In this document: positions 1 through 64,000 of the stretch, one piece after another
Layout of the letters: each line of letters begins with the position of its first letter
Position numbering within the stretch: the first letter of the stretch is position 1
Assembly: GCA_019359675.1 (NCBI GenBank)
Contig: JAHHGX010000019.1
Span: 1-64,000, forward strand
DNA: 64,000 nucleotides
Reading direction: 5' to 3'
From: Calothrix sp. FI2-JRJ7
Lineage (GTDB): Bacteria > Cyanobacteriota > Cyanobacteriia > Cyanobacteriales > Nostocaceae
Position numbers and translations under genes: made by a program
Notes under the pieces: model-generated
The model's input: the letters and a program-made list of their open reading frames with translations, nothing else
What the model was told of the DNA's origin: nothing
Databases searched by the model: none

Positions 1-125
1 ATCGCTGCAAACAATTGCTCAAACAAAAAGATTTAGTTCGAGGTTTAACAAATTTTTATTGGTGGCCTCAAGTGACAGTTGCAGCGTGATTAGTTTTTTT
101 ATGGGTAAGCAACCGGACATGATAT
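1..125. mobile_element. End of a MITE-like element with ATATCATGTCCG terminus
   Basis: Read on the minus strand, the sequence entering at 125 begins ATATCATGTCCGGTTGC and continues TTACCCATAA. A very similar end occurs at 63020 (ATATCATGTCCGCTTGA, then TTACCCATAA) and the outer part also at 62917. Its border coincides with the point where the hydrolase stops resembling its family. I infer an inserted element whose other end lies beyond the window. Confidence 0.5.
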
Positions 126-600
126 TAGGTGTCATGTGGAATCCAAAATGCCATAAGCCTCCCTTGGCAACATCCATCCCTTCTTCCAGTCCAAAGCCGG
201 GAAGCCAAAACTCTGCCAGTACTAATCGCCTCACACCTTCCGGGTGCGCCGCAGCGTAAGCATAAGCGACCATACCACCAAGGTCGTGACCAACAAGATT
301 TATCTGTTGGAAACCCAAAGATTTAGTTAATAAATAAATATCTTGAGCTACAGTGCGTTTGTCATACCCACGATCAGGCTTAGACGAATCGCCTAGTCCC
401 CGCATATCTGGAGCAATTACAGTGTAATTTTCAGCAAGAGCAGGCATAATTTTTCGCCACTCGTACCATGTTTGCGGCCAACCATGCAGCAATACTACTG
501 GGGCGCCTTTGCCACCCATAACGTAGTGCAATTGTACACTATTAACAGAAGCGGTATAGTGCTTAAACGTATTAGCAAATTCTTCAGGATTAAATTCCAT
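19..600 (-). pseudogene. Alpha/beta hydrolase (epoxide hydrolase / haloalkane dehalogenase type), C-terminally truncated
   Basis: Residues 1 to about 157 read as a normal alpha/beta hydrolase. The oxyanion-hole motif HGWPQTW is near residue 39, and GHDLGG with the nucleophilic aspartate is near residue 104. This aspartate is typical of epoxide hydrolases and dehalogenases rather than serine esterases. The family is usually about 290 residues, but here the frame ends at 193. The last 35 or so residues are unlike the family and are encoded by the repeat-like sequence at 1-125. The catalytic histidine and acid of the lid and C-terminal half are missing, so the product should be inactive. It ends close to the OYE pseudogene on the same strand and may have been cotranscribed with it. 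Confidence 0.75.
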
Positions 601-603
601 GTT

Positions 604-1697
604 TTAAGCTATTGGTTTAAGTTTAAGTGTTGCATAGTCGGTATAACCTTTTTCATCTCCTTTATAAAAAGTTGAACTGTCTGGTTCGTTCAAAATCGCG
701 TTGAGTCTAAAGCGCGTTGGTAGATCGGGATTTGCTAGGAATAATCTGCCGAAAGATACGAGATCAGCTTTTCCACTGTTTATAATTGCATCTCCTTTTT
801 GACGGTCATAGCCTCCATTCACTATCAAGGCGCCTTTAAAAATTTGACGAAAATAGGCAGCATCTAATCCTGTGTCAGCTCCCCATTCGTTTGGTTCCAT
901 AAGGTGAAAGTAAGCTAAGTCAAAGGCGTTAAGACCAGCGACGGCATAACTAAACGTTGCAACACGATTTGAATCACTCATGCTGTAGTTAGTGCCGCTA
1001 GGAGAAATGCGAACACCAACCCGACCAGAACCCCATACACCAACTACCGCTTCGACTACTTCCAATAGAAAACGAGCGCGGTTTTCAATCGAGCCACCAT
1101 AGCGGTCGGTGCGTTGATTTGAACCGTCTTGGAGAAATTCATCTATTAAATAACCGTTGGCGCCATGATCTCAACCCCGTCAAACCCAGCAGTTAAAGCA
1201 TTTTGTGCGGCTTGACGAAACTGCTTAACCACACCCGCTACTTCTTCAGTGTCTAAAGCCCGTGGTGTTACCATTGGGCTTCGACGACCAAAGGGCAAAT
1301 ATGCATTTCCTTCGGTTGCGATAGCACTAGGTGCAACTGGCAATGCCCCACCGGGCTGTAGTTCTGGATGAGAGGTGCGCCCTGCGTGCCAGAGTTGCAT
1401 AAAAATTCGTCCGCCTAGTGTATGTACTGCGTCAGTAACTTGCCTCCATCCTGCGATTTGCTCTGATGAATGTATACCTGGACTAAGGGCATAACCACGA
1501 CCTTGGGGCGATACTTGCGTACATTCTGTAATAATTAATGCTGCTGATGCACGCTGCTTATAGTACTCCACATTCATCTCTGTTGGAACGTTTCCATCAG
1601 AAGCCCGCATCCGAGTAAGTGGTGCCATCACCATCCTGTGCGGTAGCTTTAATTGTCCAAGTTTAAAGGGCGAGAAGAGATTGACATTTGAATTCAC
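604..1697 (-). pseudogene. Alkene reductase (Old Yellow Enzyme / NADH:flavin oxidoreductase), one-base frameshift
   Basis: Two frames together cover a complete OYE, colinear with the intact paralogue at 57040-58134. The upstream frame carries NLFSPFKLG, RMVMAPLTRMRA and LQLWHAGR and ends GFDGVEIMAPTVI. The family sequence at that point is GVELHGAxGYLIDxF. Adding one C before ATGGCGCC (about 1167) restores HGANGYLIDEF and joins the downstream frame, which ends with NPDLPTRF and the GYTDY tail. The break removes the flavin/substrate-binding His region. GTG at 1697 is the preferred start because GGAGAT lies just upstream and the family N-terminus begins there. It is either a recent pseudogene or a sequencing error beside a GGCGCC site. 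Confidence 0.85.
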
Positions 1698-1741
1698 TAA
1701 CCTATCTCCAATAGTTAAAACGATAAAGTGTACTTCAAAGC

Positions 1742-1885
1742 ATTTGGGCGCCACCGTTAACCATTAAATAAGAGCCTGTGATAAGCTCCAATGCCTCGAC
1801 TGGCGCCAGTAACGAGAGCTACTCGGTTTGTTAGTAATTTTGTTTGCTCGGAGCCTTTTGCTACCTGAGTCGGTATAGTTATCAT
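1742..1885 (-). pseudogene. Short-chain dehydrogenase scar: N-terminus joined to C-terminus
   Basis: An ATG at 1885 opens a frame with VALVTGASRGIG, the SDR nucleotide-binding glycine motif, after about 22 residues. Immediately after it, in another frame, comes LITGSYLMVNGGAQM, the typical SDR C-terminal signature. About 200 residues between them are absent. I interpret this as an internal deletion of one SDR gene that left both ends in place. It lies directly upstream of the OYE pseudogene on the same strand. Confidence 0.7.
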
Positions 1886-1940
1886 GCTTATCGGCTTCTT
1901 CCTCAAGTTAGAATTAACACGCACAACATCAACTTCAAGC

Positions 1941-2321
1941 TCAAAGTTGCAAGATGGGAGTCGTTTGCCCCATAATCATCTGCCAACTACCTGACCGTTT
2001 CATGTACACGTGAGAATCACGCACCTGCTTGATATTCTGATCTTTCATCTTTAATGAGAGGCGGAAGTTAATTATGGCCACAGTGTCTCCATACCAATGC
2101 ACTTGTACCTCGTCAGTGGAATAAGATTCAAGCGCAACAGTTTTAACGTTCTCTATTTCCGCAGCTTTGTTTGCAACGCGACCATCGGGAAATACAGACA
2201 GAAAATCATCTGGTACGTCGCGCTCAATAACTGTGACATTGTTTTTTAATACAGCATCAAGGAACGCTGCATCTAGCTCTAGTAGCTCGCGCTCCAATGC
2301 CTCTATATTACTTGTGTTCAT
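1941..2321 (-). CDS. NTF2-like / DUF4440 family protein (SnoaL-like fold)
   Basis: A 126-residue protein with the usual size and pattern of the NTF2-like DUF4440 group. The N-terminal helix has EALERELLELDAAF, the middle has DDFLSVFPDGRVANKAAEI, and the C-terminal strands end in DSHVYMKRSGSWQMIMGQ. There is no signal peptide. Such proteins bind small ligands or act as ketosteroid-isomerase-like enzymes, and the substrate here is unknown. It is complete and on the same strand as the OYE and SDR remnants, so it may be the last intact member of that operon. Confidence 0.75.
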   Translation of the reverse strand: MNTSNIEALERELLELDAAFLDAVLKNNVTVIERDVPDDFLSVFPDGRVANKAAEIENVKTVALESYSTDEVQVHWYGDTVAIINFRLSLKMKDQNIKQVRDSHVYMKRSGSWQMIMGQTTPILQL

Positions 2322-2690
2322 TTTGGTGTAAACAATTTACTTGCCGAGAATGCTCCAGTCGAGCCTGTTGTTAATCCAGAAGTGTTGGCTTTTATCTTTA
2401 CCTACTGGTTTGTTTGATTAATAATGTCTAACTTCACGCTCATAGATAATTACAATTGTCGCTTGGCAAAATATTTCTTCCAGTCAAGATAGATAAGTTA
2501 AGGAATTTTAGCAGGAAAGTTAAGCGGAATTACTGCAAAAATTTCCTCAAGCTTATGCTCTTCGAGCTTTCTAGCCACTATAGCTCTAAACGCGCGTGCT
2601 GCTTTACTTGCTTAAGTTAACAAAATATTATTAAATTATGTAAAGACTGTAAAATATCAGCTTTCCTCTGCGTTCCTCAACTAAAGGGCA
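2322..2690. other. Intergenic region upstream of the STAND gene
   Basis: This AT-rich region separates a minus-strand gene from the plus-strand STAND gene, so both promoters should lie here. At 2344-2418 a short plus-strand open stretch ends EVLAFIFTYWFV and stop. It could be the tail of a lost membrane-protein gene, but I cannot assign it. No hairpin terminator is evident. Confidence 0.4.
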
Positions 2691-5600
2691 ATGGATTTAG
2701 AGAAACCAAAACGCAAACGGGGCGTTATCCTCACGCCTCAAGGATTTAAAAAGATTCTTCAAAAAAGAGGTGAGTTAGCCCAACCAAATACTATCGAAGC
2801 GTTAAGCGAACTTACAGGATTAAGTTCTCGCACAGTCGCAAAGGTGTTAGAGCGCTCCCAACTAGTTGACAAACAAACACTTGAGTCCTTTTTCAGAGCT
2901 TTTAATCTAGAGCTAGATCAAAGTGACTATTTCCAGCCAGAGTCTAGTATTAATGAGTTTGAGCAAGCAATTTTAATTACTTGTGAAGATTTACGACAGG
3001 CGCCTGATGTATCGATTTTCTACGGACGCGCGCTTGAATTAAGCCAGTTAGAGCAATGGGTGGTAACAGATAGCTGCCGTATAGTAGGTTTGTTTGGGAT
3101 TGGTGGAATTGGTAAAACCTCCTTAGCAGCGAAGCTAGCGGAACAAATAAAGGATAAGTTTGAGTACGTAATTTGGCGCTCGCTACGCAACGCTCCACCT
3201 GTCACAGAAATTTTGTCCAGTTTGATCCAATTTCTCTCCAACGAACAAGAAATTGAAAGAGATTTACCAGAAAGTGTAGAGGGTAGAGTTACGCGATTAA
3301 TTCATTATTTACATAACTTACGCTGCTTACTAATACTTGATAATGCAGAGGCAATTTTACAAAGCGGTGATACATTCTCAACAATCAGCAATTACTGTAC
3401 TGGATTTTATCGCTCTGGATACGAGGGGTATGGCGAACTTTTTCGTCGAGTGAGCGAAACATCGCATCAAAGTTGCTTAATTCTCACCAGTCGGGAAAAA
3501 CCCGAAGAATTTGCTTCATTTGAAGGAGAAATATTTTCACGCTCATTACAAATTACTGGTTTAAAAGAAGTAGAAGCCCTTTTAATTATCGAAGCAACAG
3601 GTCTTTTGGGAACAGAAGAGGAAAAAAGAAAATTGATTGAGTGCTATAAAGGTAATCCTTTAGCTTTGAAAATAGTTGCTACGTCGATTCAAGAGTTATT
3701 TAATGGTAATATAGCGGAATTTTTATCACAGGGTAAAACAGTTTTTAGTGGAATCCGTAATCTTTTGTCAAGGCAGTTTAGCCGTTTATCAGATTTAGAA
3801 AAGCAGATTGTAAATTGGTTAGCAATTAATCGGGAGCCGCAGACTCTCTCGCAATTGCAAGAGGATATTTCTTTACCAAACATACAACTTCAATTACTGG
3901 AGGGATTACAATCTCTTTTAAGGCGATCGCTGATTGAAATATGTAGTGGAGACGCGATGTATCGCGTCTCTACGTATACACTGCAACCGATGGTTATGGA
4001 ATATACAACTGACCAATTCGTTGAGCAAGTTTGTGAAGAAATTAAAACCCAAAAAATTGAACTTCTTAAACGTCATGCTCTAATTAAGGCACAGGGTAAA
4101 GATTACATTAGAGATACTCAAGTTCGTCTTATCCTTAAACCAATAATAGATAACTTGCTGACTATATATGGTACTAATAAAAATATTGAAAATCAGTTAG
4201 CCCGCATTTTGGCAACACTAAGAGAAACATTACCTTTACAACCTGGATACACGGGGGGTAACATTTTCAATCTATTACGCTACATCAAAGCAGATTTTCG
4301 CAACTACGACTTTTCCAATCTTACAATTTGGCAAGCTGACTTACGGGATGTTGAGTTACATGGCGCCAATTTTGCTCACTCTAATCTTGCTCGGTCTGTT
4401 TTTAGCGAAACTTTAGGTAGTACTGCCGCAGTAGCAATTTCTCCCTGTGGGCAATTTTTGGCAACGGGTCACGTTGATGGTGAAATTCGTTTATGGCAAG
4501 CAACGGATGGACAACAAGTTGCATTTTTCCAAGCGCATAGTTCCTGGGTATGGTCTGTTGCCTTTAATCCTGAAGGTAATATTTTGGCTAGTGGTGGTGC
4601 AGACCAAACTGTAAAGTTATGGGACGTTAGAACTTTTAGATGTTTAAATTTACAAGGGCATAATAGCGGTATTTGGTCTGTGGCTTTCAATCCTCAAGGT
4701 ACTACAATCGCAAGTGCTAGTGAAGACGGAACGATCAAGTTATGGGATGCTATTACGGGAGAATGCAAGGAAACTTTACAGGGACATACAAGTGGTGTGC
4801 ATTCAATTGCCTTTAGTCCACAAGGTGACATCCTAGCTAGTGGTGGTGCTGATCAAACGGTACGTTTTTGGGATATGAATGCAGGTAAACTAAAGCAAAT
4901 TTTGGTCGGACATACTAAGACGGTGCATTCAGTTAGTTTTAGTCCTGACGGTGACACCCTTGTTAGTGGTAGCTCAGATGCGCTCGTGCGGTGTTGGGAT
5001 GTGAGTACAGGTGAGTGTTATCAAATTTTACAGGGGCATACTAATTCTGTGCATTCGGTTAGTTTTAGTTTATATCAGGGCACAGGCAAGATGCCTGTGC
5101 TACTTGCTACTGGCAGTGCAGATCAAACTGTAAGGTTGTGGGATGTTAGTACTGGCGCCTGTTGCAAAACGTTACAAGGTCATACAGATGATGTTTGGTC
5201 GGTTGCTTTTAGCCCAAATATGACTTTAGTTAGTGGTAGTCAAGATGGCGCTGTTAAGTTTTGGGATGTATTAGAAGGTAAGTGCTTGAAAACTTTACAG
5301 GGACACTTTAGTGGAGTTTGGACTGTTGCTTTTAACCCAAAGAGCAAAATTCTTGCTAGTGGTAGCCAAGATGGTGCTTTAAAACTGTGGGATATTTCAG
5401 AAGGTAAGTGCTGTAAAGTTTTGCACGGACATACGAGTTGGATACTTTCTGTTGCCTTTTCTTCAGATGGGCGCCTAATTGTTACAGGCAGTGCCGATAA
5501 CACGTTGAAATTATGGGATATTTGGGATGGAAAGTGTCGTCAAACATTATACGGGCACGCCAGTGGAGTGTGGTCTGTTGCAACAAGCCCTGACGGTAAG

Positions 5601-6320
5601 ACTGTAGCTAGTGGTAGCCAAGACCAGACGATTAAGTTATGGGATGTTAGTACTCTTCAGTGTTATCAAACATTGCAGGGACATACAGGTTGGGTAACTT
5701 GCCTTATTTTCAGCCCAGATGGTCGTACTCTTATTAGTAGCTCTGCCGATGGTACAGTTAGGCTGTGGAATGTTAGCACTAGTGTTGATGAGCGCTCGCT
5801 TGGCACATGTTTTAACATATTGATTGGACACACTGATTGGATATACTCGGTTGCGTTGAGTCCAGACGCGCTCCGGCTTGCTACTGGCAGTGAGGATAAA
5901 ACGCTAAAAGTATGGGATTATAATACGGGTGAGTGCATTAAAACTTTACAAGGACACGCTAGAGGAGTGCGGTCTGTCGCCTTCAGTCCAGATGGTAAAA
6001 CTTTAGCTAGTTGCAGTGAAGACCAAACATTGCAAATTTGGGATGTTAGCACTGGTAAATGTCTTAATACGCTGTACGGACACACTAAACCAATATGGTC
6101 AGTTACTTTTATACAAGGCGACCAGGTTACAGGTGATATTCTAGCTAGTGGCAGTGAAGATGAAACAATCAAGCTTTGGAACGTCACCACACGTGAGTGT
6201 ATAAAAACTCTAAGAACCTCCAGACCTTACGATGGCATGAATATTACTGGTGTTACAGGTTTAACTGAGGCAACAATTGCTACATTGAAAGCCTTGGGAG
6301 CCGTCTTAGATGATTTGTGA
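2691..6320 (+). CDS. STAND/NB-ARC NTPase with 14 WD40 repeats
   Basis: The 1209-residue protein has three parts. Residues 1-85 are a helix-turn-helix-like region common in cyanobacterial NB-ARC/WD proteins. An NB-ARC type ATPase follows, with Walker [10 protein letters not shown] at about 136 and [11 protein letters not shown] as Walker B. From about 575 there are 14 WD40 units, enough for two seven-bladed propellers, after a short pentapeptide-like linker ([13 protein letters not shown]). It should be a cytosolic switch that binds a ligand through the propellers and oligomerises with ATP; the signal is unknown. The short C-terminal tail after the last blade ([17 protein letters not shown]) is present again as a remnant at 7190. 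Two palindromic repeats are embedded in frame (3946-3973 and 5080-5100). No effector domain is visible. Confidence 0.9.
3946..3973. repeat. GTAGAGACG-type palindrome inside the STAND coding sequence
   Basis: Twelve-base arms, GTGGAGACGCGA and TCGCGTCTCTAC, surround a 4-base centre with one mismatch. It is read through in frame as GDAMYRVST. The same palindrome type occurs at 6335, 7305, 54470 and 62954, so this copy has been inserted into, or retained in, coding DNA between the ATPase and the propellers. Confidence 0.75.
5080..5100. repeat. GCACAGGC-AAGAT-GCCTGTGC repeat inside a WD40 blade
   Basis: A perfect 8-base inverted repeat with a 5-base loop lies between the SVSFS strand and LLATGSAD of one WD40 unit. 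It encodes GTGKMPVL, an 8 to 10 residue insertion that the other 13 blades lack. Relatives of the sequence appear outside genes near 8431-8460 and 53742-53761. Confidence 0.75.
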
Positions 6321-6334
6321 ACAATCATACAAAT

Positions 6335-6362
6335 GTAGAGACGTTACATGTAACGTTTCTAC
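6335..6362. repeat. Palindromic repeat after the STAND stop codon
   Basis: GTAGAGACGTTAC is followed, after a 2-base centre, by GTAACGTTTCTAC, a near-perfect hairpin 14 bases after the stop. It could act as a transcript 3' end, although no T-run follows. The same arrangement follows the STAND-tail remnant at 7190-7294. Confidence 0.7.
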
Positions 6363-6731
6363 AACCTATCTGATAGGGTTATCAGCAGTAGCTCAAAATC
6401 CTAGAATTTCCTATAATCATAGCTGGTGTTTTAGTTAAAATCTCTGAAAATATATATTTCACTCTTGACACCGCTTTGACAAGTGTTACTTAAGTTCCGC
6501 TTCGTATCCTTAAATATGAGGGTATAAATATCTATTTACTCTCACAACCGATACCGTCTTTGTCGCGGTTAAAGTCATATAGGTTATTGGTACTGAACCG
6601 AATACCTTTATTAATCCAATGAAATTACGGTACGTCCTCGTATTATTTTTTACAGAGTTATAATGTTGTGTAATCTACCCTCGTAACAGAAGTTTTACGT
6701 ATGACAGATTCTGCTAAATACATTCAAAAAA
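6363..6731. other. Intergenic, no gene recognised
   Basis: About 370 AT-rich bases with stops in all frames. I see no coding remnant, repeat family member or clear hairpin. Confidence 0.5.
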
Positions 6732-7187
6732 TTATCCGGAGATAATTGAAGGCATGACGCTGGCATCGACGACTCGCAACCCAGTAACACCATATACACG
6801 TAATTCTGGGTCTACTACACTCATCTCATCTAGTCCCATTTTGGCTGAACCAGCCATGTGCCATTGAGAGATAGTATCTTGCCGAACTGCGTCACGTAAA
6901 TCAGCGTTTGATTGAATGTTGGCGCCTGGAACAACTTCGCCCTTTACCCAATTAGAGAGGGGGCGGTAGCAAAAATTTCGCGGGACACACGTACTGCTCG
7001 CATTAAGCGTTGAACATCAGACTCGGTGCCTAGGAAGTTAGGGTCAAGCAACGGTGGAACAAGCGGATCGGTGCTGGCAAGACGTACAGTACCACGGGGC
7101 ATAGGGCGTACTAAGGTCTGGTAAGTTCACTCGCACAGGAATGCCAAACTGCTCCAAGTGCTTGGCGGCTCCAATTGCTGAAAACCT
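6732..7187 (-). pseudogene. GMC oxidoreductase remnant (choline/alcohol dehydrogenase type)
   Basis: The minus strand reads the C-terminal GMC domain: RGTVRLASTDPLVPP, then [18 protein letters not shown] with the catalytic-site histidine, then [16 protein letters not shown] and stop. A one-base frameshift sits in a C-run near 6965. Further upstream the frame reads AAKHLEQFGIPVRVNLP, which belongs to the middle of a GMC protein and is followed directly by C-terminal sequence. So a large internal piece is deleted near 7115. The FAD-binding N-terminus is absent. Confidence 0.8.
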
Positions 7188-7189
7188 TT

Positions 7190-7294
7190 AGAAGCAAAAA
7201 ACCCTATGAGGGCATGAACATTACTCGTGTTACAGGTTTAACTGACGCGACTATTGCCACTCTTAGAGCGCTAGGGGCAGTTGAGCATTTCTAA
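7190..7294 (+). pseudogene. Orphan C-terminal tail of a second STAND/WD40 protein
   Basis: The frame reads KKPYEGMNITRVTGLTDATI and then ATLRALGAVEHF and stop. This is closely similar to the last 32 residues of the STAND protein ending at 6320. No WD40 sequence precedes it; the GMC remnant abuts it instead. It is followed, 10 bases after the stop, by the same hairpin type as the full gene, so gene tail plus hairpin were duplicated and the rest lost or displaced. Confidence 0.8.
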
Positions 7295-7304
7295 CCGAAT
7301 ACAT

Positions 7305-7332
7305 GTAGAGACTAAACATGTAACGTCTCTAC
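7305..7332. repeat. GTAGAGAC palindromic repeat
   Basis: GTAGAGAC and GTCTCTAC arms flank TAAACATGTAAC. This is a degenerate member of the family at 6335 and lies just after the STAND-tail remnant. Confidence 0.65.
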
Positions 7333-7569
7333 ACCAATTAAACAACGTCTCTACTGGTCTATGTCATCTGTGAACTTGCAATCGATAATCCACAACAGTT
7401 ACGTATTTTTCAAGCTTTAGTTGAAGCCGCGCGTGCTAGAAAAATTAGAAATCAAAACAAGCGCAATCAAGCAGGATTTTACACTAGTATCGACTCTTCG
7501 CTAGATTTGATTTAATGCTAATGCTTTATAAAGTAGATTTTGATTAGCACAAACCACGAGGAAGATATT
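7333..7569 (+). other. Intergenic, possible unidentified gene tail
   Basis: A plus-strand open stretch at about 7370-7515 reads AIDNPQQLRIFQALVEAARA and continues to a stop. It could be the C-terminus of a lost gene of unknown family. The last 50 bases hold the leader of the SDR gene, with GAGGAAG as ribosome binding site. Confidence 0.35.
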
Positions 7570-8277
7570 ATGCCTACACAATTTCAAGGAAAACGTGCCC
7601 TTGTTACTGGCGCCAATAAAGGCATTGGATTTGCAATTTCTCAAGGGTTACTAGCAGCGGGATTTGATGTAATTTTAGCAGCTAGATCAATTGACAAAGC
7701 GTATAAAGCAATCGAGCAACTTCAAACCTCAAACGCGCGTCCGTTAGAACTCGATGTTAGTGATGACAATAGCATTCATCAAGCCGCAAAGAATTTAAGC
7801 AACGAGATAGATTCGCTTGATGTCTTAATCAATAATGCAGGTATTTATCCTGATAAAGGCGTTAATATTCTTACAGTGTCACGTGAATTGCTTAATCAAA
7901 CGATGAACGTTAATGCATTTGGCGCCGTACAGGTTACTCAAGCATTTCTACCACTTTTATCAAAATTTAGAAACGCTCGTATAATTAATACTTCGAGTGG
8001 TTACGGTCAGTTAGCAGGCTTGAGCGCGGATGTTCCCAGCTATTGTTTATCAAAACTGACGCTTAATGGGGTGACAATAATGTTAGCCGAAGCATTGCAA
8101 TCTCAAGGCATTGTTGTCAATGCAATAGATCCAGGTTGGGTACAATCCGATATGGGCGGCTCAACAGCTCCACGCACTCCTGAACAAGGGGCAGATACCG
8201 CCGTTTGGTTAGCAACAGAAGCACCCGCAAATTTGACGGGAAAATTGTTCTACGAGCGACGTGAGGTGTCTTATTAA
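7570..8277 (+). CDS. Short-chain dehydrogenase/reductase (carbonyl-reductase type)
   Basis: A 235-residue classical SDR. TGANKGIG near residue 12 binds NAD(P), NNAG is in the middle, and the catalytic pair is in SYCLSK. The ATG at 7570 is preferred over 7540 because GAGGAAG stands 5 bases upstream and MPTQFQGKRALVTG is the family N-terminus. The protein resembles plant and bacterial carbonyl reductases that reduce aldehydes or ketones with NADPH. It stands alone, with a LysR gene converging on it beyond a MITE. The substrate cannot be predicted. Confidence 0.85.
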   Translation: MPTQFQGKRALVTGANKGIGFAISQGLLAAGFDVILAARSIDKAYKAIEQLQTSNARPLELDVSDDNSIHQAAKNLSNEIDSLDVLINNAGIYPDKGVNILTVSRELLNQTMNVNAFGAVQVTQAFLPLLSKFRNARIINTSSGYGQLAGLSADVPSYCLSKLTLNGVTIMLAEALQSQGIVVNAIDPGWVQSDMGGSTAPRTPEQGADTAVWLATEAPANLTGKLFYERREVSY

Positions 8278-8341
8278 ACGCTCGTTGCTAGTTACCCCCT
8301 ACGTGTTGTTACGTTCCGCGCAGGGGTTTCAATTATAGCTT

Positions 8342-8512
8342 CTAGTAGTCTGTGTCATTAGTTTTTATAGTATATATATTTACCAAAGAGACACAGAGGG
8401 CACAGAGGGAGGAGTTAACATAGCATAGTCCCGCCTGTGCTTTCGGTCAGGCAAGATGCATGAGCCTACAGTTATTTTTAATACCGCCAAAAATAATGGC
8501 ATGAAGTACTAG
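8342..8512. mobile_element. MITE-like element with CTAGTAGTCTGTGTCATTA ends
   Basis: The left end reads CTAGTAGTCTGTGTCATTAG. The right end, reverse-complemented, reads CTAGTACTTCATGCCATTAT, giving imperfect terminal inverted repeats of about 25 bases over 171 bp with no coding capacity. The element at 54439-54549 has the same ends, and a lone left end lies at 18137. The interior carries unrelated short repeats, including ACAGAGGG direct repeats. Confidence 0.65.
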
Positions 8513-8514
8513 TT

Positions 8515-9435
8515 TTACTCAACAATTTTTTGCTGCCGAAGTTGTTTCATTAACTCGCTCATAAAATCGATGAAAGCACGAATTTTAGCTGAGAGATGTC
8601 GTTTCTGAGGATAAACTACTGAAATTGGAGTACCTGGAGCTACATAATTTTCTAAGACTGGTTTAAGCTTACCTTGAGCAATCGCTTCACCTGCAATGTA
8701 GTTATACACTTGAACTAGCCCAACACCTGCAAGAGCAACATCTAGAAGTGATTTCCCATTATTGAGGCAAAGATTACCCTCCACAGGTATATTTATTTGT
8801 TGTCCATTATCCTGAAATTGCCAGTCAAATACCCGCCCAGTCCAAGGTGAAACAAAAGTAATACAATTATGATGCTTGAGGTCTTCTAAAGTTTGAGGTA
8901 TTCCGTATCGCTTCAAGTAGTTTGGTGCAGCACACACAATAAAGCGTGCCGTTCCCAGTCCATGCATAATTAAACTGCTATCAGGTCCAACTCCAATTCG
9001 CACGACAGCATCGATTCCTTCTTCAATTACATCTGCGATACGGTTACTTAGAGATATATTTAGCTTCAGGTCAGGATAGCGCTCGATGAACTTAGGTAGT
9101 ACCGGAATGATATGTAGTAAGCCTAACTCAGTGGTTAGGTCAATGCGAAGTGTTCCGGTTGGAGTTGATTGCGCGCGCTTTAGTTCTAATTCTGCTTCTT
9201 CCAGTTCACCAAGGATTTGCCGACAGCGTTCGTAAAATGCGGCGCCATCATCAGTCAGTGTAATCTTTCTGGTCGTGCGGTTCATCAACCGGATGCCCAA
9301 ACTATCCTCTAACCGCATAACCGCTTTGCTTACTGCCGAAGGGGACATGCCCAAATGCTGGGCTGCAACAGAAAAACTCCTAGTTTGGGCAGATCGGACG
9401 AAGATGTTGATGTCATTAAACTTATCCATAGGCAT
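8515..9435 (-). CDS. LysR-family transcriptional regulator
   Basis: A 306-residue LysR protein. The N-terminal winged helix-turn-helix has FNDINIFVRSAQTRSFSVAA and the typical NRTTRKITLTDDG wing. The effector domain begins near residue 90 (GTLRIDLTTELGLLHI). It is a paralogue of the LysR at 13214-14128 and matches the group whose N-termini read MDxxxxLxxFVRAA. It is divergent from the crotonase pair at 9605 with a 169-base spacer, which suggests it controls that operon and itself. The stop codon lies 3 bases from a MITE. Confidence 0.9.
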   Translation of the reverse strand: MPMDKFNDINIFVRSAQTRSFSVAAQHLGMSPSAVSKAVMRLEDSLGIRLMNRTTRKITLTDDGAAFYERCRQILGELEEAELELKRAQSTPTGTLRIDLTTELGLLHIIPVLPKFIERYPDLKLNISLSNRIADVIEEGIDAVVRIGVGPDSSLIMHGLGTARFIVCAAPNYLKRYGIPQTLEDLKHHNCITFVSPWTGRVFDWQFQDNGQQINIPVEGNLCLNNGKSLLDVALAGVGLVQVYNYIAGEAIAQGKLKPVLENYVAPGTPISVVYPQKRHLSAKIRAFIDFMSELMKQLRQQKIVE

Positions 9436-9604
9436 TATTTTACTTGATTAATGAATTATAGGAATAAGTGTTATGAAACACAACTACTTTTTCAAAGCTT
9501 AGTCTTAGATTAGTGTGAAATTATCCAACGATACGTCTAGCAAAACGTTTCATTCAGTCATACAAAATTTGTTGAGTTAGCTAGAAAAGAGTAGAGGAAA
9601 TTTT
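9436..9604. promoter_or_regulatory. Divergent promoter region, LysR / crotonase operon
   Basis: The spacer between the divergent genes contains AACTACTTTTTC at about 9482. The identical 12-mer recurs at 14181 in the other LysR divergent spacer, which suggests a shared binding element. AGAGGAAATTTT before ATG 9605 is the crotonase ribosome binding site. The exact operator is inferred. Confidence 0.45.
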
Positions 9605-10390
9605 ATGAAAAGTATTACCCTTGATGATTACGTAAACAAATATGAATCAATCCGCATGGAGCGGCAAAACGGCATTTTGGAAGTGACCCTGCATACGAAT
9701 GAAGGTTCTCTCGTCTTTAATAAAACGATTCATAACGAACTTGGCTTTGCTTTCGCCGACATTGGCGCCGATCGTGAAAACAAAGTTGTAATTCTTACTG
9801 GCGCCGGAGAGAATTTTTGTGCTGACTTCGATCCAGAAAGCTTCAAAAGCTTCGGTGGGCTAGGTAAAGATATTACGGCGACTGGTTGGGATCAAACCTA
9901 CTGGCGAGGCAGACATAATGTTATTACCCAGCTTGACATTCCAGTACCAATGATTGGTGTTGTTAACGGGCCTGCAATCGCTCACTCGGAATTGGCACTG
10001 TTATGCGACATTGTGTTGGCATCTGAAACAGCAGTATTTCAGGATTTTCCTCACTTTGGTAATGGAGTTGCTCCTGGTGACGGCATTCAAGTAATGTGGA
10101 TGTTACTATTGGGCGTGAACCGAGGACGATATTTCTTACTAACGCAACAGAAACTATCAGCGCAAGAAGCACTCGATTTAGGGGCAGTCAATGAAGTTCT
10201 CCCACCTGAGAAACTCTTGCCAAGAGCGCGCGAACTTGCTGCACAAATGGCTCAAAAGCCACCCTTAGCTTTACGTTATGCCCGATTGCTTTTAACTCAG
10301 CAACTTAAACGATTAATGGAAGATGGCGTAAGTATTGGATTGGCGCTAGAAGGGCTATCTGCCATTGATGTCGAGCGGCAACAAGCCTAA
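9605..10390 (+). CDS. Crotonase-family hydrolase resembling 6-oxocamphor hydrolase
   Basis: A 261-residue crotonase-fold protein. From family knowledge, 6-oxocamphor hydrolase cleaves a C-C bond in a cyclic beta-diketone using His122, His145 and Asp154. Here His127 (NGPAIAHSEL), His150 (FQDFPHFGNG) and Asp159 (APGDGIQ) have exactly the same spacing of 23 and 9. The usual hydratase GGG/E-E active-site pattern is missing. I therefore favour a beta-diketone hydrolase (retro-Claisen) or a related reaction over enoyl-CoA hydration. It is cotranscribed with a homologue 63 bases downstream and probably regulated by the divergent LysR. Confidence 0.75.
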   Translation: MKSITLDDYVNKYESIRMERQNGILEVTLHTNEGSLVFNKTIHNELGFAFADIGADRENKVVILTGAGENFCADFDPESFKSFGGLGKDITATGWDQTYWRGRHNVITQLDIPVPMIGVVNGPAIAHSELALLCDIVLASETAVFQDFPHFGNGVAPGDGIQVMWMLLLGVNRGRYFLLTQQKLSAQEALDLGAVNEVLPPEKLLPRARELAAQMAQKPPLALRYARLLLTQQLKRLMEDGVSIGLALEGLSAIDVERQQA

Positions 10391-10453
10391 ATCCGCAAAC
10401 TGAAAAAAACTTATCGAAATTTTCATTCGTTTTAATGCAGAGGTGTAAAAAAT

Positions 10454-11227
10454 ATGACAAATTTTCACGAGTACAAAGATAAGTATGAAAATTTGAAAAT
10501 GGAGCGTACTGACTCCGGGATTCTTACAGTAACAATGCACACAAATAGCGGTTCTCATATCCATACTGGCAAGGCTCATCGAGAGTTTCCCGATGCGTTT
10601 AGTGAGATTGCCCGTGACCGCCAGAATGAAGTAGTAATCTTTACTGGTGCTGGCGAGCAATGGATTAGTCACATTGACTTTTCGACAGTAGACGATATTA
10701 CTAAGCCTATGGGTTGGTATGCAATCCTCACAGAGGCTCGTCAACTTCTTTACAATTTTCTTGATATTAGCGTTCCAGTAATTTCAGTCGTCAATGGCGC
10801 CGCCCCTATTCATGGTGAGTATGCTTTGATGGCAGACATTATTTTAGCCGCCGAGGATGCGTATTTTCAAGATAACCAGCATTTATCAGTCGGAGGTGGG
10901 GTTGTACCAGCCGATGGAGTACAGATTCTGTATCCAGCAGCAATGGGAGATGTTCGGGGACATTATTTTCTGTTGACGATGCAAAAGCTAACAGCCAGGG
11001 AAGCGTTACAAATTGGCATGGTCAATGAAATTCATCCCCGTGATAAATTGCTAAAGAGAGCAAACGAGTTGGCAGAGCAACTGCTTCGCCTTGACCCACT
11101 TACTCGTCGCTACACCCGTCTGATGTTTACCCGCAAACTTAAGCGGAGAGTTATTGACGAACTTTCTTTTGATATGGGCTTAGAAGGGCTTTCGATTATT
11201 TCCTCAGTACAACCCAAAGATTCATAA
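10454..11227 (+). CDS. Second crotonase-family protein, paralogue of the preceding gene
   Basis: A 257-residue protein homologous to the gene just upstream over its whole length (YKDKYENLKMER, VVNGAAPIHGEYALMADIIL, GHYFLLTMQKLTAREAL). His120 and His143 keep the 23-residue spacing. The acidic residue (VVPADG) sits 11 rather than 9 after the second histidine because of a two-residue insertion, so its chemistry or substrate may differ. AGAGGTG, about 9 bases before the ATG, is the ribosome binding site. A tandem duplication followed by divergence is the simplest origin. The fold may assemble as a mixed hexamer, but that is speculation. Confidence 0.75.
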   Translation: MTNFHEYKDKYENLKMERTDSGILTVTMHTNSGSHIHTGKAHREFPDAFSEIARDRQNEVVIFTGAGEQWISHIDFSTVDDITKPMGWYAILTEARQLLYNFLDISVPVISVVNGAAPIHGEYALMADIILAAEDAYFQDNQHLSVGGGVVPADGVQILYPAAMGDVRGHYFLLTMQKLTAREALQIGMVNEIHPRDKLLKRANELAEQLLRLDPLTRRYTRLMFTRKLKRRVIDELSFDMGLEGLSIISSVQPKDS

Positions 11228-11237
11228 GACAGCTTGG

Positions 11238-11304
11238 GAATATTCCCCATGCAACTGGCAAACGTATACGTGATTTGCCGATTACACCAGATAAATTGTT
11301 GTAA
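11238..11304 (+). pseudogene. Orphan C-terminal tail of a molybdenum hydroxylase large subunit
   Basis: The frame reads HATGKRIRDLPITPDKLL and stop. The intact large subunit at 32150-34513 ends HATGKRIRELPITPDKLL, one difference in 18. Nothing upstream resembles the rest of that gene. A third copy of this tail is at 23188. Deletion or recombination has left the end of a former operon beside the crotonase gene. Confidence 0.85.
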
Positions 11305-11438
11305 AAGACATTACTTTGTGGATAAGTAGTTCTGCAATCAATGATTTCGTCATCTAATCGCGCTCTTCATCCTAATGTACTAAAATTCGTTTGTTGGTGA
11401 GTTGAAGACTCATGATTTTTCCTTAATAAAACGATTAA

Positions 11439-12035
11439 CTACTGCTTGTTCGCTGTCCTCTTTTGCCACAGTGCAACGAGATTGCCATCTGGATCTCGAA
11501 AAGCAGAGATAGTTGTTCTAATTCCCTCAACGTAAAAACTCTCAAACAGCAATGGAACTTTCTTCGCCTTCAGACTTGCCTCTGCGGCTTTCAAGTCATC
11601 TACCCAAAACACTAGGTTCCTGATCCCTGGAGTTTCTAGATGCATCGGTGGATCTTGAGGTTTTGCTAAAGGTTGAATTTTGAGGGGTTGGATCAAATCA
11701 ATCTGAATGCCATCTTTTTCAATCATAGCTAGCTTAATGCCACCAGCACCTTCGCTTTTCTCAACTAAGCGAAATCCTAGAACTTCTGTGTACCAATTAA
11801 TCATCCGCTCTTGGTTAGGGGTCGATATGGCAATGTTGGCTAAAGTAAATCCCTGCAATGGGTTGCCTGACACTTGCTGTTTTGCAGGTAGTTGTGGTTG
11901 AGTTGTTGGATTGGCGTTGGTCATGGTGGGAGATGGGCTAGATTGAGGAGAACTAGAGTTACAACCCATAGCAAGCCCGAGAATCATGGCTGTGACTGCA
12001 CTGTAAATAGCTTGACGGAGAAAAGTTGTGTTCAT
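11439..12035 (-). CDS. VOC (glyoxalase/bleomycin-resistance fold) lipoprotein
   Basis: A 198-residue protein. The N-terminal 25 residues form a lipoprotein signal ending LAMGC, followed by a Ser/Pro/Thr-rich linker. A single VOC domain runs from about residue 63 (GFTLANIAISTPNQERMINW) to the end (FRDPDGNLVALWQ). VOC proteins bind a metal and act on small electrophiles such as methylglyoxal adducts; the substrate here is unknown. It should be anchored on the outer face of the inner membrane or in the periplasm. It is a paralogue of, and follows by 54 bases, the gene at 12090-12659, so the two probably form an operon. Confidence 0.85.
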   Translation of the reverse strand: MNTTFLRQAIYSAVTAMILGLAMGCNSSSPQSSPSPTMTNANPTTQPQLPAKQQVSGNPLQGFTLANIAISTPNQERMINWYTEVLGFRLVEKSEGAGGIKLAMIEKDGIQIDLIQPLKIQPLAKPQDPPMHLETPGIRNLVFWVDDLKAAEASLKAKKVPLLFESFYVEGIRTTISAFRDPDGNLVALWQKRTANKQ

Positions 12036-12089
12036 AATGGTTAAAATAATAAGGAATGATTAAAGTTGTCTGGATCGTTAGCTTTAAAG

Positions 12090-12659
12090 TTAGGGCTTAC
12101 TAAGTTGTTGCCAAACGTTACCGCGTCGTTCCCAAAAAGTGATGAGATTGTTGTTATTATCGCGAATCATCGTGACACGAGTACCAACTTCTGGTAGTGT
12201 GCGTGCTTCCCAGATAAAGGGAATTTTTTTTGATTTCAACTCGCGCACCGTTTCGTCCATATCATCAACCCATAATGTCAAGTTTTTGACACCCAAGAAT
12301 TGCAAATGTTTGGGCGGGTCTTGGTTTAACATGGGCATGGGTTGTTGATTCGGTACTTTCAGAAATTCGATTATGATACCGTTGCGCTCAATCATGGCAA
12401 TAGATACGCCATTGGATAAATCTGATTGGGAAATTTTGCGAAAGCCAAGAATACGCTGATACCAATCGACACTGGCATTGATGTCAGGAACTGAGATTGC
12501 AAGATTAAAGAACCCGATCGATTGCAAGCCTTTACGAGAGGATAATTCTGTTTGCTGGCTAACAGGTTTATTTCCAGCAGGTTCAGCAAACACAACTTGA
12601 TTTCCGGGCGCCAGCAACAGGCTGGAAACTATCGTAATGGCGGTAAGTAGCGTTTTCAT
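12090..12659 (-). CDS. Exported VOC-family protein
   Basis: A 189-residue protein with a Sec signal peptide (hydrophobic LLTAITIVSSLLLAPG, cleavage expected after VFA near residue 25) and one VOC domain (GFFNLAISVPDINASVDW to MIRDNNNNLITFWERRG). It lacks the lipobox of its neighbour. Two exported paralogues of one binding fold in a row suggest a periplasmic heteromer or two related ligands. The ribosome binding site is AGGAAT before the ATG. Confidence 0.85.
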   Translation of the reverse strand: MKTLLTAITIVSSLLLAPGNQVVFAEPAGNKPVSQQTELSSRKGLQSIGFFNLAISVPDINASVDWYQRILGFRKISQSDLSNGVSIAMIERNGIIIEFLKVPNQQPMPMLNQDPPKHLQFLGVKNLTLWVDDMDETVRELKSKKIPFIWEARTLPEVGTRVTMIRDNNNNLITFWERRGNVWQQLSKP

Positions 12660-12747
12660 TAAAGGAATCTCCTGTGGAAAATTAGCTTTGATGAACTTAC
12701 TATAATTTGTGGAGCATTAGATAAAAAGTAGCTTGTTTTCACAATAC

Positions 12748-12766
12748 TTATGAATAGTCTTCATAA
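12748..12766. promoter_or_regulatory. Palindrome TTATGAA-TAGTC-TTCATAA, probable LysR box
   Basis: A perfect 7-base inverted repeat with a 5-base spacer satisfies the T-N11-A pattern of LysR sites. It lies between the outward VOC operon and a LysR N-terminal remnant at 12786. It probably survived from a divergent LysR/VOC pair, and a related LysR may still use it. Confidence 0.55.
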
Positions 12767-12785
12767 ATAAGCTATAATCGCCAGC

Positions 12786-12827
12786 ATGGATAAATACAAT
12801 AGCCTCGTCATGTTTGTCCGTGCTGCA
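12786..12827 (+). pseudogene. LysR N-terminal remnant
   Basis: ATG at 12786 opens MDKYNSLVMFVRAAK, the standard first helix of the LysR paralogues at 8515 and 13214. It then breaks off and runs into TetR-like sequence. Only the first 14 to 15 codons remain. Confidence 0.7.
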
Positions 12828-12834
12828 AAACCTG

Positions 12835-12905
12835 ATCTGGAAGTTGCTGCAACACCCTTTCAAATAGCGCCGTGCTATCAAGTCCGTGCGTTCGCTCGGC
12901 GCCGT
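12835..12905 (-). pseudogene. Duplicated fragment of the TetR gene C-terminus
   Basis: From about 12835 the sequence is nearly identical to the 3' part of the TetR gene around 15728, including the 17-mer CGCCGTGCTATCAAGTC. About 70 bases match with a handful of differences. It is fused directly to the LysR remnant, which marks a recombination junction. Confidence 0.7.
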
Positions 12906-13213
12906 ATCATTTGCAGCAAGAGCATCTTCTTCCCTCTTCCTTCGTTAAAATTTTGTCAATAAGTCGGGATTAATGCGACTAATTTGAGCTTTATTGAGAT
13001 TTAAAGGTTATTGTTGACACTTGATATCTTGCCTTACATACGTTTAATATTTTTGTACTAACTTGACTTATAATTAAGTGTTATTTTTTAGCTTTTAAAT
13101 TTAAGTTATACTTTTTAGTCAAGGTGGGAAGGTTTAATGAGAAGCTAGTAAAGGCGCCTGCTTACTAAACCCCGAATAACTTCTATAGGTTTTGAAAAGA
13201 AAAATGAAAGTTG
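12906..13213. other. Intergenic, no gene recognised
   Basis: An AT-rich spacer with stops in all frames. TAGTAAAGGCGCCTGCTTACTA around 13147-13168 is an imperfect palindrome centred on GGCGCC. I see nothing else assignable. Confidence 0.4.
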
Positions 13214-14128
13214 CTATTCGATAATTTCCTGTTGTTGAAGTTGTGCTGTTAATTCATCCATAAACTCAATAAATACCCGTAACTTGGCAGATATATAACG
13301 CTTTTGTGGATAAAGAATGGTAATGGGAGAACCAGGTGGTGCAAACGCTGCCAAAACGGGTTTGAGATATCCACGTGCAATGGCTGGACGAACAAGAAAG
13401 TTGTAAAGCTGAATTAGTCCTCCTCCTGCAATAGCGGTTTCCACTAATGCCTCTGGATGATTGAAACAGAAGCGACCACGAACAGGAATCTCAACTTTTC
13501 GTCCATTCTGCTGAAAGACCCAATCACGCACTCGCCCAGTTTGGGGCATGACGAAATTCAAGCATTGATGATATTGCAAATCACTGAGTATTTTAGGTTC
13601 TCCATAACGGCTTAGATAATCAGGAGCAGCACAGGCGATTAACTTTGCCGTTGCTAGGGGATGCATAATAAATTGACTGTCTGGACTATTACCCAAACGT
13701 ACTACAGCATCCAAGCCTTCTTCAATAAGGTCAGTATGACGGTCATTAAAGTTGATCTCGAAATTAAGTGAAGGGTATTGTTCAGCAAGTTTAGGCAAAG
13801 CTGGTGCAATATGAAGGCGCCCAAATGCAACTGTTAGGTCGAGGCGCAATGTTCCAGCGGGAGTGGAACGTGCATTACTAAGGGCAAGCTCTGCTTCCTC
13901 TAACTGACTCAAAATCTGCTCGCAATACTTATAAAACACTGCTCCATCCTCAGTTAAGGAAATACTGCGGGTTGTGCGGTTTAATAAGCGCACTCCCAAT
14001 CGCTCTTCTAGTTGTTGCACTGCGCGACTAACAGATGAGGGAGAGCTTCCTAATTGACGTGCAGCTTCTGAAAAGCTTCTGTATTGAGCAGCTCGTGCAA
14101 AAAAAACCAAGCTTGTGAGTTGATCCAT
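13214..14128 (-). CDS. LysR-family transcriptional regulator (second copy)
   Basis: A 304-residue LysR, paralogous to 8515-9435 over its full length (SLVFFARAAQYRSFSEAARQ, NRTTRSISLTEDG, GTLRLDLTVAFGRLHIAP, YPQKRYISAKLRVFIEFM). It is divergent from the SDR at 14295 with a 166-base spacer containing direct repeats, so it most likely regulates that SDR. The inducer is unknown. The start at 14128 gives MDQLTSLVFF, which matches the family N-terminus. Confidence 0.9.
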   Translation of the reverse strand: MDQLTSLVFFARAAQYRSFSEAARQLGSSPSSVSRAVQQLEERLGVRLLNRTTRSISLTEDGAVFYKYCEQILSQLEEAELALSNARSTPAGTLRLDLTVAFGRLHIAPALPKLAEQYPSLNFEINFNDRHTDLIEEGLDAVVRLGNSPDSQFIMHPLATAKLIACAAPDYLSRYGEPKILSDLQYHQCLNFVMPQTGRVRDWVFQQNGRKVEIPVRGRFCFNHPEALVETAIAGGGLIQLYNFLVRPAIARGYLKPVLAAFAPPGSPITILYPQKRYISAKLRVFIEFMDELTAQLQQQEIIE

Positions 14129-14153
14129 TGTCCTAATGGAGAATTAATTATTG

Positions 14154-14216
14154 CACTTTTTGAAAAGGTTATTTGCATCATAACTACTTTTTCTCAGTTT
14201 TTGAAAAGATTATTGT
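14154..14216. promoter_or_regulatory. Direct repeats in the LysR/SDR spacer, likely operator region
   Basis: TTTTTGAAAAGGTTATT at 14157 and TTTTTGAAAAGATTATT at 14198 differ at one base and lie about four helical turns apart. Between them is AACTACTTTTTC, shared with the spacer near 9482. GAAAAGATTATTG also occurs upstream of the molybdenum hydroxylase operon near 36202. The regulatory role is inferred. Confidence 0.5.
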
Positions 14217-14294
14217 AGAAGGGTGAATAAGGTTTATGAGTAAACCCTCATACTCGTCCCATTAAAAATTCTTTGTTTAATTAGGAGTAGGAAG

Positions 14295-15044
14295 ATGAAA
14301 CTTGCAGATTCAGTTGCCCTTGTTACAGGTGCCAATGGTGGTCTTGGTAAAGCATATGTAGAGGCACTACTTAATGCAGGAACTAATCGCATCTATGCTG
14401 GCGCCCGTAAACTAGAATCGCTAGCTGAAATTGTTTCGCGCGATCCACATAGAGTTATCCCCATCCAACTTGACATTACAGATGCTCAATTGGTCAATGA
14501 TGCTGCGGTAAGCTATTCGGATGTTACGCTACTGATCAACAATGCTGGAGTTGCGCTCAATTATGGTGGCTTTGTTACTAATCCAGATTTGAAGGGCGCT
14601 CGAACTGAAATGGAAGTTAATTATTTTGGTACTCTAATGATGTGCCAAGCTTTTGCGCCTATCCTTAAGCAAAATGGTGGTGGAGTAATTGTAAACGTTT
14701 TATCAATCTTGGCTCAAGCGACATCTCCAGTCATTGGCACTTACTCTGCTGCAAAATCGGCTGCTTTAGCCTTGACCAAAGGAGTTAGAGCAGAACTTGT
14801 AGCACAAGGTACACTCGTAGTTGCCGTAATGCCTGGAACAATTGATACTGAAATGAGCAAAGACTATGCTGGTGCTAAAGTTTCTCCAGTTGAAGTTGTG
14901 CAGGCAACTCTGCAAGCAGTCACAGACGGAATTGAGGATATTTATCCAGGTGAGCAGGCAACAGCTATAGCTACTCAACTACTAAGTGACCCAAAAGCAA
15001 TTGAGAAGCAAATGGCTGCGTTATTACCTACTGCACAGGCTTAA
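14295..15044 (+). CDS. Short-chain dehydrogenase/reductase
   Basis: A 249-residue SDR. TGANGGLGKAY near residue 12 is the cofactor loop, NNAG precedes VALNYGG, and the catalytic motif is TYSAAKSAALALTKG. VMPGTIDTEM near the end follows the PG motif that closes the site. The ribosome binding site AGGAGTAGGAAG is strong. Divergent transcription from a LysR suggests an inducible reductase or dehydrogenase for an unidentified small carbonyl or alcohol. It is complete and in frame. Confidence 0.87.
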   Translation: MKLADSVALVTGANGGLGKAYVEALLNAGTNRIYAGARKLESLAEIVSRDPHRVIPIQLDITDAQLVNDAAVSYSDVTLLINNAGVALNYGGFVTNPDLKGARTEMEVNYFGTLMMCQAFAPILKQNGGGVIVNVLSILAQATSPVIGTYSAAKSAALALTKGVRAELVAQGTLVVAVMPGTIDTEMSKDYAGAKVSPVEVVQATLQAVTDGIEDIYPGEQATAIATQLLSDPKAIEKQMAALLPTAQA

Positions 15045-15081
15045 TATATTTTAGATGAACCGCGCGTTTATTAACCCAAGG

Positions 15082-15186
15082 GTGCAAGCATTATCAGCAC
15101 TGAGCGGTATTGACATTTTAGTTAATAACGTCAATGGGTACGATTGGATGCATAGGATTTGGAGAAAACTTATAATGGCTCCATAA
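15082..15186 (+). pseudogene. SDR internal fragment
   Basis: The frame reads VQALSALSGIDILVNNVNGY, the central SDR strand and NNAG-like motif, then unrelated residues to a stop. There is no N- or C-terminal SDR sequence around it. It lies 37 bases after the intact SDR and may come from a decayed neighbour. Confidence 0.55.
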
Positions 15187-15272
15187 CCAAGTTATGACTT
15201 CTGCTAGAGGAATGATTACCTTTTTACAGCTAATCTTGAACAATATTAACAATGAACTAATGGAGTCAAGTC

Positions 15273-15620
15273 ATGGCGAATCTAATTTCAAGCACAATCT
15301 CTCACATCAACCACGTGCTTAAACAATTCCAAGTAAAACGTTTTCTAGCTGTTGCTCTAGTTGGGTTTGTACTACTGACAACAAACGTCGCTCCTCAAAA
15401 TAGTAGCAAAGCCCTAACCAATAAGATTAACGAAATAGTACATCAAGATGATTCCGAAAGACCTAAAACAACAGGAGAGTGGAATAAAGAAGCTCGCGAA
15501 ACCGAAGACGCTCCTGGTGAAAAAATTCAAAGAATAGGCAAACAATCCGCAGAAGCTGTAAAAGATTTTGGCTCAGTATACCCTGACACTGCTGAAAGAA
15601 GTGCTAATGCCGAACAGTAA
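15273..15620 (+). CDS. Small exported/membrane protein of unknown function
   Basis: A 115-residue protein. A hydrophobic segment at about 24-40 (FLAVALVGFVLLTTNVAP) follows a basic N-terminus and could be a signal peptide or one membrane anchor. The rest is hydrophilic and charged (DDSERPKTTGEWNKEARETE) and is probably exposed in the periplasm. Proteins of this layout are common in cyanobacteria and I know of no assigned function. A good terminator follows, so it is a single-gene transcript. Confidence 0.6.
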   Translation: MANLISSTISHINHVLKQFQVKRFLAVALVGFVLLTTNVAPQNSSKALTNKINEIVHQDDSERPKTTGEWNKEARETEDAPGEKIQRIGKQSAEAVKDFGSVYPDTAERSANAEQ

Positions 15621-15644
15621 TAGTTAACATTCGATTCAATCTCT

Positions 15645-15678
15645 AAATCTGCACTGACTAAAATCGGTGCAGATTTTT
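15645..15678 (+). terminator. Rho-independent terminator
   Basis: AAATCTGCACTGA pairs with TCGGTGCAGATTT over a 6-base loop and is followed by more T residues. It lies 25 bases after the stop of the small exported protein. Confidence 0.85.
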
Positions 15679-15707
15679 GTAATTTGGAACGCGCGCTAAC
15701 GTTTTAT

Positions 15708-16256
15708 CTAAATAATTTGTAAAAGTCGATTTGGAAGTTCCTGTAACACCCTTTCAAATGGCGCCGTGCTATCAAGTCCCCGCGTTAAAACTAAGGCGCC
15801 TTGAATTTGCATGACAGCATCTTCTGCTCTTTGACGTGCCTGTGTTTCTGACAACCCTGCTTCTTGCAGTACCTGCGCTAAACTATCAATCCAAGCATTT
15901 AGTGCTTGACCTACGTGCTTGTGAAATAAATCATCTGACTCACCAAGGCTAAACACCGCTAATAAACACGCATCTTGCCCACAATTGTAAAACTGTTTGA
16001 GGCTAGAGTTCATTGCCTGAATACGTTCTAATGGTTCACCCCCAACGCGCAGAGGATTGAGAACTGTTTCATTAAACCACTGGTTTACATACTCTAATAC
16101 CGCCTCTGCCATCCCTTGTTTTCCATTGGGAAAGTGATGGTAAAGACTTGCACGACCTAACCCCGTTGCTTTTGAGATGCGGGATAAAGTTGCACCTTCG
16201 TAACCGTACTGGCGAAACACGTTTACTAACCTTCGCGATGCTTCAATTTTATCCAT
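15708..16256 (-). CDS. TetR-family transcriptional repressor
   Basis: A 182-residue TetR protein with the N-terminal helix-turn-helix TLSRISKATGLGRASLYHHF and an all-helical ligand domain with two or three cysteines (NCGQDACLLAVF). It resembles the LmrA/YxaF-like group. It is divergent from the DsrE/PNPOx operon. The spacer carries three copies of a 16-base palindrome with consensus TACCGAACGTTCGGTA, two near its own start and one near the operon start, so repression of both promoters is likely. Its 3' part is duplicated at 12835-12905. Confidence 0.9.
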   Translation of the reverse strand: MDKIEASRRLVNVFRQYGYEGATLSRISKATGLGRASLYHHFPNGKQGMAEAVLEYVNQWFNETVLNPLRVGGEPLERIQAMNSSLKQFYNCGQDACLLAVFSLGESDDLFHKHVGQALNAWIDSLAQVLQEAGLSETQARQRAEDAVMQIQGALVLTRGLDSTAPFERVLQELPNRLLQII

Positions 16257-16286
16257 TTGATTTTTTTGTTTTACCTATTGACATTG

Positions 16287-16302
16287 TACCAAACGTTCGG
16301 TA
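16287..16302. promoter_or_regulatory. TetR operator O1
   Basis: TACCAAACGTTCGGTA is a near-perfect palindrome 31 bases upstream of the tetR start. It differs from the consensus TACCGAACGTTCGGTA at one base. Confidence 0.8.
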
Positions 16303-16311
16303 AAATAACTG

Positions 16312-16327
16312 TATCGAATGTTCGGTA
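16312..16327. promoter_or_regulatory. TetR operator O2
   Basis: TATCGAATGTTCGGTA is 25 bases from O1 centre to centre, about two and a half helical turns. Two mismatches to the consensus. Confidence 0.75.
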
Positions 16328-16393
16328 CAAAATAGCAAGAGTTAGAGCAGAGATTAAAGGACGGGCGAGATGCCCATCCCACAAGACATCCCA

Positions 16394-16433
16394 CAAGATG
16401 GGTAATTTATTCATTCAAGATGGGTAATTTATT
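16394..16433 (+). repeat. Two direct repeats CAAGATGGGTAATTTATT
   Basis: The 18-base unit occurs at 16394 and 16416, preceded by GGGCGAGATGCCCATCCC, itself partly palindromic. This is an intergenic cyanobacterial-type repeat cluster between O2 and O3. I see no coding role. Confidence 0.6.
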
Positions 16434-16465
16434 TAGTGGAACACTTTTGTTGTGTCTTCATATTG

Positions 16466-16481
16466 TACCGAACGTTCTGTA
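16466..16481. promoter_or_regulatory. TetR operator O3
   Basis: TACCGAACGTTCTGTA differs from the consensus at one base and lies 30 bases upstream of the DsrE-like start codon. This is an expected position for blocking that promoter. Confidence 0.8.
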
Positions 16482-16511
16482 TATTTGATTTAAATAAGGA
16501 GAATTTTTGTT

Positions 16512-16886
16512 GTGAAAGCTGCGATTGTGATTCTTTCAGACCCTTCTTCAGGTACAGAAGAAGCGTTGGGACGCTTGTTTAATGCACTAGCTTCTGCCTA
16601 CGATTTTAAACAAAATGGTGACGATGTTACCCTGTTATTCCAAGGTGCGGGTACTCGTTGGATTGGAGAGGTAAGTAAAGTAGAGCATCCAGCGCATGAT
16701 TTATTTGAGGCAATTAAAGACAGCGTTGCAGGTGTATCCTGTGGTTGTGCGGATGTTTTCGGTGCCACTGATTCGGCAGTGAAATCTGGTTTTGACCTGA
16801 TTAAAGATAATGCTGTACCAGGTACAACTGGGTTGCCAAGTCTGCGAAATTTGATTGCGGACGGTTATCAAATTCTTACGTTTTAG
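16512..16886 (+). CDS. DsrE/DsrF-like family protein
   Basis: A 124-residue protein with the DsrE-like alpha/beta pattern: N-terminal strand KAAIVILSDPSSGTEEALGR, then DVTLLFQGAGTRWI, then a Cys pair in AGVSCGCADVFG. DsrE-fold proteins carry sulfur in persulfide relays or bind small ligands, and the CGC motif could be the sulfur acceptor. The start is GTG 16512 with AAGGAGAA upstream. It is the first gene of a TetR-controlled pair with the FMN-binding-fold gene 29 bases later. Confidence 0.75.
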   Translation: MKAAIVILSDPSSGTEEALGRLFNALASAYDFKQNGDDVTLLFQGAGTRWIGEVSKVEHPAHDLFEAIKDSVAGVSCGCADVFGATDSAVKSGFDLIKDNAVPGTTGLPSLRNLIADGYQILTF

Positions 16887-16915
16887 CAATCAAAAATCCA
16901 ATGGAGGCAATATCA

Positions 16916-17839
16916 ATGTTAATTGCTAATCCTTTCCATGATGGTGAGCGGTTGGTGCAACAGCGCTTTGGTGAGTCAGAAATTGCCGAACGCAACGGAC
17001 GTATAATTGCTGACACAATTATGGAAGGCGCCCTGGCATTTATCGAACAGCAATCAATGGTGGTCTTAGGTAGTGTAGATGATGAGCAAAGTGTTTGGGC
17101 TTCGGTTATGTTTGGTTCTCCAGGCTTTATGACCGCAGTAGATCAACGCACTGTTGAGTTTGATTTAAGTATCGCTGCTCCCAACTGGCAAGACCCTTTT
17201 TGGAAAAATATTGAGCGTAATCCGCAAATTGGCATGTTGGTGATTGAACTTGCAACTCGGCGCCGTCTTCGTATTAATGGTAAAGTGACTCGCCCATCAA
17301 AAGAACGATTATATGTGGATGTCGCTGAATCTTACCCAAATTGCCCGAAGTTTATAACTCGGCGCCATATAACTCGAAATCAAGGAAGTGTGAGCAGCTT
17401 GGAAGAACCACGAACCGGACAAACGTTGGAACCTCAAGAGCAGGCGTTTATTACTAATGCTGACATGTTTTTTGTTGCCAGCGCGCATCCGAATCGCGGT
17501 GTTGATGCATCGCACCGTGGTGGTAATCCTGGTTTTATCAGAGTTTTGGATGATAGTACTCTTAGAATTCCCGACTACCGAGGCAACAGTATGTTTAATA
17601 CTTTGGGGAACTTCGTAGAAAATCCTCGTGCGGGTTTAGTTTTTCTGGATTTTGAGCGTGGTCGAAGTTTGCAATTAATCGGGTGTCCGGAAATTTTGTG
17701 GGAGTTAGATGACTCAACGCATGAAACGGGCGGTACTCAACGTTACTGGAATCTAACAGTCGAAAAGTGGTTAGAAACAAGTTTACCACAGTCGTTTAAG
17801 TGGGAATTGCTTGATTACTCACCCTACAACCCGTCTTGA
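16916..17839 (+). CDS. Pyridoxamine 5'-phosphate oxidase-like flavin-binding protein
   Basis: A split-barrel PNPOx-like protein of 307 residues. The core is MVVLGSVDDEQSVWASVMFG, FDLSIAAPNWQDPFWKN and LATRRRLRINGKV, with a second half (NSMFNTLGNFVENPRAGLVF) that repeats the barrel pattern. Such proteins use FMN or F420 to reduce small molecules or bind haem. I prefer ATG 16916 over 16901 because GGAGG lies 8 bases upstream of it. As the second gene of the TetR-regulated operon, it probably acts with the DsrE-like protein against a toxic or redox-active compound. Confidence 0.8.
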   Translation: MLIANPFHDGERLVQQRFGESEIAERNGRIIADTIMEGALAFIEQQSMVVLGSVDDEQSVWASVMFGSPGFMTAVDQRTVEFDLSIAAPNWQDPFWKNIERNPQIGMLVIELATRRRLRINGKVTRPSKERLYVDVAESYPNCPKFITRRHITRNQGSVSSLEEPRTGQTLEPQEQAFITNADMFFVASAHPNRGVDASHRGGNPGFIRVLDDSTLRIPDYRGNSMFNTLGNFVENPRAGLVFLDFERGRSLQLIGCPEILWELDDSTHETGGTQRYWNLTVEKWLETSLPQSFKWELLDYSPYNPS

Positions 17840-17873
17840 TGACCATCTTGTAGGGTGGGCATCCCCGCCCGCC

Positions 17874-18083
17874 TTAAGCATCAGCTGGTTTAGCAGCATA
17901 GGTTAGAGCCACTAGTGCCACCAGCGCGGCGACTAGATTTACACATGATTCAATCGCATCGGAAAGCAGTCCCACTGACCCTGTTAGCTTGTAAGCTCCA
18001 AACTTCAAGGCAATAGTAATAGATGCTGCTGCAATTGACAAAAAAGCGTAGGAGCGGGCTTGAAGACTACTCATTAGAGTCAC
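17874..18083 (-). pseudogene. Cation diffusion facilitator, N-terminal fragment
   Basis: Sixty-nine residues match the start of CDF metal transporters: two hydrophobic helices with [20 protein letters not shown], the first metal-site aspartate region. CDF proteins are about 300 residues, but here the frame stops after AAKPADA. A GTAGGGTGGGCATCCCCGCC repeat lies just beyond the stop (17850-17869) and may mark the truncation. It is not expected to transport. Confidence 0.8.
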
Positions 18084-18136
18084 TTAGTAGTGATTCAGAG
18101 ATTACAGTAGCAAATTTGGCAACGAACTTTATCTAC

Positions 18137-18162
18137 CTAGTGGTCTGTGTCATTAATTCTGG
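18137..18162. mobile_element. Solo left end of the CTAGTAGTCTGTGTCATTA element
   Basis: CTAGTGGTCTGTGTCATTAA matches the left ends at 8342 and 54439. I find no matching right end in the next 300 bases, so it is a fragment. Confidence 0.5.
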
Positions 18163-18229
18163 GGAAATGGTTATTGACACAAAGAAAGAGCAATAGCGAT
18201 TTATCACTTACATCAATATGAGCGAACAA

Positions 18230-18304
18230 CTAACCGCCAATCATGCTAACTTCTACACCTTCAAATGCAGTGTCAACCGATACTTGTCTCCAAGCATCGA
18301 GTTC
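18230..18304 (-). pseudogene. SDR C-terminal tail
   Basis: The last 24 codons of the frame read ELDAWRQVSVDTAFEGVEVS and then MIGG. The intact SDR at 31205-32062 ends MWRKVGEETTFDGVEVIQIGG, a clear match in pattern. Upstream the frame is of another origin, so only the SDR end remains. Confidence 0.65.
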
Positions 18305-18635
18305 TTTTTTGACAGATTCTAGCTTTGTCTCAATTACGCCAACAGCATCGGCGCCTACTTCTCCCAAACTGCAAATACAAGAACCCAAATCTTGATGGTC
18401 ACGGGTAATTAAAATACCACCACCGCGTTGTCTAAACTTAGAAATACCTTCACAATCTTTTTCGGTTAAACTGGCGCCGATATCCGCAGCAAATAGCCAT
18501 AATTCGTCAAAATCCGAGCTATCGAGGTTACTCAAAACTGGCTCGTTTTCCGAGGCATCTGCTTCTCGATTACGTGCTGTGACTTGGAAAAGATTGTTTC
18601 CATCGTCATCTTTACAAGATGCTAGATAATCGCGC
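18305..18635 (-). pseudogene. Fragment of an unidentified protein
   Basis: The open frame carries DDDGNNLFQVTARNREADAS, then DFDELWLFAADIGASLTEKD and FRQRGGGILITRDHQDLG. This looks like part of a soluble globular protein (possibly ThuA-like or Rossmann-like), but I cannot name the family. It is fused at its N-side to glucosidase sequence and at its C-side to an SDR tail, so it is not an intact gene. Confidence 0.5.
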
Positions 18636-18882
18636 ATTACCAATTTCCAAACGTCGTAGTGTAATATCTGGCAACCAGTGCGGTAATGAAGGATTGACGT
18701 AAAAACGCTTGTTAGGAGCATCCGCTGTTATACCGAGAATTGCTTGTAGAAGTTGGAAAACTGAACCAGCAGCCCATGCTTGGGGAACATTAGCTTCAAT
18801 GTATGGTACTGGAAAGGCGATGGTTCGCACTTTGTTTTTTTCTGGGTCGAGTGCTAAAGCGTAAAAACCAATGTCTTCACAC
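18619..18882 (-). pseudogene. Amylo-alpha-1,6-glucosidase (glycogen debranching type) fragments
   Basis: The frame EDIGFYALALDPEKNKVRTI resembles the middle of amylo-alpha-1,6-glucosidases. It continues directly into YIEANVPQAWAAGSVFQLLQ and LPHWLPDITLRRLEIGNARL, their C-terminal end. The residues normally between these pieces are missing, so this is another internally deleted remnant. The catalytic domain is absent. Confidence 0.7.
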
Positions 18883-19099
18883 CAGAAAGCCTGCTACTGA
18901 TGCAGCGTCGGTGACATCCACAGTAATAGATAATGCCTTGCCACCAGAATTTTCTATATCTGACTGAATTTGCATAAGTTTTTCTTCAGTTCTTGCCATT
19001 AATGCTACAGCAAAACCAGACTGTGGAAAACGGTGGGCAACTGCGGCGCCGCTCACCTGGCCCTGTGCCCATAATTACTGCAACTTTTGGTTGACTCAT
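18880..19099 (-). pseudogene. SDR N-terminal fragment with a one-base frameshift
   Basis: MSQPKVAVIMGTGPG starts at 19099 after GGAGGT and is followed, one frame over, by GAAVAHRFPQSGFAVALMAR and DIENSGGKALSITVDVTDAA. The shift lies at GAGCGGCGCC. The sequence then ends at the glucosidase fragment. It represents the first 70 or so residues of an SDR. Confidence 0.75.
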
Positions 19100-19170
19100 T
19101 TTTTAACCTCCTACAGTTGCACCTTTTTGAAGAAAAGCTCGTGTAACAGTTCCCTTGGAGCCTATTTTTA

Positions 19171-19334
19171 AGCTACGGTGTACACACATTGTTTGATTAG
19201 AAGCATATCCCCCTTCATGTTCTTTGTGGTTCGTTAAAGAAATAAACCACTGCATGTCACAAAGAAAGAAAATGAAGTTAATGGGTAATTTGGTACCAAA
19301 GCAACTTTAAAAGACTTGTTTGTACACCGTAGCT
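19171..19334. mobile_element. MITE-like element with AGCTACGGTGTACA ends
   Basis: Perfect 14-base terminal inverted repeats (AGCTACGGTGTACA at 19171, TGTACACCGTAGCT at 19321) bound 164 bp without coding capacity. Similarity extends a few bases inward (CACA versus AACA). No transposase is nearby. It ends four bases before the stop codon of the Nif11-like gene. Confidence 0.7.
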
Positions 19335-19338
19335 CTAT

Positions 19339-19572
19339 TTAACGCGGTTCAATATGTCGTCGCGGAGAAATACCCGGATTGATGATTCCTGCTACTTCTT
19401 CTTCAGGCATCTTGTTAAGTTCTGCTTCCAATTCTTCGGCAGTAAAGTCATAGCCAACATCTTCAGCAATATCGATGCAGCTTTTTGCATCCATCGCTGT
19501 TTGAAGTTTTTGTCTTAAGCCTTCATCTTGTTTAGCAGCTGTTATAAATTCAGCAACACTTGTTTGAGACAT
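19339..19572 (-). CDS. Nif11-like small protein (possible RiPP leader family)
   Basis: A 77-residue protein of the Nif11 type: SVAEFITAAKQDEGLRQKLQ, a central IAEDVGYDFTAEELEAEL and the tail GIINPGISPRRHIEPR. In cyanobacteria this domain serves as the leader of some modified peptides, but many single copies have no known role. The core after the helical domain is short, lacks Cys and Gly-Gly, and has Ser only once. No maturase or exporter is nearby, so I would not call it a RiPP precursor. AAGGAGAT precedes the ATG. Confidence 0.75.
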   Translation of the reverse strand: MSQTSVAEFITAAKQDEGLRQKLQTAMDAKSCIDIAEDVGYDFTAEELEAELNKMPEEEVAGIINPGISPRRHIEPR

Positions 19573-19610
19573 AATTAAAATCTCCTTTTCTCAACTTTTA
19601 TTTAGTGATA

Positions 19611-19811
19611 TTAGGTAACATTTGGATAGATTGCTTTTTGATGCTTTGCGGCTTTTAGATAAGTAATATGATTTTTTACTTCCTCCTCAAGATAGACATC
19701 TTCAACTTCATTAAGACCTGTCTGCAATGCTGCTGCAATATTTCGTATCGTAGTAGTTTTTGCTTTGTCGAAGTCCTTATATAAAGGTGTGTCTACGGTT
19801 TCTCGCATCAC
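19611..19811 (-). CDS. Small hypothetical protein, possibly truncated
   Basis: Sixty-six residues, mostly helical and charged (KAKTTTIRNIAAALQTGLNE, YLEEEVKNHITYLKAAKHQK). In-frame sequence upstream (YWHFKKLEDAV) also looks protein-like, so the ATG at 19811 may not be the true N-terminus; GTG 19814 directly precedes it. I do not recognise the family. It lies 38 bases upstream of the Nif11-like gene on the same strand and could share its transcript. Confidence 0.45.
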   Translation of the reverse strand: MMRETVDTPLYKDFDKAKTTTIRNIAAALQTGLNEVEDVYLEEEVKNHITYLKAAKHQKAIYPNVT

Positions 19812-20034
19812 CGCATCTTCAAGTTTTTTAAAGTGCCAATAAATACCTAATACCTTGAATATTGATAATTATAAGCTTTCTACTAGCTCGATCTTCCCCA
19901 CACGGGTATATTTGTCACAGCCAGAAGAGGTTTATTGATAATTGCCTTATTAAAGTGATTGGAAGGTATATGAAAAACTACTTCTAGAGTTAAAAGTTTG
20001 GAGCCAAAAAATAGTATGAATTTTTACTCAGTAT

Positions 20035-20822
20035 TTATGAATCCATCAATCTATAGCTATGATGGTTTTCAATTGCATTGAATGTACCTCCATAAAGGCG
20101 CTCGCGTATCGTGTCGCTTTGCAAAAAGTCATGTGGAAAACCTAACTCAATCTGACTAACCTCATTGAGACGCTGTAAATGCTCCAATGATAAGTTAATA
20201 TCTACACAAGCTAAATTGTCTTTGATTTGCGATAACTTGCGGGCACCGATAATAGGTATAGTTGTATTACCTTGGGTACGCAACCAAGCAAGGGCAACTT
20301 GTGAGGCATTAGAGCCAATTTCAGCCGCAACTTGGCTAACAACTTCGGCTATTTTGAGACTGCGTTCGGGAATTTCTGAACCTCTACTTGCGGTTTTGGC
20401 GCCACCATTGTTGTTGCCATTATTGCTATTATATTTACCTGTCAACACACCCCCGGCCAAAGGCGACCAAGGTGTTACAGCCATATCAAAAGCTTTTGCC
20501 ATCGGCAGTAAATCACGTTCTGGAGTGCGCTGAACTAAACTATATTCGATTTGCAATGCGACAAAGGGAGTCCAACCATAGCACTGCGCCAAGGTGTTTG
20601 CTTGCGCTACAATCCAAGCTGGAGCATCAGAAATACCAATATATAAAACTTTGCCCGCGCGCACCATGTCATCAAATGCCCGCATTATTTCTTCAACCGG
20701 GGTGGTATAATCCCAAGCGTGCAGCCAAAATAAATCGACGTAATCGGTATTTAAACGCTTCAAACTACCTTCGAGCGATTGGATTATATTTTTGCGATGA
20801 TTGCCACTACCATTACGAGAGC
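20035..20822 (-). pseudogene. Aldo/keto reductase lacking its N-terminus
   Basis: The frame begins NGSGNHRKNIIQSLEGSLKR at about 20820 and runs through DYVDLFWLHAWD (active-site His), GVLTGKYNSN, the NADPH-binding end IPIIGARKLSQIKDNL and a 242-residue ORF. AKRs of this type have about 100 further N-terminal residues with the catalytic Asp and Tyr. Here the sequence changes abruptly at 20823 to an unrelated plus-strand gene end. An Asn/Gly-rich insert (NSNNGNNNGG) sits in a loop. It is probably non-functional. Confidence 0.8.
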
Positions 20823-20824
20823 GC

Positions 20825-20938
20825 TTTCATCCAGAAGATGGTCTTATGCTTTGGTTTGACTTCTTTAATTATAATAACGAAGAAGTTAAAGAAAGTATGA
20901 CTCAATTTCTGAGAAATGTTTGCCCTTATTTTGAATAA
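20825..20938 (+). pseudogene. C-terminal fragment of an unidentified gene
   Basis: The plus-strand frame FHPEDGLMLWFDFFNYNNEE continues to RNVCPYFE and two stops. It looks like a genuine protein end, but no start exists because the AKR fragment abuts it. The two broken genes mark one rearrangement junction at 20823. Family not recognised. Confidence 0.45.
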
Positions 20939-20985
20939 TAATATCGTGTTCGGTAAGTAAGTCTGCGCCGAAATAGAAAACTATG

Positions 20986-21192
20986 TAGGGCTTGCTGAAT
21001 ATCGAAAATAGCTCATGCAAGGGTTTCGAGCGTTTTCTCGTCAAAAAAGTGCATGACTATAAGATATAAAGGCTCAAAACCCTTGCACTTTTTTTAGAAA
21101 TTATCGGCAAATTTTGGAACTAAGCGACGAACCCATCATTTTTCAAGCTGTGGACTCTAGCTTCGCCGTGTAGACTTTTTCAGCAAGCCCTA
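20986..21192. mobile_element. IS-derived or MITE-like element, ends TAGGGCTTGCTGAA
   Basis: Perfect 14-base inverted ends (TAGGGCTTGCTGAA and TTCAGCAAGCCCTA) enclose 207 bp. ATG precedes the left end and TGT follows the right end. Internally CAAGGGTTT and AAACCCTTG form a second inverted repeat. No transposase ORF is present. The GGGCTTGCTGAA start is of a type seen in insertion sequences, but I cannot assign the IS family. Confidence 0.65.
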
Positions 21193-21411
21193 TGTAAAGA
21201 TAAGTGTTCTCGACTCGTACATCCCCGCTTTGCGTGATAAACTGTTGCTCGCATTCTACCCATCTTGAAAAGTATTTTTACTCCTGAAAATAATAGTATT
21301 TCTTTAGTTTCGTTGATATATACCTTCGGGATGAAGTAAAAACTAGTCGAAATCAAAAATAATGTAAAGGCTAAATGTTTTAGGACATTCTGATACAACT
21401 ATTTATTAGCT

Positions 21412-21708
21412 ATGCAAAATACAGAAAATACATTATTCGATAAAACCTTCCGCGACACCAGTGGCAATATTGTTATCGCCCAACCACCAAACTTACCTAT
21501 TATCCTTTGGGGTGTAACTACTTTACTAAAACTAGTTTTTACAAGCGGCAAAATCAACATCGCGTTAGACGTAGTGTCTTATGGTGTCTTGTTTACTTGG
21601 GCATGGTTGGAATTATTTCAAGGCGTTAATTATTTTCGCAGAGCGCTAGGTCTCATCGTGTTGGTTGGAGTTGTTGCCTCAAGAATTTACAGCTATAACA
21701 TAATTTAA
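21412..21708 (+). CDS. Small integral membrane protein of unknown function
   Basis: Ninety-eight residues with about three hydrophobic segments (LPIILWGVTTLLKLVF, ALDVVSYGVLFTWAWLELF, ALGLIVLVGVVASRIY). The hydrophilic N-terminus reads TLFDKTFRDTSGNIVIAQPP. It resembles small uncharacterised cyanobacterial membrane proteins. It is monocistronic, with a hairpin downstream shared with the convergent SAM hydrolase gene. Confidence 0.6.
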   Translation: MQNTENTLFDKTFRDTSGNIVIAQPPNLPIILWGVTTLLKLVFTSGKINIALDVVSYGVLFTWAWLELFQGVNYFRRALGLIVLVGVVASRIYSYNII

Positions 21709-21751
21709 ACGATTGCTATTAATAGCGTTTGTTAAAATTTGTTTTTAAATA

Positions 21752-21781
21752 CCAAGACTAAACTAAATTATAGTCTTGGTA
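21752..21781. terminator. Hairpin between convergent genes
   Basis: ACCAAGACTA and TAGTCTTGGT form a perfect 10-base stem around AACTAAATTA. It lies between the ends of two convergent genes and may terminate both. T-tracts are weak on either side. Confidence 0.65.
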
Positions 21782-21790
21782 GTTCGCTTA

Positions 21791-22576
21791 TTACCGATAA
21801 ACGACTTGGTTGACCCGCGGTTTACCAAATCGTTCCCAGGCACTGCCTCCTCGCAAAAATAGTTCCATAAAACGAATTCGTTCTCCACCCGAAGCACCTA
21901 CCCAACCAGTACTACCCGGAGCAAAAGCCAAAGTACCTTTTGGAACTTGGAAGCTACCATCTGAGTAAATGGCGTCACTTACCACGTCACCAATCCGAAT
22001 AAGACATTTAGTTTCAGATTTTAAATCAACCGAATGGTCGGGAATAGTTGTTTTGATATTGCCGTAGCCATCAATCCATGCGATACGGTCACTTGGAGGA
22101 TCAGGAATTTCTGATAGACTCAAATCTTCACCTAATAAACTGAAGTCTCCTGAAGCTATGGCAGTTACTGCGGTTGGAAAAACATCGCGCGAGCGAAATT
22201 GTGAGCCAGCACGTGCAACATTAACCCTTCTTATTATTTCAGCGTGGTACTTGATAAACGATAATGTATATCCAGCAAAAACACCTACCACCTTCACGTC
22301 ACCAGGTAACAATGCATAAGTTAAACCCTCCCCTTCATTATCTCGTCGGGCTTGAGGGTCATCTTCGCGAGGGGCACAATTATGGTAAATCAATCGTTCT
22401 TTTGGACCAGGATTTAAGCCCAACTGAGCAATCCAAAAACCTGTAGCTAATGTACTAAATGGTGGCACAGAAAGCGGATAAATTTGTGCTTGAGGTAATG
22501 CCATCAACAACCGCTGTATTACCTCGCTAAAAGCTGGATCACCAGTACCATAATCGGCAATAAGAGAGATCAACAT
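21791..22576 (-). CDS. SAM hydrolase / SAM-dependent halogenase family (DUF62) protein
   Basis: A 261-residue protein with the family signature at the N-terminus (ISLIADYGTGDPAFSEV), a central LLPGDVKVVGVFAGYTLSFI and a C-terminal beta domain with WIDGYGNIKTTI and PGSTGWVGASGG. Most members without the halide loop hydrolyse S-adenosylmethionine to adenosine and methionine. I see no halogenase-specific insertion. It is intact and complete, and its direct neighbours upstream are pseudogenes. Confidence 0.8.
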   Translation of the reverse strand: MLISLIADYGTGDPAFSEVIQRLLMALPQAQIYPLSVPPFSTLATGFWIAQLGLNPGPKERLIYHNCAPREDDPQARRDNEGEGLTYALLPGDVKVVGVFAGYTLSFIKYHAEIIRRVNVARAGSQFRSRDVFPTAVTAIASGDFSLLGEDLSLSEIPDPPSDRIAWIDGYGNIKTTIPDHSVDLKSETKCLIRIGDVVSDAIYSDGSFQVPKGTLAFAPGSTGWVGASGGERIRFMELFLRGGSAWERFGKPRVNQVVYR

Positions 22577-22617
22577 AAAAATTGTGTTTTTAGCTTACTT
22601 GTAAACAATAACAGTGG

Positions 22618-22735
22618 TTTACTTAGTTAAGTTCATTTTTGTTGGTGCCCACCGCAGACACTACCACATCTACCCCTTCACAAACTTGAAGCAGTGTTTC
22701 AGGATACACCACCGCATAGCGTCCAACTAGTACCG
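22618..22735 (-). pseudogene. NAD(P)-binding (NmrA-like/atypical SDR) fragment
   Basis: The frame VLVGRYAVVYPETLLQVCEG continues to VDVVVSAVGTN and stop. This resembles the cofactor-side strand of NmrA-like reductases. No start or C-terminal half is present. It abuts the LtrA pseudogene. Confidence 0.5.
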
Positions 22736-23191
22736 GCTGAAAGAAACTGATGGCTCGCTTCCTCAATCATATGCTCGGCGCCAACAGCAACTAAAGATAA
22801 TCCCGAATCGGCAGGTGTCCGTAGTTATAAACATGAACTGAACCGATCCCCCGGATAATAACTGCTGTTTCGCCACTAGGAAGATGACAGCTAGCATCGC
22901 ACTTAAAATCAACAACCTATGAATAACGTCATCGGTTTCATAGCGGTCGCTGTAAAAAGTAAAGAGAACCCACCCCCACCAGCACGGCACAAATAGCATG
23001 GCAAACTGTAAAAAAGCAACTATTGTCAAATGCTCTGACAAGTAGTGACTAAGTTCAGCAACGACGACGACAAACACAAGGTCGAAGAATAACTCAATCC
23101 AACTTGCATGACCTTCGCTTTCGGTATCGCCGATGCTTGGCGATTTCCAGCGATTTTTCAACGTTTCTATTTTTGTTTTTAAATTGGTCAT
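22736..23191 (-). pseudogene. ltrA: Low-temperature requirement A (LtrA) family protein, decayed
   Basis: The N-terminal 100 residues are a normal LtrA start (ASWIELFFDLVFVVVVAELSH, PCWWGWVLFTFYSDRY). The frame then shifts more than once: VHVYNYGHLP appears in one frame and SGLSLVAVGAEHMIEEAS in another. LtrA proteins are usually near 400 residues, so about half is missing. The ATG overlaps the TGA of the molybdenum-hydroxylase tail. A second LtrA remnant is at 56303. Confidence 0.8.
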
Positions 23192-23606
23192 AGCAACTTA
23201 TCCGGTGTAATTGGTAACTCTCGAATTCGTTTACCTGTAGCATCATATACAGCGTTCCGGCAGAGCAAATCTGTCCTGATGTACAATAACCACACTGAAA
23301 ACCATCGTGCCTGATAAATGCTGCTTGCATCGGATGCAGTTCTTCACCTTTTGCTAAACCTTCAATTGTTGTTATCTCATCACCATCGTGCATACAGGCT
23401 AAAGTCAAACACGAGTTAATTCTTCGTCCTCCTACTAATACAGTACAGGCGCCGCATTGCCCGTGGTCACAACCCTTCTTTGTACCTGTAAAACCTATAT
23501 ATTCACGTAGAGCATCGAGTAAAGTTACGCGCGGTTCTATCTTTAAAGCTTGCTTCTTACCATTTACCCGCAGTGTTACGTTAATCACCTCAGAAACCGA
23601 GGGCAC
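23188..23606 (-). pseudogene. Molybdenum hydroxylase operon remnant: 2Fe-2S subunit fused to large-subunit tail
   Basis: The frame begins as a 2Fe-2S subunit (VTLLDALREYIGFTGTKKGC, HGQCGACTVLV, GFQCGYCTSGQIC), nearly the same as 35519-36097. It stops resembling it at about 23268, before the second FeS motif CRCG. From there the sequence encodes AVYDATGKRIRELPITPDKLL in another frame, the end of the large subunit. Thus the rest of the small subunit, the whole FAD subunit and almost all of the large subunit were deleted in one step. The upstream limit is uncertain because the frame is open beyond GTG 23606. Confidence 0.88.
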
Positions 23607-23860
23607 CGCTTTATAACTTGGAGTCGGAGGTTTCTGTGCTATTACTTTTTCAGTAAATTTACAGGTACTATTTACTTTGCAAAGTTTGATAAAGTGATAT
23701 CATTTGACTTCGATTAGTCCTCAAGGAAACTTACATAGGTTTGATGAAAAACAACCTTTGAGTCCATAAAATTTTGCTTAACAACCGTATTTTCTAAACA
23801 GTTTGTTGATTATTTGCTTGCTGAGTCATTATTTATGAATAGCCGAAATGCTACTCGTAT

Positions 23861-25072
23861 TTAAATAGTTTTATTTATGCCAATCATCGGGTGGGCAGTG
23901 CCCACCTTACCCTCCCGTAGAACGTGCAAGATGTCAGTTAATGGATTATTTGCTGAGGAGTGAATTGGCTTCTTACGGTTTTTCAAAAAGCTAGCATTGC
24001 GGTTAGACAGTACTGCTTGAATTTCAGCGATAATTGCCATTGCTATTTCTTCTGGAGTTTCTGCTCCTATATCAATACCAATTGGAGCATGTAGTTTTTC
24101 TAGCATATCATCTGTATAAATTGTTTCTGCCGCGCGCAAGTCAGCAAGTAATCGTTCGATACGTTGCTTTGCACCTAAAACTCCTACATATTGGTTAGAA
24201 GATAAAAGTAACATCTTGACTATTTCAATGTCGTCAAGATAATTATGCGTCATGACAACAGTAGCAGTGCGTTCGGTTATAGATACTTGATGTATGGTTT
24301 CTCGACGCGCAACAATTATTTCATCAGCCATTGGGAAGCGTTCATAAGTAGCATTACTCGCGCGACAGTCAACTACTGTAACGTGCCAACCAAGTGTTTT
24401 AGCATACTTTGCTACAGGTACAGCGTCACGACCTGCACCAAAAATCACTAAGGGAGTAGGAGGTTGAATTACTTCGATGAAAACTTCTACATTACCGTTG
24501 GGTAAGTAATATTGATTAACAGTAGATTTTTGATTGATAAAAGCGGTTTGTGCGTCAGCAATTAAAGATTGAGTTAGATTTATATCTTTAATATCAGTGC
24601 TAATACTACCGTTAGGATAAAGAAGTAAGCGGGCGCCAGTTTTAATATTTACCTCACCCTGAATATCGAAAACAGTAGCAACAATACCAAAATGGTTCTT
24701 ATTTAAGCACTCGCGCATAAAGGCTAACTTATTCACCGTATTATCTTTATCTAAAGATTCAATAAGAACTTGCACTACACCATTACAACCTAAACCAAAA
24801 CCCCAAATGATATCTTCCGGCGCCGTGTTATCGTAGGTAACAACAATTGCGGACGAATCTGACATCGATTGTCGAGTATGCTCGAACACATCATTCTCTA
24901 AACAACCGCCGCTAATTGTTCCTACCATTTTACCTGTAGAAGTCATCAACATTTTAGCGCCTGCTCTACGGTAGGTTGAACCTTGAGTTTTGACTACGGT
25001 AGCAAGAAAAGCGGTTTCACCATTTTCTTGACTCTGAGCAAATGCTTCTAAAATTGCTTGTAACTCGTTCAT
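23861..25072 (-). CDS. xdhC: XdhC/CoxI family molybdenum hydroxylase maturation protein
   Basis: A 403-residue protein. The N-terminal XdhC_CoxI domain has ATVVKTQGSTYRRAGAKMLM and ISGGCLENDVF. The C-terminal Rossmann domain starts near 210 (LVIFGAGRDAVPVAKYAKTL) and contains VLGAKQRIERLL and PIGIDIGAETPEEIAMAI. Family members bind molybdenum cofactor and aid its sulfuration and insertion into xanthine- or aldehyde-oxidising enzymes. The partner is presumably the intact three-subunit enzyme at 32150-36097. The last 17 residues or so (REGKVGTAHPMIG) are encoded by an intergenic-type repeat and are probably not part of the family fold. Confidence 0.88.
   Translation of the reverse strand: MNELQAILEAFAQSQENGETAFLATVVKTQGSTYRRAGAKMLMTSTGKMVGTISGGCLENDVFEHTRQSMSDSSAIVVTYDNTAPEDIIWGFGLGCNGVVQVLIESLDKDNTVNKLAFMRECLNKNHFGIVATVFDIQGEVNIKTGARLLLYPNGSISTDIKDINLTQSLIADAQTAFINQKSTVNQYYLPNGNVEVFIEVIQPPTPLVIFGAGRDAVPVAKYAKTLGWHVTVVDCRASNATYERFPMADEIIVARRETIHQVSITERTATVVMTHNYLDDIEIVKMLLLSSNQYVGVLGAKQRIERLLADLRAAETIYTDDMLEKLHAPIGIDIGAETPEEIAMAIIAEIQAVLSNRNASFLKNRKKPIHSSANNPLTDILHVLREGKVGTAHPMIGINKTI
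23883..23915. repeat. GTGGGCA-GTGCCCAC repeat forming the XdhC C-terminus
   Basis: GGGTGGGCAGTGCCCACCTTACC contains an imperfect palindrome of a type widespread between cyanobacterial genes. It is read in frame as the end of XdhC. A related GTAGGGTGGGCATCCCCGCC lies at 17850. Confidence 0.6.
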
Positions 25073-25102
25073 GTGATGATATGTTTCCTATATTTAGTAT
25101 TT

Positions 25103-25695
25103 TTAGTTAGAATCAGTAGCGCCAATTTTTGAATGTATAACCGCAACTTGATTAACGGTTCTATCAAGTAACATACTAACAAAAGCATAGTCTAGTACTG
25201 AGTTATGTGTAGGTATATTACGTTCAACTAGTTGTTCTAAATTAATATGAATATTATCTAATGTTCTACCTAAAGGAGGAAGCGGTTGCGGTTGGCGCCT
25301 ATTTTCGATTGCATCTGCTAAGTCTGAAAATATATCTTTGATTAACAGAGCAAATTTGTCTAAGTTAGGTAGTTGATACTGTTTATCAAAATCATGAAGC
25401 TTTGTAAAGAGGGCTGTATTAATTTCAAAGAAACGCTCTAAATAGGTAATCAGAGCCATTGAAGATTCAATAGAACCATAATACCTTTTTGGCTCACTTA
25501 GTAGTTTCTGAAAAGATGCAGCAGTATTAGTGTTTTCGAGTTCAGCTTGTCTGCGCGCTTCCCAAATCGAGTATTGCAAGCCAAATATATCCACCAACAA
25601 GCGTTCCTACAAATGCTGAAACTGCAACTCCAATTGTTGCCGTTATCATAACAACAGCTTTTGTCTGATAAGGTCCACCAACATTAGTTAAAGAT
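25103..25695 (-). pseudogene. FUSC-family (aromatic-acid exporter like) membrane protein, internally deleted and frameshifted
   Basis: From 25690 down, one frame reads LTNVGGPYQTKAVVMITATI, GVAVSAFVGTLVGGYIWLAI, the first membrane helices of FUSC proteins. Near 25570 the frame shifts and continues as a 165-residue ORF with ELENTNTAASFQKLLSEPKR and LVERNIPTHNSVLDYAFVSM, which resembles the cytoplasmic helical part. The other membrane helices are missing. FUSC proteins are normally 350 to 700 residues, so this is a non-functional relic. Confidence 0.65.
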
Positions 25696-26132
25696 ACAAT
25701 ACCTTAGCATCGCCAAAATATAAAGAAAAAGACCCGTTTTGAAATGGCATTCCTGAAAGCAAATTTTCCATGAAAAAATTTGGGTGTAAGTGCGTCCATG
25801 CAATGCCACTAGCTTCGATATAAGATTCAATTAACTGATGCCAAATATAATGATATACAGTTGTGTCCGAAGGTGTAAAAACTCCTAGATGAACAATGTG
25901 CTTTATGCCTACTTTCTTGGCTGTATCTACAATTATCTTACTTTGTGCCAGCATATCTACCGTATACCCCGTGAGTAAAAAGAGGCGCTCTACCCCTGCA
26001 AGTGCAGCCTCATATGTGTTTGGGTCGTCTAAATTAAGCAAAACAGCATCAAGTCCTTCGGCTTTAAATTTCTCAACTTGCTCTTGTTTATGAGAAGACA
26101 AGGTGCAGTTACCTGTTGATTAGTTACAACCA
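25688..26132 (-). pseudogene. NmrA-like NAD(P)-binding reductase, N- and C-terminally damaged
   Basis: The open frame of 137 residues carries the NmrA core (GLDAVLLNLDDPNTYEAALA, RLFLLTGYTVDM, VGIKHIVHLGVF, WTHLHPNFFMENLL). ATG 26132 opens MVVTNQQ, the expected first strand, in a different frame, and the glycine loop between is missing. The C-terminus ends early at LYFGDAKVLYL, where FUSC sequence starts. Family members are about 290 residues and reduce quinones or sense NADP. Confidence 0.7.
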
Positions 26133-26145
26133 TAAATTCCTTGCC

Positions 26146-26439
26146 TTAATATTGCGCTTCGACTGTATACAGTGCCGGATTTGCCTCTAGCCATGCTACT
26201 TGTTTCTCTTTCGGTTGATGCTCAGAAATAGCGGCTTCATACGCTTCTACACTTTCCCAATGCGCGACGTTAATAAATTGAAATCGCGCGTTTGCATCAA
26301 GGCTGCGATGCAGTTTTGCGTCAATAAATCCAGATGCATTCTTCAAAAATTGACCAGTTTCATTCCAGATTTTGATAAATTCATCCTCTTTTCCTTGAGG
26401 AACAGTAAATACGTTGATCAGGACTACAGATGATGCCAT
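26146..26439 (-). CDS. Antibiotic biosynthesis monooxygenase (ABM) domain protein
   Basis: A 97-residue single ABM domain: VVLINVFTVPQGKEDEFIKI, the central ASGFIDAKLHRSLD and the end HWESVEAYEAAISE. These small dimeric ferredoxin-fold proteins oxidise aromatic polyketides or quinols without a cofactor, or degrade haem. I prefer the start at 26439 (MASSVV), with GGAG 8 bases upstream. It is last in a line with two SDRs, 33 bases after 26490, and is paralogous to the ABM gene at 28863. Confidence 0.8.
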   Translation of the reverse strand: MASSVVLINVFTVPQGKEDEFIKIWNETGQFLKNASGFIDAKLHRSLDANARFQFINVAHWESVEAYEAAISEHQPKEKQVAWLEANPALYTVEAQY

Positions 26440-26489
26440 TATTGCTTCTCCTTGCAATCGGTTTACGTGTTAAAAAAACTTTCTTTGCG

Positions 26490-27230
26490 TCAAATCTTTG
26501 CGCCACCGTTGGCAACAATCTCTTGTCCGGTAATCCAACGGGCTGATTCACTAGCTAAGAAGGCCACAACATCCGCAATGTCTTCTGCTTTGCCAATGCG
26601 TCCAAACGGGGAACTTGTGGCGGCGGCTTGTTGCTCTGACTCGGGTCGGTGGTCAAACATACCGGGAGAAGTTGGACCTGGCAGAACATTGTTTACTGTA
26701 ATGCCGCGCGAGCCTACTTCTTGTGCCAACACATCTGCAAAAATCTTGAGAGTAATTTTGCTAGCGGCATACACCGCAAAACCCGGATTGGTAAACAGTG
26801 TCGTGGTAGAGGAAATGTTAATGATGCGTCCGCCATCGCGCATTCGCCGTGCAGCCTCTTGCAGCGCAAAAAATGTTCCGCGAGTATTTAAACCAAACGC
26901 TGCATCAAAATCTTCTTCGCTGGTTTCAGCAATCAGTCCACCCTTGCCGACTCCTGCATTGTTGACCAAGATATCTAGCCCGCCAAATTGATTGATCGTC
27001 TCCTCAAACAAGCGACGAATGTCGGCAACCTGGCTCATATCTGCCTGTACTGCCAAAGCTTTGCCGCTACTCGATTCAATTGCAGCAACGAATTCTTTCG
27101 CTTCCGAGGCACTGTGTCCGTAGTTGATGACAACGGTTGCGCCGTCTTCAGATAGTCGTTGGGCAATTAAGCGTCCAATGCCACGAGATGCACCTGTAAC
27201 AATCGCTACTTTTCCAGTTAAAGATGTCAT
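26490..27230 (-). CDS. Short-chain dehydrogenase/reductase (FabG-like)
   Basis: A 246-residue classical SDR with TGASRGIGRLIAQRL at the N-terminus, NNAGVGKGG, the catalytic ISSTTTL and VYAASK, and the C-terminal signature WITGQEIVANGGAKI. It is intact, close in sequence to its neighbour at 27252-27986, and only 21 bases downstream of it. A tandem duplicate operon with the ABM gene is the likely arrangement. Substrates could be quinones, sugars or ketones; none can be chosen from sequence. Confidence 0.88.
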   Translation of the reverse strand: MTSLTGKVAIVTGASRGIGRLIAQRLSEDGATVVINYGHSASEAKEFVAAIESSSGKALAVQADMSQVADIRRLFEETINQFGGLDILVNNAGVGKGGLIAETSEEDFDAAFGLNTRGTFFALQEAARRMRDGGRIINISSTTTLFTNPGFAVYAASKITLKIFADVLAQEVGSRGITVNNVLPGPTSPGMFDHRPESEQQAAATSSPFGRIGKAEDIADVVAFLASESARWITGQEIVANGGAKI

Positions 27231-27251
27231 ATATTTTGTGTGTTCCTATTT

Positions 27252-27986
27252 CTATACAATTCCACCTGTCGCGCGTATATTTTGACCAGTTACCCAATCG
27301 GCATCTTCAGATACCAGCATTGCGACTGCACTGGCAATATCATCGGGACGACCAAGGCGCCCTAGTGGTGTCTGAGCAACCATTTGCTTGACTTGCTCTT
27401 CTTCCAAAACTAGACCATCAGTTTCTGTCACACCAGGAGCAATAGTGTTAACTGTAATACCGCGTGCGCCTAGTTCCTTCGCTAGTCCTATGCTGAACTG
27501 CTCAATTGCTGCTTTACTACCAGCATAGGCGCCTCCTGTTGGAATACTCATCGAAGTTCCGGCAGTAGAAATGCTGATTATCTTACCACCATCTGCCATG
27601 TGAAGTGCAGCTTGCTGAAGCGCAAAGTAAACTCCTCTGGTGATATCGAACATGGAATCATATTCCTCAAGTGTCATTTGAGTTGTAGGTTTAAATACAT
27701 TTGTTCCAGCAGCGTTGTTAACGAGAATGTTCAACTTACCAAAATAGTCAAGTGTCTTTTGAAAGAGGTTGCGAACATCTTCAATTTTTCTCATGTCAAC
27801 TTGTACAGATATCGCATCTGAACCTTTGGCTTTAATTGCTTCCACAACTTCCAAAGCTTTTTCTTGGTTTCCTGCATAAGTTACAACGACACTGGCGCCA
27901 TCACGACCTAATCTTTCAGCAATAGCTCTTCCAATACCACGAGATGAGCCTGTAACAATTGCCACTTTTCCACTGAGATATGCCAT
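27252..27986 (-). CDS. Short-chain dehydrogenase/reductase (FabG-like)
   Basis: A 244-residue SDR: TGSSRGIGRAIAERLGRDGA, a variant NNAAGTN, the catalytic ISTAG and AYAGSK, and the end DWVTGQNIRATGGIV. Many FabG-like enzymes of this size are 3-oxoacyl or sugar/steroid dehydrogenases. GGAGAAATT lies before the ATG. It is the first gene of the SDR-SDR-ABM group. A repeat-rich element of 200 bp separates it from the cupin gene upstream. Confidence 0.88.
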   Translation of the reverse strand: MAYLSGKVAIVTGSSRGIGRAIAERLGRDGASVVVTYAGNQEKALEVVEAIKAKGSDAISVQVDMRKIEDVRNLFQKTLDYFGKLNILVNNAAGTNVFKPTTQMTLEEYDSMFDITRGVYFALQQAALHMADGGKIISISTAGTSMSIPTGGAYAGSKAAIEQFSIGLAKELGARGITVNTIAPGVTETDGLVLEEEQVKQMVAQTPLGRLGRPDDIASAVAMLVSEDADWVTGQNIRATGGIV

Positions 27987-28032
27987 AATTTCTCCAATTT
28001 ATAATCAATGTTGTACTAATAGCTTGATTGTA

Positions 28033-28238
28033 GGTTGGGTGGAGGCTCTGCGGAACCCAAGATAAACTAAGAGTAGTGTTGGGTTTTGCTTCGCATAACT
28101 ACCCTACCCTTCAGGATATCTTACCCTTCGGGAAAACCTTCGGTTTACGGATAACGGGAAAACTACCCTGCGGGAAAACTACCCTGCGGGAAAACTTCGT
28201 TTACGTTTACGTTTACGTTAACGTTCCTCCACCCAACC
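28033..28238. repeat. Repeat element with GGTTGGGTGGAGG inverted ends and internal tandem repeats
   Basis: GGTTGGGTGGAGG at 28033 and CCTCCACCCAACC at 28226 bound the region. Inside are GGGAAAACTACCCTGC repeated about two and a half times near 28148-28192 and a GTTTAC hexamer repeated about four times near 28199-28225. There is no coding capacity. The same GTAGGTTGGGTGGAGG core forms the interior of the MITE at 30527. Confidence 0.75.
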
Positions 28239-28262
28239 GGAGAGTCACATTCGTAAGTATCG

Positions 28263-28715
28263 CTATTTCAATAATGGATTTGGACCGAGTACCTCCCAGT
28301 TGATTTCGTAGCTAGATGAAGGGAAAAAGGTAACAATACGTGCTGGCTTATCTCCAATGTTTACAAAAGTATGTGGAGTTTTAGCCGGGATGTGAACGAT
28401 ACCAGGACCGTCAACAGTAAAACGCTTATCGCCAATTAAGAATTCTGCACGACATTCTGGTAAAACTTGAATTTCTTCTGTGTAGTGAAGGTGTAGCGGC
28501 GGACCTTCTCCCGGAGATACATCCGCTATCAGTACTGAACTAGCAAGAACTCCGTGCTTAGAACCTTCCATAACTAACATTGTCTCACTTGGCGCCTCTG
28601 TTAGTGGTGATAAATCTGTTAGTGGGATGAAAAAGTTTTGATTGGCTAGTGCTTTGTTCATTGTAAAGTTTCTTTCTTCACTGTTATCAGCACTATGCAT
28701 TTCGGTATTGCTCAT
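28263..28715 (-). CDS. Cupin-domain protein
   Basis: A 150-residue protein with one cupin barrel. Motif 1 is GEGPPLHLHYTEEIQVLP (metal ligands His, His, Glu) and motif 2 is PGIVHIPAKTPHTFVNIG. The N-terminal 25 residues are variable, and the true start may be MNKALANQ at 28661. Small cupins can be dioxygenases, isomerases or metal-dependent sensors. Its neighbours (ABM, SDRs, AraC) suggest a role in aromatic or quinone metabolism. Confidence 0.8.
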   Translation of the reverse strand: MSNTEMHSADNSEERNFTMNKALANQNFFIPLTDLSPLTEAPSETMLVMEGSKHGVLASSVLIADVSPGEGPPLHLHYTEEIQVLPECRAEFLIGDKRFTVDGPGIVHIPAKTPHTFVNIGDKPARIVTFFPSSSYEINWEVLGPNPLLK

Positions 28716-28746
28716 TGTTGTTTCTCCAAAAAGTTAAGACAGTTAC

Positions 28747-28806
28747 TCAATAGGTAATGTATGAGGCGCCAGTAATTACCGCCACTTTGCCTGTTAGAGA
28801 TGCCAT
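28747..28806 (-). pseudogene. SDR start-only remnant
   Basis: ATG 28806 opens MASLTGKVAVITGASYITY and stop. The first 15 residues are the exact SDR start pattern, and the break falls directly after the GGCGCC that encodes Gly-Ala. A proper ribosome binding site (GGAAGGT) remains upstream. Confidence 0.75.
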
Positions 28807-28862
28807 AATTTTACCTTCCTAAAAATGCGTGAATGATAATACTATTTGGTTTTGAAGAAAAG

Positions 28863-29180
28863 CTAGCTGGCTACCGAGTCAATAACCTCGTAAATATGAG
28901 CTTCGGCGCCGATAATATCACTATCTAAAATTTTAACAAGGTTCTGAAAATCAGAATTTTGTTGCATTCTAGTTAAAAAATCCTGAGATTCCCACTGTGC
29001 AACTGCTGCAACTCTTGTACCATCCAAGCTTTTTTGAATCTTGGCTGATATGAAACCAGGTTGGTTGTGAACAAATGTTTTATAGATGTGTGCTACTTTA
29101 TCTGCGGCACTATGTTGTTTTTCTGGTGTAACAGTGAAGATATTAATTAGTGTGATTCCATCTTGTTCATTTGTTGTCAT
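28863..29180 (-). CDS. Antibiotic biosynthesis monooxygenase (ABM) domain protein
   Basis: A 105-residue ABM domain protein (ITLINIFTVTPEKQHSAADK, QPGFISAKIQKSLDG, AVAQWESQDFLTRMQQN), about the same length as and homologous to 26146-26439. Its position downstream of the AraC regulator suggests control by it. The likely activity is cofactor-independent oxidation of a quinol or aromatic compound, inferred from the family only. Confidence 0.8.
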   Translation of the reverse strand: MTTNEQDGITLINIFTVTPEKQHSAADKVAHIYKTFVHNQPGFISAKIQKSLDGTRVAAVAQWESQDFLTRMQQNSDFQNLVKILDSDIIGAEAHIYEVIDSVAS

Positions 29181-29350
29181 AGAAATAATCCTTAAATTAA
29201 TGCTTCAAGAACTTGAGGGCGCCGTGAATCACTACAACGGAGACCTCAATATTACTCAGCGTAACGATTACCGTAGAAATTTTTTCTTTCAAATCTTGTT
29301 AAAATCTTTCAAATCTTGCCATTTTTAGCTAAATCTAACTTTGGATATAG

Positions 29351-30250
29351 TTATAACTTTCGCCTGTACTCATTTGGAGATACGCCAATATAGCGATAAA
29401 AGAAAGTTGCGAACTGGTTTTGGTTTGCAAAGCCTAAATACCGACTAATTTCTTTAATCGATAAAGATTGTTGTATTAATAATTGTTTAGCTTGGTTAAC
29501 TCGGCATTGAATTATGTATTGATAGGGTGTTATACCTGTAGATTGTTTAAACAATCGAGCAAAGTAATAACGACTCATTCCAAGCTCAGTTGCAATTGCT
29601 TCCAACGAAATATTTCCAGCGTAATCATTTTTGATATAATCTATTGCCTGCTGCAACTTATATTTGGGCAACCCTCCTGCATTATTTTGATTTTGATGCT
29701 GTTTTGTAGAGTACCGATGAATCAAATGCACTACTAATGTACTCGCTAATGATTCTGCATAAAGTTGACCGCCATGAGAATCTAACTCAAGTTCTGTTTT
29801 CAAGGCTAAACCAATTCCTTGAATTAGCGGGTCACGGATTTTAAACTGTGGAATAATTTCAACTTCGCTATGCCCCACGATTTCATTTGCAGTTCGAGCA
29901 AAAAATTTAGGTTCGGGGTATAAGTGAATAAACTCTGCTTCTCCTTCTAAACAAACAGAGCGAAATATATTTGCTGGAGTAATACTAATATCTCCATCAA
30001 CAAAGCAGTTACGTTGAGGTAAACCGTCAAGCACACGCTTTTTAACTATCGGGCACCCAACACAAATGCTAATAACATGATTTGAAGACAGATGTTCGGG
30101 TGTTTCACAAGCAGGCTGACGATGATAACCAAATTGTATACAACTCCAGTTTGCCTGAGCGCTAGAAAGAATAGGTTGACGAGGAAGAATTTGTAGAATT
30201 GAACTTGATAAAATCAAGTTAATAATTGGAAGTTCTTTTTCTAGTTTCAT
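29351..30250 (-). CDS. AraC-family transcriptional regulator
   Basis: A 299-residue protein with two helix-turn-helix motifs at the C-terminus (ISLEAIATELGMSRYYFARL and LSIKEISRYLGFANQNQFAT, then FYRYIGVSPNEYRRK). The N-terminal half is a variable sensing domain resembling that of the AraC at 58219-59160 (shared SSILQILPRQPILSS and NCFVDGDISITPAN patterns). Both paralogues sit next to oxidoreductases, so they probably sense related small molecules. The start overlaps the end of the MFS pseudogene by about 30 bases. Confidence 0.88.
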   Translation of the reverse strand: MKLEKELPIINLILSSSILQILPRQPILSSAQANWSCIQFGYHRQPACETPEHLSSNHVISICVGCPIVKKRVLDGLPQRNCFVDGDISITPANIFRSVCLEGEAEFIHLYPEPKFFARTANEIVGHSEVEIIPQFKIRDPLIQGIGLALKTELELDSHGGQLYAESLASTLVVHLIHRYSTKQHQNQNNAGGLPKYKLQQAIDYIKNDYAGNISLEAIATELGMSRYYFARLFKQSTGITPYQYIIQCRVNQAKQLLIQQSLSIKEISRYLGFANQNQFATFFYRYIGVSPNEYRRKL

Positions 30251-31035
30251 TTTTAATATTTTTAGTTTTTTTCTTAATGATTAATAACGCTATCAACGCA
30301 CTCAACAGCGCTAAACCAACAGCAATAAACATAACTAGACGAAAGCTATCTACAAATGCAAGGGCAACAGCTTGTTTTACTCTTGTACTAACGGCACCTA
30401 CACTTTCAGGAACAGATGCAGCAGCTAGCTTGATACGTTGGTTATCTAGAAGTTTTTGCACATTGAGTGGAATTCCTAATGCTGTCATTACTAAGGGTAG
30501 CTTGGCGCCGTAACGACTTACCAACCAATACTGCTCGGTTAAGCTCAAAAATCGAACAATTCGTAGGTTGGGTGGAGGAACCCAACATTTTCAGGACGCG
30601 AGTTGGGTTCCGCAAAGCCTCCACCCAACCTACAAATATCCTTAACCGAGCAGTATTGACTTACCAACCCTCCAGACCACCGCGACAAGAAAAACATAAT
30701 TAAAATAAAAGGCAAGAAAACAGTACCCGCAGCAGTAGCAGAGTAACCTTGCACTTGGATTAAATTAAACGGGACAAAGAAGAATACCCCGCCTAAAGCA
30801 GCATAAAGCAGTAATGTGAGTAAATTGGCGCCGCTAAAAGTACGCGATTTAAATAACGATAACGGCATCATTGGCGCACTTGTATTCGCCTCAACAAAAA
30901 TAAATGCACTTAAAATCAGGGCGCCGACAACTAGGTAAATTAGTACTTGGGGATGAAGCAATCCTAAATGCGATGATTGAATAAGAGCAAAAACGATTGC
31001 CCCTAAGCCAAAAGTTGCTTCTCGCGCTTGCGTTG
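30219..31035 (-). pseudogene. MFS drug-efflux transporter (EmrB/QacA type), N-terminally truncated and split by a MITE
   Basis: Two frames are parts of one 14-helix-type MFS protein. The upstream piece has ALIQSSHLGLLHPQVLIYLV and LGGVFFFVPFNLIQVQGYSA. The downstream piece has VSRYGAKLPLVMTALGIPLN and a final helix ending LIALLIIKKK. Removing the 131-bp element and one 12-bp target copy joins them as GGLVSRYGAKL in a single frame. Upstream of about 31035 the N-terminal half is also missing. It lies upstream of AraC on the same strand and was probably its regulated exporter. Confidence 0.88.
30527..30657. mobile_element. 131-bp MITE with 17-bp perfect TIRs and 12-bp target duplication
   Basis: AATACTGCTCGGTTAAG at 30527 and CTTAACCGAGCAGTATT at 30641 are perfect inverted ends. 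GACTTACCAACC occurs immediately on both sides (30515-30526 and 30658-30669) as a direct repeat. The interior is itself a hairpin with GTAGGTTGGGTGGAGG arms and GAACCCAAC/GTTGGGTTC. There is no ORF. The pre-insertion MFS reading frame can be reconstructed exactly, which establishes mobility. Confidence 0.9.
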
Positions 31036-31089
31036 TAAAGTAAACTCCTGGCTAAAAGCACAAGCTGATTAAAATGGACTGAAAATATC

Positions 31090-31128
31090 CAGTCGTCTGA
31101 AGACGACTTGAGCTATTAGCCTTAAGCT
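31090..31128. repeat. CAGTCGTCT-GA-AGACGACTTG intergenic repeat
   Basis: AGTCGTCTGAAGACGACT is a perfect palindrome and is followed by CTTAAGCTTAAG. It is an intergenic cyanobacterial-type repeat between the MFS remnant and the SDR gene. The MFS truncation point lies 50 bases away. Confidence 0.6.
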
Positions 31129-31204
31129 TAAGGCGGGTTGGCTGCGTGCGATGCAGAACCGGAGCATAGAGATGTGTAAATCCGTTTCCGTACTTATAAT
31201 CCAG

Positions 31205-32062
31205 TTAGCCTCCAATCTGTATTACTTCAACGCCGTCAAATGTCGTTTCTTCACCGACTTTGCGCCACATACTAAATTCCTTATCCATTGTTGCGCGTTT
31301 CTTTTCCCACATACCGAAAGCGTCTGCGCCAAGCATCAACCTCAGAGGTGGTTCATCCGCTTCGACCACTTTAATCATCGCAAGCGCAGCTTTACGTGGA
31401 TTGCCTGCTTGCTTGCCGTCATTACCGTAAAGATACTGTTGAATTGGCTCAATCACAGGTTTGTAATCCTCGATCGTACTTTCGGGGCGCATATTTGACC
31501 CACCTGCAAACTCAGTGCGAAACGCTCCCGGCTCAACAATCGTAACTTTAATACCAAGCGGCTTTACTTCATCACGCAACGCTTCGCTGAACCCTTCAAC
31601 CGCAAACTTTGTCGCACAATAAAGCCCAAAGCCACCGACACTTGCCAACCCACCAATCGAAGTTAAATTGAGAATGTGTCCACTTTTTTGCTGTCTCATC
31701 ACTGGCAATATTTCGCGGGTCATCTCAAGCACGCCAAAAAAATTGACTTCAAACTGCTTGCGGATTTGCTCGGAAGAAAATTCTTCCAATGCTCCCAAAC
31801 TTCCTTGTCCAGCAATGTTTGCTAGTATATCCACACGCCCAAACTTTTCGATTGCGCTGTTTAGGGCTTGTTGGCGCTCGCTCTCGTTAGTTACATCAAG
31901 TTTAACGGCAAGTGCATTGTCTTTGTATTGCGCGACTAATTCTTCAATGTCGGCAATTTTTCGCGCCCCCAAAACAGCTTTGTTGCCCTGCATCAGAACT
32001 GCTTCGGCTAATGCTCGTCCAAATCCGCTTGATGTACCAGTGATAAAATACACTTTGCTCAT
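31205..32062 (-). CDS. Short-chain dehydrogenase/reductase
   Basis: A 285-residue SDR of the longer classical type: TGTSSGFGRALAEAV, NIAGQGSLG, the catalytic LTSIGG and YCATKFAVEG, and the C-terminal extension TFDGVEVIQIGG. It follows the molybdenum hydroxylase large subunit by 87 bases on the same strand and may be transcribed with it. An alcohol dehydrogenase feeding an aldehyde oxidase would make sense, but this is inference. A tail like its own is left at 18230-18304. Confidence 0.87.
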   Translation of the reverse strand: MSKVYFITGTSSGFGRALAEAVLMQGNKAVLGARKIADIEELVAQYKDNALAVKLDVTNESERQQALNSAIEKFGRVDILANIAGQGSLGALEEFSSEQIRKQFEVNFFGVLEMTREILPVMRQQKSGHILNLTSIGGLASVGGFGLYCATKFAVEGFSEALRDEVKPLGIKVTIVEPGAFRTEFAGGSNMRPESTIEDYKPVIEPIQQYLYGNDGKQAGNPRKAALAMIKVVEADEPPLRLMLGADAFGMWEKKRATMDKEFSMWRKVGEETTFDGVEVIQIGG

Positions 32063-32149
32063 CGTTTTCCTCTAGCTTTGTATCTACTACGCTGATAAAT
32101 TGTGTTTTTCTATTTTTTCATCTTTCTCTATTTGGCGGATGAAAATAGT

Positions 32150-34513
32150 TTACAGAAGTTTATCTGGTGTAATTGGTAACTCGCGAATTCGCTTACCTGT
32201 GGCGTGGTAAATAGCGTTAGCAATTGCTGCTGCAACACCTGTAATACCAATTTCACCTACACCCCGCGCGCCTAAAAGGCTAATATGAGGGTCAGGTATA
32301 TCAGTAAATAACACTTCAATATTGCCCATATCGGCATGTACTGGCACATGGTAATCTGCTAAATTACGTACTACAAGCCGCCCTGTTTCTTCGTCAACAA
32401 CAGTTTCTTCCATTAATGCCATACCCATACCCATAATGACACCGCCCATAATTTGACTACGCGCGGTTTTATGGTTGAGAATTCTTCCTGCATCAATAGC
32501 ACTAACTACACGGCTAACTTGAACTCGACCTAAACGCTTATGCACGCGCACTTCGATAAACTGGGCGCCGAATGATTGAAATGCAAATTTCTGCATGTCA
32601 GCATTTTCATCTCGACCAACGCAAAGTCTAACCGAAGAACGTGGTTTAAGACGTTCTTCCATTGAACCTGCACAAAGTTTGACTGCTTTGTTGCTTGCTT
32701 CTTCAATTTCTTTCGAGGCTAAATTCGCTTCTGCCTCGACTTCTACCATTGGTATGTCACGGCGTTGGAGAATATCTATATAAGTGTCGCTTCTATTTGG
32801 TTCACCTTTAATTTCGAGGCGCCCGTTTTCTACAGTAATACGTTCTTCGTCCACTTCAAACAGTGGTGATGAAGAGTCAGTGACAGCAAAACGAATCATT
32901 TTACGGCGTAATTCTTCCGCTGCTCCTTGTACCGCTGGTCCAACGCTTGCTGCTGACTGCGAACCACCTGCTAAAGGCGCCACAGGTAAAGATGAATCAC
33001 CCAATCGAACTACAATTTGTTTAACTGGTAGTCCAAGAGCATCTGCTGCTATTTGCGACATGATAGTGTACATACCTGTACCAATATCATGAGTAGCGGC
33101 TGACACTACGGCATGTCCATCAGCAAATATTTGTGCTTTGGCAGACGATGGTGAGCGGTAGCCGGGATATGTTGCTGTTGCTACACCCCAACCAATTAAA
33201 TAATCTCCATCTTCCATTGAACGAGGTGTAGGGTTGCGACGCGACCAGCCAAATCGTTCTGCCCCCATCTGATAACACTCTTTCAAATGCTTACTCGACC
33301 ACGGCATTTCTGTTTGGGGGTTAATATCGGCATGGTTAATTAAACGAAGCTCAACTGGGTCAATTCCTAATTTATACGCCAATTCATCCATTGCTGATTC
33401 GAGCGCAAATGTTCCTGGTGATTCCCCTGGTGCCCGCATTGCTGTTGGGGTGATAGTATTTACCTCGACTAAATTATGCGTTACCTCCAAATTTGGACAT
33501 GCGTAAAGCATTCGAGTTGTGATACCGCACGGTTCGGTGTTTTCATCAACTTCTGATGTATGGGTAGTTGTGACGTGACGAGTAGCAGTTAGCTTACCAT
33601 CACGTGTGGCGCCAAGGGTAATTTCTTGCACTGTAGCTGGACGGAAACCACAGGAGTTAAACATGTCTTGGCGTTTCAAAGCTAACTTAACTGGGCGCCC
33701 AACTTTGCGCGCGGCAATAGCTGCAAGTATCGGATGCCACCACGTCCAACCTTTACATCCAAACCCACCACCAACAAATGGTGAAATAATATGAACGCTT
33801 TCATTCGGTATACCAAGCGTCTCAGCTACTACTTGACGTGTTCCTAAAACCCACTGTGTTGAATCATGAATTGTTAAATTATCGCCATTCCATACAGCAA
33901 TTGATGCACTTGGTTCGAGCGGGTTGTTATGCTCAATGGGTGTAGTGTAGGTAGCTTCAACTTTCACTTCCGAATTTTGCAAGGCATTATTTACATCACC
34001 TCGCTGTACCTGCAATTCTTCACCATAGAATATTGAGGGTTGGTAAGCGTTGCTTAATCCTTGCTCAATTGAAGTTACAGGCTGCTCTTGTTCGTAAGTT
34101 ACGCGAACGAGTGTTGCAGCATAGCACGCGGCTTCATATGTTTCAGCGACAACAACACCAATATTTTGCCCGTCATAATGTATTTCATCACTTTGTAACG
34201 GTACAAACTTTTCACCTGGTTTGATTTGGACAAAACCTCTATCATCGTGAGGATTAAGTCTTGGTGCATTCAGGTGAGTAATTACAGTTAAGACACCAGG
34301 GGTATTTTCTGCAACGCTTGTATCTATATTAATGATGCGACCTTTAGCGATAGTACTTTTAACCAAAACAGCATGAGCAATATTTTTGAATGAAAACTCT
34401 GCTGCATAATGCGCGGCGCCTGTCACTTTCAAGCGTGCGTCTACTCGACTAATCGGCTTACCGATATTAGTATTTACTTCTGTCGGTTTGTTTATCTGAA
34501 TTTCCGTAGTCAT
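32150..34513 (-). CDS. Molybdenum hydroxylase large (molybdopterin-binding) subunit
   Basis: A 787-residue subunit of the xanthine dehydrogenase / aldehyde oxidoreductase family. The N-terminal part has RVDARLKVTGAAHYAAEF. The Moco-binding part has QWVLGTRQ, PFVGGGFGCKG and AMRAPGESPGTFALESAMDE. The catalytic glutamate is in GARGVGEIGITG near the end. Length and order match the PaoC/YagR group better than eukaryotic-type XDH. It probably oxidises aldehydes. It is the last of three subunit genes, 13 bases after the FAD subunit. Its final 18 residues occur as orphans at 11238 and 23188. Confidence 0.92.
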   Translation of the reverse strand: MTTEIQINKPTEVNTNIGKPISRVDARLKVTGAAHYAAEFSFKNIAHAVLVKSTIAKGRIINIDTSVAENTPGVLTVITHLNAPRLNPHDDRGFVQIKPGEKFVPLQSDEIHYDGQNIGVVVAETYEAACYAATLVRVTYEQEQPVTSIEQGLSNAYQPSIFYGEELQVQRGDVNNALQNSEVKVEATYTTPIEHNNPLEPSASIAVWNGDNLTIHDSTQWVLGTRQVVAETLGIPNESVHIISPFVGGGFGCKGWTWWHPILAAIAARKVGRPVKLALKRQDMFNSCGFRPATVQEITLGATRDGKLTATRHVTTTHTSEVDENTEPCGITTRMLYACPNLEVTHNLVEVNTITPTAMRAPGESPGTFALESAMDELAYKLGIDPVELRLINHADINPQTEMPWSSKHLKECYQMGAERFGWSRRNPTPRSMEDGDYLIGWGVATATYPGYRSPSSAKAQIFADGHAVVSAATHDIGTGMYTIMSQIAADALGLPVKQIVVRLGDSSLPVAPLAGGSQSAASVGPAVQGAAEELRRKMIRFAVTDSSSPLFEVDEERITVENGRLEIKGEPNRSDTYIDILQRRDIPMVEVEAEANLASKEIEEASNKAVKLCAGSMEERLKPRSSVRLCVGRDENADMQKFAFQSFGAQFIEVRVHKRLGRVQVSRVVSAIDAGRILNHKTARSQIMGGVIMGMGMALMEETVVDEETGRLVVRNLADYHVPVHADMGNIEVLFTDIPDPHISLLGARGVGEIGITGVAAAIANAIYHATGKRIRELPITPDKLL

Positions 34514-34526
34514 AATTTTAAACCTC

Positions 34527-35513
34527 TTAACTACGCATTGCGGTGACTATGAGGAGTGTTTCTTTCAATGTTTCCTTTGCTAACTCAATTTTGAAAGCAT
34601 TGAATTGACGAGGTTGTGCTTGTTGCATTGCCGCATTCGCTGCCGAAATAAAAGTGTCTTCATTGGCAGAGGCGCCCATTAATACTTGTTCTGCTTCATA
34701 CGAACGCCACGGTTTTGTACCTACACCACCAAGCGCAACACGAGCAAAACTAATTACATCATTATTAATGGACAGTACAACAGCAGCAGAAACTAATGCA
34801 AAAGCATAGGACGTTCTATCACGTACTTTCAGGTAATGCGAGCGCGCGTTTTTTGGTATTACAGGTAAATCAACTGCTCCTATTAACTCGCCATGTTGAA
34901 GCGCTGTCTCCAAATGCGGTGTATCACCAGGTAATAAATGAAAATCAGTAATAGGAATACTACGCTCACCTAAAGCCGAACGAGTTTGTACAACAGCATC
35001 AAGAGCAGCTAGCGCTACACACATATCACTAGGATGAGCAGCAATACAATGTTCGCTTCCACCTAAAATGGCATTCATACGATTAAAGCCATTATATGCA
35101 GAACATCCTGAACTGGGTTGACGCTTATTACAAGCAAAAGCAACTTCATGAAAGTAAGGGCAACGAGTACGCTGCATTAAATTGCCTCCAACAGTTGCCA
35201 TATTTCTTAACTGCGCGCTGGCGCCTGCTAATATCGCTTCAGATAAAACTTGATAGCGCTCTTTTATAGCTGGGTGATATGCAACATCGGTATTAGATGT
35301 AGTGGCGCCGATGCGAATACTACCATCATCTCTAGTAATGATTTGCTTTTCAGGAAGCTTACGAATATCAACCAGTTGACTTGGTGTATTAACACCTTCC
35401 TTCATCAAATCCATCATATTAGTGCCACCAGCAAGAAACATCGCCCCCTCACGAGAGCAAATTGCAATGGCATCGTCTGTATCAGTCGCGCGCGTATATG
35501 TAAATGGATTCAT
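34527..35513 (-). CDS. Molybdenum hydroxylase medium (FAD-binding) subunit
   Basis: The FAD subunit is about 329 residues from MNPFTYTRA. FAD motifs are FLAGGTNMMDLMKEG and TVGGNLMQRTRCPYF. Two or three cysteines after it (CPYF, ACNKRQPSSGCSAYNG) resemble the extra FeS site of PaoB-like proteins. The longer frame to 35591 overlaps the small subunit and starts with non-family sequence, so I chose 35513, five bases after the small-subunit stop. It transfers electrons from the FeS subunit to the acceptor. Confidence 0.9.
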   Translation of the reverse strand: MNPFTYTRATDTDDAIAICSREGAMFLAGGTNMMDLMKEGVNTPSQLVDIRKLPEKQIITRDDGSIRIGATTSNTDVAYHPAIKERYQVLSEAILAGASAQLRNMATVGGNLMQRTRCPYFHEVAFACNKRQPSSGCSAYNGFNRMNAILGGSEHCIAAHPSDMCVALAALDAVVQTRSALGERSIPITDFHLLPGDTPHLETALQHGELIGAVDLPVIPKNARSHYLKVRDRTSYAFALVSAAVVLSINNDVISFARVALGGVGTKPWRSYEAEQVLMGASANEDTFISAANAAMQQAQPRQFNAFKIELAKETLKETLLIVTAMRS

Positions 35514-35518
35514 ATAAT

Positions 35519-36097
35519 TTAATGGGTGTGAACGTTCGTTTTTATCTCGCGTATCGCAGCAACAATATTCAAATAAGCACCACACCGACAAATATTACCG
35601 CTCATCTGTTCACGAATATCATCATCAGTTTCGGCGTGTCCCTCTTTTAACATCCCAACTGCTGACATAATTTGTCCTGGTGTGCAATATCCACACTGAA
35701 AACCATCATGCTCAATAAATGCTGCTTGCACTGGATGCAAATCTTCGTCTTGTGCTAAACCCTCAATAGTTGTAATTTCTTCACCATCATACGAAGCAGC
35801 TAACGCCAAACATGAGTTAATACGATGTCCATTTACAAGTACAGTACAGGCGCCGCACTGCCCGTGGTCACATCCTTTCTTCGTCCCCGTCAAACCAATG
35901 TACTCTCTGAGCGCATCAAGTAAAGTCACACGCGGGTCAAGTTGCAATTTATGTTCTACATTGTTTATACGTAATATTACGGAGATAGTATTGGCAACAG
36001 GAATAGAAGAGGTCAAGCTGGAATTGGGTAAAGGTATTTGCTCTAATATGGAGACGCGCGCTTCCTGGGAAGAATTACCGATGTTTGTGTTTTCCAT
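35519..36097 (-). CDS. Molybdenum hydroxylase small (2Fe-2S) subunit
   Basis: A 192-residue protein. The first plant-type cluster motif is KKGCDHGQCGACTV with a later C in RINSC, and the second cluster has CGYCTPGQ and NICRCG. The N-terminal 40 residues are extra, but there is no twin-arginine motif, so a cytoplasmic enzyme is more likely than the periplasmic PaoABC arrangement. It is the first gene of the three-subunit operon. The degenerate copy at 23188-23606 shares VTLLDALREYIG and GTKKGCDHGQCGACTVLV. Confidence 0.92.
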   Translation of the reverse strand: MENTNIGNSSQEARVSILEQIPLPNSSLTSSIPVANTISVILRINNVEHKLQLDPRVTLLDALREYIGLTGTKKGCDHGQCGACTVLVNGHRINSCLALAASYDGEEITTIEGLAQDEDLHPVQAAFIEHDGFQCGYCTPGQIMSAVGMLKEGHAETDDDIREQMSGNICRCGAYLNIVAAIREIKTNVHTH

Positions 36098-36781
36098 ACT
36101 CTTAATGGCTTAATCTTTTTATACACAATGTCACACTAATCTTTTCTTAAATCGGCAATCCTCCCATTACAACAATTAACGTTCTTTAATTGACTTGATT
36201 AGAAAAGATTATTGAAACTATAAGCAGAATATAAGTCGGAGGGCTAATAAGTCTTCCAACTATAGAGTTAAGTCTTAGTATCTAGTCCTACTGGAGTAAT
36301 TTACAAACTTTAACCTAATATCAGTCTTTAGGTAGATGGCGATACTTATTATTTTATATAAATCTCTCGTGAGAATGATAAGCGTTCAAACCTAAGTTCT
36401 ATTACATCCTTTCTAATACATAAAAAAAAGACTGATATTAGACAAAATAAGAATTAACTTAGCCGCAAAGTTAATTTAATATACATAGTGTTGGTAAATA
36501 TGGCGATTAAAAACGACATGAAAGGGTGCGGTGTATACCGTTGCCCTAGGTGATGTCTTGGATATAGGCGCCGAACGTTATTGCAGATAACATCAGCAAT
36601 AACGTTCTTTACCAAATCTTAATACTACCTAAGTTTATTTTTTAATAATTTTATGTATATGATAATGTATATTCAGAGACAAGTGTTTTTGCTTAAAAAA
36701 TCTGAACAATTTCGATTAATAGCTATATCGTAGTTATTAAAAAGTATTTTTAGCGTAGTTTTATAAGCAGTAGGATATAAA
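36098..36781. promoter_or_regulatory. Long divergent intergenic region between the molybdoenzyme and polysaccharide operons
   Basis: Nearly 700 AT-rich bases without a gene. GAAAAGATTATTG near 36202 is identical to part of the LysR/SDR spacer repeat at 14203. A perfect hairpin with arms GAACGTTATTGC and GCAATAACGTTC spans 36573-36607 without a following T-run. Near 36375-36440 are further short AT-rich repeats. The promoters of both operons should lie here. Confidence 0.5.
36573..36607. repeat. Perfect 12-bp inverted repeat GAACGTTATTGC
   Basis: Arms of 12 bases enclose AGATAACATCA. It is 170 bases upstream of the first glycosyltransferase gene. It could be a regulator site, a leader hairpin or a mobile remnant; none can be chosen from sequence alone. 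Confidence 0.55.
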
Positions 36782-38011
36782 ATGCATTCAGATTTTTCTC
36801 TAGTATCGGTAATAATTCCTGCTTACAACGCAGAGGTGTTTATTGGTCGAACTTTAGAATCAGTTATCTCTCAAACCTACAAGAATCTTGAAATTATAGT
36901 AGTTGATGATGGCTCACAAGATGGAACTGCGTCCATTGTAGAGTCATTTATGGAAATAGATAGTCGTATCGTTTTATTGAAACAAGCTAATGCAGGGGTA
37001 GCAGCAGCACGTAATTTAGCGATAGCCAAATCTAGTGGTGAATTTATTGCTCCTATCGATGCTGATGATATTTGGTATCCAGAGAAAATAGAAAAGCAAG
37101 TACAATGTTTGTTGGCAAGTCATCCAAACGTTGGCTTAGTTTATAATTGGTCAGTGTTAATTGATGAAGATGATGTAATTTTAGGGCAATACGAACCTGA
37201 ACATTATTTCAGATTTTTGACTGCGGAAGGTAATGCTTATCCAGCATTGCTATATATGAATATTGTTGGTAATGCAAGCGTACCTCTGATTCGGAGAAGT
37301 TGTTTTGAAAAAGTTGGAGGTTACAATTGTCAGTTAAAACAGCAGAATGCTCAAGGTTGTGAAGATTGGGATATTTATTTACGTATAGCTGATTTTTACG
37401 AGTATCGCGTTGTACCAGAGTTTCTAGTTGCTTATCGTCAAGTTAAAGGCAGTATGTCAAGAGCAACTAAATCAATGGCTAAGTCTTTCGAGTTAGTCAT
37501 AACAGATGCTCGGCAACGTCGTTTAGAATTTCCCCAGGATATATATCAGCAAATATATAATTGGTCTGCTAGTTCTTTTTTCGTTTACTTGTTGGTAAAT
37601 ACTTTTGAGGGTGGTGATTATTGGAATACCTTAGTTTGGTTGTATAAAGCAATACAGAAAGATTACATTATTCTATTGCGCCGTAGTACATATCAAATAA
37701 TTACTGTTTGCGCTCTTAATATTCTTGCTAAACCCATAATATCTTCAATTGTAAATGTTGGTCTTCGGCGCCGTCATAAAAATAAAGTATCTGAACCAAT
37801 ATCAGCACCAATAACGATTAATGAAATTAATCAAAGAATGCAAAAGCCGCAAAAACTGGTAACATGGAAGCCATATGAAAAGTTATCATGGCAAAGGTGG
37901 CTAAGAATTTTGCAACATTGTGAAAGTACATGCTTATTATTAAACTCATCTGAGCGGCAAATAGCTTATTTATCATCTGGTTCATTGCTTAAAAAAGGGG
38001 TGAATTCATGA
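36782..38011 (+). CDS. Glycosyltransferase family 2
   Basis: A 409-residue GT2 enzyme. The GT-A domain begins VSVIIPAYNAEVFIGRTLES, with VDDGSQDGT near residue 40 and PIDADDIWYP as the metal-binding acidic motif near 95. A CEDWDIYLRI motif follows near 195. The C-terminal 130 residues are less conserved and contain a weakly hydrophobic stretch. It is expected to add a sugar to a lipid-linked saccharide on the cytoplasmic side. It overlaps the ABC exporter gene by four bases (ATGA), so they are co-translated. Confidence 0.88.
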   Translation: MHSDFSLVSVIIPAYNAEVFIGRTLESVISQTYKNLEIIVVDDGSQDGTASIVESFMEIDSRIVLLKQANAGVAAARNLAIAKSSGEFIAPIDADDIWYPEKIEKQVQCLLASHPNVGLVYNWSVLIDEDDVILGQYEPEHYFRFLTAEGNAYPALLYMNIVGNASVPLIRRSCFEKVGGYNCQLKQQNAQGCEDWDIYLRIADFYEYRVVPEFLVAYRQVKGSMSRATKSMAKSFELVITDARQRRLEFPQDIYQQIYNWSASSFFVYLLVNTFEGGDYWNTLVWLYKAIQKDYIILLRRSTYQIITVCALNILAKPIISSIVNVGLRRRHKNKVSEPISAPITINEINQRMQKPQKLVTWKPYEKLSWQRWLRILQHCESTCLLLNSSERQIAYLSSGSLLKKGVNS

Positions 38012-39813
38012 AAAATAAAAATGTTATTACCAGTCTGTTACCACTCCTTAAGCTATATCCTTGGGCAATACCTACAATTATAATTCTTGGAATTATTTCC
38101 TCATTTTCTGAAGGGTTAGGAATAAGCTTATTTATTCCTTTACTGCAAAGCGTATCTGAGCCAAGTTCCCAGTTATCAAATCAATTAGCACATTCAAATT
38201 ATTTAGTAGATACTTTAAATAAGTTTTTTGCAAATTACTCCTCGCAAACGCGGTTACTAATTATCGCTTTGTGTATCCTTGTCAGTATCATCATAAAAAA
38301 TGGTCTGTCTTATATTAATAGTATTTTATTTTCTTGGTTTAATGCTCGCATCGGTCATCGACTACGGTCAAAAATTTTTGAACAGCTTTTAAATGTAAGC
38401 TACAGTTTTTTAGAAACGAACGAATCAGGCAAGTTAATGAATACGCTGGCAAGCGAAACTTGGCGTACTAGTCAAGCTTTATCTACGTTAGTCGGTTTAA
38501 TTATTACTACTTGTACAATTACTGTTTATGTATTTTTATTAATACTCATTTCTTGGCGATTGACTTTATTAGTTACTGTTTGCATGGCGTTGATATCGTT
38601 TGTAATTCAATTATTAACACAGCAAATAAAAACTTTAGGAGAACAAGCGGTAGAAGCTAATTCTAATTTAGCGATTCGGATGTGGGAAGGGTTTTCGGGA
38701 ATGAAAACAATTCGCGCGTTTGGAAGAGAAAGATATGAGCAAAGGCAATTTGATGAGACATCAAATAAAGTACGTACTACTTTTTTCAAGCTTGATATTC
38801 TCTCCGGTATTGTTAGTCCTTTATCAGAAGTTTTATCTGCCGTTTTATTATTGTGTATTCTTGTAGTGGCGTTACTGCAAGACAAAACTGCTTTACCAAC
38901 GTTATTAACTTTTATCTTCATTTTATATCGTCTTCAACCACAGGTGAAACAATTAGACGGTGCCCGTGTTGGTTTAATGGCTTTGACAAGTGCAGTAGAC
39001 GAAGTAATCTCACTTTTAGATTGTTCTGATAAACCTTACATTCGTTCTGGGTCGATTAATTTTCCGAGTTTAACACAAGGAATTTATTTAAAATCGGTAG
39101 ACTTTTATTATAATCCTGACGAAAAGCCTGCCCTTGAGGATATGTCGCTTTCTATACCAGCGTGTAAAACTACAGCGATAGTTGGCCCTTCCGGCGCCGG
39201 TAAATCGACTTTAATAGGTTTGATTTGTCGTTTTTATGATGCGACATCAGGAGAAATCTATGTTGATGATTACCCGATACAAGAATTAAAGCTTGATGAC
39301 TGGCGCCATCAAATCGCCATTGTTAGTCAAGATGTACATATGTTTAGTACAACCGTGTTAGAAAATATTGCTTATGGTAGATTAGACGCAACGGAAAAAG
39401 AAATAATAGCAGCAGCAAAATTAGCGAATGCTCATAATTTTATTACTCAACTACCTCAAGGTTATGACACAAAAGTTGGAGACCGTGGTATTCGTCTTTC
39501 AGGAGGACAAAAACAACGCATTGCTTTAGCAAGAGCAATAGTCCGTGACCCACAAATTTTGATTCTTGATGAAGCAACGAATGCACTTGATAGTATTTCT
39601 GAACATTTAATTCAAGAAGCTTTAAATACCTTAAGTCAAAATCGTACAGTAATTGTCATTGCTCACCGTTTATCAACGATTGAACAAGCTGACCAAATTA
39701 TTGTACTTAATGAAGGACGTGTGACTGAACAAGGTAATTTAAAACAACTACTTAAATTAAACGGACTGTTTGCTCGTCTTTATAATTTACAACACCGGAA
39801 TGTTCATAATTAA
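38008..39813 (+). CDS. ABC exporter, fused membrane and ATPase domains (MsbA/HepA-like)
   Basis: A 601-residue half-transporter. Six membrane helices occupy about residues 15-310 (for example IIILGIISSFSEGLGISLFI and LIIALCILVSIIIKNGLSYI). The ATPase has Walker A GPSGAGKST near 393, signature LSGGQKQR near 497 and Walker B ILILDEATNALD. It should work as a homodimer and flip a lipid-linked sugar or glycolipid. HepA, which exports the heterocyst envelope polysaccharide precursor, is a known cyanobacterial relative and also sits among glycosyltransferases, but orthology is not established here. Confidence 0.9.
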   Translation: MKNKNVITSLLPLLKLYPWAIPTIIILGIISSFSEGLGISLFIPLLQSVSEPSSQLSNQLAHSNYLVDTLNKFFANYSSQTRLLIIALCILVSIIIKNGLSYINSILFSWFNARIGHRLRSKIFEQLLNVSYSFLETNESGKLMNTLASETWRTSQALSTLVGLIITTCTITVYVFLLILISWRLTLLVTVCMALISFVIQLLTQQIKTLGEQAVEANSNLAIRMWEGFSGMKTIRAFGRERYEQRQFDETSNKVRTTFFKLDILSGIVSPLSEVLSAVLLLCILVVALLQDKTALPTLLTFIFILYRLQPQVKQLDGARVGLMALTSAVDEVISLLDCSDKPYIRSGSINFPSLTQGIYLKSVDFYYNPDEKPALEDMSLSIPACKTTAIVGPSGAGKSTLIGLICRFYDATSGEIYVDDYPIQELKLDDWRHQIAIVSQDVHMFSTTVLENIAYGRLDATEKEIIAAAKLANAHNFITQLPQGYDTKVGDRGIRLSGGQKQRIALARAIVRDPQILILDEATNALDSISEHLIQEALNTLSQNRTVIVIAHRLSTIEQADQIIVLNEGRVTEQGNLKQLLKLNGLFARLYNLQHRNVHN

Positions 39814-39833
39814 TTTATAATTAAAAAATATCT

Positions 39834-41048
39834 ATGTCTTATATTATTCAAGATATTGAAGTAACGCAGCCATTACCGACTATCTCACTCAGTGAAAATG
39901 ACACAGGTCTTGCATTGATTTTACGTCGTAAAGATAGACCTATTGGTTTTGTAATGAAAGCGCTACCACCAGAAAAAAGCGTATTAACATCAGATGAGCT
40001 AACGCAAATTATTACTAAAGAGGTAGGAAAAAAGCTACTTGAAGAAAGTCTGAAAGAAGAATTAAAACTTAAAACTGCTAATCTAGCTGATTTTCCCTCA
40101 CTGACTGTTGCTATTTGTACTAAAGACCGTCCAGATAATTTGACACGCTGTTTAAATTCTTTACTCAAATTACAAGAAAAATCTTACTTTGAAATTTTAG
40201 TTGTAGATAATGCACCTTCTGACCAACGTACTCAAAATGTAGTTGCTGCACTACCGACAGTCCGTTATGTCCGTGAACCGAAACCAGGATTAGATTTCGC
40301 ACGCAATTTAGCTATATCAACTGCTACAGGTGAAATTCTTGCTTATATAGATGATGATGTCGTTGTAGACCGTCAATGGTTAGATGGACTAAAGGAAGCA
40401 TGGGCAGAAAACCCTGATGCAGATGCATTCACTGGATTAATACTACCATTTGAATTAGATACGGAAGCTCAAATTCTGTTTGAGCTTGCTGGAGGTTTTC
40501 GACGCGGTTTTGAAAAAATTCGCTACGGTCAAGTTTTACCTGGTAATGAATTGTATCCTTGTGGTTCCGGTATCTTCGGCGCCGGATGTAACATGGCATT
40601 TCGTCGTGACATGTTAATCAAACTTGGTGGTTTTGATGAAGCGTTAGATACAGGCGCCCCGCTTCCTGGTGGTGGTGACTTGGATATTTTTTACCGCGTA
40701 ATTCGTGCAGGTTATGTACTTGTATATGAGCCACGTTATTTAATTTATCACCAACATCGCCGAGAAACAGCAAAATTACGCCATCAGTACTGGACTTGGG
40801 GTTTGGGATTAATGGCTTTTATTATTAAGTCTTACCAAAGTGATTTACCACAACGCAAGAATCTACGACGGTTAATATTGTGGTGGTTTCAGTACGAATT
40901 CGACCGCTTAAAACAATCTATAAAGGGAAAACACCCACTGCCAATATCTATGTTGTTGGCGGAATTATGGGGTGGAATTGTAGGACTATGGGGCGAATAT
41001 CCCCGTTCGGTAAAACGTATTGAACAAATTCGGAGGCAATATTCATGA
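39834..41048 (+). CDS. Glycosyltransferase family 2 with N-terminal extension
   Basis: A 404-residue protein. About 85 N-terminal residues form a separate small domain (ISLSENDTGLALILRRKDRP, LTSDELTQIITKEVGKKLLE). The GT2 domain then begins LTVAICTKDRPDNLTRCLNS, with VVDNAPSDQRT and YIDDDVVVDRQW as the acidic motif. GAGCNMAFRRDML and GGGDLDIFYRVI mark the acceptor side. It is paralogous to the next gene, whose ATG overlaps its stop by four bases. It probably extends the exported saccharide. Confidence 0.88.
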   Translation: MSYIIQDIEVTQPLPTISLSENDTGLALILRRKDRPIGFVMKALPPEKSVLTSDELTQIITKEVGKKLLEESLKEELKLKTANLADFPSLTVAICTKDRPDNLTRCLNSLLKLQEKSYFEILVVDNAPSDQRTQNVVAALPTVRYVREPKPGLDFARNLAISTATGEILAYIDDDVVVDRQWLDGLKEAWAENPDADAFTGLILPFELDTEAQILFELAGGFRRGFEKIRYGQVLPGNELYPCGSGIFGAGCNMAFRRDMLIKLGGFDEALDTGAPLPGGGDLDIFYRVIRAGYVLVYEPRYLIYHQHRRETAKLRHQYWTWGLGLMAFIIKSYQSDLPQRKNLRRLILWWFQYEFDRLKQSIKGKHPLPISMLLAELWGGIVGLWGEYPRSVKRIEQIRRQYS

Positions 41049-42343
41049 GTTGGGAAATAGTTCATATAGATTTAAGTCAAGATATTCCTGCGCTGTCGAG
41101 CGATAACAATATACATGTTGTGTTTTGGTGGCGCCATATTCCTTTAGCTCACACTGAGATTTTAGCCACTCAGTTACCAATGCCCACAACGCAGGTAGCT
41201 TCTTTAGCAGCATCTGCCATTACGCCGACAGTTGGCGCGTATGTGCTAAAACAAAATTTATTAGAAGATGCACCAATTGATTTTGAGGCTTTAGTTGGGT
41301 TAACACACCCTTTAACTAAATTAGAATACATTTCTCAACAGCTTCAGAAAACAGTTTCTATTGTCATTTGTACCAGAAATCGTCCTGAACAACTCGCGCG
41401 CTGTTTGCAGTCTCTGCAAAACTTATCTCAACCTCCTCACGAAATTATAGTTGTAGATAATGCTCCTACAGATGATGCAACAATGCAAGTTGCAAAAATG
41501 TCAGGTGTAAAGTATGTAAAAGAACCGCGTCCTGGTTTGAGTATTGCTCGAAATACAGGCATTCGTCACAGCACAGGTGAAATTATTGCTTTTACTGATG
41601 ATGATGTAGTTGTTCATCCTGATTGGATTATCCGCTTACAGCAAGCTTTTGATGACCCCAAAGTCATGTCTGTAACTGGATTGGTATTACCTGGTGAGCT
41701 AAAAACAGAAGCACAAGTTATGTTTGAAAAACATCTTGGCTGTTTTAATTTTGGGTACCAACCAAGAACGTATGATAGTGACTTTTTCCAATTAACGAAA
41801 GTTCTCGGCGCCCCCGTTTGGCATATTGGTGCGGGTGCTAATATGGCGATTTTACGTCAAGCGGTTAATTTGGTGGGTGAATTTGATGAGCGTCTTGGCG
41901 CCGGAGCTGCTGGTTGTAGTGAAGATTCAGAATTTTGGTATCGACTTTTAGCAGCAGGTTGGATATGTCGTTATTACCCAGCATCTGTAGTATATCATTA
42001 CCATCGCGGCAGTGTAGATAGTTTGAAACAACAAATGTATTGTTATATGCGCGGTCATGTAACTGCGCTTTTGGTGCAGTACGAAAAATATAATGACCAG
42101 GGCAATTTACGCCGATTATTCCGAACTATTCCGAAGTGGTATATTAAGTCATTTATTAAAGCGTTGATTAAAAAGTCTAAATTTAGTACTTTCTTTGCGG
42201 AAATAGCAGGTTGTTTTTCAGGTATTATTTATTACTTGAATAAGAAATATTTCGTAGGGTGCGTGAAAGCTATTACAAACTTCAATGAAATGAAAAATTC
42301 AACTGCTTTCACGCACCCTCCCGTCACGCATCGGATGAAATAG
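41045..42343 (+). CDS. Glycosyltransferase family 2 with N-terminal extension, repeat-encoded C-terminus
   Basis: A 432-residue GT2 built like the preceding gene: a small N-terminal domain (NNIHVVFWWRHIPLAHTEI), then VSIVICTRNRPEQLARCLQS, FTDDDVVVHPDW and GAGCSEDSEFWYRLLAAGW. The last 30 residues (VGCVKAITNF to FTHPPVTHRMK) are encoded by a hairpin repeat and are unlike the family, so the original stop was probably lost by insertion or read-through of the repeat. The enzyme core is intact. Confidence 0.88.
   Translation: MSWEIVHIDLSQDIPALSSDNNIHVVFWWRHIPLAHTEILATQLPMPTTQVASLAASAITPTVGAYVLKQNLLEDAPIDFEALVGLTHPLTKLEYISQQLQKTVSIVICTRNRPEQLARCLQSLQNLSQPPHEIIVVDNAPTDDATMQVAKMSGVKYVKEPRPGLSIARNTGIRHSTGEIIAFTDDDVVVHPDWIIRLQQAFDDPKVMSVTGLVLPGELKTEAQVMFEKHLGCFNFGYQPRTYDSDFFQLTKVLGAPVWHIGAGANMAILRQAVNLVGEFDERLGAGAAGCSEDSEFWYRLLAAGWICRYYPASVVYHYHRGSVDSLKQQMYCYMRGHVTALLVQYEKYNDQGNLRRLFRTIPKWYIKSFIKALIKKSKFSTFFAEIAGCFSGIIYYLNKKYFVGCVKAITNFNEMKNSTAFTHPPVTHRMK
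42257..42318. repeat. Hairpin repeat GGGTGCGTGAAAGC at the glycosyltransferase 3' end
   Basis: GGGTGCGTGAAAGC at 42257 is the exact inverse of GCTTTCACGCACCC at 42305, with a 34-base loop. It lies entirely inside the coding frame and provides its C-terminal tail. Confidence 0.8.
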
Positions 42344-42384
42344 ACCGCAAAGTACGCAAAGAAAGAGGAAGAAGAGATTAATAT

Positions 42385-45300
42385 ATGAAAGTATCTATTA
42401 TTATACCAGCTTATAATGCGGCGCCGACAATTAGTGAAACACTATTGTCTTTGCAGGCACAAACTTATTCTGATTGGGAAGCAATTGTAATTGATGATGG
42501 TTCGAGTGATGATACGTTTACAGTAGCTAATGAATTTGCAACACAAGACTCACGTATCAGAGTAATTAATCAATTAAATCAAGGTGTAAGTGCCGCGCGC
42601 AATTTTGGAGTTAAAGAAGCATTGTTTGATTGGGTACTATTTCTTGACGCTGATGATTGGATTTTACCCCAACACTTAGAAAAATTAACAGAAGTTCTTA
42701 AGCTTGATGCAAATGTTGATGCTGTTTACTCCGGTTGGGTAAGAGTTACACCTGATGGTAAATTTATAAATTACGACTTTTCTAATCAAGCTAGTCAAAT
42801 GTTCGCTGCATTTGCTGGTAGCTGTGTGTTTGCGATTCATAGTTGTATTGTTCGCCGTAGTATTATATTAGATGTTGGTGGCTTCGACGCTGAGTTACCA
42901 ACTTGTGAAGAATGGGATTTATGGCAAAGAATTGCACGTACTGGCGCCCGTTTCGCTGCGATACCTGAGAAGAGCGCGTGTTATCGAATGCGTCCAAATT
43001 CCGCTTCTTTTAATACACGCCAACTTTTATATGATGGGTTAAAAGTAATTACTCAAGGATATTCTCCTGACTCACGAGTTAAAAATCCATCTCTCGCTTA
43101 TGCTACTGGAATGCCATCTCAGGAATTATCTGGTGCCAAACTTATATTTGTTTGTTGGGTAGCTGGACTTGCACTCGGTTCGGGTGGTGACTTTTTACCA
43201 ATACTTTCTGCTGTAGAAAACGAACAAGAACCTGGACTTAACCCAGAAATTGTTGCTCTATCAATTTTTTGGTCTACATTCTTACCTACTGGTCAAACAC
43301 CATCAGATTGGTATGAGTTATGGTTGAAACTAGAATCAAAAATTACAGAATTCTTAACAGCATTAGAGAAATTATCTCTGGCGCCTGCTTTAACTATTCG
43401 TGCATCTAAAAAATTACAAGATTTAATTTTAGAACACACAACTGCCATAAAGCCATTGACTTTAGGCACTACTTATGCTGTACAGCAAGAAGTTACAGAA
43501 GCATTTATAGATATTGTGGCGCCATCTGAAACAGAACGCTTGCATTGTGCCGTTACCATACAAGGTAAGCATTTAGGAAATGTTATTTTACCTATCTGTG
43601 ACGGAGTTGTTTCTAGTCACGTTCTCCAAGATGCTATTGCTGCACAATTTGCTTGGGAAATTCTCGGTAACTACTTTAACAACACAGTATACCGTCAACT
43701 CACCACTAAACGCACTTCCACAGAGTTATCAGTTTGGCGGGATAATATTCATCTTGCCTCAATGCCCGAAAATGAAGTATTACACAACCACATCGGATGG
43801 ATAGTTTTTCTCCAAGAACTTTGGGGAGCTAACTGGGAGCAAAGCTATTTTTATAACGAAAGTTTGACAAAGCTGCAACAACTCAAAGCAGTTGTAAAGA
43901 GTTTACAGCAAAGCAACATTAAGTCGATAGCAGAAAATTTTATCCCTACAAAGCAGCAAGTTGAAAATTGTGTAACAGTTGAAGTCAGTCAAAAATTACC
44001 TACGCTGATAACTAGTGCAGATAAACTACAAATTATTCCTACTGTTGGTGGAGTTGCTTTAGGAAAAGTAGCTTATCAAGTCAAAGATAACAAAGTCACA
44101 CCTCAACAACTACGAACCGTTATCATACAGGAAGCTAGGTATGAACTAGCTGTTGCTGCTGTCCGGGAAGGATTACTAGGAATGCCGCTAACTGGTAATT
44201 TAAGAGAACGGTTAGCCAAAAAACCATTGCTTCAAAATCATGATGATACTAATATAATGCTTGGGCGCCATGCTGGAGCAATCGGAACGAGTAGCTCACG
44301 ACTAGCAACTCTCCCCAAAGCTGCAAAACAAGACTTACTTATAGCAGCATTACTTACAGATGAAAAGTTAGTAGCAAAAAATAAGAGTGAGCATCCACAG
44401 CAAAAAATTAACCTGCGCTCAAATTTTGAAACACTGTTTGCCAAAAACCCTGACCCTTGGAAATACACTAGCCCATACGAACAGACAAAATACGAGCAAA
44501 CTTTAGAATTGCTACCAAATGTCAAATTTGAGCATGTGTTGGAATTAGCATGTGCAGAAGGACATTTTACAGCACAACTGGCGCCGAAAGTTGGTAACTT
44601 AGTTGCAACAGATATTTCTCAAATTGCTCTAGAAAGAACAGCAGAAAAATGTAAAAATTTAAACAACATCAGCTACGAACGTCTTGATGTAATTACAGAG
44701 TCAATTAACGGTAAATACGATTTAATCATTTGTAGCGAGGTTCTGTATTATACCGAAAAAGTTGAAATACTTTCTTTAGTTGCAAACAAAATAGCTAATG
44801 CTCTCAAACCAGGTGGTTACTTTATTACAGCACATGCTAACTTAGTTCGAGATGAACCAAACCGACCGGGTTATAATTGGGGTTATGCATTTGGAGCAAA
44901 AGTTATTGGTGATACGTTTGCTAACACTCCACCACTGCAATTAATAAAAGAGCTACACACCCCTTTATATAGGATTCAACTTTTTCAAGCTTTGCCTAAT
45001 TCAACACCAATAACACCAGAAATAATCGAAATACCTCAACCGACACCACCGCCTGCTAAGGTAGCAAATACTGTATTATGGGATGGTGGCAAGCCGCAAG
45101 ATTACTGGCACGAAGAAATCGTCACCGCAAAACTACCAATTCTCATGTATCATCGCGTACATCCAGAAGGAAAAGCAGAGACTGCGCGTTGGCGAGTTAC
45201 ACCCGATGCATTTGAGCAACAACTAAAATATTTACAAGAAGCTGGATATTACAGCGTGAGTTTAGCAGACTGGGGTGAAGCAATACTCAAAAAGCAACCA

Positions 45301-45819
45301 CTTCCAGGTCGAGCAATTTTAATTACGTTTGACGATGGTTATCAAGACTTTTATGACTATGCTTTTCCCTTATTAAAACGTTATGGTTTTTCCGCTACCG
45401 TCTTTCTCGTTGCCAATAATATCGGAAAAACTAATACTTGGGATAGTTTTTATGACGAAGAATTACCTTTAATGGGGTGGGATAGTATAAAAGAACTCCA
45501 ATCTGAAGGCATTGAATTCGGTGCCCATACAGCTACACATCCTCATTTAACAGCACTTTCACCCCTTGAAATTGTCACTGAAGCCACGAAAGCGCGAATC
45601 ATATTACAACAAGGTTTGAGTAGAACACCTCTAACTTTTGCTTATCCATATGGTGATACAGATACAGTTGTACAGCATTTAGTTGGCGCCTGTGGTTATA
45701 TATATGGTGTTTCCTGCAAATCTGGGTTAAGCAGCTTTCAAGATTCTTTACTCGCACTATCAAGAGTTGAAGTTACAGGAAGTGATACTTTGAGAGAATT
45801 TATAGCCAAATTGAGTTAG
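42385..45819 (+). CDS. Trifunctional fusion: glycosyltransferase 2, SAM methyltransferase, polysaccharide deacetylase
   Basis: A 1144-residue protein. Residues 1-230 are a GT2 domain (VSIIIPAYNAAPTISETLLS, VIDDGSSDDT, FLDADDWILP). Residues 230-690 contain regions I cannot assign. From about 690 a class I methyltransferase begins (NPDPWKYTSPYEQTKYEQTL, SAM motif VLELACAEGHFTAQLAPKVG, CSEVLYYT). From about 925 a NodB-type deacetylase follows (PILMYHRV, metal site ITFDDGYQDF near 978, metal histidines in GAHTATHPHL, then FAYPYGDTD). It would add, methylate and deacetylate sugars of one polymer. It is last in the operon and clearly a single frame. Confidence 0.9.
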   Translation: MKVSIIIPAYNAAPTISETLLSLQAQTYSDWEAIVIDDGSSDDTFTVANEFATQDSRIRVINQLNQGVSAARNFGVKEALFDWVLFLDADDWILPQHLEKLTEVLKLDANVDAVYSGWVRVTPDGKFINYDFSNQASQMFAAFAGSCVFAIHSCIVRRSIILDVGGFDAELPTCEEWDLWQRIARTGARFAAIPEKSACYRMRPNSASFNTRQLLYDGLKVITQGYSPDSRVKNPSLAYATGMPSQELSGAKLIFVCWVAGLALGSGGDFLPILSAVENEQEPGLNPEIVALSIFWSTFLPTGQTPSDWYELWLKLESKITEFLTALEKLSLAPALTIRASKKLQDLILEHTTAIKPLTLGTTYAVQQEVTEAFIDIVAPSETERLHCAVTIQGKHLGNVILPICDGVVSSHVLQDAIAAQFAWEILGNYFNNTVYRQLTTKRTSTELSVWRDNIHLASMPENEVLHNHIGWIVFLQELWGANWEQSYFYNESLTKLQQLKAVVKSLQQSNIKSIAENFIPTKQQVENCVTVEVSQKLPTLITSADKLQIIPTVGGVALGKVAYQVKDNKVTPQQLRTVIIQEARYELAVAAVREGLLGMPLTGNLRERLAKKPLLQNHDDTNIMLGRHAGAIGTSSSRLATLPKAAKQDLLIAALLTDEKLVAKNKSEHPQQKINLRSNFETLFAKNPDPWKYTSPYEQTKYEQTLELLPNVKFEHVLELACAEGHFTAQLAPKVGNLVATDISQIALERTAEKCKNLNNISYERLDVITESINGKYDLIICSEVLYYTEKVEILSLVANKIANALKPGGYFITAHANLVRDEPNRPGYNWGYAFGAKVIGDTFANTPPLQLIKELHTPLYRIQLFQALPNSTPITPEIIEIPQPTPPPAKVANTVLWDGGKPQDYWHEEIVTAKLPILMYHRVHPEGKAETARWRVTPDAFEQQLKYLQEAGYYSVSLADWGEAILKKQPLPGRAILITFDDGYQDFYDYAFPLLKRYGFSATVFLVANNIGKTNTWDSFYDEELPLMGWDSIKELQSEGIEFGAHTATHPHLTALSPLEIVTEATKARIILQQGLSRTPLTFAYPYGDTDTVVQHLVGACGYIYGVSCKSGLSSFQDSLLALSRVEVTGSDTLREFIAKLS

Positions 45820-45820
45820 T

Positions 45821-47815
45821 CTAATGTCTAATTGTTTTAATTACAACTTGACTAGCTACCCAATCATCGTATTCCTCAACTGCTTCATCTAAAATGATAT
45901 CGCGCGGTTGCCAACGACTCATTAAACGGTTGAGGGTACTTGTCCGTAAACTACGTTGAGTATATTTTTTACGCGGTAAATCGAGTTTATCTTGTTCTAA
46001 TAATCTGGCATCAAATTCATTCGTGCAAACGATGAGTTTTAAAATATCTTGATACTCTGTAACTCCTTGGTGCCACAAATCATCGGGAACAGTCGCAGGA
46101 ATAGCTCTTCCACCTAAAGCCCAACCTTGCTGGTTAGGTTCAAGTTTAATGTAACCTGCTTCAAAAAAACCCGCATTAATCGAGAATTGTTCGGTTAAAT
46201 CGAGTAATGCACAATAAAGGGTTTCGCTGCTAGTATTTTTAAGCTTGATTTTGAAAGTCGGTCGATTCCATTTACCGCTATCATCTTGATAATAGTTAAG
46301 ACGAATTGGACTATCTTCTAAAAGTTGATTGTTTTGATAAATTTCAAGTTTAATTGCCGAAGCACTAATTCGACTATTTGCAGGACTTTGTAGTTCGCTC
46401 AGATTTGTCCAGCGGGCAATATGTTCGAGACGTTGAACAACTAATATAGCGCCTTGTTGGCTATAATTAGGAATTTGATTAACTATAGGTACGCCATCCG
46501 CAGGTCGAGTAATAATATATTCTCCGTTTAGAGCGACAACTTTAAATTCAGCGGTCTCGCTATCGCTAACTTCGCGTACATACACAGAAGGTTGCTCATT
46601 ATCAATATTTTGTAATGCTTGTTTTAATAATTGTACCCCTTCTGAATCACCAACAAAGCGTACACCTAATGGTGGTACAGGTAAACTGGTAATAACGGCT
46701 TTGAAAGTTTGTTCTGTGTCTAAATTTGTAATTCCGTCGATTGTAATTTGACTCAGTTGTGGTAAAACTTCGGTAACTTGCGCTTCTCCAAGTTTATTAG
46801 ATAGTTTGCGTAAATTTTCTGCTTTGGCTGTAATTGGAAATAGCGCCAAATGCATAGTTTCTCCATTATATGGACGAGGTACACCATGTACGGCGCCACC
46901 ATCAATTATCCAACCATATTGTTTGTGATAAGAAACAGTATAGTATGGATGGCAATCACGTACCGCCCCACCTAGAAATAATTGGTCTAATTCTTTACTA
47001 TCGGTTGCTTCTAATTGCGGTGATTGTTGTTTAACTTTACTGCGTACCAAAGCATTGATACGTTTAAATAAATCTCGATAGCTAAGATTTCCTTGAGTTT
47101 GGTTAAGGGTTTTGGTAAGAAAATAACAAAAGGCTCCCCGGTGTTCACCATCAACGTTATATTCTTTGGCGGTTTCCGAATTTTGACAAGATGCGAATAA
47201 AATATGTTTACCCCTTGGTAAACTCCAACCTGATGCTTGTCGGTCTAAGGAGCGAAAACTTTGAATATCGAGTTGGGAAAAAATAAAACTATCTATAGGA
47301 CGAGAGCGCACCGAGGCAGTATATTGGCGAACTGCGGTTTCTTGGAATGGGTCTCTTGTCCCCGAACCGGAATGACAGCAATCTAAAATCAGGGTAATGT
47401 GCGGATTTTTTTGCGCTACCTCCGCGATTAACTTGGCTAATTCTTTATCTGCTAAATCCCAACCACCTTCCATACGGCTATCATAGCAAACGAGCGTTTC
47501 GTTCAATTTTTCCGGTTGAAATTCCCAAAATTCTTTTGGTGCTGGCTCTTGGGAACCATGACCACTGTAATAAAATAAAGCAACATCATTGCTGTTCGCT
47601 TGACATAAATGCTCGCGAAAACCATCTATTATACCTTGACGGGTTGCTTCTGAATCTTTAAGAATTTTTAAGTGTAAATTCCATCCTTCAGTTTTTACCC
47701 GTGTTTCTAAATATTCTTCTACAGCCATTACATCATTAATGCAGCCTTGGAGCCGACTAACGGGTGTAGCATAGTTATCAATACCTACTAATAATGCGTA
47801 AATGTTACTAGCCAT
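45821..47815 (-). CDS. Caspase-like (orthocaspase) protein
   Basis: A 664-residue protein with an N-terminal caspase-hemoglobinase fold: YALLVGIDNYATPVSRLQGC, the catalytic His86 in FYYSGHGSQ, and the catalytic Cys146 or 147 in ILDCCHSGSGTRDP. The region after about 290 has beta-rich repeats of an unassigned type and no ATPase. Orthocaspases usually cleave after Arg or Lys. It is the downstream member of a two-gene operon with 47883-52313, 67 bases apart, so the larger sensor-like caspase may activate it. No signal peptide. Confidence 0.88.
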   Translation of the reverse strand: MASNIYALLVGIDNYATPVSRLQGCINDVMAVEEYLETRVKTEGWNLHLKILKDSEATRQGIIDGFREHLCQANSNDVALFYYSGHGSQEPAPKEFWEFQPEKLNETLVCYDSRMEGGWDLADKELAKLIAEVAQKNPHITLILDCCHSGSGTRDPFQETAVRQYTASVRSRPIDSFIFSQLDIQSFRSLDRQASGWSLPRGKHILFASCQNSETAKEYNVDGEHRGAFCYFLTKTLNQTQGNLSYRDLFKRINALVRSKVKQQSPQLEATDSKELDQLFLGGAVRDCHPYYTVSYHKQYGWIIDGGAVHGVPRPYNGETMHLALFPITAKAENLRKLSNKLGEAQVTEVLPQLSQITIDGITNLDTEQTFKAVITSLPVPPLGVRFVGDSEGVQLLKQALQNIDNEQPSVYVREVSDSETAEFKVVALNGEYIITRPADGVPIVNQIPNYSQQGAILVVQRLEHIARWTNLSELQSPANSRISASAIKLEIYQNNQLLEDSPIRLNYYQDDSGKWNRPTFKIKLKNTSSETLYCALLDLTEQFSINAGFFEAGYIKLEPNQQGWALGGRAIPATVPDDLWHQGVTEYQDILKLIVCTNEFDARLLEQDKLDLPRKKYTQRSLRTSTLNRLMSRWQPRDIILDEAVEEYDDWVASQVVIKTIRH

Positions 47816-47882
47816 AACAATTATCTTTAATTTGCTATATTATTCTAGGTGTTATCAATGTCAAATTATGCACCCAAGTTTG

Positions 47883-50800
47883 TTATGGACACAAGTCGCG
47901 TTCGCTTTGGTTTGAATTATTCTGAAGGTAATTCCGCACCCGATTACAAACCTGCTGTATCAGTTCGTTAGATGATTGAATTGACCACGATTTGATGCTA
48001 CCATCGCTGCCAATAGTCGTTAGTTGCTTACCATCCGCACTTAAACTAATGCCGTTAACCGCTCCTTGTTGAGTTTGCCATGAAGAAAATGGTAATCGCT
48101 CTTCGGGGTCTTGCAAATTCCATAATTGGATGCGACCTTTGCTATCGCTACTAATAATTCTTTTGTTATCTGGAGTAAAGGTAACTGCGGTAATTTGAGG
48201 CCCGTATATTTGAAAACTTTCTGTCCATTTCCCGTCAAGCTTCCATAAACGAACCGTACCATCATTCCCACCACTCACGATTTGCTTGCTGTCTTGACTA
48301 AACGCTACACTGTTAACTGCACCTAAGTGACCTTCAAAGGGTTTTTGCAAAAGTTGACCTTGTAAGTTCCATAGATACATCTTACCGTCATCGCTACCAC
48401 CAAGTATTTTCTTATTATCTGGACTTAAAGCCAAGCTTTTAATTGGAGACGCATTTGTTGGGAATGATTTTCCTTCCTGTAACAATTGCAAGCTCCACAA
48501 ACTGATTTTACCGTCATCGCTACTACTAATTATTTTCTGACTATCTTGGCTCAATGCCACACTTGTAACCGAACGCGAATTTGTTGAAAATGATTGTTTT
48601 TCCTGTTGACCTTGCAAATTCCAAAAACTAATTATACCGTCTTTATTACCACTAATGATTTGTTTATCGTTGGCGCCGAAGCTAGCAATTTTGGCAAAAT
48701 TGTTATTATTAAAATGATTAAATGCTCGATTCTGTAAATTCCAGATACGAACCATTGTATCATCGCTGCTACTTGCTAACTGCTGACCATTAGGGGTAAA
48801 ACTCACACTTCTGACGGGTCCTTTATGACCGATAAATTCCTCTAATTTATGACCTTCCAAATTCCAAATCATAACAGTTCCGTCTCCTCCAGCAGTCGCT
48901 AATTGCTGGTTATCGGGACTAAATACAACATCCCAAAGTTTACCCTGTTCTGCATTCCATTCTTTAATAGGTTTTTTTAAAAGTGCTTGTATTGGTGTTT
49001 TTACTGGTGTTTTGATTGGTGTTTTGATTGATTGTTGAAATAAGTTGCTATCGACTATCCAAACGCGGACAAAATCATCTTCTCTATCATCATTTCCGAC
49101 GCTAGCTAATTTTTGATTATCTCGACTAAAACTTAAACTATTTACCGATTTTTGATAACCTGTAAATTCTGCTAACTCCTGACCTTGAAAATTCCACAGA
49201 CGGATAATGCCATCATCTCCACCGCTAGCTATTAACTGACCATCAGAACTAAAACTGATACTTTTAACTGGTTTTTGATGCCCTTTTAATTCTACCAATA
49301 ACTGCCCTTGTGAATTCCATAGACGAACAGTACCGTTATTTCCAGCACTCGCGATTCTATCATCAAGGCTAAACTTAAGCGCCCACAATCGCCCTTGTTG
49401 TGCATTCCATTCTTTGACTAATTGCCCTTGCAAGTTCCACAAACGAACCATACCATCATCCCCAGCAGTTGCGACAAGTTTACCTGTAGGGCTAAATTTG
49501 ATACTTCTTACCGAATTATTGTTTTTTTTCAATTCCTGTAATTGTTTACCCTGTGAACTCCACAATCTGGCTGTACCATCATCTCCACTGCTAGCCAATA
49601 GTTTACCATCTGGGCTAAATACTACACTTCTAACCGGACGTTCGTACCCTTCTAGACGATTGTGTTCTCTAACTGTATAAACTGCTCGTTGCAGCGTTCC
49701 TTCAATTTTTTCGCTCAGTAGAGAATTGGGTGGTATAACTTTTAAAAGTGGATGTTCTAAAGTTTTTCCAGCTTGCAAAACCTCAATCATTCCATCCAAA
49801 GATTGATTATCCTGCAATTGTATTTCTGCGGCGCCTCTGAATGTCTTGGCTTGTTCTATCTGGGAGGTTCTTAAATTCCACAAAACTCCAAGTGTCAACC
49901 CAGTTAAAGCCAACATTACACTATTCGCTATCCGCCATCGTAAGCTGACATTCCGACGTTTTTGTAATACGCTTTTTTGAACAAACTCAGCTTCTAATTT
50001 GTTAAACCAATTTTGCTCTTCGTTGAGTTGCCAATTTAAAACATCAAGATAGGGATTGGCGTTCCAAAGAAATTGGATAGGTTTTTTGTACGCACGTTGC
50101 TGTTGATGAGATTGCGAATATCGCTTCCATAATCGCATCAACCTGGTACCGCCTTGACTAAATACATTTTCTATAGTATTCAATCGACGGTCTAGCCAAT
50201 CAATCGCAGGCTCAATTTTATCTGAAAAATCGGTTGGTTTTGTTTGGCTTTTCACACTTTGCCACTCTACTGCCGCAGGTGTCAGGCGCCGTTGTAAAAT
50301 AATACTTTCTTTTTCATCTGGCTTCCACAGTTCTAAACGTGGCCACCCCTGCACTAAAGCATCGTGGGCTGGTTCCACATAAGGTTTACCGTCAGCATCT
50401 TGTCCTTCTACTAACAGACGAGCATCGCTAAAACGGCGAATTACTTCGTGAATGCGGGTATTTTCTGGTTCAGGATATTCTAACTCAGATAAAGCTACCC
50501 GTCTACGCGCCAATTCTTCCCCACCCACTGCTACCATCCGTAACATCAGCTTACGGATAGTTTGAGCATATGATGTATCTTTTTTAACTAAATTATCATA
50601 CTCACGGTCTGCTCTTTGGGTCAAACTGCTGGTTACACCTCCCAATTCTTCGTAATCTGCTTGCGTAATTACTCTGTCGCTTCTTGTACCAACACTCACA
50701 CTCTTTAAATACAGCAAATATAATTCGCTAAGGGCAAAAGACAACAACGGCAACGCACCTGGCATTTGTGCGACTTCATCAATTAACCTGTCCACCAAAC

Positions 50801-52313
50801 TATGCGGCTCAAAATACATCACTCGCGCCGAAGCTGGTTCTTCAATACAAGCACGTAATTCAGACCGTGTCATCGGTGGAACTATAAATCGCGATGTATG
50901 CCAATATGGTTTTAAGCTGGAGTGAGATAATTGAGATTCAAAGTCCTGGCGGAATATAAGTATAATTCGCAGATTTTCTGCATAATTTGTGATTAAACTG
51001 GTTAATAAGCGTAAAAAATCTTCCCGTTCTTGGTCATCACGGCAAAGAGTTAACAATTCTTCACCTTGGTCGATTACCAGCAATAATTTTGACTGAGAAT
51101 TTTGCTGTAACCAATTTTCGATAAATGTCTGACTTACAGTATTATTTAAAGCCTTTAACGGCGCCTCTCCCGGACGCATTGGTGTGAAAATATGCCAATT
51201 TTGTTGATTATTTTTAATATAAGGTATCAATCCAGCTTTTACCAAACTAGATTTTCCAGTACCACTGGCGCCTAATACAACTGTAAAAGGATGTTGATAA
51301 ACCTGTTGATACAATTGTTCGGTTAACGCTTGCCTGCCGAAAAATAATTGGCTGTGTTCTTCTTCAAAAGCTTGTAAACCGCGATAGGGATTTTTTGATT
51401 CGTCTAACGGTGGCGCCGGTGGTAAATTTAATTCGTGATTGGGAGAAAGAAAGATATACTCGCCCTTATCATGCTTATTTAAATACCAAATACCAGGGGT
51501 TTGACGCCGACGATATTTTTCTGTAGAGATTTCAACTCTATCGCGTAAATATGTATATAATTCGTTAGCTGTTATTACACCATCTCCAGCTGGTTTACCA
51601 TTTTTGGCAGGAGGAGAAGCATCTGCGGCGCCTTCTAACGCTTCTAATAAAGCAGTTGCAAATGGGGAATGATTACCAATTTGACCGCGTTCTGCATCCA
51701 AATTAAAATTATCTAAGGCTTTTTGGTCGGAAGCTGAGGAAGTAATTATTTGCCATGCCGCATCTCGAATAAAGCGGTCGTACCGTTCTTGATAAATAAC
51801 TTCAGGCTCGGTGATTATATCGCGCGTACTCGACCACCGGAAAGCACCTGCAAAACAACAATCAAGAATGCCTAAAAAATGCCGACAAGGTAACTGACTC
51901 AAAACATCGTGTAACTTCGTCATTGGCAGGTAACTATTAGTATCACCTCCTTTTGCATCCTGGGGTATCAAGTAACCAGCAGGGCCATCATCAGCATTGA
52001 GCGCGACTCCATGACCAGCAAAGTAAAATAACAAACGGTCATGTTCAGTAACTTGTGCAGGTAATGTTTCCTCTAAAAGTTGATTTAAGTTACCCAAGGT
52101 TGCAAGTTGGTCTATATATTCCCAAACTTGATATTGATGCTTGGTGCGGAGGGCTTCTACTAGTTTTCGAGCATCATTAACAGCAGTTTTTAGGGGAGAA
52201 ATGCCGTTTTGGTAATTATTAATACCGATGATAAATGCTAAATTGCGCTCAAACCCTGTTTCCGCGCCAGCTTCTGGGTTATTAAATATTTCCATTTGTT
52301 GAACGATGTTCAC
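47883..52313 (-). CDS. Caspase-STAND NTPase-WD40 protein
   Basis: A 1476-residue protein. The caspase domain has LAFIIGINNYQNGISPLKTA, His101 in FYFAGHGV and Cys152 or 153 in ILDCCFAGAF. From about 308 a STAND-type ATPase starts (NPYRGLQAFEEEHSQLFFGR, Walker A GASGTGKSS at 348, LLLVIDQGEELLTL). A single hydrophobic segment (ANSVMLALTGLTLGVLWNL) lies near 815, then about 13 WD40 units run to the C-terminus. The layout is that of a signal-triggered protease: WD40 sensor, ATP-driven oligomer, caspase effector. It could control regulated cell death or phage response, inferred from architecture. ATG at 52313 is plausible; a shorter start at MEIFNNPEAG is possible. Confidence 0.9.
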   Translation of the reverse strand: MNIVQQMEIFNNPEAGAETGFERNLAFIIGINNYQNGISPLKTAVNDARKLVEALRTKHQYQVWEYIDQLATLGNLNQLLEETLPAQVTEHDRLLFYFAGHGVALNADDGPAGYLIPQDAKGGDTNSYLPMTKLHDVLSQLPCRHFLGILDCCFAGAFRWSSTRDIITEPEVIYQERYDRFIRDAAWQIITSSASDQKALDNFNLDAERGQIGNHSPFATALLEALEGAADASPPAKNGKPAGDGVITANELYTYLRDRVEISTEKYRRRQTPGIWYLNKHDKGEYIFLSPNHELNLPPAPPLDESKNPYRGLQAFEEEHSQLFFGRQALTEQLYQQVYQHPFTVVLGASGTGKSSLVKAGLIPYIKNNQQNWHIFTPMRPGEAPLKALNNTVSQTFIENWLQQNSQSKLLLVIDQGEELLTLCRDDQEREDFLRLLTSLITNYAENLRIILIFRQDFESQLSHSSLKPYWHTSRFIVPPMTRSELRACIEEPASARVMYFEPHSLVDRLIDEVAQMPGALPLLSFALSELYLLYLKSVSVGTRSDRVITQADYEELGGVTSSLTQRADREYDNLVKKDTSYAQTIRKLMLRMVAVGGEELARRRVALSELEYPEPENTRIHEVIRRFSDARLLVEGQDADGKPYVEPAHDALVQGWPRLELWKPDEKESIILQRRLTPAAVEWQSVKSQTKPTDFSDKIEPAIDWLDRRLNTIENVFSQGGTRLMRLWKRYSQSHQQQRAYKKPIQFLWNANPYLDVLNWQLNEEQNWFNKLEAEFVQKSVLQKRRNVSLRWRIANSVMLALTGLTLGVLWNLRTSQIEQAKTFRGAAEIQLQDNQSLDGMIEVLQAGKTLEHPLLKVIPPNSLLSEKIEGTLQRAVYTVREHNRLEGYERPVRSVVFSPDGKLLASSGDDGTARLWSSQGKQLQELKKNNNSVRSIKFSPTGKLVATAGDDGMVRLWNLQGQLVKEWNAQQGRLWALKFSLDDRIASAGNNGTVRLWNSQGQLLVELKGHQKPVKSISFSSDGQLIASGGDDGIIRLWNFQGQELAEFTGYQKSVNSLSFSRDNQKLASVGNDDREDDFVRVWIVDSNLFQQSIKTPIKTPVKTPIQALLKKPIKEWNAEQGKLWDVVFSPDNQQLATAGGDGTVMIWNLEGHKLEEFIGHKGPVRSVSFTPNGQQLASSSDDTMVRIWNLQNRAFNHFNNNNFAKIASFGANDKQIISGNKDGIISFWNLQGQQEKQSFSTNSRSVTSVALSQDSQKIISSSDDGKISLWSLQLLQEGKSFPTNASPIKSLALSPDNKKILGGSDDGKMYLWNLQGQLLQKPFEGHLGAVNSVAFSQDSKQIVSGGNDGTVRLWKLDGKWTESFQIYGPQITAVTFTPDNKRIISSDSKGRIQLWNLQDPEERLPFSSWQTQQGAVNGISLSADGKQLTTIGSDGSIKSWSIQSSNELIQQVCNRVRNYLQNNSNQSERDLCP

Positions 52314-52525
52314 TTCGATACACTTCTATTATATAGTTTTAATAATTTATACCTCAGTAACTATTACTTTATGGTAAAAATAATCACATGCAATCACAGG
52401 CTCGGCGCCGTTGAAGATGAGATTGTTAGCTAATCCAGACTTTTAAGTTTTATTACATACATTGATGTGTATATGGAAATAATGATATACGAATGTCATC
52501 TGCTCAAAACTACCTCAAAATAAAC
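52314..52525. other. Upstream region of the caspase operon
   Basis: An AT-rich stretch with no gene. CAGGCTCGGCGCCGTTGAAG at 52398 includes a GGCGCC site. The promoter of the caspase operon is expected here. Confidence 0.35.
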
Positions 52526-53090
52526 TTATTTTTTATATTCAAAGTTGCGTTTTAGAGCATTTATAGGCTTTTCTAAAAATTGCCATGACAAAACTGCCAC
52601 AATTATAGTCGCTACTGTATATAAAATAAATCTAATCTATATAGAATCAGGAAATGGTAAACCAAAATAAGTAACAATCTTGTTGATAGTATAATGTACT
52701 AAAAGATGGTAAACATAAATTCCATAACTGATTTTGCCAAGATATACGAAACACGGTAATTCTAGAATAACTCCTGCTAAACCATTGAAGCCGCGTGCTG
52801 CACTATCTATTAGCCATATGAAAAATAGAGAGGCAGTTGTATCTCCTAAGCTCAATTGTATAGTATTATTTAGATGGGGAATAGGCATCAAGTTAAAAGC
52901 AATAAATAAAGGAATGCCTATCCAAAAACTAAAATTGCGTAAATATTTTTTAGCACGTGTAAATTGTTTATTATTATAATTTAAAAATGCCAATAATGCA
53001 CCAAAACCAAGGGAATCAAAACAAGCCAAAGTCAAAATATACTCTCTAGTTCCGTTGGTTATATTCAAGGCAATCATTAGCGATCAGTAT
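52526..53090 (-). pseudogene. Acyltransferase 3 (OafA-like) C-terminal half with an in-frame TAG
   Basis: The frame from 53077 has several membrane helices typical of acyltransferase 3 (ALLAFLNYNNKQFTRAKKYL, GIPLFIAFNLMPIPH, YLGKISYGIYVYHLLVHY). It stops at TAG after LPFPDSI, but the same frame continues past it with RFILYTVATIIVAVLSWQFL and EKPINALKRNFEY, the normal family end. So one nonsense codon interrupts it. The N-terminal half with the catalytic His is also absent. Such enzymes acetylate exopolysaccharides; the nearby polysaccharide operon may once have used it. Confidence 0.8.
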
Positions 53091-53256
53091 CTATAATAAA
53101 AGTAGCAACGATGGACTTTTCATCATCAAGTCGTTGTTGTGTCTTAATAATCCAGTTTAAAATATCTTGCTCACACTTTACAAGCTGACGTTGCGGTAAC
53201 TCTTGAGAAAAGTGTAATAAATCTGGAGAGCCAATGTAATAATATTCCTTAGACAT
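53077..53256 (-). CDS. Small hypothetical protein, possibly a gene fragment
   Basis: Fifty-nine residues from MSKEYYYIGS (53256). ILNWIIKTQQRLDDEKSIVA looks like a real helical segment. It ends where the acyltransferase remnant begins, so it may be the start of a truncated longer gene. Its ATG lies within a few bases of the divergent ATG at 53258. I do not recognise the family. Confidence 0.35.
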   Translation of the reverse strand: MSKEYYYIGSPDLLHFSQELPQRQLVKCEQDILNWIIKTQQRLDDEKSIVATFIIDTDR

Positions 53257-53257
53257 T

Positions 53258-53458
53258 ATGCCAAACAATTACGGGTTTGCAGCCAAAAAAGTTTATCCTT
53301 CTGACAAAGGCATTCACATCGAACATTATACTGAAGAAGAAGCTAAAGCCGCTTATGAACATGCCTTGAGAAAAAATAAGAATATTACTATAGATGGTGT
53401 GGTCTTGACTTGGCATTTTCCACCAAGAAAAAACACTTCACTTAGTTCTCCCATTTAA
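53258..53458 (+). CDS. Small hypothetical protein
   Basis: Sixty-six residues (PNNYGFAAKKVYPSDKGIHI, EEEAKAAYEHALRKNKNITI, WHFPPRKN). Composition and the helical middle are protein-like, but the start codon leaves no room for a separate promoter from the divergent gene, and no clear ribosome binding site is seen. The true gene may be only one of the two. Confidence 0.35.
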   Translation: MPNNYGFAAKKVYPSDKGIHIEHYTEEEAKAAYEHALRKNKNITIDGVVLTWHFPPRKNTSLSSPI

Positions 53459-53774
53459 AAACTAATCTGCAAGTCGGTATAAAACAGGCATAGCAACGGC
53501 GCCTTCAGCACCAACATTTTGCCATTATATATGATATATAATGAGAACCGTGTAGAGACGCTCCGGAACCGGAGAGCTATTTTTTATACAATATTACATA
53601 TCTATTAATTTTATTAATTATCAGTATTTTATCCAGTTATATTTGAAGAATTATTTTTTTGGAAGTCCCTATGAGCAGTATTTTCAGTTAGCTGTATGAC
53701 TTTTAATGTACTGTAACATTTAATATTCTTATGGCATTGTGGCACAGGCAGGAGCACCTGTGCTTTCCAGTAAC
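53459..53774. other. Intergenic region with repeat fragments
   Basis: Holds a half copy of the GTAGAGACG palindrome at 53552, CCGGAACCGGAGAGC beside it, a TATATATGATATATAA stretch near 53524, and GGCACAGGCAGGAGCACCTG at 53741, related to the repeat inside the STAND gene. No gene is recognised. Confidence 0.5.
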
Positions 53775-54353
53775 TTAATCAGGTAAAGCAAAACCAGTCC
53801 TAGGGTCACGAATATATAGTCCTAAAGTGAGCGAGCGTATCACCTCATCCCAGTGAGGTATTAACTGTTCAGCCTGGTCAGCCCAATAATCGAATGTAAT
53901 CAAACATTGAATATTTGACCCAATAGCAACACAAGTCCGCGAAAAAGCCTCACGTGGTTCAGCTTGAGTATCAATAAATTTAATTTCCATCCAAACAATC
54001 CGCGCGGTTTGGCGTTTAACAGTAATAACTTCTCCCCGCTCAATAATATTGCGATCATCTTCTTCCATTGCTTGTCTCAAAGCCGACTTGAGCGGAAACA
54101 AGCTCCAATCACGTGGTGGTAGATGATTAAAAGATACTTCCAAACAGCAATCATCATCAGGCGGTTCTTTATCGGTAAACTTAAAAGACTTTTCTTTTGG
54201 CTCAAAAGCCCAGTCACGGGGGACATTGAAACGAACGGCGCCTCTATCAGCCACAAAAATTTTATAGCCAGGTGGACCTTCCCAGCCGTGGTCTGGCTTT
54301 AGTTCAAGCGTTTTTTTAACCCACTGGAGATTGTCCTTCTTACGCTTTGACAT
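53775..54353 (-). CDS. Conserved hypothetical protein
   Basis: A 192-residue soluble protein with no signal peptide. Recognisable segments are WVKKTLELKPDHGWEGPPGY, VRFNVPRDWAFEPKEKSFKF and CLITFDYWADQAEQLIPHWD. The pattern (a surface beta layer with a C-terminal DEVIRSLTLG) resembles small cyanobacterial proteins of the PsbP/DUF1795-like fold, but I cannot confirm this. It is complete, with ordinary composition, and is isolated between repeats. Confidence 0.6.
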   Translation of the reverse strand: MSKRKKDNLQWVKKTLELKPDHGWEGPPGYKIFVADRGAVRFNVPRDWAFEPKEKSFKFTDKEPPDDDCCLEVSFNHLPPRDWSLFPLKSALRQAMEEDDRNIIERGEVITVKRQTARIVWMEIKFIDTQAEPREAFSRTCVAIGSNIQCLITFDYWADQAEQLIPHWDEVIRSLTLGLYIRDPRTGFALPD

Positions 54354-54438
54354 AGTGCTTATGTATTACTCACATATGTTTGCCCACTTAGGTTATGATA
54401 TCAAGCCGTGCGAATATTTGGTTATTATCTGAAATATA

Positions 54439-54549
54439 CTAGTAGTCTGTGTCATAAAATTTGGCGAATGTAGAGACGTTACATGTAACGTCTCTACCAG
54501 GTTTCTTTATTTATCCAACTCACCAAAATTAATGACATGAACTACTAGA
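54439..54549. mobile_element. MITE-like element with CTAGTAGTCTGTGTCAT ends and a nested palindrome
   Basis: The left end CTAGTAGTCTGTGTCATAAA and the right end (inverse CTAGTAGTTCATGTCATTAA) form imperfect 26-base TIRs over 111 bp. A perfect GTAGAGACGTTAC hairpin (54470-54497) sits inside. Same family as 8342-8512, although the internal sequences differ, so the ends are what is conserved. Confidence 0.7.
54470..54497. repeat. Perfect GTAGAGACGTTAC palindrome
   Basis: Arms GTAGAGACGTTAC and GTAACGTCTCTAC around AT. It is the canonical member of the family also seen at 6335, 7305, 3946 and 62954. Confidence 0.8.
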
Positions 54550-54594
54550 CTTTGGTGCAACTCCACTTCTGTTTCAATCCACATGCTGTTTTTG

Positions 54595-54669
54595 CGGTGC
54601 CCACAGTTGTTAACGGTCACTTATACGTTGGAGCATGGGATAAGAAACTACATGCATTTGGGCTGTGAG
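54595..54669 (+). pseudogene. PQQ-like beta-propeller protein, C-terminal remnant
   Basis: The frame AVPTVVNGHLYVGAWDKKLH continues AFGL and stop, a typical last blade of PQQ/BamB-like propellers. Nothing upstream continues it; the MITE at 54439-54549 lies directly before it. Confidence 0.6.
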
Positions 54670-54742
54670 GAATGACGCAGAGTTATTCTAAAGCTAACTA
54701 AGTTTAGTGTGTATTAATCTTGATGGCACAAGTTTTGCTTTT

Positions 54743-54973
54743 CTATTTTCGATTTTGGATTTTCGTAAAATTAGCCCTGATTTTACTTGTGCTTTCTCCA
54801 CCAGTTCTTAAATTTGGCGAAGGTATTGTATTGTTCGATAAGATTACACAATCATCAGCAAGAAAATTAGTATACGCTTCAATGTTTTTATTGTCAATAG
54901 CCTCTAAGTATGAAAGATACCACTGATAGACTTCAGGCGCCAGTTGATTAATTTTGAGGTTATGGGTCTTCAT
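54743..54973 (-). pseudogene. NTF2-like (SnoaL) protein, N-terminal fragment
   Basis: Seventy-six residues, with YQWYLSYLEAIDNKNIEAYT and NFLADDCVILSNN typical of the first helices and strand of NTF2-like proteins. It loses similarity after GGES. Full members are 120 to 150 residues, so it is probably truncated. Confidence 0.55.
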
Positions 54974-55094
54974 AAATATATTCTTCTTAATATTTTTGCT
55001 TATTAGTAATATAATTCAAGACTGTACGCAAAGAAATCGAGCTTCTAGAAGCCCGGTTTTTATACAGTAGCTTACTATACAGGATAAATTAAAA

Positions 55095-56171
55095 ATGACA
55101 ACGAAGGATAAAATCTTACTTGGGATGCTGGTGTTTGTGCCAATTTGTTTTATAACTGAATGGCTGCATTTAAATCCTGTGATTGTTTTCCTTGCTTCTG
55201 GTTTGGCAATTGTTCCTTTAGCTGCTCGTATTGCTAATTCTACAGAAGAAATTGCTAGTGTTATTGGGTCTTCTTTGGGGGGACTGCTTAATGCTACCTT
55301 TGGCAATGCAACTGAAATGATTATTTCTATCGTTGCTCTTAAAGCTGGTTTAGTAGATGTAGTCAAAGCTAGTATTACAGGTACTATCATTGCTAATTTG
55401 CTCTTAGCTTTAGGCGCCGCAATTACTTTGGGAGGGTTACGGTTCAAAGAGCAAAATTTTCAGCCTACGGTAGCAAGAATGAATGCTTCTTCGCTCAATT
55501 TAGCACTAGTTGTACTACTAACCCCTACAGCGATTGATTTTACATCACAAGGATTGGAGCTTGCAACTATCAACAATTTCTCCGCAGTCGCTTCTGTTCT
55601 TTTATTGCTATTTTACGTTTTGTCGCTGTTGTTCTCCATAAAAACTCATAAGTATGTATATGAGGTGGGAACAACTGAAGGAGAAGAAGTTGATTATACC
55701 GCTCCTGAAAATGAACCTTTATGGCAACCAATCATTATTTTATTAGTATGTACCATTGTACTGGTATTCGTTTCTGATATATTAGTTGAGAGTTTAGAAA
55801 AAGCCATTACGACTTTAGGTCTTAGTGAATTATTTACAGGGGTAATTTTAATTCCACTGTTTGGAGGCGCCGTTGAGTACATAACTGCCGCGACCTTTGC
55901 CATTAAAAACAAAATGGATTTAGCGGTGGCAGTAGCGATGGGTTCAAGCCTACAAATTGCCATGTTCGTCGCTCCAGTTCTAGTATTAGTCGGTCAGTTC
56001 ATAGGGCAACCGATGAATTTAGAATTTAATCCCTTTGAAGTATTGACAGTGGCAATTGCGGTTGTTATCACTAACTCTATTAGTACCGATGGAAAGACTA
56101 ATTGGCTAGAAGGCGCCTTGCTACTTATTACCTACGCAGTTTTAGGAACAGCATTTTATTTCCATCCCTAG
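55095..56171 (+). CDS. Calcium/proton antiporter (CAX family)
   Basis: A 358-residue membrane protein with about 11 helices. The first cation-selectivity motif is NATFGNATEMIISIVALKAG near residue 75. The second is in FGGAVEYITAATFAIKNK near 255, where known CAX proteins have GNAAEH, so Asn and His are replaced by Gly and Tyr. An acidic loop (GTTEGEEVDYTAPENE) separates the halves. It should export Ca2+ in exchange for H+. Its last 20 bases recur at 59296. Confidence 0.88.
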   Translation: MTTKDKILLGMLVFVPICFITEWLHLNPVIVFLASGLAIVPLAARIANSTEEIASVIGSSLGGLLNATFGNATEMIISIVALKAGLVDVVKASITGTIIANLLLALGAAITLGGLRFKEQNFQPTVARMNASSLNLALVVLLTPTAIDFTSQGLELATINNFSAVASVLLLLFYVLSLLFSIKTHKYVYEVGTTEGEEVDYTAPENEPLWQPIIILLVCTIVLVFVSDILVESLEKAITTLGLSELFTGVILIPLFGGAVEYITAATFAIKNKMDLAVAVAMGSSLQIAMFVAPVLVLVGQFIGQPMNLEFNPFEVLTVAIAVVITNSISTDGKTNWLEGALLLITYAVLGTAFYFHP

Positions 56172-56302
56172 TTATAAACAAATCAACTAGCATACAACGC
56201 GCGCACAGGCATCATTTAATATATACCTAAAGCAAGATGGTATATACAACTCGATACGATTAAAGTCATAAGATAATTTTTACTTATTACAATAAGTAAC
56301 TA

Positions 56303-56476
56303 ATGACTGTTAATCAAGAGCGAAAAGAACAAACTACTGTAGCGTTAAATCGTTGGAGAAGACCACGCTTACGTGTAGTTAGTGATGCTGAAAACGTTGG
56401 TCATGCTAGTTGGATTGAATTCTTTTTTGATTTAGTATTTGTGATTATCATTGCTGAACATTATGCCGTATGTTAA
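56303..56476 (+). pseudogene. LtrA family N-terminal remnant
   Basis: ATG 56303 opens a frame with NRWRRPRLRVVSDAENVGHA and SWIEFFFDLVFVIIIAE, the LtrA start, then stops after HYAVC. The 4-oxalocrotonate tautomerase gene begins inside it, out of frame. It matches the other LtrA remnant at 22736. Confidence 0.75.
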
Positions 56477-56678
56477 TATCCAAATCACAAAAGGTGCAAC
56501 AAGAGAGCAAAAAGCTCAACTTGTCAAAGAAGTAACCAATTCGCTTGTGCGTATATTGGGTAAGAAACCAGAGCATACGCATATCGTTATTCAAGAAATT
56601 GCAGATGAAGACTGGGGATTCTGCGGTTTATTAACTGATGATTGGAAAAAGCGGCAAAACTCTGAGTCACAAACTTAA
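56463..56678 (+). CDS. 4-oxalocrotonate tautomerase family protein
   Basis: A 71-residue tautomerase. After removal of Met, Pro1 (MPYVNIQITKG) is the catalytic base. The motif QLVKEVTNSLVRILGKKPEH and then IQEIADEDWGFCG follow the family. It would form a hexamer and tautomerise an enol or keto acid. The start at 56463 is certain because Pro must be residue 2; the longer frame from 56451 is LtrA remnant sequence. It has probably lost its original promoter region to the LtrA insertion, so expression is uncertain. Confidence 0.85.
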   Translation: MPYVNIQITKGATREQKAQLVKEVTNSLVRILGKKPEHTHIVIQEIADEDWGFCGLLTDDWKKRQNSESQT

Positions 56679-56751
56679 ACTGATCTGTAAGTTCAAATTA
56701 TCTACATTACACTTATAAGTTACTTTTATAAGCTGCTTTTACCTCTTGGAT

Positions 56752-56916
56752 GTGCTTACAAGCGAAAAACTTGAACGTGCCCGTGCGCTTGGTGCAGACG
56801 AAACTATAAACTATCACGCAAATCCTGAATGGCAAGAGAAAGTACGTTCTCTAACGAACGGGGTCGGTGTTGATCTGCTATTGTTAAGTGTTCTGTTGAC
56901 TTACAACTTCTACTAA
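56752..56916 (+). pseudogene. Zinc-type alcohol dehydrogenase (MDR) fragment
   Basis: The plus-strand frame reads LTSEKLERARALGADETINY and then WQEKVRSLTNGVGVDLL. This is the strand after the cofactor loop of MDR alcohol dehydrogenases or quinone reductases. It runs on for about 10 unrelated residues to a stop. No N- or C-terminal domain is present. Confidence 0.7.
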
Positions 56917-57039
56917 CTGTCACGATGTTTGTATCCGGAACAATGGGAACCGAGGTTGGCGATGCTGGTTCAGAAAATGCTGATGATAAGTTGCTCATAA
57001 ATAATTGCTTGTAATTCGCTTACAAAATTAACTTGCTAC

Positions 57040-58134
57040 TTAACTTGCTACTTGCTCTAGAAAAGGATAATCTGTATATCCTTCGTTAGTGCTGCCGTAA
57101 AACGTTTTGAATGATGGTTCATTCAATGGTGCATTTAGCTCAAAACGTTTTGGTAAATCTGGGTTTGCTAAGAACAGCTTTCCAAAGGAAACAATATCCG
57201 CATCACCCCTAGCTAAAGCGGCATTTGCTGTTTCTTTAGTGTAATTTCCATTGGTAATTAAAGTTCCCTGGTAAATAGGACGAAACAAAGGGGTTACAGG
57301 ATTAATTACATCTCGATTTTGAAGATCTGTTTCGTTCGGTTCCATCAAATGGACATAAGCTAAACCTATTGGATTGAGTGCTTGAAGCACATAAGTAAAC
57401 GTGGCTTGAGGATTCGAGTCAAACATGCCATAGAAAGTGTTACTGGGTGAGAGCTTAATGCCAACTCGGTCTGCTCCCCAAACGCTGGAAACTGCTTTAA
57501 CTACATCCAGCAAAAATCTAGCTCGATTTTCTACTGAGCCACCATACTCATCAGTTCGTTGGTTTGAGCCGTCTTGAAGAAACTGGTCAATTAAATAACC
57601 GAAGGCGCCATGCAGTTCAACGCCATCAAATCCAGCCTTATAAGCATTTTCAGCACAGTAGCGAAACTGCTCAATAATCTCAGAAATCTCATGCTTTTCT
57701 AGAGCGCGCGGCGTTTCCATTGGAACTTTCCCGATTGGAGTGTGTAGCGCACCAACAGGAGCAATTGCACTAGGTGCAACAGGTTGCTTTCCTTCTAATA
57801 GTGATGAGTGCGAAATTCTGCCACAGTGCCACAATTGTAGAAAAATCTTTCCGCCTGCGTTGTGTACTGCCTCTGTTACCTTTTGCCATCCTTGAACTTG
57901 AAGCGGCGAGTAAATACCCGGACAATTCATGTACCCATTACTCATGGGTGAAACCATTGTGCATTCTGTAATAATCAGACCTGCGGTTGCTCTTTGAGTA
58001 TAATGGTCTACCATCATGGGTTGTGGAATGCTACCAATTGCTCGTAATCGAGTCATAGGCGCCATGACCATGCGATTGGCGAGGGTATGGGAACCGAGTT
58101 TGACGGGTGAGAATAAGTCGATTGGTGTATTCAT
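57040..58134 (-). CDS. Alkene reductase (Old Yellow Enzyme / NADH:flavin oxidoreductase)
   Basis: An intact OYE of about 364 residues from MNTPIDLFSP. It has MVMAPMTRLRA (FMN region), FLQLWHCGRISH, VELHGAFGYLIDQFLQDGSN (substrate-binding His and downstream motif), RTDEYGGSVENRARFLLDVV and the end GYTDYPFLEQ. It reduces activated C=C bonds such as enals, enones or nitro-alkenes with NAD(P)H. The frame extends to 58215, but the added 27 residues are not family-like, so I chose 58134. It lies directly downstream of an AraC regulator on the same strand. It is a paralogue of the frameshifted copy at 604. Confidence 0.9.
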   Translation of the reverse strand: MNTPIDLFSPVKLGSHTLANRMVMAPMTRLRAIGSIPQPMMVDHYTQRATAGLIITECTMVSPMSNGYMNCPGIYSPLQVQGWQKVTEAVHNAGGKIFLQLWHCGRISHSSLLEGKQPVAPSAIAPVGALHTPIGKVPMETPRALEKHEISEIIEQFRYCAENAYKAGFDGVELHGAFGYLIDQFLQDGSNQRTDEYGGSVENRARFLLDVVKAVSSVWGADRVGIKLSPSNTFYGMFDSNPQATFTYVLQALNPIGLAYVHLMEPNETDLQNRDVINPVTPLFRPIYQGTLITNGNYTKETANAALARGDADIVSFGKLFLANPDLPKRFELNAPLNEPSFKTFYGSTNEGYTDYPFLEQVAS

Positions 58135-58218
58135 TACATCGTGCATCCTTTCTTTAAAGCTGAGAAATCGAGAGTAATTATTTTCTCTCGACTTAAAAAT
58201 TGTATTAAGAATCAAGCC

Positions 58219-59160
58219 TTACCGTCTTGAATAATCTTGCTTTTCGTCGGTATAATCTTGCCATTCTTTGCGAAACTGGCTAGCCGGAATTCCCACTTGG
58301 CGTTTAAAATGGCGAGCAATGTGGCTTTGATCTACAAAACCAACCTGTTGAGCAATGTTTGCAATAGACAAATTTGTAGTATTTAGTAACCGTTTTGCTT
58401 GCTCAGTCCGACATTTGATCAAATATTGATGCGGGGTTAGCCCTGTAGATTGTTTGAACAAACGATTAAAATAGTAAGGACTCATTTGTACTGTAGTAGC
58501 GATATCAGTCAGGCTGAGATTCTGTGCTGCATGTTCATTAATATATTCAGTTGCTTGTTTTAGTCGAGCTTGCGATAATCCATCATGGTAGCTTCGGACT
58601 TTGGGATTTTCTCTTGAGTAATTTTGTACTAAATGAGCCGAAATTGCCGTTGCCATTGACCCTGTATAAAGACGATCCCATACTCCCTTGGACTCAAGCT
58701 TTGCTTTAAGAGCAATTCCAATTTGGCTTATGAGCGGGTCATTTAACTTAAACTGCGGTACAATTTCAATACGCTCAAAATCAGTCACTTCAGCTGTTAT
58801 TCGAGCCATAAATGTAGGTTCAAGATACAGGCAAATTAGTTCGCATGAATCATGTAAGCTAACTGATACAGGTGTATTTGCAGGTGTTAAACATATATCG
58901 CCATTTCCGAAGTGAGCGCATTGACGACGACCATCTAGCACTTGTTCTTTAACAACTGTAACTTTATTAAGATGAATAGTAATGAAGTGTTGTGGAAAGC
59001 AATGTAATGGTGTCTCAAATGCAGCAGAGTGTTGGTAATAACCTAGCTGAATTCCATCCCAAGAAGCTTTTTGACTAGAAAGAATTGGTAAGCTTGGACT
59101 GATTTTTAAAATTGATTCCTCATTAGCAGCGTTAATAGTTAAAGGTTTCTTTATAGTCAT
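58219..59160 (-). CDS. AraC-family transcriptional regulator
   Basis: A 313-residue AraC protein. The C-terminal double helix-turn-helix reads LSLTDIATTVQMSPYYFNRL and LSIANIAQQVGFVDQSHIAR, then FKRQVGIPASQFRKEW. The N-terminal domain resembles the AraC at 29351-30250 (LKISPSLPILSSQKASWDGI, FGNGDICLTPAN). It probably senses an electrophile or aromatic compound and controls the OYE gene downstream, with an upstream-to-downstream spacing of about 84 bases. Confidence 0.88.
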   Translation of the reverse strand: MTIKKPLTINAANEESILKISPSLPILSSQKASWDGIQLGYYQHSAAFETPLHCFPQHFITIHLNKVTVVKEQVLDGRRQCAHFGNGDICLTPANTPVSVSLHDSCELICLYLEPTFMARITAEVTDFERIEIVPQFKLNDPLISQIGIALKAKLESKGVWDRLYTGSMATAISAHLVQNYSRENPKVRSYHDGLSQARLKQATEYINEHAAQNLSLTDIATTVQMSPYYFNRLFKQSTGLTPHQYLIKCRTEQAKRLLNTTNLSIANIAQQVGFVDQSHIARHFKRQVGIPASQFRKEWQDYTDEKQDYSRR

Positions 59161-59289
59161 AAATCTATTACAGATAGGCTACTTGAGATTCATCAAATAA
59201 AATTAGTTAATTAAATAAAAAACACTTTTGTTTATAAAAGGTGCTTTTTAATAATCTTTATCATATCACCAAGCGTATCTCCTCCTGAT

Positions 59290-59319
59290 GCCAGGACAGC
59301 ATTTTATTTCCATCCTTAA
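59290..59319 (+). pseudogene. CAX C-terminal tail remnant
   Basis: ACAGCATTTTATTTCCATCC (20 bases, 59296) is identical to the end of the CAX gene at 56149 and translates to TAFYFHP followed by a stop. Nothing else of CAX is nearby. The unit is short, so chance cannot be excluded fully, but a 20-base match with matching frame and stop is unlikely. Confidence 0.6.
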
Positions 59320-59377
59320 TTAAGATTTTTAGTTACAAGGAACACTTCTCTGCTTGCATCTTCAATGCGCGGTTCAT

Positions 59378-59778
59378 TTACTCAAAACCTTGCCTTGTTT
59401 GGGTATCTAAACTGCGCCATAGCAACGGTAAAAGCAATCCAGAAAATACTTCACTATGCAGAAATCTAACCCGATGTTCACTTAGTGGCTCAATCAGAAA
59501 ACGATGTTCTCCATCAAATAAACCAGGTACAAAAAGGCGCCCAAGCCAACGAAGTTCTCGTTCTAGCTCTGCAACAAGTACTACAGGATGAAAGGTCATT
59601 CCACTTCCACCTAGTGGTTGAAGATATATTTTTAACTTTGTGTCTTGTTTTGCGGCGCCTGCAACAGAGCGGATAAAAGGGTTCCATTTAGGTAGTTATC
59701 AAAGTCGGTTAACACTCGCCATACTACACTTGCTGGTGCGTGTACTTCAATACTGGTACTTAATTCTTTCATATTCAT
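59378..59778 (-). pseudogene. SRPBCC-family lipid/ligand-binding protein, one-base frameshift
   Basis: ATG 59778 (GGAGAT upstream) opens MKELSTSIEVHAPASVVWRV, the SRPBCC start. Near 59682 the frame shifts by one (TACCTAAATGG for TACCCTAAATGG would restore it) and continues NPFIRSVAGAAKQDTKLKIY to the downstream ORF LRWLGRLFVPGLFDGEHRFL ending RSLDTQTRQGFE. A single missing C in a C-run explains it. It may be a true mutation or a sequencing error. It lies next to the epimerase on the same strand. Confidence 0.8.
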
Positions 59779-59797
59779 ATCTCCTAAAACACTAATA

Positions 59798-60760
59798 CTA
59801 ATTTGCAAGTTCTGCTAACCCAGCATCACGATTCATTATCGGCATATAACCAAGCTCTGTTCTAGCTTTGTAGTCGCTAAATGTTAGCTCTTGACCAATC
59901 AATCTCACCATCGTTCGCGTAATTGGTGGAACGTCTTTGCGCTTAGTTGTCTTCCAAACCATCTCCATAAATCCGGCAACATTCCAAGCTAACCACTGAG
60001 GGATACTTAGCTTTCCTGGTCTGACTCCCTCAATAGACAGCAGCATTGTCACCCACTCCCGAAATTGCACTACATCACCATCACTCAGAAAATAAGATTG
60101 CCCACCAGGACTTTTCTCTGCTGCTAAAATGGCGCCATGACAAACGTTGGTTACATGAGTTGTCATATAAGGATAATTTCCGTGATTAATCCAGATAAAC
60201 TGACCTGTACGAACTGCTTTTACTAACTGTGGTAGGGTGTGATCTCCTCGGCCCCAAATCCATGAGGGACGAACAACAGAAGTAGTAAAACCAGGCTTAT
60301 TTGCTGCAAGTACTTTTTGTTCGGCAATGCTTTTAGTTGCAATATAAGGAGAAAAAGCGGGTTGCTGGAGTGGCGCCAGTTCATCAATATTAGATAGTGG
60401 CTTGTGATTGAAGACTGAGGCAGCAGCACCGATTTGAACGAACCGTGATACACCCGCTTTATTTGCGGCAGCTAGCGCATATTCTGTTCCCAGTACATTA
60501 GTTTCATAAAATGCTTTGTAGGCGCCCCAAATACTCAAAAATCCAGCTACATGAAAAACAACATCACATCCTTCCATTCCTTTCATCATCGCCGTCTCCG
60601 AAAGCAAATCACCTAGAACAGCAGACGCACCCAATGTAGAAACTTGTGTTGCAGATTGTTTTGAGCGCGCAAGTGCATTCACCTCATAACCACGTTCTCG
60701 TAACATCTGAATCATCTTGCCACCTACAAAACCTGAACCTCCCGTAACAAAGGCTTTCAT
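59798..60760 (-). CDS. NAD-dependent epimerase/dehydratase (3-beta-HSD-like extended SDR)
   Basis: A 320-residue extended SDR: VTGGSGFVGGKMIQMLRERG at the N-terminus, VFHVAGFLSIWG, the catalytic YIATKSIAE and RPSWIWGRGDHT. It resembles dihydroflavonol reductase and 3-beta-hydroxysteroid dehydrogenase types. The start at 60760 (MKAFVTGG) has CAGGAG 8 bases upstream; 60802 has no family similarity. A palindrome in its leader (60805-60826) and a divergently placed or adjacent TetR gene suggest inducible control. Confidence 0.87.
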   Translation of the reverse strand: MKAFVTGGSGFVGGKMIQMLRERGYEVNALARSKQSATQVSTLGASAVLGDLLSETAMMKGMEGCDVVFHVAGFLSIWGAYKAFYETNVLGTEYALAAANKAGVSRFVQIGAAASVFNHKPLSNIDELAPLQQPAFSPYIATKSIAEQKVLAANKPGFTTSVVRPSWIWGRGDHTLPQLVKAVRTGQFIWINHGNYPYMTTHVTNVCHGAILAAEKSPGGQSYFLSDGDVVQFREWVTMLLSIEGVRPGKLSIPQWLAWNVAGFMEMVWKTTKRKDVPPITRTMVRLIGQELTFSDYKARTELGYMPIMNRDAGLAELAN

Positions 60761-60804
60761 GACTTGCTCCTGTAACAACTTACAATTATTGAAATTTGTC
60801 ACTA

Positions 60805-60826
60805 ACTAGATAAACGTTAATCTAGT
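60805..60826. promoter_or_regulatory. Palindrome in the epimerase leader, likely TetR operator
   Basis: ACTAGATAAACGTTAATCTAGT is palindromic except for two central mismatches. TGTCACT at 60797 and AGTGACA near 60843 form an outer inverted pair. It lies between the TetR gene end and the epimerase start. No second copy is seen near the TetR start. Confidence 0.55.
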
Positions 60827-60888
60827 CACAGCGATTGTGTCAAGTGACAAAAAATGAAATTTGTAACAGTAGTTCTAATTGAAACTTT

Positions 60889-61491
60889 TTAAATAAAGCC
60901 TATAGATAACGCAGCAATCAATAATTTAGCAACTGTAGTCACTTGCTCCTCTGTTGGAGAATCGTTTGCATCTGCCATCAGCAACGGATGACGGAATTTT
61001 AGGGTAGCATCTAAGACAGCATGAGTCGCGCGGTCGATATCTATGATTTTGAATTCTCCAGATTGGGCGCCACGGTTTAAAATCTCTTTTACAGAAGCGT
61101 AAATATGAACAAGATGCTGCTCAATAACATTTCGATGTGCTTGTAGAATTGCGCTGAGTGCCTCAAAAATTTCTGGGTCGGTTGAAGCTTGCGAACGTTT
61201 GCTGCGATAAAGTTCCAAAATATAAGCTTCAAGCAGCTCGCTGGCAGGCTTAGACTGTTTCATTACTTTAGCTAACGCCTTTTCGGTATCACCTAGCGCA
61301 CGCGCGACCACTGCATCAATAATGTCAGCTTTTGTTTTGAAGAAGCGATAGACGTTAGCATGGGACATACCACAAGCGCGCGCAATTTCGCTAACCGTAG
61401 TTCGTGCATAGCCAAAACGCCGCAGATGCGCTTCTGCGGTAGCTAAAATTAGGTCACGAGTTTCTGGGCTTGTGTTTTCAACCTCTGGCAT
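60889..61491 (-). CDS. TetR-family transcriptional regulator
   Basis: A 200-residue TetR from MPEVENTSPE (61491). The helix-turn-helix is TTVSEIARACGMSHANVYRF and the ligand domain is helical (EILNRGAQSGEFKIIDIDRA). It precedes the epimerase on the same strand by 128 bases, so the pair may form an operon with autoregulation through the leader palindrome. The frame to 61524 adds eleven residues with no better ribosome binding site. Confidence 0.85.
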   Translation of the reverse strand: MPEVENTSPETRDLILATAEAHLRRFGYARTTVSEIARACGMSHANVYRFFKTKADIIDAVVARALGDTEKALAKVMKQSKPASELLEAYILELYRSKRSQASTDPEIFEALSAILQAHRNVIEQHLVHIYASVKEILNRGAQSGEFKIIDIDRATHAVLDATLKFRHPLLMADANDSPTEEQVTTVAKLLIAALSIGFI

Positions 61492-61671
61492 TATTACACC
61501 GACGTTACATATAACATATAACAATTAACATATTTCAATATCTGTAACACTATCATGTGCGGGTCTTGCGGCGCCATTGCTTCTTGACTAAAAGCGCGTG
61601 GATGTGAAATAACTTTTAGCAATGCTGGGTATCTTAAGAGAGTTAAGTTGTGTGTAGCCCGGTTTGAATAA

Positions 61672-62456
61672 AATGAATTTAGAACGTGCCATCTCGTATT
61701 TAATTAGTGCAAATTCTTCTAAGATTTTTATTAGAGTCAGGCGCAATTGTTGATGCCCAAAACAAGCGAGGGGAAACTGCCCTGCTCTATGCTGTTAGGG
61801 AAAAAAAGGTTGAAGCAGTGAGGGTATTATTGGAATTTGGCGCCGACCCTCACAAAAAAAGCTGGGATAATACACCTTTTGTACATGCAACTTACGCAGG
61901 CAGAGAGATTGTACAATTGATTACAAAGGCAGACAAACACAAAAATAGTGCAGTTAGTAATGCAGCACAAGAGGAAATGCTACGTTCAGCATCCTTTAGT
62001 GGTAATGTTGAACTCGTTAGAGATTTAATTCAACAAGGAACTAATATCAATGCGCCTGAGCTTGAAGGTGGTTGGACTGCACTTATTTACGCGGCAGCAA
62101 AAGGGAGTTTAGATATTGTGCAAATTTTGTTAGCAGCAGGTGCCGATGTAAATGCAGCTAGCAACTCAGGACAAACTACACTTTCAGAATCAGCCTACTG
62201 GGGACATCTCAAAATTGTCAATCTCCTAATTTCCGCAGGAGCAGATGTTAACATTCAGGAGATAGATGGTACAACTCTATTGATGAAAGCATTAATGTTT
62301 GCCTCTGGTAGGTTGGACATTGTAAAAGTTCTTGTTAATGCTGGTGCAGAACCTAATATTCGCAATAATGCAGGAAAAACAGCACTCAGCATCGCTCTGG
62401 AAAAGAATAATACAGAAGCAGTACAAATACTTCGTCAAGTTGGCACTGTGGAATAA
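61672..62456 (+). CDS. Ankyrin-repeat protein, possibly with a 5' frameshift
   Basis: The frame from GTG 61707 gives about 249 residues with six or seven ankyrin repeats (VDAQNKRGETALLYAVREKK, LEFGADPHKKS, TALIYAAAKGSLDIVQILLA, AGADVNAASNSGQTTL, ISAGADVNIQ). ATG 61672 opens MNLERAISYLISANS in another frame, which resembles a better N-terminus, so the gene may be shifted near 61725. Ankyrin proteins bind partners; none is indicated here. Confidence 0.7.
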
Positions 62457-62462
62457 TATAAT

Positions 62463-62918
62463 TTATAGCAAGTTAGTCTGTTGTCGAGCTGGTTCTTCAT
62501 CCCCATGAAGCAAGTTTTCTTCGTCGTAAGACAGTTTGGAAGGACGATTGATGGCAATACAAACATACTCGTACATAAATAAGAAACCGCTTTTTTGTAT
62601 CAACTGTTGAATGACTTGCCATTTTCTCTTGTCATGATGACACTTAAGAACTGAAATACAGAAATCGAACATACATGCCCAAGCAGCCGATTCTGCTGGT
62701 CTAGTCAAGTTACTTGTAAAGTATAGAACATCACTATATTCTAATTCGGTATTAGTTTTTTCTAAGTCGGCGATTATTTGCTCTCTGAGACAATTTATTA
62801 CAGAATGTGGAAAGTAGCATGTTTGAGGTTTATCGTTGGTTGAGTAGTATGGATACTCAGTGTATAGCGTTTGATTTCGTAATCTAATGAAAAGGTTAGC
62901 ATCAAGCTGCTGCTTCAT
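62463..62918 (-). CDS. Hypothetical protein
   Basis: A 151-residue soluble protein with several Cys and aromatic residues (PYYSTNDKPQTCYFPHSVIN, SAAWACMFDFCISVLKC, SGFLFMYEYVCIAINRPSKL). I do not recognise the family. Its ATG lies within two bases of the MITE-like end at 62917, so the upstream region, and perhaps the N-terminus, was altered by that element. No clear ribosome binding site. Confidence 0.5.
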   Translation of the reverse strand: MKQQLDANLFIRLRNQTLYTEYPYYSTNDKPQTCYFPHSVINCLREQIIADLEKTNTELEYSDVLYFTSNLTRPAESAAWACMFDFCISVLKCHHDKRKWQVIQQLIQKSGFLFMYEYVCIAINRPSKLSYDEENLLHGDEEPARQQTNLL

Positions 62919-63020
62919 ATCATGTCCGGGAGCGTAACCATAATAAAATCATTGTAGAGACGCGATTAATCGCGTCTCTACGTGACGTGGTAATTATGGG
63001 TAATCAAGCGGACATGATAT
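62917..63020. mobile_element. 104-bp MITE-like element with ATATCATGTCCG ends and nested palindrome
   Basis: ATATCATGTCCG at 62917 and CGGACATGATAT at 63009 are perfect 12-base inverted ends. Similarity continues inward (AACCATAATAA versus ACCCATAATTA). A perfect GTAGAGACGCGATTAATCGC hairpin begins at 62954. The same end truncates the hydrolase at 125. No TSD is clear. Confidence 0.7.
62954..62981. repeat. GTAGAGACGCGA palindrome
   Basis: GTAGAGACGCGATT pairs with AATCGCGTCTCTAC exactly. It is closest to the copy at 3946 inside the STAND gene and sits in the middle of the MITE-like element. Confidence 0.8.
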
Positions 63021-63197
63021 CAAGCCATATTCAAGATGTTCAAATACCCGCTTATAAAACTTAATATGAATATCACGACCTAAATAGATTTTGAAATCTT
63101 TTATACAAGTGACTTCTTGAATTGCTATTAAGGGATTGTTATAAAATAAAATTTCAGGTTCTAGATATCCAGTGTTAAAGTAAGTAGCATTAATCAA
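62994..63197 (-). CDS. Small hypothetical protein, C-terminus from the MITE
   Basis: Sixty-seven residues (TGYLEPEILFYNNPLIAIQE, IYLGRDIHIKFYKRVFEHLE). The final residues YGLISCPLDYP are encoded in the MITE-like end, so the original protein was probably longer or had another C-terminus. Together with 62463 it may be one gene split by the element, since both lie on the same strand, but I cannot show a shared family. Confidence 0.4.
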   Translation of the reverse strand: MINATYFNTGYLEPEILFYNNPLIAIQEVTCIKDFKIYLGRDIHIKFYKRVFEHLEYGLISCPLDYP

Positions 63198-63307
63198 TTT
63201 TGTTATTTTATCACAACTAATAACTGGAGTTTAGACTAGGCACCAAGAAATGACCCAGTGACACTGAGTTCGTAAAAAACAAACTTGAAGTGTAGGATTC
63301 TTTAATA

Positions 63308-64000
63308 CTAAGCCGATTTTTTTTCTTCTTTACGTGGCTTTGACGTAGTTTTTTTAACTACCGGATAGCGAATTCTACGTTGTCGCTGTTTTCCTTCTTC
63401 CCAGCCCGGAGACTTTCCGCGAGGTTTGGGCAAACGTGCAGGAGTGCCAATAGCCTCCAAAATCAAATTCATAGCTTGGGCAACTCAACGAGCGCGTTAG
63501 TTTGTCTAAAGACTTTTGCCAAGGTAAAGGATTGTCAGCTACGATATCACGAGCCAACCATAATTCCCAAGTAATCATTGGCATTAAATCACTCCAACGC
63601 TCACATTGCTTGGGAGTACTAAGTTTCGGCAGAGTCCAATGAAGACGTTGCTTTAAGAAACGATACCAATGGTCAACACTAAAGCGGCGTAAGTAAAGGC
63701 GCCAAACCTCCGACAATGAAGGCATTTCTTCCCCTACCCAAGCTAACCACAGTGGCTTTGCTACTCTCAAATTACCTTTATCATCAAGACGTTCGACCCT
63801 TATTAAAGACATCGGACGCGCAGCAGTTTTACGGAAATGTAGATTTTCCCACAGCCTAACTTTTACTAATCCTAACTTTGGGTCATTTAACTCTATACTT
63901 TGAGTTACTGGCTCCCATGAATCCGGTTCATTAAGCTTAAATTTATTACCATGTTTTCTTGGGCGCCCCTTGCCAGAATACTCTGGAGGCGCTGTCCATA
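63308..64000 (-). pseudogene. Transposase (DDE, NF041680/IS701-like), partial and frameshifted
   Basis: The frame is open to the window edge, starting SGKGRPRKHGNKFKLNEPDS. It has PMSLIRVERLDDKGNLRVAK, PLWLAWVGEEMPSLSEVWRL, RFSVDHWYRFLKQRLHWTLP (late catalytic region) and the ARDIVADNPLPWQKSL motif. Near 63490 a one-base shift occurs. The family end (ILEAIGTPARLPKPRGKSPG, then basic residues) follows in another frame to a TAG at 63308. The N-terminal half lies outside the window. I recall this sequence type from cyanobacterial transposases, but the family name is from memory. Confidence 0.8.

Follow-up and report, generated by a model that had tools for sequence, protein, structure and literature searches.

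A miniature element with very probable IS4-subgroup ends and a GTAG REP dimer core in an MFS exporter remnant of Calothrix sp. FI2-JRJ7

The element and the gene remnant that holds it

The window, that is, the whole stretch of 64,000 nucleotides of Calothrix sp. FI2-JRJ7 DNA that was analysed, contains the remnant of a DHA2-like MFS exporter gene (30219-31018, reverse strand), within which lies a non-coding element of 133 bp (30526-30658). This element is short and is bounded by perfect terminal inverted repeats (TIRs) of 18 bp, of which the left one, CAATACTGCTCGGTTAAG, occupies 30526-30543 on the forward strand and the right one 30641-30658 on the reverse strand. The TIRs are bordered in turn by two copies of a 10-bp target duplication, ACTTACCAAC, at 30516-30525 and 30659-30668. 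From left to right, the interior is made up of a long spacer arm of 19 bp (30544-30562), a first REP with GTAG and a GTTGGGT...ACCCAAC stem, the tail of which faces outward (30563-30586, forward strand), a second, inverted REP, GTAGGTTGGGTGGAGGCTTTGCGGAACCCAAC (30602-30633, reverse strand), and a short spacer arm of 7 bp (30634-30640), both arms being delimited from the sequence. No strand is assigned to the whole element, the target duplications or the spacer arms.

An earlier, sequence-only reading had described this locus as a MITE with perfect TIRs, which holds, although the sizes that it gave, 131 bp for the element and 17 bp for the TIRs, are too small, the terminal C/G of the repeats having been left out. 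The region of 29500-31500 gave no match in Rfam, and nothing relevant was found when the end sequence was looked for in the literature.

The insert and its duplication add 143 bp to the MFS gene, which shifts the frame: when the insert is skipped, one open MFS frame is obtained, and when it is kept, the frame runs into stops, so that the restoration of the frame upon removal, as previously claimed, was confirmed. Intact homologous frames of 533-556 residues are present in three other genomes (G003, G010 and G011), and the frame of G003 matches MFS_1 at 1e-59. The copy in the window, however, begins only at approximately codon 230 (position 31018), with some 230 N-terminal codons missing, and has lost 282 bp in frame at 30487-30489, with an overlap of 3 bp, and another 3 bp besides. 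Given these two other large lesions, which may be older or younger than the insertion, the insertion cannot be credited with the breaking of a working exporter, as had been proposed. The truncated 5' end of the gene is abutted by non-homologous DNA (31045-31180), which contains a CAGTCGTCTGAAGACGACT hairpin and has a repeat-like appearance.

Target duplication, ends and partner transposase

The comparison of the orthologous empty sites showed that the insertion is absent from two relatives, G003 (Calothrix sp. NIES-4105) and G010, each of which carries a single GACTTACCAACC with its natural G and C. This same sequence had been taken for a target duplication of 12 bp, but only its inner 10 bp are duplicated: the G and the C on the outside belong to the target and coincide by chance with the terminal G/C of the element, which makes the repeat look like one of 12 bp. 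The length was also established on a sample of 120 shells, i.e., small elements lying between such ends, from the window genome, its relatives and named genome contigs, in which exact repeats of 9, 10, 11 and 12 bp were found in 1, 67, 1 and 0 cases, respectively. The duplication matches at no fewer than nine of ten positions in 84 of these shells; across the ten positions, between 80 and 84 of the 84 are identical, a number that falls to 13 just outside, on either side. In the pooled flank alignment, identity drops to background beyond the ten positions, which rules out a 12-bp duplication. The pooled target is weakly palindromic, approximately RRAYNNRTYY, a pattern that the window target fits poorly. 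Nor is the length of the duplication unusual, as was once thought, given that 10-13 bp is normal in the IS4 subgroup (PMC2266710). The insertion is thus real and mobile, as its ends, its duplication and the empty sites demonstrate, and the description of the locus as a documentable transposition event was borne out.

The ends also recur elsewhere, as a search of the window genome and its relatives revealed: 28 were found in the window genome within 2 mismatches, against 3 for the reversed control, and such ends are present in 23 of 41 genomes, the window genome included. The IS4 subgroup is characterized by ends of the pattern -AATR--------WTW, a transposase with the YREK signature and duplications of 10-13 bp (De Palmenaer et al. 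2008, PMC2266710, with the end pattern and duplication length given in its Table 1), and the family of the window element shares all three of these features. The end CAATACTGCTCGGTTAAG conforms to the pattern and has 13 of its 18 bases in common with the end of the E. coli IS4, which was checked beside insG, while the 10-bp duplication lies within the range of the subgroup.

The search for an insertion sequence with the same ends was also successful in the relatives, where autonomous elements with the same or nearly the same ends, ranging from 1.5 to 2.2 kb, encode IS4-type YREK transposases. For example, G005 (Calothrix sp. PCC 7103) carries a 2.2-kb element that has these ends, is bordered by a duplication of 10 bp, CTACGGATAT, and encodes a transposase of 469 aa, which matches Nterm_IS4 (PF13006), DDE_Tnp_1 (PF01609) and the NCBIfam IS4 family NF033592, and contains the YREK signature, YHQRWEAENTLDELK. 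Five transposase frames of 475 aa each, with equal length and score, were found in G002, where the ends and a 10-bp duplication, CGGCAGCCCT, are present in both of the copies whose flanks were read (2 of 5). These two copies (L299 and L305) lie at an identical 10-bp target, perhaps within another repeat. In G011, the versions measure 1.5 kb and are bordered by duplications of 10 bp, with ends that deviate slightly (CAATACGGTTCGGTTAAG and CAATACGGTTCAGTTAAG), and named plasmid copies occur in Tolypothrix PCC 7601, a Nostoc lichen cyanobiont and an Aphanizomenonaceae isolate.

While elements of the IS4 subgroup typically have 1400-1650 bp, several of the autonomous copies found here reach 2.15-2.2 kb, due to a conserved divergent ORF of 126 aa (L059:1975-2355, and also in L183, L184, L185 and L058). 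This ORF has 70-74% identity between genera, as in a conserved accessory gene, and it had no significant match in Pfam, NCBIfam or PHROGs.

In the assembly of the window strain itself (91 contigs), no intact copy of the partner transposase was found, only one decayed fragment at a contig end, and for this reason the present mobility of the element in this strain is putative; the transposase was probably lost from the strain, rather than being hidden by an assembly gap. The window element itself, in contrast with the members of the IS4 subgroup, has no gene, and a comparison by eye of its spacer arms with the interior of the insertion sequences revealed no visible match, which suggests that it is no plain deletion derivative of the copies seen.

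The window element very probably belongs to the IS4 subgroup as a miniature, non-autonomous member with a GTAG REP dimer as its core. Its 18-bp ends would have been recognised by an IS4-type DDE transposase, supplied in trans, which would have excised the element and placed it in the MFS gene, or in what was already its remnant, at a site cut with a stagger of 10 bp. Both the trans-mobilisation and the catalysis by this type of enzyme are presumed, the latter from the family of the element.

The REP core

The core (30563-30633) consists of two inverted GTAG hairpins, GTAG-GTTGGGT...ACCCAAC, arranged as a head-to-head dimer, and its strand folds far better than shuffled sequences (z -10.6). With a GTAG tail and a stem-loop, two inverted copies and a high copy number, it has the make-up of a GTAG REP dimer (REPIN). 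Approximately 238 units of the GTAGGTTGGGTGGAGG hairpin were counted in its own genome within 1 mismatch, compared with 0 for the reversed control, and a solitary REP hairpin, which lacks such ends, lies outside the element at 28030-28060 (forward strand), so that the hairpin was correctly described as common in this genome, with another copy at 28033.

REPs of the form GTAGGTTGGGT...ACCCAAC flank RAYT genes that pass the NF047646 cut-off in two relatives, G012 and G028, and, in G014, REPs of the second of the common cores, GTAGAGACG...CGTCTCTAC, border a RAYT-like gene that stays below this cut-off, NF047646 being more telling than PF01797 in the RAYT search. The window-type REP was not found beside any of the RAYT-like genes of its own genome. 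One RAYT-type gene of the window genome (G000:C52:141-593, L334) has a different REP, GTAGGGTGGGCATTGCCCACC, beside it.

The RAYT-associated REP of Coxiella, GTAGGTTGGGCTGAGCTTGCGAAGCCCAAC (Nunvar et al. 2010, PMC2817692), differs very little in form from the window core, which also has in common with the GTAG REPs and RAYTs treated in the pertinent sections of PMC3733652 and PMC2817692 the GTAG tail, the GTTGGG..CCCAAC stem and the head-to-head dimer. The flanking of RAYT genes in the relatives and the likeness to Coxiella place the core in a class of REPs linked to another class of transposase, unrelated to the IS4-type ends. In contrast with the known GTAG REPs, the dimer lies here inside an IS4-type shell and is duplicated together with it. 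In A. variabilis, GTAG-15 dimers enclosed in long palindromes have been described by Di Nocera et al. (2013, PMC3733652), although of a sequence other than that found here, and the sections of that paper which deal with them name no transposase.

Core diversity and the nesting of two systems

Among the 120 shells, no fewer than five unrelated cores lie between one and the same pair of ends, two of these cores being RAYT-type REPs, as grouped into motif classes that were set by a script and have rough borders. The GTTGGGT REP core is found in 20 shells (13 with duplications), the GTAGAGACG REP core in 31 (20 with duplications), the GGGGAAAAGG core in 24 (20 with duplications), a 91-bp type without such hairpins in 17 (9 with duplications), and an AAGGGGG hairpin core in 7 (6 with duplications), with further core types also being present. 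The median self-complementarity is above that of shuffles for all the core types except the 91-bp type. As a tentative reading, the IS4-type end pair may be a carrier that repeatedly took up unrelated hairpin repeats, including two RAYT REP families, in which case the resulting hybrids could potentially move in two ways, and IS4-type shells would spread REPs between genomes.

Shell and REP core have been copied together, given that shells which enclose a REP core and are bordered by exact duplications were found at several loci, in more than one genus. As REPs are tied to HUH-type RAYT transposases and the ends to a DDE transposase, two unrelated systems are nested here, and most likely the REP came by a route of its own into a shell that already existed. 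The arms are consistent with such an insertion: in the GTAGAGACG shells, the arm on the CCTT side is similar, where the REP begins, to that of the 91-bp type, with a score that none of 1000 shuffles reached, whereas the likeness of the other arm is not outstanding (148 of 1000 shuffles). As a few bases of the CCTT-side arm served to choose the orientation, this comparison of sequences is no more than suggestive of REP insertion into an older shell.

It is rather unlikely, on the other hand, that REPs at separate loci recombined and the core of an old shell was exchanged in this way, which would give core and ends different histories. Several cores do occur in one shell type, and G000:C91:79304-79414 (L121), which shares 91% identity with the interior of the element even though its ends are decayed, hints at such an exchange, but in other genera, too, many of the shells with a REP core combine a long arm with a short one (L204, L231, L235 and L252, among others), and the maintenance of this asymmetry across genera suggests the descent of these shells as a unit.

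That the widespread GTAGGTTGGGTGGAGG repeat owes its mobility in general to the IS4-type ends, as the sequence-only reading had suggested, is very improbable: the REP-dimer shells did move with these ends, but only about 7 loci in the window genome, some of them decayed, have the REP between IS4-type ends, a small number beside its total of REP units, the copy at 28030 is without them, and it is RAYT genes that such REPs flank in the relatives. Least credible of all is a reading in which a RAYT moved the entire 133 bp as one REP-type repeat, the inverted ends being incidental, since, even with a genuine RAYT-type REP dimer as the core and many REPs occurring without these ends, the 10-bp duplications border the outer ends and not the REPs, the same ends are found on intact IS4-type elements, shells with wholly different cores share both ends and duplication length, and REP-less shells with exact 10-bp duplications refute it as a full account.

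The miniature IS4-type element with a REP dimer core brings together the ends of a DDE transposase and the hairpins of RAYTs, which are mechanistically unrelated, nested and travelling together. This could shed light on the way in which REP hairpins get to genes and into new genomes, and on the strong differences between the cores of MITEs that share their ends. Nezha, a cyanobacterial MITE that Zhou et al. are said to have reported in 2008, is reportedly small and non-coding, with inverted ends. The MITEs of Anabaena sp. 90 resemble the window element in these same respects, as does Nezha by its description, and they were called type II because no insertion sequence in that genome shares their ends (PMC3542288). 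Some cyanobacterial MITEs of the Nezha and Anabaena sp. 90 kind break genes. In contrast with those of Anabaena sp. 90 (PMC3542288), the partner family of insertion sequences was identified here, by which a transposase group is assigned to a widespread family of cyanobacterial MITEs.
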